Below are positions 1 to 35,760 of a stretch of DNA of 35,760 nt, piece by piece. Source of the stretch: Pseudomonadota bacterium (GTDB lineage Bacteria > Pseudomonadota > Gammaproteobacteria > Burkholderiales > Sulfuriferulaceae); contig JAJXUP010000006.1 in assembly GCA_021782795.1 (NCBI GenBank), positions 1-35,760 on the forward strand. Direction: 5' to 3'. The translations under genes and the position numbers were made by a program. How positions within the stretch are numbered: position 1 is the first letter of the stretch; the number at the start of each line of letters is the position of its first letter. The notes below the pieces were generated by a model. The model did no database searches. It was given only the letters and a program-made list of their open reading frames with translations, and was not told the origin of the DNA.

Positions 1-12
1 GGGGGGGGTATC

Positions 13-567
13 ATGATCGGGGACACGGGGCGGGCGGGGTCGGATATGGAAGCATGGCTGGCGGAACTTGGCATTGATCCGCGCTGGGTAGCGCTGCGCG
101 GTCTGCCGTTCTGCGAAGAGGCGACGGAACTGGAATGCGTCGAGACGGCATCCGACGGCAGGGAGTTCCTGCTCACGCCACAGGCAGCCGCCGCATGGCG
201 GCGACTGCGTGCAGCAGCGCAGTCTGATGGCGTGCAGTTGTTCGTGTTTTCGGCGTTTCGCAGCGTGACGCGTCAGGCGGAACTGATCCGCCGCAAACTC
301 GACAGTGGCAAGACCCTGGGCGAGATTCTTGCCGTGCTTGCCCCGCCGGGGTACAGCGAACATCACACCGGCCGGGCGGTCGACGTTGGCACCCCCGACA
401 GTCCGGCACTCGAAACCGAGTTCGAGCGCACCGAGGCCTTCGCATGGCTGCAGCGACGTGCCGGCGAGTTTGGTTTTCGCCTGTCTTATCCATCGGGCAA
501 CGCACAGGGCTATCAATACGAACCCTGGCACTGGTGTTTCGTGCCGTGTGACGCCGCCGCGGCTTAG
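13..567 (+). CDS. M15-family D-alanyl-D-alanine carboxypeptidase (VanY-like)
   Basis: Predicted zinc peptidase that trims the terminal D-Ala of peptidoglycan stem peptides. The protein has 184 residues. It shows the M15B hallmarks: an SAFRS segment near residue 80, the metal-binding SEHHTGRAVDVG block (His and Asp ligands) near 115-126, and the EPWHW block close to the C-terminus that carries the catalytic Glu region and the third ligand His. No signal peptide is visible at either candidate start, so it is either cytoplasmic or its export signal is not recognisable. An in-frame ATG at 46 with GGGG about 6 nt upstream is an equally plausible start (173 aa). The gene stands alone before hupE, and what lies upstream is outside the window. 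The family call is firm. Exact substrate (D,D- versus L,D-peptide) is inferred from family only. Confidence 0.88.
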   Translation: MIGDTGRAGSDMEAWLAELGIDPRWVALRGLPFCEEATELECVETASDGREFLLTPQAAAAWRRLRAAAQSDGVQLFVFSAFRSVTRQAELIRRKLDSGKTLGEILAVLAPPGYSEHHTGRAVDVGTPDSPALETEFERTEAFAWLQRRAGEFGFRLSYPSGNAQGYQYEPWHWCFVPCDAAAA

Positions 568-692
568 CCCCGCCGGTGTGCGGTGTCCGGCCGCAGCTGC
601 GGCAGCCGTGAGTCTGGCAGATGGGGCAGATGGTGTATCCGGCTGTCGACAGTTGGGGCAGACAGGTCTAACATGCAGTGGAGCAGGGTGGG

Positions 693-725
693 GGCCGCTT
701 TGACGGTGCTGTGCCAAAGCTGGCC
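693..725 (+). promoter_or_regulatory. Inverted repeat in the hupE leader
   Basis: GGCCGCTTTG is followed after a 12-nt loop by CAAAGC-T-GGCC, giving a 10-bp stem with one bulged T. It sits about 30 nt upstream of the hupE start in a 190-nt gap that otherwise holds no gene. In that gap a 9-mer TGGGGCAGA also occurs twice (622-630 and 654-662). There is no T-run, so a terminator for the upstream peptidase gene is not well supported. It could be a leader hairpin or a DNA operator (for example for a metal sensor). The function is unknown. Confidence 0.35.
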
Positions 726-757
726 GCGTGGGCGTGGTTGATCGGACGGAGGGTGCG

Positions 758-1318
758 ATGAAACGAGCAGCGTATGCATGGGGCGTGGTGATGGTGTTGA
801 TGCCGGCGATGGCCTGGGCACATCCCGGGCATCCCGGTGGTGGGTTCTTCGAAGGCTGGATGCACCCGTTTTCCGGGCTGGATCATGTGCTGGGCATGGC
901 TGCGGTGGGTCTGTGGGCGGCGCGCGACCGTCCGGGTATGCGCTGGCGTGTTCCACTGGCTTTTCTTGTCGGCATGCTGGCGGGGGGAATCGCCGGTCTG
1001 GCGGGTCATGCGCCGTCCTGGATGGAAAGCGCGCTGGCAGCGAGTGTACTGGCTGCAGCGATCATTGCTATGCTGGCCCTGCGCATGCCGGTATGGGTCC
1101 GGATGTTGCTGGCGGCAGGCTTTGCCGCGCTGCACGGCATGGCGCATGGCGTGGAATTGCCTGCAGCGGCCGATCCGGCCGGCTATACTGCCGGGTTCCT
1201 GCTGGCGAGCGCCGTGCTGCTCATGCTGGGTGCCTGGGCGGGAACCCGCCTGCAAACCGGAGCGCGGGACCGCTGGCTGGCCGCATTCATGGGTGGCCTC
1301 GCACTGACCCTGTTCTGA
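758..1318 (+). CDS. hupE: HupE/UreJ-family nickel/cobalt permease
   Basis: Small integral membrane protein (186 aa) expected to move Ni2+ or Co2+ across the cytoplasmic membrane. A signal-like N-terminus ends at AWA and is followed by a mature start AHPGHP. Next comes the family signature HPFSGLDHVLGM with its conserved His and Asp, then about six hydrophobic segments including LHGMAHG with two more His. The ORF track begins at a GTG (728), but the ATG at 758 has GGAGGG 5 nt upstream and places the signal peptide at the N-terminus, so it is preferred. No hydrogenase or urease genes are in the window, so the metal's destination is unknown. A strong hairpin follows the stop codon. Confidence 0.88.
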   Translation: MKRAAYAWGVVMVLMPAMAWAHPGHPGGGFFEGWMHPFSGLDHVLGMAAVGLWAARDRPGMRWRVPLAFLVGMLAGGIAGLAGHAPSWMESALAASVLAAAIIAMLALRMPVWVRMLLAAGFAALHGMAHGVELPAAADPAGYTAGFLLASAVLLMLGAWAGTRLQTGARDRWLAAFMGGLALTLF

Positions 1319-1326
1319 ATTCGAGC

Positions 1327-1354
1327 GCCGGCATGCAAGGCTGTTCATGCCGGC
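1327..1354 (+). terminator. Hairpin after hupE
   Basis: A perfect 9-bp inverted repeat, GCCGGCATG and CATGCCGGC, with a 10-nt loop begins 8 nt after the hupE stop codon. The T-content downstream is poor (TATGTTGCCC), so this is either a weak intrinsic terminator or a 3'-end stabilising hairpin. It separates hupE from the rppH operon. Confidence 0.5.
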
Positions 1355-1436
1355 TATGTTGCCCGTTCGGCTTTCCAATGTGAACGAACTGTGAAAGAAT
1401 GCACAGTAATATGGAAGGTTCGATTGGGTGGCGGAT

Positions 1437-1964
1437 ATGATCGACAAGGAAGGGTATCGCGCCAACGTAGGCATCATATTGTGCAATTCGCAGAACCAGG
1501 TGTTCTGGGGAAAGCGTATCCGGCAGCATTCCTGGCAATTTCCGCAAGGCGGCATCCAGCCCGGAGAGAGCCCGGAGGATGCGATGTACCGGGAACTGAT
1601 GGAAGAAACCGGCCTGGAACCGCATCATGTGCGCATCCTGGGACGCACGCGCAACTGGTTGCGCTATGATGTGCCGCGCCAGTGGTTGCGCAGGGATTGC
1701 CGCGGTCATTACCGCGGTCAGAAGCAGATCTGGTTTCTGCTGCGTTTGCTGGGCCGGGACAGCGATGTTTCGCTGCGTTCGTGCGAGCATCCCGAATTTG
1801 ATGCCTGGCGCTGGAACGAGTATTGGGTAACCATGGAAACAGTAGTGGATTTCAAGCGGGACGTGTACCGTGCGGCGTTGTCCGAACTGTCACGCTTTCT
1901 GGACCGTGATGTGGTGCCACGCCGCCAGGATGTGGTGTCGGCGCTGCTGCAGCAGAGCGAATAG
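1437..1964 (+). CDS. rppH: RNA pyrophosphohydrolase RppH (Nudix)
   Basis: Removes pyrophosphate from 5'-triphosphate RNA ends to give 5'-monophosphate ends, starting RNase E-dependent mRNA decay in the cytoplasm. The protein has 175 aa. The Nudix box fits GX5EX7REUXEEXGU at residues 38-60 (GGIQPGE...REL.EETGL). The flanking segments QHSWQFPQ and GYRANVGI match RppH/NudH rather than other Nudix families. The track start is a GTG at 1428. The ATG at 1437 gives [12 protein letters not shown], which lines up with the start of the E. coli protein, and is preferred. The next gene begins 3 nt after its stop codon, so the two are probably cotranscribed. Confidence 0.95.
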
Positions 1965-1967
1965 CGC

Positions 1968-2579
1968 ATGAATCTGTTGCTGGAACTGTTCGACCGATCG
2001 GTCTACCACCTGCCGGGAAGCAGCCCGGCAGTATTCTATCTTGCCGATCGTGAGGGTGGCGGCATCCTGATCAACTCTCCGCGTTTCGATCCGGCCTTGC
2101 TGGAGCAGTTGCGGGCGATCATGCCCATGAGCTATATCTTTTATCCCAGCCATTTCGGCTCGCTTGATGTGATGGCCTGGCGCGGGGCGAGCGGCGCGAA
2201 GACAATTGCCTACGGACATGAGGCGAAGCGGGTCGATGGCGTGATCGACATCGTGCTCAGCCGGGAGAACCGGTTTTCGCGCACGATCGATTTCCTGCCC
2301 ATGTCTGGCCGTACCGAAAGCACCTGTGCGCTGCGCTGCCGCAACAAGCCGGGCATCGTGTTTTTTGGCCCGATCCTGTCCACTGGGCCGTCGGGCTGGC
2401 CCGAGTTGTTGCCGCAGTCTGACGACCATTCGTTCGAGAACCGGGTCATTGGTTCGCTGGGACTGCAGGATGCCCGTTTCGAGTATGCGTTTACCGATGA
2501 TTTCGATCCGCAGCTGAGCCGGTACGGACCGGGCGCCGATGCGGCCATACAACAGCAGTTGGCCAGCGTGCTGGTCTGA
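1968..2579 (+). CDS. MBL-fold-like protein lacking metal ligands
   Basis: Conserved-looking 203-aa protein of unknown function. Its layout follows the metallo-beta-lactamase fold: an N-terminal beta segment with ILINSPRFDPALLEQL, then IFYPSHFGSLDVMAW where the HxHxDH metal motif should lie, then PMSGRTESTCAL where PGHTPGS usually lies, then GIVFFGPIL where the GD metal ligand would be. The His and Asp ligands are absent at each of these positions, so hydrolase activity is unlikely. It begins 3 nt after rppH and precedes apbC by 28 nt, suggesting one operon. The MBL relation is my inference from motif spacing. It could instead be an unrelated alpha/beta protein. No signal peptide is seen. Confidence 0.6.
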   Translation: MNLLLELFDRSVYHLPGSSPAVFYLADREGGGILINSPRFDPALLEQLRAIMPMSYIFYPSHFGSLDVMAWRGASGAKTIAYGHEAKRVDGVIDIVLSRENRFSRTIDFLPMSGRTESTCALRCRNKPGIVFFGPILSTGPSGWPELLPQSDDHSFENRVIGSLGLQDARFEYAFTDDFDPQLSRYGPGADAAIQQQLASVLV

Positions 2580-2607
2580 TTTGATTGATTGAGAAAGAGA
2601 CGAGAAG

Positions 2608-3696
2608 ATGGCGATTTCCGAACTGCAGGTACAGACTGCGCTGAAGACGGTGGTGGACCCGAATACCCACAAGGATCTGGTAACCGGCAAGGCTGTGCGC
2701 AATTTGAAAATTGATGGCGACGACGTGTCGCTGGATGTCGTGCTGGGTTATCCCGGGGCAAGCCAGGTCGAACCGATCCGGCAGATGGTGGAAGAAAAGC
2801 TGCGTTCGATGACCGGTATTGGTCGCGTCAGCGTCAATGTCTCGTCGAAGATCGTGTCGCACAGCGTGCAGCGCGGCGTCAAGCTGATCCCCGGCGTGAA
2901 GAACATCATCGCTGTCGCCTCGGGCAAGGGCGGGGTGGGCAAGTCCACCACGGCCGTCAATCTGGCGCTGGCGCTGGCAGCCGAAGGCGCGCAGGTCGGC
3001 ATTCTGGATGCCGACATCTACGGGCCGTCGCAGCCGACCATGCTTGGCGTGACCGGTCGTCCGGACTCGCGTGACGGCAAGTCGCTTGAGCCGATGGAGG
3101 CGCATGGCCTGCAGGTGATGTCGATTGGTTTTCTCATCGATGCCGAAACGCCGATGGTCTGGCGCGGACCGATGGTGACCCAGGCGCTCGAACAGTTGCT
3201 CAACGATACGCGCTGGCGCGATCTGGATTACCTGGTGGTGGACTTGCCGCCCGGTACCGGCGATATCCAGCTTACGCTGGCGCAGCGCGTGCCGGTGACA
3301 GGAGCCGTGATCGTGACCACGCCGCAGGACATCGCGCTCATCGACGCGCGCAAGGGATTCAAGATGTTCGAGAAGGTTGGCATCCCGATTCTGGGCGTGG
3401 TCGAAAACATGAGTATCCACATCTGTACCCGCTGTGGTCACGAAGAACATATTTTTGGCAGCGGAGGCGGCGAACGCATGTCCGGTGACTACGAGGTGGA
3501 ATTCCTCGGCGCCTTGCCGCTCGATATCCGCATCCGCGAGCAGGCCGATGGTGGCAAGCCGACGGTGGTGGCCGCACCGGACAGCCGGATTGCGGAGATC
3601 TACCGTCAGATCGCGCGCCGCGTGGCGGTGAAGATTGCCGAACAGGCGCAGGACCACAGCAACGCCTTCCCGAAAATCGTGATCCAGAACACCTGA
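2608..3696 (+). CDS. apbC: Iron-sulfur cluster carrier ATPase ApbC/Mrp
   Basis: P-loop ATPase (362 aa) that binds and delivers [4Fe-4S] clusters to apo-proteins in the cytoplasm. An N-terminal MIP18/DUF59 domain (about residues 5-80) is followed by the MinD-type P-loop GKGGVGKST at 106-114, the DADIYGPSQ switch region, and VDLPPGTGD. The cluster-binding CTRC lies at 273-276, inside the family signature ENMS. Length and order match the Mrp/NBP35 family. A purine-rich AGACGAGAAG precedes the ATG. dcd starts only 3 nt after the stop codon, so apbC-dcd is a tight operon. Confidence 0.95.
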   Translation: MAISELQVQTALKTVVDPNTHKDLVTGKAVRNLKIDGDDVSLDVVLGYPGASQVEPIRQMVEEKLRSMTGIGRVSVNVSSKIVSHSVQRGVKLIPGVKNIIAVASGKGGVGKSTTAVNLALALAAEGAQVGILDADIYGPSQPTMLGVTGRPDSRDGKSLEPMEAHGLQVMSIGFLIDAETPMVWRGPMVTQALEQLLNDTRWRDLDYLVVDLPPGTGDIQLTLAQRVPVTGAVIVTTPQDIALIDARKGFKMFEKVGIPILGVVENMSIHICTRCGHEEHIFGSGGGERMSGDYEVEFLGALPLDIRIREQADGGKPTVVAAPDSRIAEIYRQIARRVAVKIAEQAQDHSNAFPKIVIQNT

Positions 3697-3699
3697 GCG

Positions 3700-4266
3700 A
3701 TGAGCATAAAATCCGACCGCTGGATCCGTCACATGGCGGAACAGCATGGCATGATCGAGCCGTTCGAACCACAGCAGGTGCGTGAGCAGGACGGCCGGCG
3801 CATCGTGTCCTATGGCACGTCGAGTTACGGTTACGACATCCGCTGCGCGGATGAATTCAAGCTGTTTACCAACATCAACTCGACCATTGTCGATCCGAAG
3901 CATTTCGATCCCAACTCGTTCATCGATGTGCGCGGTGATTCGTGCATCATTCCGCCGAATTCGTTTGCACTGGCGCGTACTGTGGAATATTTCCGCATCC
4001 CGCGCAATGTGCTGACGATCTGTCTGGGTAAATCCACTTATGCCCGCTGCGGCATCATTGTCAATGTGACGCCGTTCGAACCCGAGTGGGAAGGGTATGT
4101 GACGCTGGAGTTCTCCAATACCACGCCATTGCCGGCGCGGATCTACGCCCATGAAGGCGTGGCCCAGGTCCTGTTTTTCGAGAGCGACGAGGAGTGCGAT
4201 ATCTCCTACCGCGATCGGGGCGGGAAGTATCAGGGGCAAAGCGGGGTAACCCTACCGACAATCTGA
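3700..4266 (+). CDS. dcd: dCTP deaminase
   Basis: Converts dCTP to dUTP plus ammonia, feeding dTMP synthesis. The 188-aa length is typical of the trimeric enzyme. Seen in the sequence are [13 protein letters not shown] near residue 41, the nucleotide-binding GKSTYAR (Ser112, Arg116 by alignment with the E. coli Ser111/Arg115), and [11 protein letters not shown] with the catalytic Glu at 137. The C-terminal GKYQGQ.GVTLP closes over the active site in the family. It lies 3 nt downstream of apbC. A possible promoter and hairpin follow before the decarboxylase gene. Confidence 0.96.
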
Positions 4267-4281
4267 TGTGCCTGCTACAAT
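4255..4281 (+). promoter_or_regulatory. Candidate promoter for the decarboxylase gene
   Basis: TACAAT (4276-4281) is a good -10 hexamer. CCGACA (4255-4260) matches the -35 consensus at 4 of 6 positions but with a short 15-bp spacer, and it overlaps the end of dcd. The same TACAAT hexamer appears in the stronger grxD promoter candidate of this window. The call is weak because of the spacer. Confidence 0.3.
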
Positions 4282-4286
4282 GCGCC

Positions 4287-4322
4287 AACCGGACCGTCGG
4301 ACTTTGCTTCTGGCGGTTTTTT
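4287..4322 (+). terminator. Hairpin with T-run between dcd and the decarboxylase
   Basis: AACCG and CGGTT can pair across an imperfect inner stem (CC with GG after a bulge), and the 3' arm runs straight into TTTTTT (4317-4322), then CTTTT. This looks like a modest intrinsic terminator for the apbC-dcd transcript. It also lies just downstream of the candidate TACAAT promoter, so it might act as a leader attenuator. The stem is imperfect. Confidence 0.4.
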
Positions 4323-4367
4323 CTTTTGTGCCGTGCAGGCGTCTTCCTGGTTCCGAGGTGAGAACAC

Positions 4368-6608
4368 ATGAAATTCCGTTTCCCGGTGGTGGTGATCGAC
4401 GAGGATTTTCGTTCCGAGAATGCCAGCGGCCTGGGTATCCGGGCGCTGGCCAAGGCGATCGAGGACGAAGGCACCGAAGTGCTTGGCGTGACCAGCTACG
4501 GTGATCTGTCGAGTTTTGCCCAGCAGCAGAGCCGGGCCTCGGCATTCATCCTGTCGATCGACGATGAGGAATTTTCTTCGCCGACTGCTGCCGCGCACGC
4601 GGTGGAACAGTTGCGTCTGTTTGTCGAGGAAATCCGTTTCCGTAACGCCGACATCCCGATTTTCCTTTATGGCGAAACGCGGACCTCGCGCCACATTCCC
4701 AATGATGTGCTCAAGGAACTGCACGGCTTCATCCACATGTTCGAGGACACGCCCGAATTTGTCGCGCGGCACATCCTGCGCGAGATCAAGACCTACCTGG
4801 ATTCGCTGGCGCCGCCATTTTTCCGCGCGCTTACCCATTATGCTTCTGACGGTTCGTATTCGTGGCACTGCCCGGGACACTCGGGTGGCGTGGCATTTCT
4901 CAAGAGCCCGGTGGGACAGATGTTTCACCAGTTCTTTGGCGAGAACATGCTGCGCGCCGACGTGTGCAACGCGGTGGAAGAGTTGGGGCAGTTACTCGAC
5001 CATACCGGGCCGGTGGCTGCATCCGAGCGCAATGCGGCGCGCATCTTCAATGCCGATCACCTGTTTTTCGTTACGAATGGCACGTCGACATCCAACAAGA
5101 TCGTCTGGCATTCCACAGTGGCGCCGGGTGACATCGTGGTGGTGGATCGCAACTGTCATAAATCGATCCTGCATGCCATTATCATGACCGGAGCGATTCC
5201 GGTGTTCCTCATGCCGACACGCAACCACTATGGCATCATTGGACCCATCCCGCTGGAGGAATTCCGACCGGAGAATATCCGCAAGAAAATCGAGGCCAAT
5301 CCGTTCGCACGCGGTATTGGCACTCAGCCGCGCGTGCTGACCATCACCCAGAGCACCTATGATGGCGTGCTGTACAACGTCGAAACCATCAAGTCGATGC
5401 TCGATGGTGAAATCGATACGCTGCATTTCGATGAGGCGTGGCTACCGCATGCGCCGTTTCATGATTTTTATCGTGACATGCATGCCATTGGTCGCGATCG
5501 GCCGCGCTGCAGCGAATCCATGCTGTTTTCCACTCAGTCGACGCACAAGATGCTGGCAGGGCTGTCTCAGGCTTCGCAAATCCTGGTACAGGAGTGCCAG
5601 CAACGCAAGCTCGACCGCGATGTGTTCAACGAGGCGTTTCTCATGCACACTTCCACCAGCCCGCAGTATGCCATCATCGCATCATGCGACGTGGCAGCGG
5701 CGATGATGGAACCGCCGGGCGGCACGGCGCTGGTGGAAGAGTCGATTCTGGAATCCCTCGATTTCCGTCGCGCCATGCGCAAGGTGGACGAGGAATTCGG
5801 CGATTCGTGGTGGTTCAAGGTGTGGGGTCCGGACACTCTCGCCGAGGAGGGCATCGGCGAACGCGACGATTGGGTGCTGCGCGCCAAGGACCGCTGGCAC
5901 GGTTTCGGTGATCTTGCGCCCGGGTTCAACATGCTTGACCCGATCAAGTCTACCATCATCACGCCCGGGCTGGATGTCGATGGCGATTTTTCTGATTCGG
6001 GCATGCCGGCTGCCATCGTGACCAAGTATCTGGCGGAACATGGCGTGATCGTGGAAAAGACGGGTTTGTATTCCTTTTTCATCATGTTCACCATCGGTAT
6101 CACCAAGGGGCGCTGGAACACCATGGTGACCACGCTGCAACAGTTCAAGGATGAATATGATCGCAACCAGCCGCTGTGGCGTGTGCTGCCCGAGTTTGTT
6201 GCCAAGCACCCACGCTATGAACGCATGGGTCTGAAGGATCTGTGTGATGCCATTCACGGCATTTACAAGGCCAATGACATTGCCCGCCTGACAACCGAGA
6301 TGTACCTGTCAAACATGGAGCCCGCCATGAAGCCGGCCGATGCCTATGCGCGCATGGCGCATCGGGCCATCGACCGGGTCGAGATCGACAAACTCGAGGG
6401 GCGTATCACCAGCGTGTTGCTGACGCCGTATCCGCCGGGAATCCCGCTCCTGATTCCCGGAGAGCGTTTCAATGCCACTATCGTCAGTTATCTCAAGTTT
6501 GCGCGTGATTTCAACGAGCGCTTTCCCGGTTTCGAGTCCGACATTCACGGGCTGGTCAAGGAAGATGTCGACGGCAAGCCCGTCTACTACGTCGACTGCG
6601 TCAGGTAA
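4368..6608 (+). CDS. Orn/Lys/Arg decarboxylase, PLP fold type III
   Basis: Large biodegradative-type basic amino acid decarboxylase (746 aa) that removes CO2 from arginine, lysine or ornithine to give a polyamine precursor, consuming a proton. An N-terminal flavodoxin-like wing domain (about 1-130) precedes the aspartate aminotransferase-like PLP domain. That domain has PGHSGG, VDRNCHKSI and LHFDEAW, and the Schiff-base Lys is at residue 394 in STHK. The C-terminal domain includes YPPGIPLLIPGE and ends HGLV...YYVDCV. Length is close to AdiA (755) and CadA (715), and the tail resembles AdiA slightly more, but the substrate cannot be assigned. An ATG with GAGGTGAGAACAC upstream is used. No antiporter gene adjoins it, unlike classical acid-resistance operons. 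Confidence 0.92.
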   Translation: MKFRFPVVVIDEDFRSENASGLGIRALAKAIEDEGTEVLGVTSYGDLSSFAQQQSRASAFILSIDDEEFSSPTAAAHAVEQLRLFVEEIRFRNADIPIFLYGETRTSRHIPNDVLKELHGFIHMFEDTPEFVARHILREIKTYLDSLAPPFFRALTHYASDGSYSWHCPGHSGGVAFLKSPVGQMFHQFFGENMLRADVCNAVEELGQLLDHTGPVAASERNAARIFNADHLFFVTNGTSTSNKIVWHSTVAPGDIVVVDRNCHKSILHAIIMTGAIPVFLMPTRNHYGIIGPIPLEEFRPENIRKKIEANPFARGIGTQPRVLTITQSTYDGVLYNVETIKSMLDGEIDTLHFDEAWLPHAPFHDFYRDMHAIGRDRPRCSESMLFSTQSTHKMLAGLSQASQILVQECQQRKLDRDVFNEAFLMHTSTSPQYAIIASCDVAAAMMEPPGGTALVEESILESLDFRRAMRKVDEEFGDSWWFKVWGPDTLAEEGIGERDDWVLRAKDRWHGFGDLAPGFNMLDPIKSTIITPGLDVDGDFSDSGMPAAIVTKYLAEHGVIVEKTGLYSFFIMFTIGITKGRWNTMVTTLQQFKDEYDRNQPLWRVLPEFVAKHPRYERMGLKDLCDAIHGIYKANDIARLTTEMYLSNMEPAMKPADAYARMAHRAIDRVEIDKLEGRITSVLLTPYPPGIPLLIPGERFNATIVSYLKFARDFNERFPGFESDIHGLVKEDVDGKPVYYVDCVR

Positions 6609-6637
6609 TCGGCGCGCCGCACGGTGTTGCTGCGGTA

Positions 6638-7432
6638 TCAGCGGGTTGTCGTGGTGCGCTTGCGTCGCACGGGCTTTGCCGGTGCATCTGCATCGACCGG
6701 TGCTGGCGGGACAACCGGTTTGGCCAGCGGTTCGATGGGTGAGCCAAGTGCGCCGATGCGGGCCTCAAGGATGCCGTCGCGTTGAGGATCTGGGTGCGGC
6801 GACCGTTGCAGTGCGGTGCATAGCAGTGGCGGCAGCCAACTGTCCGTAGCCTGAGGTGGCGTGACGTCGGGCGCATGCCAACCGGTCGACATGCCCAGCA
6901 ACCAGTCATGAAAAGCAGGATCGGGCGGTGGTGGAAACCGGTCGGCTGTGTCGAGCAGGCGCAATTGCCAGGCCGTGTCTGCAAGCAGGAAAGCTGCGGC
7001 AGCGTGGCCACCGGCGCGGTGGCTGATGGCCTGGATGGCACGTTGCAATTCCAGAATGCGCTTTCGGGCATGGCCGTCGTTAAAGCGGTTCAATGCGCGT
7101 CGGTTACTGCGGCGCTGCAAGGCAAACCCCAGTTTCAGCGACAGTTGCCGCAGTTCGGTTTCTGTCAGGCTGCCGGAATGCTGCAGTGCAGCAATTTGAG
7201 CTGTGCTGAAATCAAACAGACGCAGCAGCAGTGGGGCGAAAAGATCACCAGCGACGTCGGTGCGGTAGAGTCCGAAACGATAACCGACACTGGTGTCTGT
7301 GCGGGTAAACATGGCAATTCGTCTGGAGTCGCCGTGATGCACGGTGTGCAGGATCAACGCATGCAGATGAGGAATCAGCAGTGTATCGATCTGTGCGGTG
7401 CTGAATGTGAGTGTTGGCGGTTGGTAATCCAC
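6638..7432 (-). CDS. Uncharacterised protein
   Basis: 264-aa protein that I do not recognise. The start is a GTG at 7432 without a clear Shine-Dalgarno, so the N-terminus is uncertain. The N-terminal half has mixed helix/strand character with several Leu-rich helices. A segment LKLGFALQRRSNRRALNRF is strongly basic. The C-terminal 40 residues are Pro/Ala-rich and end in a basic tail KPVRRKRTTTTR, which may contact nucleic acid or membranes (inference). No signal peptide or membrane segment is evident. It converges on the decarboxylase gene with 29 nt between them. Codon use looks like its neighbours, and the competing plus-strand ORFs here are less convincing. Confidence 0.55.
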   Translation of the reverse strand: MDYQPPTLTFSTAQIDTLLIPHLHALILHTVHHGDSRRIAMFTRTDTSVGYRFGLYRTDVAGDLFAPLLLRLFDFSTAQIAALQHSGSLTETELRQLSLKLGFALQRRSNRRALNRFNDGHARKRILELQRAIQAISHRAGGHAAAAFLLADTAWQLRLLDTADRFPPPPDPAFHDWLLGMSTGWHAPDVTPPQATDSWLPPLLCTALQRSPHPDPQRDGILEARIGALGSPIEPLAKPVVPPAPVDADAPAKPVRRKRTTTTR

Positions 7433-7570
7433 AATGGTCCGCAGGCTGAGGGAATGCGTTCAGCCTAGCGAATGTGTGTGACACGCTGATGGCGCCCATG
7501 ACCACGCGTGTGGCGGGCTGCCGCGCTTCGAAGTGTGTGCCGGGCACACGTGTCATGTGCCCGGGGCTGG

Positions 7571-7966
7571 TCAGATCCTGCCGCTGCTGTTCTGTTGTGT
7601 GCCCATTGCGGAGGGCGTTTGAGTGACAGAAGGCATGGGTTGCTGGCTGGCCGGTGTCAGCAGGGCCGCCAGACCGGAGTCGGTCGACGGACTGCCAGAC
7701 GGGGAGGGGCTGCTGAACAGTGTGGACAGCGTGTTGTCAATGCTGGCAGTCACTGTCTGTTCGAGTTGCGCCAGTTGCGTGGCATTGACCTGGCCGCGGG
7801 AATTGTAGGTCAGCGGCGCGGCAACGCCATTACCGAGGCTCACTATGGTGCTGCTGGTGTTCGCCGCGCTGCTCGTGCCCGAAGCATCCTGTGCGGTCGT
7901 GCTCGACAGGATCTGGTTGATGCCTTGTTGCAATGCGCTGTTGCTGAGCGTGGAGATGGAGCTCAT
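7571..7966 (-). CDS. Small Ser/Thr-rich hypothetical protein
   Basis: 131-aa protein with no recognised domain. The ATG at 7966 has AGGAG about 8 nt upstream, a good ribosome site that supports the gene. Composition is Ser/Thr/Ala/Gln-rich with few charged residues. An amphipathic central stretch (ATQLAQLEQTVTASIDNTL) is followed by a low-complexity SSPSPSGSPSTDSG linker. No signal peptide or lipobox is visible. The 138 nt between its stop codon and the start of the unknown gene at 7432 contain nothing I can identify. Confidence 0.55.
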   Translation of the reverse strand: MSSISTLSNSALQQGINQILSSTTAQDASGTSSAANTSSTIVSLGNGVAAPLTYNSRGQVNATQLAQLEQTVTASIDNTLSTLFSSPSPSGSPSTDSGLAALLTPASQQPMPSVTQTPSAMGTQQNSSGRI

Positions 7967-8101
7967 GGTGGCACTCCTGGTTCGCAGACGTAACTACAGA
8001 TATCACCATAACGGCGCAAAAAATGAAAAGTTGAGGGCCGGACGAAATGTATCGGCTGATGGCAGCCCCCCATCATCGGCCCGGTAGTTCGGCCGGGGAG
8101 C

Positions 8102-8125
8102 CGGCTGGCGGCAGGCCACCAGCCG
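8102..8125 (-). terminator. Hairpin downstream of the glycine-zipper lipoprotein gene
   Basis: On the minus strand CGGCTGGTGG-CCTG-CCGCCAGCCG forms a 10-bp stem (one G-T wobble) with a tetraloop, 9 nt after the lipoprotein stop codon. No T-run follows, so it may be a 3'-stabilising stem or a weak terminator. Confidence 0.45.
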
Positions 8126-8134
8126 CATGGGGCG

Positions 8135-8701
8135 TTATTGCTGTTCGGCAGGGGGTACGTAGCTGCCGGGAGGGGGGCCGTAGGTTGCGCCGGGAGGCGG
8201 CGTGTAGCCCGATGAGGGTGGCGGCGGCGGCAGTGAACTTCCCGGCTGCTGCGAGTAGCCGCGCATGACCGATCCATGAACCGGAACCTGGTTGCCTTTG
8301 GCATACATGCACTGGACGTAGGCATTGTCATACTGACGTTGCGTTCCATAGGCCGACTGTTGCGAGGTGCCTGTGCCCACCAGGGTGCCGCCCAGCAGGC
8401 CAATGCCGGCACCGGTGCCGGCGCCTTCGTGGCCGCCCATCGCAGCGCCGGCCAGCGCACCGACAGCTGCGCCGACGGCCGCGCTACCGACCTGGGAGCG
8501 GATTGCGGCATCGTTGGCGGTAGAGCCGCCGACCTGGGCGGAGGCGTATTGCCGGCAAATCATGTCATCCATGCGGAACTGGTCAAAGCTCTTGCCATTG
8601 CCGGGCAATGCCATGACAGACGGCCCGGTCGGTACCGTGGTGCAGGCGGCAAGCAACGTCAGGCAAGACAGCGCTCCCAGTTTGAGCCAGACAGGTTTCA
8701 T
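8135..8701 (-). CDS. Glycine-zipper lipoprotein
   Basis: 188-aa predicted outer-membrane or periplasmic lipoprotein. The ATG at 8701 follows AAAAGGAG with ideal spacing and gives a lipoprotein signal peptide ending in the lipobox LAAC. The longer track ORF from 8815 has no such signal and is rejected as the start. After CRQYASAQVGG comes an Ala/Gly-rich glycine-zipper block (AAVGAAVGALAGAAMGG, then GAGIGLLGGTLVG), which in this family inserts in or packs against membranes. The C-terminus is a Pro/Tyr/Gly-rich tail. It is one of three consecutive exported-protein genes and probably belongs to the envelope-stress class of small lipoproteins. The function is not established. Confidence 0.8.
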   Translation of the reverse strand: MKPVWLKLGALSCLTLLAACTTVPTGPSVMALPGNGKSFDQFRMDDMICRQYASAQVGGSTANDAAIRSQVGSAAVGAAVGALAGAAMGGHEGAGTGAGIGLLGGTLVGTGTSQQSAYGTQRQYDNAYVQCMYAKGNQVPVHGSVMRGYSQQPGSSLPPPPPSSGYTPPPGATYGPPPGSYVPPAEQQ

Positions 8702-8747
8702 TGTGATTCTCCTTTTGTTACGCGGTCGTATGATGCTTAATGGCGAC

Positions 8748-9209
8748 TCAGTTGCCCGGAACCCCCGGAGGTACTGCTGGAACCGCTCGCCACGGCTGCG
8801 GGCAGTTCGACACATACGGGTAAAACGCCTTCGCCGAGTCGCAGTAGTACCAGGTGTTGGCTGGCGCGGTGGCGGGCGCGCTCGTCACCGGTGCGGGCTG
8901 CTGCACCACGACGGTTTGCGGATAGGCCGCCTGCGGATAGCCGTACGGGTAATAGTAGGGATAATAATAGGGATAGTAAGGGTAGGCCAGTGTCGAACCG
9001 ATCACGACTCCGGTCAGCAGACCAGCGCCAATGCCCCAGCCATCGTACCACCCGCCGCCGCGCCAGCCATCATGCCAGGCACCACCGCGCCAGGCGCCAC
9101 CACCGTGCCAGGCCCCGCCTGGATGTCCCCAGGCATGAGCTGAAAGCGGTACGGTGCTGCAGGCCAGAGCGATCAGCAGCGCCGCCGCGCGTGTAAGAAA
9201 GATTTTCAT
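8748..9209 (-). CDS. Exported Gly/Trp/Tyr-rich protein
   Basis: 153-aa secreted protein with a Sec signal peptide (MKIFLTRAAALLIALACS...AHA). The mature region starts with a Gly/Trp/His-rich repeat (GGAWHGGGAWRGGAWHDGW) and one hydrophobic glycine-rich segment (GIGAGLLTGVVIG). A tyrosine repeat (YPYYPYYYPYYYPYGYP) follows. The C-terminal module WYYCDSAKAFYPYVSNCPQPWR contains two Cys that could form a disulfide. This last module recurs in small betaproteobacterial exported proteins of unknown role, as I recall it. AAGGG precedes the ATG. It is 46 nt upstream of the lipoprotein gene on the same strand, so cotranscription is likely. Confidence 0.72.
   Translation of the reverse strand: MKIFLTRAAALLIALACSTVPLSAHAWGHPGGAWHGGGAWRGGAWHDGWRGGGWYDGWGIGAGLLTGVVIGSTLAYPYYPYYYPYYYPYGYPQAAYPQTVVVQQPAPVTSAPATAPANTWYYCDSAKAFYPYVSNCPQPWRAVPAVPPGVPGN
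8940..8990 (-). repeat. Short tandem repeat encoding Tyr/Pro tract
   Basis: Purine-rich units of the type GGGATAATAATA repeat here and encode the PYYPYYYPYYYPYGY tract of the exported protein. Similar degenerate repeats at about 9045-9122 encode its Gly/Trp/His units. Such tracts can change in length by slippage. Confidence 0.5.
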
Positions 9210-9221
9210 GGCGATGCCCTT

Positions 9222-9818
9222 TCATTGCGGTCCGCTGGCAGAAGGCGGCCGGGGAGTGTCCTGCCCGGGGTGCCGGTCCGGGACAACCATCGGGTGACCG
9301 TAATGACGCATCATCATGCCATGGTGGAATTGCGTTGCATGTTCCAGACGCCAGAACAGATCGAAAATCGTTTTTTGCTTGCGGTCGAGCGTGGCATAGA
9401 AATTCGCAGTGTTCCTTTCGGCAGCCTCCACACTGGCCAGCTGTTTCTGCAGTCCGGCGATTTCGTCGCGCAGGTCGTTTTCCTGGTGTTGCATCAGCGC
9501 GGGCGTATCCAGCGCGTCACTGTTGTCCATGCGCTCGGTCCATTGCTGCAGGTTGTGGCACTCGTCTGTTGACTGTTTGCGCACATCGGAGAGTACGGTC
9601 GCAGACCAGGCATTCCAGGCAGCGAGCTGGTCCGCCCGGATGTCGAGTTTCTGTTTCAGGTCGGCCAGGTGGTCGGTCATCAGGCTGGCGCGGTCTTGCG
9701 TGGCGTAGGGGCAGGCTTCGGATGCGCTGGTGTCGGCGTCGGCCAGGGCCGAAGTGGCGGGCAGCAGCACAAGCAGTGTCATCAGGTGGAAAAGTATGCG
9801 TGGTCTGGATGGAATCAT
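9222..9818 (-). CDS. CpxP/Spy-like (LTXXQ) periplasmic protein
   Basis: 198-aa predicted periplasmic protein. The ATG at 9818 follows GGGAGG with 4 nt spacing and yields a signal peptide ending SALA. The track ORF from 9947 adds 43 residues without a signal and is rejected. The mature part is mostly helical. It holds two motifs of the LTXXQ family in degenerate form, LDIRADQLAAWNAW and ATLDRKQKTIFDLFW, separated by a long charged helix (about 110-160). The C-terminus is His/Met-rich (FHHGMMMRHYGH), which could bind metal. In the family, Spy and CpxP act as envelope stress chaperones or modulators of sensor kinases. No two-component genes lie beside it. Confidence 0.65.
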   Translation of the reverse strand: MIPSRPRILFHLMTLLVLLPATSALADADTSASEACPYATQDRASLMTDHLADLKQKLDIRADQLAAWNAWSATVLSDVRKQSTDECHNLQQWTERMDNSDALDTPALMQHQENDLRDEIAGLQKQLASVEAAERNTANFYATLDRKQKTIFDLFWRLEHATQFHHGMMMRHYGHPMVVPDRHPGQDTPRPPSASGPQ

Positions 9819-10004
9819 GACGCCTCCCGTCGGGTCATTCGCACCGTTTCTTCGTTGTTGAATCCGGAGCAGCAGCGTGTCGGTCATACCGCAGGCAGGG
9901 GGTGCGAAACCGCGCCGGCAGTTGTCGCTGCGCAGTCGCCTGGCCATACGGGGGAGACTGCCAAACGCAGCAAAAGTTCCTTGTCATGCACCATCATACG
10001 CCGC

Positions 10005-11273
10005 TCAGTGCGGGTTTTTCTGCCCATCGGCGGTAAAATAATAGGTGACGTGGGTGCGTGGGTTGAGATACTCGCGTACCGCCGCCGGCAACCTGGCGAG
10101 GCGCAAACCTTTTTCGATTTTCAGTTCCGATTCCGTTCCAAGATTGATGACCAGGGCTTCGTCACGTGGCACCGCAGGGTCATAGACCAGGATTTCCGGC
10201 CGCAATGGGTCGGCGGGGTTGATGGACAGCACGAGTCCGGGCATGGCGTTGTTGAGCTGAACGATGCTGCCGGGCGGGTAGACACCCATTAGCCGGATGA
10301 AGGTGCTGAGCATGTCAGCGTCGAACTGCGTGCGCCGCTGGGCGAACATGCGCGCCAGGGCTTCGGCTGGTGTGCTGGCCTCGGTGATCTGCAGCGGATT
10401 GCACAGGTTGTCATACGTGTTGGCGATGACCAGCGCCCGTGCCAGTGGGGAGATCTGGCCGTTGGACAGCCGGTTCGGATAACCGCTGCCGTCCAGATGT
10501 TCATGATGCTGGGCAATGGCGGTCAGCGCATCTTCGGAGACGCCGATTTTGCGCGCGAATGCCGCCCCGATGACGCAGTGCTGCTCGAGCAGATGCTGTT
10601 CGGGTCGGGTCAGTGGTTCGGTTTTGGCCAGAATTTTGTGCGGCACCTCGCTCTTGCCGATGTCATGCAGCATGGCTGCGATGCCGAGTTGCTGCATGTC
10701 GTCGGCGCCAAGTCCGACAGCGCGACCCAGCATCAGTGACAGTACGGTGACGTTGAGTGAGTGGAAATAGACGTCGTCACCAAGTTTGTTGCCCATGGCG
10801 TGGATCAGCAGGTCGCCATCGCTGAGGATGCTGCCGACCATGCGTTCGACCAGATCGACGGTTGCCTGCAAGGTTTCTTGCGGGCGGGTGTGCAGGTTGC
10901 GGGAAATGTTGCGCACGGTGTCGGCGGTACGCATGAATTCGTATTCTGCGCGGGCGATGCGGTTGCGGATTTCGCGCAGTCGTTCCACACGGGCCAGTCG
11001 CGCGACATGCTGTGCCTGCGCTTCCGGGTCGGGTGCTGGTTCGGGGGCGGGCGCCACTCTGGCCGGTGCGCTGGCGTGCAGCGGTTCAGCGTCGCTGCGC
11101 GCCGGATCGTAGCTGATGCGGGTCAGCCCCATGCGACGCAATGTATCGATCTGGTCCTGGTTTCTGATCTTGAAGTGACTGAACAGGAACGGGTGTTTCA
11201 TCCAGTCCAGGTCAAGATGGACGTACAGCCCGATACTGAGCTGGTCGGGCGAAATGTGCGGATAGTCGGGCAT
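10005..11273 (-). CDS. DUF3391 / HD-GYP domain cyclic-di-GMP phosphodiesterase
   Basis: Predicted c-di-GMP hydrolase of 422 aa. An N-terminal DUF3391 domain (about 1-130, interrupted by an Ala/Pro linker near 65-85) precedes the HD-GYP domain. Key residues are visible: His172 in YFHSLNV, His204-Asp205 in LHDIGK, and HHEHLDGSGYP at 257-267, so the metal centre and GYP motif look intact. There is no transmembrane segment or receiver domain, so it is cytoplasmic and the input is unknown. It probably lowers c-di-GMP, favouring motility over biofilm. It stands alone. Roughly 185 nt downstream and 100 nt upstream hold no gene I can support. Confidence 0.93.
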   Translation of the reverse strand: MPDYPHISPDQLSIGLYVHLDLDWMKHPFLFSHFKIRNQDQIDTLRRMGLTRISYDPARSDAEPLHASAPARVAPAPEPAPDPEAQAQHVARLARVERLREIRNRIARAEYEFMRTADTVRNISRNLHTRPQETLQATVDLVERMVGSILSDGDLLIHAMGNKLGDDVYFHSLNVTVLSLMLGRAVGLGADDMQQLGIAAMLHDIGKSEVPHKILAKTEPLTRPEQHLLEQHCVIGAAFARKIGVSEDALTAIAQHHEHLDGSGYPNRLSNGQISPLARALVIANTYDNLCNPLQITEASTPAEALARMFAQRRTQFDADMLSTFIRLMGVYPPGSIVQLNNAMPGLVLSINPADPLRPEILVYDPAVPRDEALVINLGTESELKIEKGLRLARLPAAVREYLNPRTHVTYYFTADGQKNPH

Positions 11274-11372
11274 GGCTGACAGGATAAGGCGGAACCGGGC
11301 AACAGAATGACTGCATGATCACTTATTACCATGTTTGCCAGATCCTTACAAGCGGTTTGTGTCAGCATGAGT

Positions 11373-12242
11373 TCAGGTTTTGCGCCACATGCTGAGCATG
11401 ACCGAGCCGATCACCAGCGCTCCGCCACCGAGCTGGATCAGATTGGGCAGCTGACCCAAGAGGCTGGCCGTGAGCATGGCAAATACCGGAACCAGGTTGA
11501 GGAACAGCGCAGTGCGAGCCGCACCCAGTTCGGCGATGCTGCGGTTCCACAACATGTAGGCGACAACGGTGCCTGCGGTGACCATGAGCGCCAGCGCCAG
11601 GCCGCCTTGCCAGCCAGGCAGCGTGAGCGGCTGGCCGCTGTAGAACGCGGCGCACAGCAGCATGAGGGTGCCGGTGCCCATCAGCAGCGTGGTGTTGATG
11701 AGTGTCGATTCGCGTGGCAGGCGGCGGGTGAGCAGGTTATAGCCTGCCCAGGCCAGGTTGGCGCCCAGCATCAGCCAGTCGCCGCGCACGATGTCCAGTT
11801 GCAGCAACCGGGCCGGGTGGCCGTCAGTGATGACCAGGATGACGCCGGAGAGCGCCAGGGGAATTGAGAACAGCCAGATGGTTGATGGGCGCTCGCCGAG
11901 CAGGAGCGCTGCCAGCAGGGTGGTCAGGAGTGGATTGGTGGCCATGACCAGTGCTGCATTGGTCGAAGACGTCGTTTGCAGCGCGGTGAAGAACAGCAGG
12001 TTGAAGCCGCCGATGCCGAGGGCGCCGGCGAGCAGGTAGACAGGCAGATGCCTGCTTGCCATGGCGAACATGGCGCGCATGTGCCGGAAAGACCACAACA
12101 GCATGATCAGTGTACCAAAACCGAACCGCAGCGAGGCGGCCCACAGCGGAGGGAGGTCATGCAGGATCGGGCCGGCCAGTACAAAATTGGCGCCCCAGAA
12201 CACGGTGGCCAGCAGGGTGCTGAGATATACTCTCGGTATCAT
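11373..12242 (-). CDS. EamA/DMT-family transporter
   Basis: 289-aa inner-membrane protein with about ten hydrophobic helices arranged as two EamA repeats. The first begins LLATVFWGANFVLAGPIL. The second begins WLMLGANLAWAGYNLLTRR, where the charged turn marks the repeat boundary. A Glu-Arg pair (LLGERPS) follows helix 4, as is usual. Members export amino acids, nucleosides or other metabolites, and the substrate cannot be read from sequence. The ATG at 12242 has only a weak GGAC upstream. The gene is divergent from a LysR regulator 95 nt away, a common regulator-target arrangement. Confidence 0.88.
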   Translation of the reverse strand: MIPRVYLSTLLATVFWGANFVLAGPILHDLPPLWAASLRFGFGTLIMLLWSFRHMRAMFAMASRHLPVYLLAGALGIGGFNLLFFTALQTTSSTNAALVMATNPLLTTLLAALLLGERPSTIWLFSIPLALSGVILVITDGHPARLLQLDIVRGDWLMLGANLAWAGYNLLTRRLPRESTLINTTLLMGTGTLMLLCAAFYSGQPLTLPGWQGGLALALMVTAGTVVAYMLWNRSIAELGAARTALFLNLVPVFAMLTASLLGQLPNLIQLGGGALVIGSVMLSMWRKT

Positions 12243-12337
12243 CGGTCGTCAGTCCGGTATACAAGGAGTCAGCAGTCTAGTGGGTATGCGGTCATGGGGC
12301 AAACCAGTCTTTCTGAATGCCGGAGCAAGAAAATCTG
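12243..12337. promoter_or_regulatory. Divergent control region, EamA transporter / LysR regulator
   Basis: The 95 nt between the two start codons must hold both promoters. A GGTATAC element (GTATAC palindrome at 12257-12262) supplies a possible -10 on the transporter strand (TATACC). I could not define a convincing T-N11-A LysR box. Self-repression by the regulator and control of the transporter are inferred from the layout only. Confidence 0.35.
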
Positions 12338-13231
12338 ATGGTACGTAGCCTGCCTTCGCTCAATGCGTTGCGTGCGTTCGAAGCGGTTGCCCGCCTGGGG
12401 TCGATTGCGCGCGCGGCAGACGAACTGCACGTGACGCCTGCTGCCGTGAGCCAGTTGGTCCGGCAGCTCGAGGACTACCTGGGGGTGAGTCTGATGCAGC
12501 GCGGCCGCAGGCTGGTGTTGAGCGAGCAGGCGCGAGCCGCGCTCCCCTGGCTGAGCCGGGGGTTTGATCACATGCATCTGGCGGTCGAACACATGCGTCC
12601 GCGACGGGAGGATAGTACGCTGGTGGTGACCGTGCCGCCGGAGTTTGCCGCGCGCTGGCTGGTGCAGCGACTGGAAGATTTCAGCCGCCAGTTCCCCGAA
12701 ATAGAACTGCGTGTGCAGCCGACCCGCCGGCTGGTCGATTTCACCAGCGAGTCGGTCGATGTTGCGATCCGTTTCGGCAGCGGCGAATTTCCCGGCCTGT
12801 TTAGCGAATTGCTGATGCCGGAATCGATCGTGCTGGTGGCCACCCCGGAGCTGGCTGCCACGATTGGCGCACCGGCGGATCTGCCCGGCTGCACGCTGCT
12901 GTACGATGATGCCGAGACCTGGGATCCGTTGTTTCCCGACTGGCAGCAATGGCTGGCCGCGCAGGGTGTTTCTGCCGGGGAGATGCTGCGCATTCGTCAT
13001 CTCGGTACGGTCGGGCTGGTGATTCAGGCCGCCACCAGCGGGCTGGGTGTGGCACTGATGTGGCGCACGCTGGTGCTGGACGAATTGCGTCGCGGCAGTC
13101 TGGTGCAGCTGTTTGGTCTGGAGATGCCGAGCGGTCGGGCCTACCATCTGGTCGTGCCCGAGCCGCGTCTTGCACTGGCCAAAGTCGGCGCGTTCAGGCG
13201 TTGGTTGCGGACGCAGTCGGATGGCGGTTGA
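12338..13231 (+). CDS. LysR-family regulator, GcvA-like
   Basis: DNA-binding regulator of about 297 aa. An N-terminal winged helix-turn-helix (SLNALRAFEAVARLGSIARAADELHVTPAAVSQLVRQLE) is followed by a linker helix and a periplasmic-binding-protein-like effector domain. SLNALRAFEA and FTSESVDVAIRFGSG are typical of the GcvA/AmpR branch. The track start at 12317 has no ribosome site. The ATG at 12338 gives MVRSLPSLNALRAF, matching the usual distance to the HTH, and has GGAG 12 nt upstream. It is divergent from the EamA transporter gene and probably controls it. The effector is unknown. Confidence 0.9.
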   Translation: MVRSLPSLNALRAFEAVARLGSIARAADELHVTPAAVSQLVRQLEDYLGVSLMQRGRRLVLSEQARAALPWLSRGFDHMHLAVEHMRPRREDSTLVVTVPPEFAARWLVQRLEDFSRQFPEIELRVQPTRRLVDFTSESVDVAIRFGSGEFPGLFSELLMPESIVLVATPELAATIGAPADLPGCTLLYDDAETWDPLFPDWQQWLAAQGVSAGEMLRIRHLGTVGLVIQAATSGLGVALMWRTLVLDELRRGSLVQLFGLEMPSGRAYHLVVPEPRLALAKVGAFRRWLRTQSDGG

Positions 13232-13257
13232 CGTGACAGGGTACGGCTGATTACAAT
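13228..13257 (+). promoter_or_regulatory. Sigma70-type promoter for grxD
   Basis: TTGACG (13228-13233) and TACAAT (13252-13257) are separated by 18 bp. The -35 overlaps the last codons of the LysR gene, and the predicted start of transcription near 13264 leaves a 35-nt leader to the grxD ATG. This is the best-matching promoter I found in the window. Confidence 0.7.
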
Positions 13258-13299
13258 ACCCGATGGTTTTTGTCGAATATTTTTGTTTTTGGAGCGGTC

Positions 13300-13611
13300 A
13301 TGAGCATACAGGACACCATTCGCGAGCAGGTTACCAGTCACAAGGTCGTACTGTACATGAAGGGTACACCACAGTTTCCGCAATGCGGTTTTTCCGCCAA
13401 TGCCATCCAGCTGCTCAAGGCGGCGGGCGTGAAGGATCTGTTTACTGTCAACGTGCTGATGGAACCCGAAATTCGCCAGGGTATCAAGGAATATGCCAAC
13501 TGGCCGACCATTCCACAGCTGTACGTCAACGGCGAGTTCGTCGGTGGCTCGGATATCATGAAGGAAATGTTCGAAAGCGGCGAGCTGCAATCCATGGTCG
13601 CCGCTGCCTGA
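13300..13611 (+). CDS. grxD: Monothiol glutaredoxin (Grx4 family)
   Basis: 103-aa glutaredoxin that binds a glutathione-ligated [2Fe-2S] cluster and passes clusters to targets in the cytoplasm. The active-site CGFS is at residues 29-32 and the glutathione-binding WPTIPQLYVNGEFVGGSDI follows near 70-85. The cis-Pro and GG.D motifs are intact. The ATG at 13300 has GGAG 5 nt upstream. The track start (13270) would add 10 residues that the family does not have. The gene has its own promoter and converges on cphA. Confidence 0.96.
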   Translation: MSIQDTIREQVTSHKVVLYMKGTPQFPQCGFSANAIQLLKAAGVKDLFTVNVLMEPEIRQGIKEYANWPTIPQLYVNGEFVGGSDIMKEMFESGELQSMVAAA

Positions 13612-13625
13612 GCCTGGACGTGCGA

Positions 13626-13652
13626 CGTCCGTCCGTATCTGTCTGACGGACG
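13626..13652. terminator. Hairpin between convergent grxD and cphA
   Basis: CGTCCGTC and GACGGACG form a perfect 8-bp stem with an 11-nt loop, 14 nt after the grxD stop codon. There is no T-run on either side. It may help end transcripts from both directions. The rest of the 104-nt gap shows nothing else clear. Confidence 0.4.
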
Positions 13653-13715
13653 CGGGGTCGTGCGCGGCCTGTCAGGCGGATCGGTGCGGAGACCGTCCAC
13701 GCCTGGTCAGGACGT

Positions 13716-16310
13716 CTACGCCGCCGGGCTGGCCGTTTCGGCCTGTTGCGCGACCCGGGCGGCGATGTGCGCCAGCGCCTCGTCCACCTGATCGATCAGG
13801 ATCAGGCACAGATCGCCGGGTTCAAGTCCGGCAAGTGCCAGATCGATGGCGTTGAATTCCCCCTGTATTTCATCGATCTGCCGGGTCCGCTGCGCGCCGG
13901 TCAGGCCCTCGCGCAGCAGTCCAAGCACCTCGCCGTCGGCGCGACCGCGTTGACACTGGTCTTCATACAGAATCACCCGGTCGAAGGCGGCGCCGAGAAT
14001 CGCGGTCTGCTGGCGCAGGTCTTCGTCGCGCCGGTCACCCGCGCCGCTGATGACCACGCTGCGGCGTTTGGCTGGCAACGCGGAGATCGCATCGACCAGT
14101 GCCAGGATGGCGTCCGGATTGTGCCCATAGTCGGCGATCAGCGTTGCATCGCGATATTCGAACAGGTTGAAGCGGCCCGGCGCCGTCGCGGCATCGTTGA
14201 TGAAGCTCGCCAGTCCGCGCTCGATGGTGCCGTGGTCGAGCCCGAGCGCCCAGGCGGCACCGATCGCGGCCATGACATTTTCGACCTGGAACGGAATGCT
14301 GCCATTGCGCGTGAGCGGAATGTTATCGAGTGCAAAGCGCAGCACCCGTCGTCCCTTGCGGGCGACCAGATCGCCGCCGTCGCGGTAAATCACTCCATGG
14401 CCCTGTGCCGAGTGGGTGACGACAAGCGGATGCAACCTGTCCTGGGCGAAGAAAATGACCTTGCCGGGGCAGGCCGTGGCCATCTTGGCCACCATCGGAT
14501 CAGCGGCATTGAGTACCGCTGTGCCGCTGGCAGCGACATTTTCCACGATGACGCGCTTGACGACCGCCAGTTCGTCGATGGTGTGGATGTAGTTGAGCCC
14601 GAGGTGGTCGCCGATGCCAATGTTGGTGACGATGGCGACATCGCACTGGTCGAACGCCAGCCCTTCGCGCAGGATGCCACCGCGTGCGGTTTCCAGCACG
14701 GCGGCTTCGACCTGCGGGTGGGCAAGCACATTGCGGGCGCTCTTCGGACCACTGCAGTCACCGGTGTCGATGCGGCGATCGTCGATGTAGACACCATCGG
14801 AATTGGTCATGCCGGTGCGCCAGCCATTATGACGCAGCAGATGGGCGGTGAGTCTGACGGTGGTGGTCTTGCCGTTGGTGCCTGCTACGGCGACCAGCGG
14901 GATGCGCCCGGTGCGTCCGGGTGGGAACAGCATGTCGATGATGGCGACGCCGACGTCACGGGGCTTGCCGAACGACGGCGCCAGGTGCATGCGCAGGCCG
15001 GGCGCGGCATTGACTTCGACGATACCGCCGCCTTGCATTTCCAGGGGAAGGTGTACGCTGTTGCACAGGATGTCGACGCCGCAGATGTCGAGTCCGACCA
15101 TGCGCGCGGCATCGACAGCCCGTGCAGCCAGCGCCGGATGGACATCATCCGTGACATCGGTGGCTGAGCCGCCCGTGCTCAGGTTAGCGTTGTTGCGCAG
15201 CAGCACCAGCGCACCTTTGGCGGGCACGCTTTCCGGGGTGTAGCCCTGTTTGGACAAGGTGGCCAGCGCAATTTCGTCGAGGCGGATCTTGCTCAGTGAC
15301 GTGGCGTGGCCTTCGCTGCGCCGGCTGTCACGGTTCACTTCTTCCACCAGCCCGGCGATGCTGGTTTCGCCGTCACCATATACGTGTGGCGGATCGCGCC
15401 GCGCGGCGGCAACCAGTCTGTCACCGACCACCAGCAGTCGGAAATCGTGGCCGGTGATATAACGTTCGACCAGAACCGGCGTGCCGACCCGGGCTGCGGC
15501 GTGCCATGCGGCCATGATCTGCTCGCGTGATTCGAGGTTGACGGCGACGCCGCGACCCTGGTTGCCATATTGCGGCTTGACCGCTACTGCGCTGCCTATT
15601 TCCTGCGCGGCGCGCCAGGCATCTTCGGCATCATGCACGGGTCGGCCGACGGGGACTGGAACGCCGATAGCGTGCAGCAGACGCTTGGTCAGTTCCTTGT
15701 CCTGGGCGATGGCTTCGGCAACCGCGCTGGTCTGGTCGGTCTCGGCGGCCAGAATGCGGCGGCTGTGACTGCCCCAGCCAAATTGCACCATGCTGCCTTC
15801 GGTGAGGCGCCGCCAGGGGATGCCACGACGTATGGCTGCATCGACGATCGCACCCGTACTTGGGCCAAGCCGGATGTCTTCGTCAATCGTGCGCAGTTCG
15901 GCCAGCGCTGCTACGGCGTCGAAGGCCGTGTCGGCTGCTGCTGCGTGGCACAGTTCGAGCGCCAGTTCGAGTGCACGGCGGCCGACAGCTTCTTCACTGT
16001 AGGCGAACACCACCTGATAGACGCCGCTGTCGAGCGTGGCCGTGGTGCGGCTGAAGGTCACCGGACAACCGGCAAATGCCTGCAGCGAAAGCGCGGCCAC
16101 TTCAAGGGCATGCGCCATGGGGATATGGTGACTGCCGCCTTGCGGTTGCAGTGAAGGCATCTGCGGAAAGCGCGCGCGCAGCGCCGGCTCGAAACCGGGA
16201 AGTCGCGTCAGGTCGGTTTCTGTCTCGTCGCAATGAATGACGGTTTCGATGGATGTGTGCCGGCTCCACAGGTTGGGGCCGCGCAACGCACGGATGCGGG
16301 AAACATGCAT
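13716..16310 (-). CDS. cphA: Cyanophycin synthetase CphA
   Basis: Non-ribosomal polymerase (864 aa) that builds multi-L-arginyl-poly-L-aspartate, a nitrogen/carbon store laid down as granules. Domain order is N-domain (about 1-160), ATP-grasp domain (about 165-470; VAVKPQYGNQGRG, LVERYITGHDFRLLVVG, IVEVNAAPGLRMHL), which in the family adds Asp to the backbone, and a Mur-ligase-like domain (about 475-864), which adds Arg. The Mur P-loop GTNGKTT is at 477-483 and IGIGDHLG near 565 is intact, so both ATP sites look active. The N-domain, which in some CphA enzymes carries a hydrolytic HxxEH site, here reads HALEV (67-71), so that third site is probably dead. The start overlaps no gene; AAGGAT lies in the end of the upstream cphA' gene, 6 nt away. 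Confidence 0.96.
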   Translation of the reverse strand: MHVSRIRALRGPNLWSRHTSIETVIHCDETETDLTRLPGFEPALRARFPQMPSLQPQGGSHHIPMAHALEVAALSLQAFAGCPVTFSRTTATLDSGVYQVVFAYSEEAVGRRALELALELCHAAAADTAFDAVAALAELRTIDEDIRLGPSTGAIVDAAIRRGIPWRRLTEGSMVQFGWGSHSRRILAAETDQTSAVAEAIAQDKELTKRLLHAIGVPVPVGRPVHDAEDAWRAAQEIGSAVAVKPQYGNQGRGVAVNLESREQIMAAWHAAARVGTPVLVERYITGHDFRLLVVGDRLVAAARRDPPHVYGDGETSIAGLVEEVNRDSRRSEGHATSLSKIRLDEIALATLSKQGYTPESVPAKGALVLLRNNANLSTGGSATDVTDDVHPALAARAVDAARMVGLDICGVDILCNSVHLPLEMQGGGIVEVNAAPGLRMHLAPSFGKPRDVGVAIIDMLFPPGRTGRIPLVAVAGTNGKTTTVRLTAHLLRHNGWRTGMTNSDGVYIDDRRIDTGDCSGPKSARNVLAHPQVEAAVLETARGGILREGLAFDQCDVAIVTNIGIGDHLGLNYIHTIDELAVVKRVIVENVAASGTAVLNAADPMVAKMATACPGKVIFFAQDRLHPLVVTHSAQGHGVIYRDGGDLVARKGRRVLRFALDNIPLTRNGSIPFQVENVMAAIGAAWALGLDHGTIERGLASFINDAATAPGRFNLFEYRDATLIADYGHNPDAILALVDAISALPAKRRSVVISGAGDRRDEDLRQQTAILGAAFDRVILYEDQCQRGRADGEVLGLLREGLTGAQRTRQIDEIQGEFNAIDLALAGLEPGDLCLILIDQVDEALAHIAARVAQQAETASPAA

Positions 16311-16316
16311 GTCGGA

Positions 16317-18497
16317 TTATCCTTGGTTGTCGTTCCAGGCCGTCAGCCCCGCCAGAATCAGTTCCGGTTCGACGCCAAGCGCCCACACGGCGGCGATGCC
16401 AGCCAGCGCCTGGGTCAGGCTCAGGGTATGCGGCAGCAGGGCAGTGGCCAGCAAGGCGGTTGACTGTCCGGCATTGTCCAGCATGACGGCAGCGTCCTGT
16501 ACGTAGACGGCGCGTCCGGCATTGTGCAGGTGCTGGTGTAGGGCTTCCTGATCGTGGCGGGCGGAAAACAGTATCGTCTCGCCGTCGCATAGCGACATCA
16601 GCTGCGGGGTTTCCGGGCTGGCGGCATCGAGCACGGCCGCGCCGTGCGGCAATACCACATCGATCAGTGTGCGGTAGATCATGAAACGCCGCTCCGGCGT
16701 GGTCATGGCGTAGGCAGAGAAATCTTCCTGCGGGTGCAGGTCGGTCAGTACCGCAACCTGGCAGCGGTCGAATGCAAGTCCATGCTGCAGCAGGTCGTGA
16801 AAGCCGGTTTCGCCTACGGCGCAGCTGACTCCGGGGTTGAGCAGCAGTTTATGCATCCCCTGCCAGCCCGAGGCGTCGCCGATTTCGATCTGGCGCTGGT
16901 CGAGGAACAATCCTTGCCGCGATGCCAGGCCGACCTGCTTGCGACCGATCTGTAGCAGACCGGCGATGAGCCGGGCAGTACCGCTGCGGCCGCTGCCGGC
17001 GGTGGCGACGATGGGGATGCGACCCGTGCGGCCCTGAGGAAACAGATGTTCGACAATGGCGGCGCCGACCGGTCGTGGCTGACCTTCAGCGGGTTTCAGG
17101 TGCATCAACAGGCCGGGCCCGGCATTGACTTCCACGATGGCACCGCGCTGCTCGTGCAGCGGTCGGGAAATGTCGTCTGCGACGAGATCGATGCCGGCAA
17201 TGTCCAGTCCGACCACCTGTGCTGCCAGCACCACCAGCTCGGCCGTATCGGGGTGCACCTGGTCGGTGACGTCGATGGCGACATTGCCGATGCGTTGCAC
17301 GATGACCTTGCGCCCCGCTGGCGGGATGTCGTCGGCGATGAATCCCTGGCGTTCCAGTTCGATCCGGCAGGCAGAATCGACGTGAACCTGGTTGAGCGGG
17401 TGGGCTTCGGTATCGCCTCGGCGCGGATCGGTATTGATCTGCGATCCGATCAGCTGACGTATCGTGCTGTGGCCGTCACCCGTGACAGTGGCGATCTCGC
17501 CGCGTGCCGCAGCGACCATGCGATCCCCAACCACCAGCAGGCGGTGTTCCTGACCGCTGATGTGTCGCTCCACGAGCACGTCGCTGTCTTCTTCCGCGGC
17601 GACTGCCCACGCGGTTTCGATTTCCTTGCGCGTCATGAGATTAACGAATACGGCGCGACCATGATTGCCACTCAACGGCTTGATCACCACTGGCAAGCCG
17701 ATATCCTGGGCCAGTTCCCAGACGGTGGCAGTATCGTGCGCCAGTTCTCCTTCCGGCACAGGAACACCGCACTGCCGCAGCAATTCCTTGGTCAGTGCCT
17801 TGTCGCGCGAGATGGTCTCGGCAATGGCGCTGGTGCGATCGGTTTCGGCGGTCCAGATGCGGCGCTGCGCCTGGCCATGGCCCAGTTGCACCAGATTGCC
17901 GCGCGTGAGGCGGATGGCCGGGATATCGCGGTCGTCAGCTGCATCTACGATGCTGTTCGTGCTCGGGCCGAGCAGGAATGACTCGGCCAGGTCAGTCAGC
18001 TCTTCAACCGCAGCAGCCACATCGAACGGGGCAGCACGCATTGCGGCCAGCACCAGTTCGCGGCCGAGATCGAGTGCGCGGCGGGTGACATCTTCGTGGA
18101 AAGCGCGCACCACGACCTTGTACACGCCGCGTTCATCCATCTCGCGCGCGCGACCGAAGCCGGCGGGCATGCCTGCCATGGCCTGCAGTTCAAGCGTGAC
18201 GTGTTCGAGAATATGTGCCGGCCATGTGCCTTCGTGCAGGCGTTGCAGGAAGCCGCCGCGTACGCCGGGGCTGCAATGGTGCTCGATCAGTCCCGGCAGC
18301 CACTGGGCAAGGCGTTCGGCGTAGCCCGGAATGCGGTGCGAAGGCCAGTCTTCCAGCACACCGATATCGACCCATGCCTCAAGGACCGGCCGATAGGTCC
18401 AGATGTTGGGACCTTGCAGGGAAATGATACGCAGAAAGCGAATATCCGCGTCTGCGGGAAAGTCAGCCGGTTGATTCGGAATGCAGGAATGTTGCAT
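16317..18497 (-). CDS. Second cyanophycin synthetase, CphA'/CphA2-like, Mur site degenerate
   Basis: 726-aa CphA paralogue, first gene of the minus-strand operon. The N-domain keeps the HxxEH motif (HILEH, 95-99) in AHILEHVTLELQAMAGM. The ATP-grasp domain appears complete (VVIKPLSGNHGRA, VLVERHISGQEHRLLVVG, IVEVNAGPGLLMHL). In the Mur region the P-loop is GSGRSGT (501-507) instead of GTNGKTT, GIGDHLG is replaced by HPQEDFSA, and the protein ends at the point where the C-terminal Mur lobe starts in CphA. So only the ATP-grasp site and N-domain site can act. Loss of the second ATP site is the known feature of CphA2, which polymerises beta-Asp-Arg dipeptides. Whether this one does so is inference. 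It carries no frame disruption and is 6 nt from cphA. Confidence 0.88.
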   Translation of the reverse strand: MQHSCIPNQPADFPADADIRFLRIISLQGPNIWTYRPVLEAWVDIGVLEDWPSHRIPGYAERLAQWLPGLIEHHCSPGVRGGFLQRLHEGTWPAHILEHVTLELQAMAGMPAGFGRAREMDERGVYKVVVRAFHEDVTRRALDLGRELVLAAMRAAPFDVAAAVEELTDLAESFLLGPSTNSIVDAADDRDIPAIRLTRGNLVQLGHGQAQRRIWTAETDRTSAIAETISRDKALTKELLRQCGVPVPEGELAHDTATVWELAQDIGLPVVIKPLSGNHGRAVFVNLMTRKEIETAWAVAAEEDSDVLVERHISGQEHRLLVVGDRMVAAARGEIATVTGDGHSTIRQLIGSQINTDPRRGDTEAHPLNQVHVDSACRIELERQGFIADDIPPAGRKVIVQRIGNVAIDVTDQVHPDTAELVVLAAQVVGLDIAGIDLVADDISRPLHEQRGAIVEVNAGPGLLMHLKPAEGQPRPVGAAIVEHLFPQGRTGRIPIVATAGSGRSGTARLIAGLLQIGRKQVGLASRQGLFLDQRQIEIGDASGWQGMHKLLLNPGVSCAVGETGFHDLLQHGLAFDRCQVAVLTDLHPQEDFSAYAMTTPERRFMIYRTLIDVVLPHGAAVLDAASPETPQLMSLCDGETILFSARHDQEALHQHLHNAGRAVYVQDAAVMLDNAGQSTALLATALLPHTLSLTQALAGIAAVWALGVEPELILAGLTAWNDNQG

Positions 18498-18610
18498 GGA
18501 GTATGTCAGTGTCGGGTCAGTTTATGCTGTACTCAATCATAACGCACCAGTAGAATTCAGGTTTACCTGATTGCCTGATTTTATTGATCGTGACTGTTGC
18601 AACCGATCCC
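18498..18610. promoter_or_regulatory. Divergent control region of the cyanophycin locus
   Basis: About 113 nt separate the cphA' start codon from the ABC gene start codon. Inside is an inverted repeat TCAGGT-TT-ACCTGA (18557-18570), overlapped by two direct copies of CCTGATT (18566-18572, 18574-18580) with an 8-nt period. On the minus strand TATGAT gives a possible -10 for cphA', without a good -35. Upstream of both genes the Shine-Dalgarno signals are poor. The repeats are a candidate operator for a nitrogen or arginine regulator, but I cannot name it. Confidence 0.45.
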
Positions 18611-20851
18611 ATGTCCTGTTTGCCGATCGCCTGGCGTGGTCGTCTGGCATTCGGTTTTTACCCCGGTGAAGTTGTGCTTGCCGTGCTGGAAACGGATCTG
18701 GACGAACACCTGTATTTCAGATCCGGTTTGCTGGTCTTGACCGGGCAGCGTTTGCTGGGTGTCGGCGCCGATGGCCAACTGCTGCATGACTATCCCGTGA
18801 CTGCAACACTGCGTCTGACACGCCGCGACCATGCGGGCGTGGGTGTGCTGGGTCTGGATCGCGATGGCGTACGGCTGGCGACCTGGCGGTATTCGCTGGC
18901 GCGTGCAGCGGCGGCGGGTCGTGTTGAGGCGAATTTCCACGCGGTGCAGGCGGGCACGGATGCAAGCACCCTGATTGCCGAAGCGCTCTGCCCGCAATGC
19001 GCGCAGCCGCTGCCGGAGGCCGATGCAATGTGTCCGACCTGTGCGCCGGTGTCCGAGGACGCCGCGCAGTCAGGCTGGGCATTGCTGCGTCTGTGGCGTT
19101 TCGCTCGCCCGTACGGGCTGTCGCTGCTGGGCGGGTTCCTGCTCACGCTCGGTTCGACTGCGGCCACGTTGGTGCCGCCCTATCTGACCATGCCGCTGAT
19201 GGACAAGGTGCTGATCCCTTACCAGACCGGTCATGCGATCCATATGTCCATGGTGGCGGGGTATCTGGTGGCCTTGTTGCTGGCCGCGCTGGTGGCCTGG
19301 GGGCTTGGCTGGGGACGTACCTGGTGGCTGGCGCGCGTGAGCGAGCGGATTTGCATGGATCTGCGACTGGCGACGTATCGTCATTTGCAAAGCCTGCCGC
19401 TGGCTTACTTTGGCGGCAAGCGCACCGGTGACCTGATTTCGCGTATCGGCAGCGAGTCGGATCGCATTTCGGTGTTCCTGTCGCTGCATTTGCTCGATTT
19501 CGTCATCGATATGCTGGTGATGCTGATGACGGCTGCCATCCTGCTGTCGATCAATCCCTGGCTCGCACTGGTGACTTTGCTGCCGATCCCGGTGATCGCC
19601 TGGATGATCCATCGCGTGCGCGACAGGCTGCGCTTCGGTTTCGAGAAGGCTGACCGGGTCTGGGGTGAGATCAGCAATGTGCTCGCCGACACCATACCGG
19701 GGGTGCGCGTGGTCAAGGCATTTGCCCAGGAGCAGCGCGAAATCGACCGTTTCCGGGAAGCCAATCAGCGCAATCTGCAGATCAATGATCAGGTCAATGC
19801 CATCTGGTCGCTGTTTGCACCCAGCGTGACGCTCCTGACGGAGATCGGCTTGCTGGTGGTGTGGGCATTCGGCATCTGGCAGGTCGGGCATGGTCAGATC
19901 ACGGTGGGCATACTGACCGCATTTCTCACCTACATCAGCCGTTTTTACACCCGGCTTGATTCGATGAGTCGTATCGTGTCGGTGACGCAGAAGGCGGCAG
20001 CGGGAGCCAAACGCATCTTCGAGATTCTTGATTATCAGTCGAGCGTGCCCGAACCGGCCAATCCGGTGCACCCGACCGCGCTGCGTGGACGGATTGCGTT
20101 GCGCCACATCGGGTTTCGTTATGGCAACCGCAGCGTGATTCACGGCATGGATCTGACCATCGAGCCGGGTGAGATGATCGGCCTGGTCGGGCACAGCGGT
20201 TCGGGCAAGAGTACCCTGGTGAATCTGATCTGCCGGTTCCACGACGTGAGCGAAGGAGCGATCCTGGTCGATGGCGAGGACATCCGCAATTTCCCTGTCA
20301 GCGAATACCGCCGCCACATCGGGCTGGTGCTGCAGGAACCATTCCTGTTTTTTGGCACCATCGCCGAAAATATTGCGTATGGCAAACCCCACGCCACGCA
20401 CGAAGAAATCGTAACCGCCGCACGCGCGGCGCATGCGCACGAATTCATCCTGCGCCTGCCGCAAGGTTATGACTCGCTGGTGGGTGAGCGCGGGCAGGCG
20501 CTTTCGGGTGGCGAGCGCCAGCGTATTTCGATTGCGCGTGCCTTGCTGATCGATCCACGCATTCTGATCCTCGATGAAGCCACGGCCTCGGTGGATACCG
20601 AAACCGAACGCGAGATCCAGGCTGCGCTCGATAACCTGGTGCGCGGACGCACGACCATCGCCGTGGCGCACCGTCTGAGTACGCTACGACATGCCGACCG
20701 GCTGGTGGTGCTGGAGCGCGGTCGCATTGTCGAGGTCGGCCGGCATGAAACGCTGCTGGCCATGAATGGCGCCTATGCCCAACTCTACGAAGCCCAGGCA
20801 CGCCAGGTCGATGATGAACGCGAAGGAGAGTTGCTTGCCGATCCAGTCTGA
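18611..20851 (+). CDS. Cyanophycin-locus ABC transporter (fused permease and ATPase) with N-terminal zinc ribbon
   Basis: 746-aa half-transporter of the exporter type. Residues about 1-110 form a soluble beta-rich domain (LYFRSGLLVLTGQRLLGV...) that may be PH-like. A zinc ribbon follows, with CPQC and CPTC at 127-130 and 141-144, then six membrane helices (about 160-455). The C-terminal ATPase has Walker A GHSGSGKST (near 527), signature LSGGERQR (near 631), Walker B ILILDEATA and an AHRLS switch His, so it looks active. The coupling segment PLAYFGGKRTGDLISRI is typical of lipid A/drug exporters. No ribosome site is clear. The ATG at 18611 is used; TTG 18584 (755 aa) and GTG 18590 are alternatives. 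It is divergent from the cphA genes and overlaps a DUF1854 gene. As I recall, this pair is known to co-occur with cyanophycin genes, but its substrate is unknown. Confidence 0.88.
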   Translation: MSCLPIAWRGRLAFGFYPGEVVLAVLETDLDEHLYFRSGLLVLTGQRLLGVGADGQLLHDYPVTATLRLTRRDHAGVGVLGLDRDGVRLATWRYSLARAAAAGRVEANFHAVQAGTDASTLIAEALCPQCAQPLPEADAMCPTCAPVSEDAAQSGWALLRLWRFARPYGLSLLGGFLLTLGSTAATLVPPYLTMPLMDKVLIPYQTGHAIHMSMVAGYLVALLLAALVAWGLGWGRTWWLARVSERICMDLRLATYRHLQSLPLAYFGGKRTGDLISRIGSESDRISVFLSLHLLDFVIDMLVMLMTAAILLSINPWLALVTLLPIPVIAWMIHRVRDRLRFGFEKADRVWGEISNVLADTIPGVRVVKAFAQEQREIDRFREANQRNLQINDQVNAIWSLFAPSVTLLTEIGLLVVWAFGIWQVGHGQITVGILTAFLTYISRFYTRLDSMSRIVSVTQKAAAGAKRIFEILDYQSSVPEPANPVHPTALRGRIALRHIGFRYGNRSVIHGMDLTIEPGEMIGLVGHSGSGKSTLVNLICRFHDVSEGAILVDGEDIRNFPVSEYRRHIGLVLQEPFLFFGTIAENIAYGKPHATHEEIVTAARAAHAHEFILRLPQGYDSLVGERGQALSGGERQRISIARALLIDPRILILDEATASVDTETEREIQAALDNLVRGRTTIAVAHRLSTLRHADRLVVLERGRIVEVGRHETLLAMNGAYAQLYEAQARQVDDEREGELLADPV

Positions 20852-21290
20852 TGTTGCCGGAAGACTGACGTTCATCGACGCTCGCGGAGAGCGGCACGAT
20901 GCGTTGCTGCCAGTGCGGGCATTCCCCCTGAGTGCGCCGCAGGGCAGTGTCAGTCTGGTGGATGATCGCGGACAGGAGTGCCTGTGGATTCCCGAATTGA
21001 GTGAATTGCCGCCCGCCGAGCGTCAGTGCGTCGAGGCAGCGTTGGCCGAACGTGAGTTTGTGCCGAAAATTCTCACCATCGAGGCCATCAGCGGCTATTC
21101 TCTGCCCAGCGAGTGGCGCGTGCGCACCGACCGCGGCGAGACGACGCTGACGCTCAAGGCGGAGGAGGATATCCGTCGCCTCAGTGGCGGGCGCGTGCTG
21201 GTTGCTTCAGCCAGCGGGGTGCAGTTTCTCATTCCGGACGTGAGCCGGCTCGACCGGATGAGCCGGCGCAATCTGGATCACTTCATGTAA
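20835..21290 (+). CDS. DUF1854 protein of the cyanophycin locus
   Basis: About 151-aa soluble protein with no assigned activity. The preferred start is TTG at 20835 because AAGGAG lies exactly 6 nt upstream and the resulting N-terminus (PIQSDVAGRLTFIDARGE) enters the conserved region directly. ATG 20814 and 20811 upstream lack a ribosome site. The gene overlaps the last 17 nt of the ABC gene, so translation is probably coupled and the two products likely work together. Features include beta-rich segments, ECLWIPELSELPP, and a C-terminal GVQFLIPDVSRLD near the end. It may act as an accessory subunit of the transporter (inference from overlap). It converges on the CobD/CbiB-like gene 14 nt away. 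Confidence 0.8.
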   Translation: MPIQSDVAGRLTFIDARGERHDALLPVRAFPLSAPQGSVSLVDDRGQECLWIPELSELPPAERQCVEAALAEREFVPKILTIEAISGYSLPSEWRVRTDRGETTLTLKAEEDIRRLSGGRVLVASASGVQFLIPDVSRLDRMSRRNLDHFM

Positions 21291-21304
21291 GAAGGCGCGC
21301 ACGT

Positions 21305-22198
21305 TTAGCCGGCAGGGATGTGTGCCAGCGCCATCAGCAGCAGAATCAGTGCCCAGATGGCGAGCGTGCGCCAGATCAGGCTGTTGACGCCCGCCAGGTC
21401 ATGCAGCGTGGCGTTTTCGCCAAGACCGAATTCCGGCAATGTCGCTGTGGCGGGCAGGCGAATGCCGAGCGCCCCGGTACCGCTGGCCAGCACCTCGCCA
21501 AGGTTGCTGTCCGTGTTGTGTGTGGCCTGACTGCGCCAGCAGTACATGGCGTCTTCGAAGTTGCCTGCAACCGCGAAACTCAGCGCTAACGCCTGCGCCG
21601 GCAGCCAGTCGATGCGCCATACGGCCGAGTGGGCGAAGTGGGCGAAGGCACCGTGGGTGTCCGGATCCCAGTGTTCGGCGATATTGTGACTGAGGCGGTA
21701 TAAGACGGCGCCGACCGGCCCGAGGGGAGTGAGCAGTGCGAACCAGAAAATGACGCCGAACAGGTGCCGCAGCGCATCCGCCAGCCGGTTTTCGATGGCG
21801 ATGCGCAGGGTGTCGCCTTCGCGCTCATCCATGTTGCCGTCGCACCACTGCAATGCTTCCTGTCGTGCCACTTCGGGCTGGCCGCGCAGCAGTGCGGTCA
21901 GGATATTCCGGGTGACCCGGTTCTGGCAGCGCAGTTGCAGGCTGGCATAGAGCACCGCGATATTCCACAGCCAGGCCAGCCAGCCCGAAAGCGCGAGCAG
22001 GCCGAAATGCACTGCGCTCGTGACGAGCAGCGCCGGCAGCATGGCGGCGAACCATGCGAGCCTGCCGTGGCGGTGCTCGCCTGCATTCAGCTGGTGTGCG
22101 AGAAACTGCAACGGCAACATCAGGCGTTCGAGCCACAAACGCGGCAGCGGACGGTAGTGTTCCAGCAGCAGTGCGACCAGCAGGATACTCAGGGTCAA
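21305..22198 (-). CDS. CobD/CbiB-like membrane protein
   Basis: 297-aa inner-membrane protein resembling the CobD/CbiB (adenosylcobinamide-phosphate synthase) and AmpE superfamily. Seen are a hydrophobic N-terminus (MTLSILLVALLLEHYRPL), a segment ENRLADALRHLFGVIFWFALLTPLGPVGAVLYRL that matches the CbiB core (E..xD....PLF....GP.GA..Y), and WLPAQALALSFAVAGNFEDA with helices near the C-terminus. The start is TTG at 22198 with GGGAG 7 nt upstream. No other cobalamin genes are nearby, so a direct part in B12 synthesis is doubtful. An AmpE-like or unknown role is equally possible. It lies downstream of the GyrI-like gene on the same strand, 59 nt away. Confidence 0.75.
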   Translation of the reverse strand: MTLSILLVALLLEHYRPLPRLWLERLMLPLQFLAHQLNAGEHRHGRLAWFAAMLPALLVTSAVHFGLLALSGWLAWLWNIAVLYASLQLRCQNRVTRNILTALLRGQPEVARQEALQWCDGNMDEREGDTLRIAIENRLADALRHLFGVIFWFALLTPLGPVGAVLYRLSHNIAEHWDPDTHGAFAHFAHSAVWRIDWLPAQALALSFAVAGNFEDAMYCWRSQATHNTDSNLGEVLASGTGALGIRLPATATLPEFGLGENATLHDLAGVNSLIWRTLAIWALILLLMALAHIPAG

Positions 22199-22257
22199 GA
22201 CGATCTCCCTGAAAAGAGCGGGATGAGGTGGCGGACCGGGTTCATGGCCGCCGTCTG

Positions 22258-22788
22258 TCAGTCCGCCATATCGACGGTCAGTGTGCCCATCTGGCTGACG
22301 GAATGGCCCGCGGTATAGATTTCGACCGTGGGCAGGCGGATGTCGCGACCCTGCGGCCTGAGATAATCGAACAGTGCCTGGTAGGCCTTGCTCGGTGCAA
22401 GTTGCATGCTCGCCTGTACGCTGGCGCGCAACACGTTGCGTGCCGGGATATCATCGAGCCTGAGTGGCTCGGGGACTGCGGTACCGGGTGGGATCTCGTA
22501 ACCGACGCGAGCATGCTGCTCTGTCTTGCGGGTATTGCGTGGGTCGGTGTAGAGCACCACAACCGGACTGCCGGGCTGGATGCGCGCCGCCACGAGCATG
22601 CCGCGCACCTTTTCCTGAGCGTCGGCGATGGCGCCGAGATCTCCGAAAAAGTCGGTATAGGCGTAATGAACCGGTTCGCTGCGGGTTTCGCGGATGTCGG
22701 TACGGTTGAATGCGCCCCACCAGAACAGGACCACGAGGATCGGCACGAGAAACGCGAAAACGAAACCTACCCAGTTTTTCTTGATCAA
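22258..22788 (-). CDS. Membrane-anchored GyrI-like small-molecule-binding protein
   Basis: About 176 aa. The track ORF starts at 23049, but that extension crosses the divergent promoter region and has non-protein-like composition. The TTG at 22788 has GGAG 5 nt upstream and gives an N-terminal IKKNWVGFVFAFLVPILVVLFWWGAF, one membrane anchor. The rest looks like a GyrI/SOUL-type ligand-binding domain (GSPVVVLYTDP, VGYEIP...PLRLDDIPARNVLRA, KAYQALFDYLRPQG, TVEIY). Such domains bind small molecules or modulate gyrase in cytoplasmic homologues; a membrane-tethered form may sense an envelope ligand (inference). It is divergent from cytochrome b561. Confidence 0.68.
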   Translation of the reverse strand: MIKKNWVGFVFAFLVPILVVLFWWGAFNRTDIRETRSEPVHYAYTDFFGDLGAIADAQEKVRGMLVAARIQPGSPVVVLYTDPRNTRKTEQHARVGYEIPPGTAVPEPLRLDDIPARNVLRASVQASMQLAPSKAYQALFDYLRPQGRDIRLPTVEIYTAGHSVSQMGTLTVDMAD

Positions 22789-22833
22789 AATGGCTCCGGA
22801 GCAGAACGTCAGGCGAGGCAAAGATAACACAAC

Positions 22834-22853
22834 CGCCGCGGCTTGTCGCGGCG
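22834..22853. promoter_or_regulatory. GC-rich inverted repeat in the GyrI-like/cytochrome b561 divergent region
   Basis: CGCCGCG and CGCGGCG pair with a 6-nt loop (GCTTGT). The 179-nt gap between the two divergent starts otherwise holds no ORF I can support, and clear -35/-10 pairs were not found. It could be an operator or the leader hairpin of the GyrI-like transcript. Confidence 0.3.
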
Positions 22854-22967
22854 CGCACCCCGCAGGCGGCTCATGTTTGCCGGTGGCAGCCTGCGGCCGG
22901 ACATGATACATTCGCGCTGAACCGGGGCCGGCTCGGGCATTCGGACGATTGCAATTCAGGAGACTAC

Positions 22968-23507
22968 ATGAAACACACCCAATCTTATGGTGCCCTGCTG
23001 GTGTCGCTGCATTGGCTGGTAGCTGCTTTGATCGTTCTGGTATTCGCACTGGGATGGTGGATGGGCGACATGCCCAAGGGACCGGACAAGGTGCAGACCA
23101 TGGGTTGGCATCAGACGGTCGGGATCAGCATTTTCGTGCTCGCCATCGTGCGCCTGGCCTGGCGACGCCTGCACGGCGTGCCTGAAATGCCGCTGACCAC
23201 GCCGATAGAAAAACTGGCGGTGCTGGTGCAGATTGCGCTCTACCTGCTGATGCTGGCCATTCCCGTGTTTGGCTATCTGACCAGTTCGTTTGGCGGCCAT
23301 GCTGTCGTGGTGTTCGGTTCGCTGACCATTCCCGGAATTACCGCCGTCGATCATGACGTGCACGAAACGATGGGAGACCTGCACCAGGCGCTGGCCTACG
23401 GGCTGCTCGGGCTGGTGGCATTGCACGTGGCCGGCGCGCTCAAGCATCACCTGATCCTGCGCGACGATGTCCTTGCGCGCATGGCACCCTGGGTTCGCAA
23501 ACGCTGA
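22968..23507 (+). CDS. Cytochrome b561-family membrane protein
   Basis: 179-aa di-heme b-type cytochrome of the inner membrane that can take electrons from quinol. Four hydrophobic helices are visible. Candidate heme ligands are His15 (SLHWLV), His48 (GWHQTVG), and His residues in VHETMGDLHQALAYG and ALHVAGALKHH. The order fits bacterial CybB. AGGAG lies 5 nt before the ATG. In E. coli CybB acts as a superoxide:quinone oxidoreductase; that activity is inferred here from family only. The gene is monocistronic, bounded by a divergent gene and a GC hairpin downstream. Confidence 0.9.
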   Translation: MKHTQSYGALLVSLHWLVAALIVLVFALGWWMGDMPKGPDKVQTMGWHQTVGISIFVLAIVRLAWRRLHGVPEMPLTTPIEKLAVLVQIALYLLMLAIPVFGYLTSSFGGHAVVVFGSLTIPGITAVDHDVHETMGDLHQALAYGLLGLVALHVAGALKHHLILRDDVLARMAPWVRKR

Positions 23508-23520
23508 CCTCATGTTCTCC

Positions 23521-23540
23521 GGGGGGGCTGCAGCCTCCCC
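23521..23540 (+). terminator. GC-rich hairpin after cytochrome b561
   Basis: GGGGGGGC-TGCA-GCCTCCCC forms an 8-bp stem with one G-T pair and a tetraloop, 13 nt after the stop codon. There is no T-run, but it is the only candidate end signal before the prfB promoter. Confidence 0.45.
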
Positions 23541-23555
23541 CATCGTCTTCGCTGC

Positions 23556-23564
23556 TGCTATAAT
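23556..23564 (+). promoter_or_regulatory. Extended -10 promoter of prfB
   Basis: TGCTATAAT is a perfect extended -10 (TGnTATAAT). No good -35 lies 16-18 bp upstream, which is usual for extended -10 promoters. Transcription would start near 23571, leaving a leader of about 23 nt to the prfB ATG at 23594. Confidence 0.6.
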
Positions 23565-23593
23565 GGCCCGTTTATGGATTGCGGGTGAACGTC

Positions 23594-24698
23594 ATGGAAG
23601 CGGAACGTCTGAATCAGATCGATGGTATGTTGCGGGATCTCGGCGATCGTGCCGCGGCTTTACGGAGGTATCTTTGACTTCGATGGCCAATCGCAACGTC
23701 TCGAAGAAGTCAATGCGCTGGTAGAAGACCCGGCAATCTGGAATGACCCCAAGCGCGCCCAATCGCTTGGACGCGAGAAAAAATCCCTTGAAGGCGTGGT
23801 GCTGACCTTGCGGCGGATCGACGCAGGATTGCGCGATGCGCGCGACCTGTTCGACATGGCACGCGAGGAAAACGACGACGACACGCTGGAAGCCGTGGCC
23901 GGGGACGTGGCGCAGATCGGCAATGATGTGGCGGGCATGGAATTCAAACGCATGTTCTCCAATCCCATGGATCCGAACAACTGCTTCGTTGACATCCAGG
24001 CAGGCGCCGGAGGTACCGAAGCCTGCGACTGGGCATCGATGCTGCTGCGGCAGTACCTGCGCTATTGCGAGCGCAAAGGATTCCGCGCCGAATTGCTGGA
24101 AGAATCGGCCGGCGACGTGGCCGGGGTGAAATCGGCCACCATTCGTGTGGATGGCGAATATGCCTACGGTCATCTGCGTACCGAAACCGGCGTCCATCGT
24201 CTGGTGCGCAAATCGCCGTTTGATTCGTCTGGCGGGCGGCATACCTCATTTGCCAGCGTGTTCGTCTATCCGGAAGTGGACGATTCGATTGAAATTGATA
24301 TCAATCCCGCCGAGCTGCGCATCGATACCTACCGTGCCAGTGGGGCCGGTGGCCAGCATATCAACAAGACGGATTCGGCGGTGCGTATTACGCACGTGCC
24401 AAGTGGCATCGTGGTGCAGTGTCAGAACGATCGTTCGCAGCACAAGAACCGTGCCGAGGCCATGGCCATGCTCAAGTCACGGTTGTATGAAGCCGAACTG
24501 CGCAAGCGTCAGGCCGAGCAGGACAAACTCGAAGCCGGCAAGTCCGACGTGGGCTGGGGGCACCAGATCCGTTCCTACGTCCTCGACCAGTCGCGCATCA
24601 AGGATTTGCGCACCAATGTCGAAATCTCCAATACGCAAAAGGTACTGGACGGCGACCTCGATGAATTCATCGAAGCCAGCCTGAAACAGGGAGTGTGA
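23594..24698 (+). CDS. prfB: Peptide chain release factor 2, programmed +1 frameshift
   Basis: Recognises UGA and UAA stop codons and triggers peptide release on the ribosome. Reading frame 0 starts at ATG 23594 and meets an in-frame TGA at codon 28 (23675-23677). A +1 shift at CTT-TGA continues as ...[17 protein letters not shown] to the stop at 24698, giving 367 aa (E. coli 365). The ORF track's 358-aa entry starts in the wrong frame and misreads the first residues. The stop-codon selector SPF is in [11 protein letters not shown] and the peptidyl-transferase GGQ is at 252-254. lysS follows with the stop/start only 2 nt apart. Confidence 0.96.
23664..23678 (+). promoter_or_regulatory. prfB autoregulatory frameshift site
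   Basis: GGAGG (23664-23668), three spacer bases TAT, slippery CTT, stop TGA, then C. This is the classical RF2 arrangement: an internal Shine-Dalgarno 3 nt before CUU plus a poor UGA-C context. When RF2 is scarce the ribosome slips +1 and makes RF2. When it is plentiful, translation ends at codon 28. Confidence 0.96.
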
Positions 24699-24700
24699 GC

Positions 24701-26209
24701 ATGAACGAACAGGAACTCGAACCGGGCAGTGCGGCCGATGAGAACCAGATCATCGGCGAACGGCGTGCCAAGCTGGCTGAATTGCGATTGGCCGGAGTGG
24801 CCTTTCCCAATGATTTCGATCGGCGCGATCTGGCGGGCGATCTGCACGCGCGTCATGGCGAATCTGCCAACGAGGCCTTCGAAACTGCGCCGGTAACGGT
24901 GCAGATTGCCGGTCGCATGGTACTCAAACGCGTGATGGGCAAGGCCAGTTTCGCCACGCTGCAGGACAGTTCGGGCCGCATGCAGATTTACGTCACCAAT
25001 GATCAGGCCGGCGAATCGGCGCACCAGGCATTCAAGCGCTGGGACCTGGGCGATATCGTCGGCGTCACCGGCGTGCTGTTTCGTACCCGTACCGGGGAAC
25101 TCACGGTGCAGGCACAGGCAGTGCGGTTGCTGGTCAAGGCATTGCGGCCATTGCCGGAAAAGTTTCACGGCCTCACCGACCAGGAACAGAAATACCGTCA
25201 ACGTTACGTCGACCTGATGACCAGCGATGCGTCACGTCAGGTGTTTCTTGCCCGTTTCCGCATCGTGCAGGCGATTCGCCAGTTCATGACCGGGCATGGA
25301 TTCCTCGAGGTGGAAACGCCGATGATGCATCCGATTCCGGGCGGAGCGGCGGCCAAACCTTTCGTCACCCATCACAATGCGCTGGACATGTCACTGTACC
25401 TGCGCATCGCGCCAGAACTGTACCTTAAGCGGCTCGTGGTGGGCGGTCTGGAAAAGGTGTTCGAAATCAACAGGAATTTCCGCAACGAGGGATTGTCCAC
25501 CCGGCACAACCCCGAATTCACCATGATGGAATTCTACGAGGCTTACCGGGATTACCGCTACCTGATGGATTTTACCGAGCACCTGCTGCGCGACGTGGCA
25601 CGGACTGCGGTTGCGACACTGCAAGTGCCATTCCAGGATGGCGTGATCGACCTGGAACCCGATTTCGACCGGCTGACCATCGTCGAGGCGATCCGCAAAT
25701 ATCACCCGCAATATGCCCTGTCCCAGCTGGAAGATCGCGCCTGGCTACTCGAATGGTTTGCGGCCAACCGCGAGAAGCACCGTCCCGATGACGGGCTGGG
25801 CGGGTTGCAGCTGAGCTTTTTCGAGGCCACCACCGAAGCGTTGCTGGTGCAACCTACGTTCATTATTGATTATCCGGCTGAAGTTTCGCCGCTGGCGCGT
25901 CGGTCGGATGCCCATCCGGAAATCACCGAGCGCTTCGAATTGTTCGTCGCGGGGCGTGAAATTGCCAATGGCTTTTCCGAACTCAACGATCCCGAAGACC
26001 AGGCAGAGCGGTTTCTGCTGCAAGCGCGTCAGAAAGAGGCGGGAGACGAAGAGGCCATGCACTATGACGCCGATTACATTCGTGCCCTGGAATATGGCCT
26101 GCCGCCAACTGCGGGTTGCGGTATCGGCATCGACCGATTGGTCATGCTGCTGACTGGCAGCCAGAACATCCGCGACGTCATCCTGTTTCCGCACATGCGC
26201 GCTGAATGA
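24701..26209 (+). CDS. lysS: Lysyl-tRNA synthetase, class II
   Basis: Charges tRNA-Lys with lysine (502 aa, homodimer in the family). An N-terminal OB-fold anticodon-binding domain (about 60-150; [20 protein letters not shown]) precedes the class II core. Motif 2 is seen in [23 protein letters not shown], and motif 3 in [15 protein letters not shown] near the C-terminus. The ATG at 24701 is preferred over the GTG at 24695, which overlaps the prfB stop. GGGAG lies upstream in the end of prfB. The prfB-lysS pair is a widespread operon. Confidence 0.97.
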
Positions 26210-26219
26210 CGCGCAGCGC

Positions 26220-26501
26220 TTATTCGCTTATCCGGCGGCGCTTTTGCCGCCGGAAATGGAATTTCAGCGCCAGAACCATGCTCGCCAGCATCAGCGTGAC
26301 GCTATTGGCCACGATGACCGGCCAGGCATGCAGGCGGATGCCATAGCACAGCCAGAGCCCGACACCGGTGATGAAAATCACGAACATGCTGGTGGAGATG
26401 TCTTCCGCATGACGGGTACGCCAGATGCGTATTACCTGAGGAATAAAGGACAACGTGGTCAACGTACCGGCAAGCATGCCGATCAGATCGGATTCGGGCA
26501 A
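26220..26501 (-). CDS. SemiSWEET-family transporter
   Basis: 93-aa membrane protein with three helices, the half-size bacterial form of SWEET sugar transporters, which works as a dimer. The PQ-loop signature is in TTLSFIPQVIRIWRTR near residue 15-30, and the third helix is VANSVTLMLASMVLAL. The C-terminus is basic (RRQKRRRISE). Sugar as substrate is inferred from family. It converges on lysS with 10 nt between stop codons and lies 6 nt after the Slp-like gene, probably the same transcript. Confidence 0.88.
   Translation of the reverse strand: MPESDLIGMLAGTLTTLSFIPQVIRIWRTRHAEDISTSMFVIFITGVGLWLCYGIRLHAWPVIVANSVTLMLASMVLALKFHFRRQKRRRISE
26232..26253. terminator. Hairpin at the lysS/SemiSWEET convergent junction
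   Basis: CCGGCGGC-GCTTTT-GCCGCCGG is a perfect 8-bp stem with 6-nt loop. It lies within the last codons of the SemiSWEET gene, 22 nt past the lysS stop codon. It could terminate lysS transcripts. No T-run follows in that direction. Confidence 0.45.
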
Positions 26502-26507
26502 TCGGGT

Positions 26508-26966
26508 TCACCAGAAGTAGGGATAAGGATAAGGATACATGCCCCAGGGTGGCGCGAACGGATATTCCCACGGGCCGAACATGGGGCTGCCCCAGCCTGG
26601 CCATGGGCCATACGCCGGATTGTCGAATCGTGGGTCGTAAGGCGGAGTGGCCGGGGTGACGCGGGCCGCAGCGACCCAGGGCAGGTTGTCGAAACTTTCT
26701 GGCTGCAGAATGCCGCGTGCGCGCAACCAGTCGCCGGTTTCGTAATTGCTGCCGGAATAATAACCGAAGGCGCACACCTCGAATACCTCGGGCATGGTGC
26801 GGTCGGTTTCCTGTCGGCTGCGGCGCAGCTTGAAGCAGGTGTCTTCGTCATGCCGGGTTTGCGCTACAATCTGTCCGGTCCAGTCGATGGATTTCCCGGC
26901 AGGGTCGAAACCGGCCCATGCCGGCAGGGCAAGACAACTGGCAAACAGTGCGTACCATACTCGCAT
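26508..26966 (-). CDS. Exported Slp-like protein with Pro/Tyr-rich tail
   Basis: 152-aa predicted periplasmic or outer-membrane protein. The signal peptide MRVWYALFASCLALPAWA ends at an AxA site; a Cys at 11 is too early for a convincing lipobox. The middle (WTGQIVAQTRHDEDTCFKLRR...EVCAFGYYSGSNYETGDWLRARG) resembles the core of Slp/YeaY outer-membrane proteins (W.G.I, TC.E, Y..G). That relation is tentative. The C-terminal 50 residues are rich in Pro, Tyr, Trp and Gly and end PYPYPYFW, encoded by three tandem GGATAA/C hexamers (26521-26538). It is 6 nt upstream of the SemiSWEET gene and divergent from the ERCC4 nuclease gene. Confidence 0.65.
   Translation of the reverse strand: MRVWYALFASCLALPAWAGFDPAGKSIDWTGQIVAQTRHDEDTCFKLRRSRQETDRTMPEVFEVCAFGYYSGSNYETGDWLRARGILQPESFDNLPWVAAARVTPATPPYDPRFDNPAYGPWPGWGSPMFGPWEYPFAPPWGMYPYPYPYFW
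26521..26538 (-). repeat. Tandem hexamer GGATAA repeat
   Basis: Three tandem copies (GGATAA, GGATAA, GGATAC on the plus strand) encode the PYPYPY tail of the Slp-like protein. It is short but could change length by slippage. Confidence 0.6.
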
Positions 26967-27023
26967 GATCGGGTCCCCCGAATGAAGGGTCGTGATAGCA
27001 GTGTACTATAGGGTAACAGGACA

Positions 27024-27692
27024 ATGAGTGAAAGCATAACCCACATTACCTTGCATCCGCGAGAAGAAAAATCTGCAGTGGCAGCGTACTGGCAGACTTA
27101 TGCCGCCCGTTTTCCCGGGCTGGAACTGGAAGTCGCGGAACTCGATTGTGGTGATTACGCGCTGGGTGGCGGTGTGCGCGTCGAGCGCAAGTCGGCGACG
27201 GATTTCAATTTGTCGGTCATGGACCGGCGGCTGTATGGCGAGGTGGCCCGGCTGAAAGCGGTGGCCGACCAGGTCGTCTACGTGGTGGAGGGCGACCTGT
27301 TTGCCGAACGTTTTCACAGCGACCCGCAACTGACACGCGAGGCGCTGGCGTGGATGACGGCCTTGCAGGGGGTGGCGCTGCTGCCGAGTTCAGGTGAGGC
27401 GTTCAGTGCGGAAATGCTGTTTTCCATGGCGAAGCTGGCGCAGCATGGTTTTGGTCAGCCACCGGTGTTGCGCAATGGCAAACCTTTTGATCCTCGCGGC
27501 GCTCAACTGTATGTGGCCGAAGGCTTGCCGGGAATTTCACCCGTGGTGGCCCGCCGCCTGCTTGAACATTTTGGCACGCTGACTGCGCTGTGTACGGCAC
27601 CGGTCGAGGCGCTGGCCCAGGTCGAAGGTGTCCCGGTTCAACTGGCGCAACGCATCCGCAAGGTGCTCGATGCCGAATTCAGGTCCGCCTGA
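27024..27692 (+). CDS. ERCC4/XPF-type nuclease with C-terminal helix-hairpin-helix
   Basis: 222-aa predicted structure-specific DNA nuclease. The ERCC4 catalytic motif is intact: GDY at 43-45 and ERK...D at 54-60 (GDYALGGGVRVERKSATD), the metal-binding core of XPF, Mus81 and Hef. The C-terminal 60 residues carry a helix-hairpin-helix pair (VAEGLPGISPVVARRLLEHFGTL, VEGVPVQLAQRIRKVL) that binds DNA. This is the compact nuclease-plus-HhH arrangement. XPF-type nucleases are best known from archaea and eukaryotes, and bacterial members are little studied. Repair of branched DNA is inferred. A small coiled-coil protein gene follows 21 nt later and may be cotranscribed. Confidence 0.88.
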   Translation: MSESITHITLHPREEKSAVAAYWQTYAARFPGLELEVAELDCGDYALGGGVRVERKSATDFNLSVMDRRLYGEVARLKAVADQVVYVVEGDLFAERFHSDPQLTREALAWMTALQGVALLPSSGEAFSAEMLFSMAKLAQHGFGQPPVLRNGKPFDPRGAQLYVAEGLPGISPVVARRLLEHFGTLTALCTAPVEALAQVEGVPVQLAQRIRKVLDAEFRSA

Positions 27693-27713
27693 GCGATTGA
27701 AGAAGGAGTGTCC

Positions 27714-27998
27714 ATGAATCAGACCGCGCAGGAAATTGCCATGTTGCGCAGGGAGCTTGAAATGCTCATGCGCGAGCGTGAAGCGCTGTTGCGCGTCGGT
27801 GGAGCGGCTGCCCTGTTCGTTGCTGAGCTCGACAGTCTGCAGTTGCCGGAGAAGACCTGGAATGTTGCCGAGTTTCTGGCGGAATCGCTCAACATGTTGA
27901 ACGAAGATACGTTGCAGGAAGCGCTCGAGACGGTAGGGTCTGCCGTACAGCGGTCCGAAATGAACGACGCTGCGCAGTCTGAAGCAGGAACTTCCTGA
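27714..27998 (+). CDS. Small coiled-coil hypothetical protein
   Basis: 94-aa acidic protein with no recognised family. AAGGAG lies 5 nt before the ATG at 27714, so this start is chosen over the GTG at 27708. The N-terminal 30 residues (AQEIAMLRRELEMLMREREALL) form a predicted coiled coil with heptad Leu/Met. The remaining part is helical and Glu-rich. It follows the ERCC4 nuclease gene by 21 nt and converges on rmlD. A partner role with the nuclease is possible but is only position-based. Confidence 0.65.
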   Translation: MNQTAQEIAMLRRELEMLMREREALLRVGGAAALFVAELDSLQLPEKTWNVAEFLAESLNMLNEDTLQEALETVGSAVQRSEMNDAAQSEAGTS

Positions 27999-28007
27999 CG
28001 ACGGGTG

Positions 28008-28874
28008 CTAATCCGTGTCGAGGCACAGGTCCAGCGCCGTCTGCCAGTGGGGCATGACGATACCGAACGCGGCATGCAGCTTGCTGTTATCGAGAACCGA
28101 GTTGGCTGGCCGACTGGCCGGGGTGGGGTAGTCGCTGGCCGGGATCGGGTGCAAGGTGACCTGTCGGCCTTCCATGAGCGGGGTGCGGATGAGAATGGCT
28201 TCGGCAAAATCGTGCCACGAAGCGCTGCCGCCGCAGGTCAGGTGGTAGACGCCCGACAGTTCGGGCTGGACGAAAGGGCGGCGCGCAAGGAGTTGCGCTG
28301 TGGCTTCCGCGATGCTGCGCGACCAGGTCGGGGCACCGATCTGGTCGGCGACGATGCGCAGGTTGTCGCGTTCGCGGAATAGCCGCTGCATGGTGAGCAG
28401 GAAATTCCCGCCCCGTAGGCCATACACCCAACTGGTACGCAGGATCAGGTGGGCGATGCCCTGTTCGCGGATGGCCTGTTCGCCTTCGAGTTTGGTTGCG
28501 CCATAGACGCCGAGCGGGTGCGTGATGTCGGTTTCAAGCCACGGCGTTTTTTTGCTGCCGTCGAAGACGTAGTCGGTGGAAAAGTGCACCAGCGGTACGC
28601 CAAGGCGGGCGGCCTCTTCGGCGAGAATGGCTGGTGCGATGGCATTGATGGCCCGTGCCAGAGCGGGTTCCGATTCTGCGCGGTCGACCGCGGTGTGTGC
28701 AGCCGGGTTGACGATCAGTTCCGGTTTGAGCGTGCGCACGAAATCACGCAGATTATGCATGTCGCTCAAATCGAGCGCATCGCGTCGCGGCGCGACGACT
28801 TCTCCCAACGTGGCCAGCGTGCGTTGCAATTCCCAGCCGACCTGGCCGCTGGAGCCGGTGAGCAGGATTTTCAT
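28008..28874 (-). CDS. rmlD: dTDP-4-dehydrorhamnose reductase
   Basis: NADPH-dependent last step of dTDP-L-rhamnose synthesis (288 aa). The start ATG at 28874 gives MKILLTGSSGQVGWEL with the Rossmann GxxGxxG at the N-terminus. The track's 373-aa ORF extends back into rmlC and is rejected as the start. The catalytic YxxxK is in VYGATKLEGE and the preceding FSTDYVFDG carries the catalytic Thr. Its ATG overlaps the rmlC TGA (ATGA), so translation is coupled. It is the last gene of rmlBACD. Confidence 0.96.
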   Translation of the reverse strand: MKILLTGSSGQVGWELQRTLATLGEVVAPRRDALDLSDMHNLRDFVRTLKPELIVNPAAHTAVDRAESEPALARAINAIAPAILAEEAARLGVPLVHFSTDYVFDGSKKTPWLETDITHPLGVYGATKLEGEQAIREQGIAHLILRTSWVYGLRGGNFLLTMQRLFRERDNLRIVADQIGAPTWSRSIAEATAQLLARRPFVQPELSGVYHLTCGGSASWHDFAEAILIRTPLMEGRQVTLHPIPASDYPTPASRPANSVLDNSKLHAAFGIVMPHWQTALDLCLDTD

Positions 28875-29413
28875 GCAAAGGTCTCGCACTGAGCCAGCGG
28901 CAGGCCGGCGGCATCTTTGGCCGCAATCGTCGGTTCGCCGTCCAGCGGCCAGGAGATTGCGAGCGCGGGGTCGTTCCACAGCAGACAGCGCTCGTGCGGC
29001 GGCGCCCAGTAATCGGTGGTCTTGTAGAGGAACTCGGCCACGTCGGAGGTGACTACGAAACCATGGGCGAAGCCGGGTGGGATCCAGGCCATGCGCCGGT
29101 TTTCTGCCGACAGTTCCATACCCACCCACTGACCGAATGTTGGCGAGGAACGACGCAGATCGACCGCCACATCGTAGACGCTGCCGACAATGGCGCGCAC
29201 CAGTTTGCCCTGGGTGTGCTCGATCTGGTAGTGCAGGCCGCGCAGCACGCCGCGACGTGAACGCGAATGGTTGTCCTGCACGAATTCCTGCGGAATTCCC
29301 AGTTCGCTGAAGGTGCGGCGGTTGTAGCTTTCATAGAAGAAACCGCGCTCGTCACCGAATACCCGGGGTTCGATGAGCACGACGTCGGCAATGGCGGTGG
29401 GCAGGATATTCAT
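28871..29413 (-). CDS. rmlC: dTDP-4-dehydrorhamnose 3,5-epimerase
   Basis: Cupin-fold epimerase (180 aa) that inverts C3 and C5 of dTDP-4-keto-6-deoxyglucose. Seen are EPRVFGDERGFFYESYN, QDNHSRSRRGVLRGLHYQ with the catalytic His, and VYDVAVDLRRSSPTFG with the catalytic Asp. The segment WIPPGFAHGF closes the active site. It starts 2 nt after rmlA stops and overlaps rmlD by 4 nt. Length and motifs are standard. Confidence 0.97.
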   Translation of the reverse strand: MNILPTAIADVVLIEPRVFGDERGFFYESYNRRTFSELGIPQEFVQDNHSRSRRGVLRGLHYQIEHTQGKLVRAIVGSVYDVAVDLRRSSPTFGQWVGMELSAENRRMAWIPPGFAHGFVVTSDVAEFLYKTTDYWAPPHERCLLWNDPALAISWPLDGEPTIAAKDAAGLPLAQCETFA

Positions 29414-29415
29414 GT

Positions 29416-30300
29416 TCAGAACAATTGGTCGTGCAGCATGTTGAGCAGGTAGCGGCCATAGCCGTTTTTCTTGAGTGGCTGGGCCAGCCGTTCGATCTGT
29501 TCCGCACTGACGTAGCCCAGGCGGTAGGCGATTTCTTCCGGACAGGCTATTTTCAGTCCCTGACGGTTTTCGATGGTCTGGATGAAGGTGGATGCCTCCA
29601 GCAGCGACTCGTGGGTGCCGGTGTCGAGCCAGGCGTGTCCGCGTCCCATGACTTCGACCTGTAGCTGCCCGCGGCGCAGGTATTCGAGATTGACGTCGGT
29701 GATTTCCAGCTCGCCACGCGGCGACGGTTTGAGGTTGCGCGCGATTTCGACCACCTGTTGATCGTAGAAATACAACCCGGTCACCGCATAGCGCGATTTT
29801 GGCCGCGCCGGTTTTTCTTCAAGGCTTACCGCTTTGCCCTGGGCGTTGAACTCGACCACGCCGTAGCGTTCCGGATCCTGCACAGGATAGGCAAATACCG
29901 TAGCGCCTATCTCGCGTGCCGAGGCGGCACGCAAATCCTGGGCAAATTCATGCCCATAGAACAGGTTGTCGCCAAGGATCAGCGTGCTGGGCTGGTCGCC
30001 GACGAAATCCGCGCCGATGATGAATGCCTGGGCCAGTCCGTCCGGCGAGGGTTGCACCGCGTATTGCAGGTGGATGCCCCACTGACTGCCGTCACCGAGC
30101 AACTGCTGAAAGCGTGGCGTGTCGAGTGGCGTGGATATGATGAGTATGTCACGGATACCCGCCAGCATCAGGGTGCTGAGCGGGTAGTAGATCATGGGCT
30201 TGTCATAGACTGGCAGCAGCTGCTTGGATACGGCCTGGGTAATGGGGTACAGGCGGGTGCCGGAACCGCCGGCCAGGATGATGCCGCGGCGCCCGCTCAC
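29416..30300 (-). CDS. rmlA: Glucose-1-phosphate thymidylyltransferase
   Basis: Forms dTDP-glucose from dTTP and glucose-1-phosphate (294 aa), the first step and feedback point of the pathway. The nucleotide-binding [26 protein letters not shown] is at the N-terminus; LGDNLFYG and [10 protein letters not shown] follow. The start codon is GTG at 30300, overlapping the rmlB stop by 4 nt (GTGA), so no other start fits better. It belongs to the RmlA long form (about 290 aa). Confidence 0.97.
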
Positions 30301-31355
30301 GTGCGTGCTCCATAGTGCCGTTCGAGCCAGTGGCGGTACTCGCCACTGGTCACGGCTTCGACCCAGGGCTGGTTGTCGAGGTACCAGGCCACGGTTTTGC
30401 GAATGCCGGTTTCAAAGGTTTCTTCTGGCTTCCAGCCCAGTTCACGTTCGATCTTGCCCGCGTCGATGGCGTAGCGCCGGTCGTGGCCGGCGCGGTCGCG
30501 CACGTGGTGGATCAGTGCGCGGTGCGAGCCTGTCTGCGGTCGCGCCTGATCGAGGATGTCGCACAGCGTGTGCACGACTTCCATGTTGGTTTTTTCATTC
30601 CAGCCGCCGATATTGTAGACTTCGCCGGGGCGACCGGCGTTCAGGACGGTGCGGATGGCGCTGCAGTGGTCGCTGACGTATAGCCAGTCGCGGATGTTGA
30701 GGCCATCGCCGTAGACCGGCAGGGGCTTGCCGCTCAGCGCGTTGTGGATCATGAGCGGAACGAGTTTTTCCGGGAACTGGTATGGGCCGTAATTGTTCGA
30801 GCAGTTGGTCGTGAGCGTCGGCAGGCCGTAGGTGTGATGCCAGGCGCGAACGAGGTGGTCCGAAGCGGCTTTGGACGCAGAATAGGGGCTGTTGGGCGCG
30901 TAGGGGGTGTGTTCGGTAAACGGGGCATCCTGCGGCCCGAGCGAACCATAGACCTCATCTGTGGACACGTGCAGGAAGCGGAACCCGGCCTTGTCGTCGG
31001 TGCCCAGTTGTTCCCAATACTCCCGTGCTGCGCCGAGCAGGGCGAATGTGCCATTGACGTTGGTGCGGATGAAGTCTTCCGGCCCATGAATCGAGCGGTC
31101 CACATGGCTTTCCGCGGCAAAGTTGATGATGGCCCGCGGCTGGTGTTCCTGCAGCAGATGGGCAACCAGTGCAGAATCGCCGATGTCGCCATGCACAAAC
31201 AGGTGACGAGGATCGTCGGCCAGTGAATCGAGATTGTGCAGGTTGCCTGCGTAGGTCAGTTTGTCCAGGTTGACAACGGGTTCGCTGCAGGATTTCAGCC
31301 AGTCCAGTACGAAGTTTGCGCCGATGAACCCGGCACCGCCTGTTACAAGAATCAT
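30297..31355 (-). CDS. rmlB: dTDP-glucose 4,6-dehydratase
   Basis: NAD-dependent dehydratase (352 aa) making dTDP-4-keto-6-deoxy-D-glucose. The ATG at 31355 gives [19 protein letters not shown] with the NAD motif at the N-terminus. The track ORF's extra 33 residues lie in the leader and are rejected. The catalytic Thr-Asp-Glu is in [11 protein letters not shown] and the YxxxK in [11 protein letters not shown]. It leads the rmlBACD operon and follows clpA by 222 nt. Rhamnose would go to LPS O-antigen or exopolysaccharide; no glycosyltransferase gene is in the window. Confidence 0.97.
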
Positions 31356-31546
31356 GTGGATGCGCTCTTTCTTGCGTGTGTTGGCACAAGGGCAGCGGTG
31401 ATGCGCGGCCGGGTCCGCCATCCGTACCGGATAGGCAGGATGACCTGCGCGCAACGGATGACCTCGGTTCCAGTGTTACGAATGCACGGCGACAGGAATC
31501 GATCCGCTATTAGCCTGGTCGCGGTCATTTCTCCGCAACCGTCGCG

Positions 31547-31577
31547 ATTGTAACAGAGCTGGATGCATTGTGTGCAA
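31547..31577 (-). promoter_or_regulatory. Candidate promoter of rmlBACD
   Basis: On the minus strand TACAAT (31552 to 31547) is a good -10. TTGCAC (31577 to 31572) is a weak -35 with a 19-bp spacer, and it abuts the clpA stop codon. Transcription would start near 31540, giving a leader of about 185 nt. The rest of that leader (31356-31540) shows no ORF that I can support. Confidence 0.35.
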
Positions 31578-33833
31578 TCAGACGAGAGCGTTTTCTTCCT
31601 CGAACTGCAGCGCGACCTGCTCGTTTTCGTCGATGTCGAGCGTGACCTTTCCGCCATTGGCCAGCCGTCCAAACAGCAGTTCGTCAGCCAGTGCGCGCCG
31701 CAGCGTATTCTGGATCAGCCGGGCCATAGGACGGGCACCCATCTTCGGATCGAATCCGTTCTTGCCCAGCCAGTTCTTGAGCGCGTCGGTGAAATGCGCG
31801 TCGACTTTCTTTTCGTGCAACTGGTCTTCGAGCTGCATGAGGAATTTGTCGACCACCAGGCGGATGGTGTCCGGCGACAGCGGAGCGAACGAGACCGTGG
31901 CATCGAGCCGGTTGCGAAATTCGGGTGAGAACATGCGCTGGATGTCACGCATTTCATCGCCAGCTTCCGCCGTACTGGTAAAGCCGATGCTGGCCTTGCC
32001 CAGCGTTTCCGCCCCGGCATTGGTCGTCATGATGAGGATGATGTTGCGGAAATCGGCACGTCGGCCATTGTTGTCGGTCAGTGTGCCGTGATCCATGACC
32101 TGCAGCAGCACGTTGAAAATGTCGGGATGCGCTTTCTCGATCTCATCGAGCAACAGCACCGCGTACGGGTTCTTGGTGATGGCCTCGGTCAGCAGGCCAC
32201 CCTGTTCGAATCCGACATAACCCGGAGGTGCGCCGATCAGGCGTGACACGGCGTGGCGTTCCATGTATTCCGACATGTCGAAGCGGATCAGTTCGATGCC
32301 CAGCGTGTAGGCCAACTGACGCGCAACCTCGGTTTTGCCAACCCCGGTCGGGCCGGAGAACAGGAAGGCACCGATCGGTTTCTGCGGGTTGCCCAGACCG
32401 CTGCGCGCCATCTTGATGGCAGCCGACAGCGCGGTGATGGCCGCATCCTGGCCGAACACCACGGCCTTGAGATCGCGTTCCAGGTTGCGCAGCTGCAGAT
32501 GGTCGTCAGTGGAGACCGTTTTGGACGGAATGCGGGCGATTTTGGCGACCACATCCTCGATTTCCTTGCGCGTAATGACCTTCTTCTGTTTCGAACGCGG
32601 CAAAATGCGTTGGGCTGCCCCGGCTTCGTCGATGACGTCGATGGCCTTGTCCGGCAAGTGACGGTCATTGATGTAGCGTGCTGCCAGTTCTGCCGCCGTG
32701 GTCAGCGCCGATAGCGTGTAGCGGATGTTGTGGTGTGCCTCGAAGCGCGATTTGAGCCCGCGCAGGATGGCGACGGTTTCTTCCACGCTCGGCTCGTCGA
32801 CATCGATTTTCTGGAAACGGCGCGACAGTGCATGATCTTTTTCGAAAATGCCGCGGTACTCGTTGTAAGTGGTCGCGCCGATGCACTTGAGCTGTCCTGA
32901 CGACAGTGCGGGCTTGAGCAGGTTGGAGGCATCGAGCGTGCCGCCGGACGCGGCGCCCGCGCCAATCAGCGTGTGGATTTCGTCGATGAACAGAATGGCC
33001 TTGCTGTTGGCTTGCAGTTGCTTGAGCACGGCTTTGAGGCGTTGCTCGAAATCGCCGCGATATTTGGTTCCGGCCAGCAGTGCGCCCATGTCGAGCGAGT
33101 AGATGGTGCTGTCTTCGAGCACGTCCGGGACGTTGCCTTCGACGATGCGTCGCGCCAGACCTTCGGCAATGGCAGTCTTGCCGACGCCGGCCTCGCCGAC
33201 CAGCAGCGGGTTGTTCTTGCGACGCCGGCACAGGATCTGGATGACGCGCTCGAGTTCGTGTTCACGCCCGATGAGCGGGTCGATCTTGCCGACCAGCGCC
33301 CGCGAATTGAGATTTTCGGTGAAGCTCTCCAGTGCGCCTGGCATCGTGGATTCTTCGCCAGGTTCGGCAGCCGGTTCGCTGCGAGGCGGTTCGCTCTGCG
33401 GGGTTTTGGCGATGCCGTGGGACAGGTAGTTGACGACGTCAAGTCGGGTCAGTCCCTGTTGCGACAGATAGTAGACGGCGTGCGAATCCTTTTCGCCGAA
33501 CAGCGCGACCAGGACGTTGGCGCCCGTGACTTCCTTTTTACCCGAAGATTGCACGTGCAGGATGGCGCGCTGGATGACGCGCTGGAAGCCCAGTGTAGGC
33601 TGGGTGTCGACCTCTTCTGCTCCGGCCAGTGTAGGCGTGTGCTTGGCAATGAATTCCGTGAGTTGCTGACGCAGCGATTCGATGTCCACGGTGCAGGCGC
33701 GCAGCACTTCGGCCGCCGATGGGTTGTCGAGCAGCGCCTGCAGCAGGTGTTCCACCGTAATGAATTCGTGTCGCTTCTGTCGCGCATCCATGAATGCCAG
33801 ATGCAGACTGACTTCGAGTTCCTGGGCAATCAT
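31578..33833 (-). CDS. clpA: ClpA, AAA+ unfoldase of the ClpAP protease
   Basis: Hexameric unfoldase that feeds substrates to ClpP (751 aa; E. coli 758). An N-terminal ClpS-binding double-repeat domain (about 1-145) is followed by a Pro/Glu-rich linker. AAA1 has Walker [10 protein letters not shown] and Walker [12 protein letters not shown]2 has Walker [10 protein letters not shown] and Walker [11 protein letters not shown]. The ClpP-binding loop reads SIGFTST, with IGF where E. coli ClpA has IGL. The ATG directly follows the clpS stop (TGAATG) and its GGAGG lies inside the end of clpS, so translation is tightly coupled. clpP is not in the window. Confidence 0.97.
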
Positions 33834-34142
33834 TCAATTTTCCTCCATTACGCATTGCAGCGGGTGCTGATGCTGCCGCGCATAACCGGTGACCTGCGCC
33901 ACTTTGGTTGCTGCGATATCCGCCGGGTAGAGCCCGCAGACCCCTCGCCCCTCATTGTGGACCCGCAGCATGATCTGGGTCGCCTGTTCCTGGGTTTTGC
34001 CGAAAAAATGTTGCAAGATGTGTACCACGAAATCCATGGGCGTGTAATCGTCATTGAGTAACACGACCTTGAACATCGGCGGGGGCGCCAGTTTGCTTCT
34101 GCCTGGCGCGAGCAGTGTGTCTTCTCGATGCCGTGTCGCCAT
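33834..34142 (-). CDS. clpS: ClpS, adaptor for the N-end rule
   Basis: Adaptor (102 aa from this start) that binds N-terminal Leu, Phe, Tyr or Trp and delivers the protein to ClpA. The N-degron pocket is in [17 protein letters not shown], and the ClpA-contact region [12 protein letters not shown] closes the protein. An in-frame ATG at 34217 would give 127 aa. I prefer 34142 because the shorter protein matches the usual length (E. coli 106), and an AAGGAAC sequence lies upstream. The stop codon is directly followed by clpA. Confidence 0.94.
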
Positions 34143-34233
34143 TTCTTCCGTTGTTCCTTCCGTTGGCCGGCATGCGTTCATGGCCAGCCTCGGGGGCGGG
34201 TTGCTGCGCATTTTCATGATCCGTTACTTGTGC

Positions 34234-34261
34234 ATTTTGAACATTCGAGTGAATTTTTCAA
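34234..34261 (-). promoter_or_regulatory. Candidate clpS promoter with overlapping inverted repeat
   Basis: On the minus strand TTGAAA (34261 to 34256) and CAAAAT (34239 to 34234) are 16 bp apart. The same bases hold a nested inverted repeat, TTGAA-C-ATTC-GAGT-GAAT-TT-TTCAA (34237-34261). Transcription would start near 34227. The repeat might bind a regulator or be incidental. Confidence 0.4.
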
Positions 34262-34300
34262 GTATTCCAAAAAAAATAAATCGGCTGATTCATTTAACGC

Positions 34301-34329
34301 TTGCCAAATTGCATGGGTAGGAGTAAAAA
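34301..34329 (+). promoter_or_regulatory. Candidate cold-shock gene promoter
   Basis: TTGCCA (34301-34306) and TAAAAA (34324-34329) are 17 bp apart, with an A-rich stretch (AAAAAAAATAAA) upstream that could act as an UP element. The start of transcription near 34336 would give a leader of about 107 nt before the ATG, a long 5' UTR as is usual for cold-shock genes. Confidence 0.45.
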
Positions 34330-34442
34330 GTAGTCCGGAGTTGGGTATCAAGGTTCTAGCAAGTCTGGTGCTGCCGTTGTGTGATCTTGATTCTCAAACA
34401 AGTAATGGCCGGTATGGTCTGTTTTTTATCAAGGAAGTAACA

Positions 34443-34646
34443 ATGGCAACTGGGACTGTCAAGTGGTTCAACGATTCCAAGGGATTCGGTTTCATTACCC
34501 CGGACGATGGCAGCGAAGATCTCTTCGCGCATTTCTCCGCGATCAACATGGGTGGTTTCAAGACCCTGAAAGAAGGCCAGAAGGTCAGCTTTGAAGTTTC
34601 GCAAGGCCCGAAGGGCAAGCAGGCTTCGAACATTCAGCCGGGCTGA
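34443..34646 (+). CDS. Cold-shock domain protein (CspA family)
   Basis: 67-aa single OB-fold protein that binds single-stranded RNA/DNA and melts mRNA structure in the cold or acts as an antiterminator. RNP1 is KGFGFI (residues 13-18) and RNP2 is DLFAHF (27-32; Val replaced by Leu in the usual VFVHF pattern). The ATG at 34443 has AAGGA 7 nt upstream. The track ORF from 34128 extends back through the promoter and is rejected. Which paralogue it is (CspA, CspE or other) cannot be told. It is divergent from clpS and convergent with icd. Confidence 0.96.
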
Positions 34647-34667
34647 TCGACCGGCCCCGTCCAGTAG

Positions 34668-34687
34668 CGGCCATCCCGTGATGGCCG
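34668..34687 (+). terminator. Hairpin after the cold-shock gene
   Basis: CGGCCATC-CCGT-GATGGCCG is a perfect 8-bp stem with a tetraloop, 22 nt after the stop codon. No T-run follows. It probably shields the 3' end or acts with the stronger terminator downstream. Confidence 0.5.
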
Positions 34688-34729
34688 TTCGGTAGGGTAG
34701 TGGTTTTCCGCAGTTTTTCTGTGGGCAGG

Positions 34730-34759
34730 GGGCGCATACCTTGAGTTTGCGCCCTTTTT
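34730..34759 (+). terminator. Rho-independent terminator after the cold-shock gene
   Basis: GGGCGCA and TGCGCCC pair with an 11-nt loop and run straight into TTTTT (34755-34759). This is the clearest intrinsic terminator of the window and ends the cold-shock transcript. Confidence 0.85.
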
Positions 34760-34772
34760 GTTTGTGCAGACA

Positions 34773-34843
34773 CCCCGACGTGTGACGCCCGGGGCTGGTC
34801 GCCGGTACGGACTCGCACCGGCGGTGCATTCCCCGCAACGGGG
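34773..34843. other. Structured intergenic stretch 3' of icd
   Basis: Four inverted repeats lie in about 70 nt: CCCCG/CGGGG (34773-34777, 34790-34794) enclosing CGT-GTG-ACG; GCCGGT/ACCGGC (34801-34806, 34817-34822); GCACC-GGC-GGTGC (34815-34827), which overlaps and excludes the previous one; and CCCCG-CAA-CGGGG (34831-34843). The last begins 9 nt past the icd stop codon on the minus strand. Pieces resemble the core of a cobalamin riboswitch, but the rest of that fold is missing. It may be a bidirectional terminator region or an unknown RNA. Confidence 0.45.
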
Positions 34844-34851
34844 CGCGTGCA

Positions 34852-35760
34852 CTACATGTGTGCGATCATTTCCTCGCCAAACGCCGAGCAGCTGACCTGC
34901 GTGGCGCCGTCCATGAGGCGGGCAAAATCGTAAGTGACGCGGCGTGCGGCGATTGCGCCCTGCATGCCGGCGATGATCCGGTCGGCCGCATCGTCCCACC
35001 CCAGGTGTCGCAGCATCATTTCAGCCGAAAGGATGATGGAGCCGGGGTTGACGAGGTCCTGACCGGCGTATTTCGGGGCAGTGCCGTGAGTGGCCTCGAA
35101 CATGGCAACGCTGTCGGACAGGTTGGCGCCCGGCGCGATGCCGATGCCACCCACTTCGGCGGCAAGCGCATCGGAAATGTAGTCGCCGTTGAGGTTGAGT
35201 GTCGCGATGACGTCGTATTCATCCGGGCGCAGCAGGATCTGCTGCAGAAAGGCGTCGGCGATGACGTCCTTGATGATGATGCCATTGGGCAGGCGGCACC
35301 ATGGGCCGCCATCGATCTCCACCGCGCCGAATTCGCGTCGGGCAAGCTCGTATCCCCACTTCTTGAAGCCGCCTTCAGTGAATTTCATGATGTTGCCCTT
35401 GTGCACCAGCGTCACCGAACGGCGTTTGTGATCGATGGCATACTGGATGGCGCGACGGATCAGCCGCTCGCTGCCTTCCACCGATACTGGCTTGATGCCG
35501 ATGGCGGAACTGTCGGGAAAGCGGATCTTGCTGACTCCCATTTCCTGCTGCAGCCAGGCGACCACCCGTTTTGCTTCGGCGCTGTTGGCTTCCCATTCGA
35601 TACCGGCGTAGATGTCTTCGGTGTTTTCGCGGAAGATCACCATGTCCACTTTTTCTGGAGCCTTGACCGGACTGGGTACGCCGGTGAAATAACGCACCGG
35701 GCGCAGGCAGACGTAGAGGTCGAGCAATTGCCGCAGTGCCACGTTGGGCGACGGGATGCC
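34852..35760 (-). CDS. icd: NADP-dependent isocitrate dehydrogenase, 5' end beyond window
   Basis: Citric-acid-cycle enzyme converting isocitrate to 2-oxoglutarate and CO2. About 302 C-terminal residues are present; the start lies past 35760, so the track's Met at 35742 is internal. Motifs include [42 protein letters not shown] and [15 protein letters not shown], all as in E. coli Icd. At the window edge the substrate loop reads [11 protein letters not shown] where E. coli has GIRSLNVALRQ. The Ser that AceK phosphorylates is kept, but Arg and Leu beside it are both Pro. It converges on the cold-shock gene. Confidence 0.96.

Follow-up and report, generated by a model that had tools for sequence, protein, structure and literature searches.

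A tandem pair of cyanophycin synthetase paralogs in betaproteobacteria carries the N-domain and Mur active sites on separate proteins

Two adjacent genes in a 35,760-nucleotide stretch of betaproteobacterial DNA (contig JAJXUP010000006.1, hereafter "the window") encode cyanophycin synthetase paralogs, CphA and CphA', that hold complementary sets of active sites. The metallopeptidase site of the N domain is dead in CphA and intact in CphA'; the arginine-adding Mur (M) site is intact in CphA and mostly degenerate in CphA'. The original prediction of such a partition is strongly supported, given a dead N site in 112/112 tandem CphA and an intact one in 111/111 tandem CphA', a pattern that is not due to chance. 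Already known were the pair itself (PMC5178258; also cited in PMC11362209), the N site, and the link that NCBI draws between cyanophycin and two neighboring genes, those for an exporter and a DUF1854 protein. We found no description of the N/Mur partition in the open-access literature, and, because the N site was discovered only in 2022, the partition was not visible to earlier work on the pair of Ralstonia eutropha H16. The CphA/CphA' of that strain, presumably H16_A0774/A0775, were reportedly the subject of a 2013 study by Adames et al. and are the same tandem pair.

Results

The two genes are encoded by the minus strand. This places cphA' (18497 to 16317; 726 amino acids) upstream and cphA (16310 to 13716; 864 amino acids) downstream, with 6 nt between the stop of the former and the start of the latter. 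The original coordinates for the genes were correct, and only the strand and order are refined here. Both proteins have the N-G-M architecture of CphA1 and score above the family cut-off of NF010623 (CphA 1216 bits and CphA' 952, cut-off 877; NCBIfam scan). In the same scan, CphA passes the equivalog TIGR02068 (965/850), CphA' fails it (689/850), and neither matches TIGR02069, the serine-type cyanophycinase CphB/E. Searched with phmmer against SuCphA1 (7lg5), CphA gives an E-value of 1e-184 and CphA' one of 9e-135; in the alignment CphA covers residues 4-867, whereas CphA' stops at 720, in the region of the Mcore/Mlid boundary.

In CphA1, the N-site metallopeptidase makes primers, as stated in the original prediction, and the functional motif is Cx19HxxEH with H57, C59, R70, H79, E82 and H83 (PMC9262961), longer than the HxxEH considered there. 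HALEV of CphA (residues 67-71; 16098-16112, minus strand) and HILEH of CphA' (residues 95-99) both align with H79xxE82H83 of SuCphA1. The predicted loss of the second histidine in CphA understated the damage: the segment with Cys59 and His57 is deleted, Arg70 and His83 are gone (SuCphA1 numbering), and the site is thus wholly lost. C59 and H57 are missing from every tandem CphA in the alignment.

CphA had also been credited with both of its ATP-using sites. This claim stands for the Mur site, whose residues K499, E558, R561, D585 and H586 are intact in 110/110 tandem CphA; the arginine-adding features of CphA1 (GTNGKT, E558, DH and Mlid) are present in CphA and absent from the CphA' of the window. 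The G site, however, has one substitution. Among K220, K261, H267, R309, R323, N394, S396, D431, E450 and R458, only H267 is changed, to Gln251 (15558-15560, minus strand), and all Asp-recognition residues are kept. The residue is Gln in 107/111 tandem CphA and His in the other four. An H267A mutation impairs TeCphA1 and SuCphA1 (PMC9262961, PMC9427784); Gln at this position is probably tolerated. We rejected a strict complementation at His267, in which the G site would be dead in CphA and alive in CphA', because Gln in CphA can stand beside a dead CphA' G site (locus L184) or beside Arg in CphA' (L177), because four CphA keep His, and because Gln also occurs in the solitary CphA1 of L176 and L213.

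CphA' presents the opposite picture at the N domain. Its Cx19HxxEH metal site (C75, H95, E98 and H99, equivalent to C59, H79, E82 and H83 of SuCphA1; 18201-18275, minus strand) is kept in 111/111 homologs, none of which varies at H57, C59, R70, H79, E82, H83 or E87; Y110, R603 and D607, which touch the polymer at the N site of SuCphA1, are fixed as well. The Mur domain of the window's protein is degenerate in each of the ways first proposed: the P-loop reads GSGRSGTA in place of GTNGKTTT (16971-17006, minus strand), GDH is absent, and the protein ends at about model position 716 of 871, without the Mur C lobe. This last loss is not universal, as CphA' is full-length in Achromobacter, Cupriavidus, Bordetella and Pandoraea. 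Of the 52 non-redundant CphA', all have an intact N site, 48 an intact G-site core and 13 an intact M site, the last being exactly the 13 with Mlid.

The G site of CphA' is altered. K220, K261, H267, R309, D431 and E450 are kept in at least 107/111 tandem CphA', including the acyl-phosphate histidine (His279, equivalent to His267; 17661-17663, minus strand; 107/111); residues for ATP, Mg and the acyl-phosphate are therefore present. The elements that bind Asp in TeCphA1 (PMC9427784) have been lost together. On the minus strand, Arg323, the β-carboxylate binder, is replaced by Gly333 (17499-17501; Gly in 109/111); Arg458, the α-carboxylate binder, by Leu464 (17106-17108; Leu in 107/111); and the large Asp-recognition loop is shortened by deletion of CphA1 residues 396-399 (17274-17309; deleted in 111/111). 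Hence, of the predicted inventory of one working N site, one Mur site and two ATP-grasp sites, the N/Mur part survives, and the ATP-grasp part must be amended for H267Q in CphA and for the missing R323, R458 and loop in CphA'. We propose that the ATP-grasp site of CphA', conserved but altered, either has a changed nucleophile or is structural.

One locus, L184, provides a natural N-only variant. Its CphA' (4236-6257, minus strand) has lost the G-omega region and G-site residues 220, 267, 431 and 450, yet the 674-codon frame is open and the N site perfect, which argues that selection keeps the N site of CphA'. The AlphaFold model of the window's CphA' has a pLDDT of 90.4, and Foldseek superposes it on CphA1 structures with a TM score of 0.88 and on CphA2 with 0.66. 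We rejected the idea that CphA' is a pseudogene because of its open frames, strong conservation and confident model; for a few of the whole-genome matches, stops were flagged within the match or close to its ends.

The survey comprised 80 named betaproteobacterial loci, along with further pairs and solitary CphA1s from whole-genome searches, and the alignment held 112 tandem CphA, 111 tandem CphA' and 24 solitary CphA1. The 80 loci were picked by similarity to CphA' and are biased; an order-wide sample of 250 genomes is not. Two of the patterns that the original prediction had named as telling against it are not seen: loss of HxxEH from CphA' homologs occurs in 0/111, and among the 24 solitary CphA1 the N site is lost in only 3 and intact in 21. 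The Cupriavidus necator locus (L021) has the same N/Mur partition. Mean pairwise identity in 41 non-redundant pairs mirrors it: CphA' has the better conserved N domain (0.634 vs 0.550), CphA the better conserved M core (0.651 vs 0.441). For the G domain the two values are close (CphA 0.691, CphA' 0.653), so in most CphA' the ATP-grasp module is still of consequence.

In a G-domain tree built with the trait columns left out, CphA, CphA' and solitary CphA1 each fall on one side of a branch (SH-aLRT 97, 97 and 98, respectively). The partition is thus most simply explained by one ancient event. The predicted co-variation of HxxEH between partners holds in all tandem pairs, but with a single origin neither it nor the species counts are independent evidence. 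The support lies instead in the long upkeep of the partition while other sites of CphA' decayed.

Comparison with characterized enzymes places the pair more precisely. CphA1 (SuCphA1, 7LG5/7TXU; TeCphA1, 7WAE) shares its N-G-M architecture with both proteins, and the homology is clear; it has three sites in one chain, whereas the pair has the N site on CphA', the M site on CphA and altered G sites in both. The primer-dependent CphA1 of Tatumella (TmCphA1, 7LGN) and Acinetobacter (AbCphA1, 7LGM) have lost N and kept G and M, like tandem CphA, but they keep GNHGRG with His267, whereas tandem CphA typically has Gln, always beside an N-competent partner. CphA2 (7TA5, 8FXH) has a degenerate Mur P-loop and lacks Mlid, like the window's CphA' though not all CphA'. 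CphA2 has no N motif but retains the large loop and Arg323, whereas CphA' has the motif and lacks the other two. This comparison with the 8fxh sequence led us to reject membership of CphA' in CphA2, and it speaks against the suggestion that CphA' adds dipeptides. Gammaproteobacterial relatives of about 640 amino acids (L201 and L203), tried as CphA2 stand-ins, proved not to be CphA2. An adjacent "CphA1 and CphA2" pair in the betaproteobacterium Sideroxydans, also without a cyanophycinase, resembles the pair in the window but has been described only as two synthetases (PMC5178258).

Two further genes accompany the pair. Divergent from cphA' is the gene for an MsbA-like ABC exporter (18584-20851, plus strand; NF052233, "cyanophycin metabolism-associated ABC transporter", 1283 bits), followed by that for a DUF1854 protein (20766-21290, plus strand; NF052234, "cyanophycin metabolism-associated"), whose match begins at residue 26, such that the true start may be later. 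Ahead of its membrane domain, the exporter has some 165 extra amino acids (18584-19080, plus strand) with a zinc-ribbon-like CxxC...CxxC (CPQC...CPTC). All four genes occur together in 77 of the 80 named loci, and the other three end at contig ends. In the order-wide sample, 95 of 250 genomes have a CphA-like match and 85 have DUF1854; all 85 lie within the 95 and carry the CphA pair, also in genomes whose genes are widely separated on the chromosome (G511, G548 and G570). Comparison of the DUF1854 fold gave no significant match, and so no function follows from it. Diverged ABC+DUF1854 pairs (35-40% identity) exist in CphA-free genomes (L206, 3480-6218; L207, 2606-5304), where an attempt to read function from the neighbors was abandoned as these were uninformative.

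The distribution of cyanophycinase runs opposite to that of the pair. A strong match (>200 bits) is present in each of the 7 genomes that have solitary CphA1 alone, none of which has DUF1854, vs 1/85 genomes with DUF1854 and the pair, and in that one a solitary cphA adjoins it (Fisher p ~1e-9, with kinship ignored and the solitary genomes mostly from one family). The window's genome has no cyanophycinase gene (TIGR02069). These figures sharpen a published puzzle: only 2.8% of 903 betaproteobacterial genomes with CphA1 have a recognizable cyanophycinase, and isozymes of other kinds have been proposed (PMC10206079).

Several related arrangements were noted. Genome G422 has the tandem pair (L175) plus a separate solitary CphA1 (L176) that has Gln267 and a degenerate N site and lies near a cyanophycinase. 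Elsewhere, a solitary CphA1 is followed by a Mur-only gene (about 560-600 amino acids, "Mur ligase family protein"; L170-L172, L174, L190-L195, L210 and L214), in several cases also with a cyanophycinase, perhaps another division of labor. In the window, 7 kb from the pair, 4368-6608 (plus strand) encodes a decarboxylase of the arginine/lysine/ornithine family; its best NCBIfam match, arginine decarboxylase, is below cut-off (639 bits), and the gene may be linked to arginine use.

Discussion

We suggest that cphA'-cphA may be a cyanophycin synthetase split over two ancient paralogs. CphA would be the polymerase, its G domain adding Asp (with the Asp-recognition residues intact and His267 changed to Gln) and its M domain adding Arg; because its N-domain metallopeptidase is gone, it would be unable to make its own primers. 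CphA' would have given up canonical Asp and Arg addition. It would carry the metallopeptidase and, in trans and probably as a partner subunit, would cut nascent chains into short (β-Asp-Arg)n pieces for CphA to extend. That CphA elongates while CphA' provides a primer-making or chain-cutting activity in trans has, in our estimation, about an even chance of being correct; we infer N-site catalysis by CphA', formation of a CphA-CphA' complex and primer supply as the purpose.

There is a precedent for the arrangement that this pair would have: TmCphA1 is freed in trans from its need for primer by the isolated N domain of SuCphA1, or by an SuCphA1 whose G and M sites are inactivated (PMC9262961). 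Splitting confers no obvious benefit, however, since primer-free activity of SuCphA1 heterodimers is somewhat lower when the N site is on the other protomer (PMC9262961). Most CphA' conserve their G site roughly as well as CphA does, and an N-only function is thus not the whole story. Also counting against primer supply are the origin of the partition in one ancient event rather than many independent ones and a review's statement that no cyanophycin has been observed in wild-type R. eutropha, which has such a pair (PMC11362209). CphA' is a plausible primer source, but degradation of polymer or trimming before export would fit the same sequence data, and all three readings presuppose that its N site is a working peptidase.

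Foremost among the alternatives, though in our view unlikely, is that CphA' could be the intracellular cyanophycinase that is missing from betaproteobacteria. The endopeptidase of its N domain, freed from the balance with synthesis because it is on a separate protein, would degrade stored polymer, and general isoaspartyl peptidases would finish the task. The invariant N site, the published rarity of cyanophycinase and its near absence from our pair genomes all suit this idea. The known N-domain activity, however, is slow (hours to days) and yields mainly tetramers rather than dipeptides (PMC9262961); the family bias of the solitary genomes weakens the distributional argument; and a position 6 nt upstream of cphA, which looks co-transcribed, is odd for a degradative enzyme.

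The constant company of the exporter and DUF1854, linked or not, raises another alternative, one that we consider improbable: a short or soluble β-Asp-Arg-type oligopeptide, made by CphA and trimmed or capped by CphA', would be carried out by the ABC exporter and DUF1854 and not stored. The peptide would be a putative substrate, MsbA-like exporters often carry lipids, DUF1854 offers no clue from its fold, and the diverged ABC+DUF1854 pairs do without CphA. The scarcity of cyanophycinase in pair genomes and the lack of observed polymer in R. eutropha (PMC11362209) would nonetheless be expected of an exported product. In its fullest form, which is a long shot, a betaproteobacterial four-gene system would make, cut to length and export a β-Asp-Arg-type peptide, with polymerase and endopeptidase on separate paralogous subunits and a new nucleophile for the CphA' ATP-grasp site.

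It is more doubtful still that ligation is the main role of CphA', as a second ligase acting on a different nucleophile (for instance a dipeptide, like CphA2, the amino terminus of a chain or an amine), the N site mainly binding polymer. The retained catalytic core, the joint loss of R323, R458 and loop 396-399, and a parallel with CphA2 in the missing Mlid and Mur P-loop (PMC9427784) are in favor of such a ligase, but CphA2 itself (8fxh) keeps R323 and the loop, and the G site is gone from some CphA', the N site from none. It is very improbable that CphA' serves CphA as a scaffold or regulator without catalysis of its own: several CphA' sites do decay across species while the fold stays, but a pure scaffold would not be expected to keep all metal ligands and the general-base Glu fully invariant.

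CphA1 has been described as self-sufficient, making and cutting in one chain with a balance that expression cannot set (PMC9262961). Judging from the residues retained, the two activities would here be on separate proteins. CphA' thereby becomes a concrete candidate in a standing puzzle: betaproteobacteria are the largest sequenced group with CphA1 (903/1,614), 97% of them lack a recognizable cyanophycinase, and R. eutropha has such a pair and no visible cyanophycin. Primer supply in trans makes a sharp prediction, namely that a single Glu-to-Gln change in CphA' should abolish the primer-free function of the pair. The gene set is conserved across many betaproteobacteria, and its division of active sites may also aid cyanophycin production in C. 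necator.
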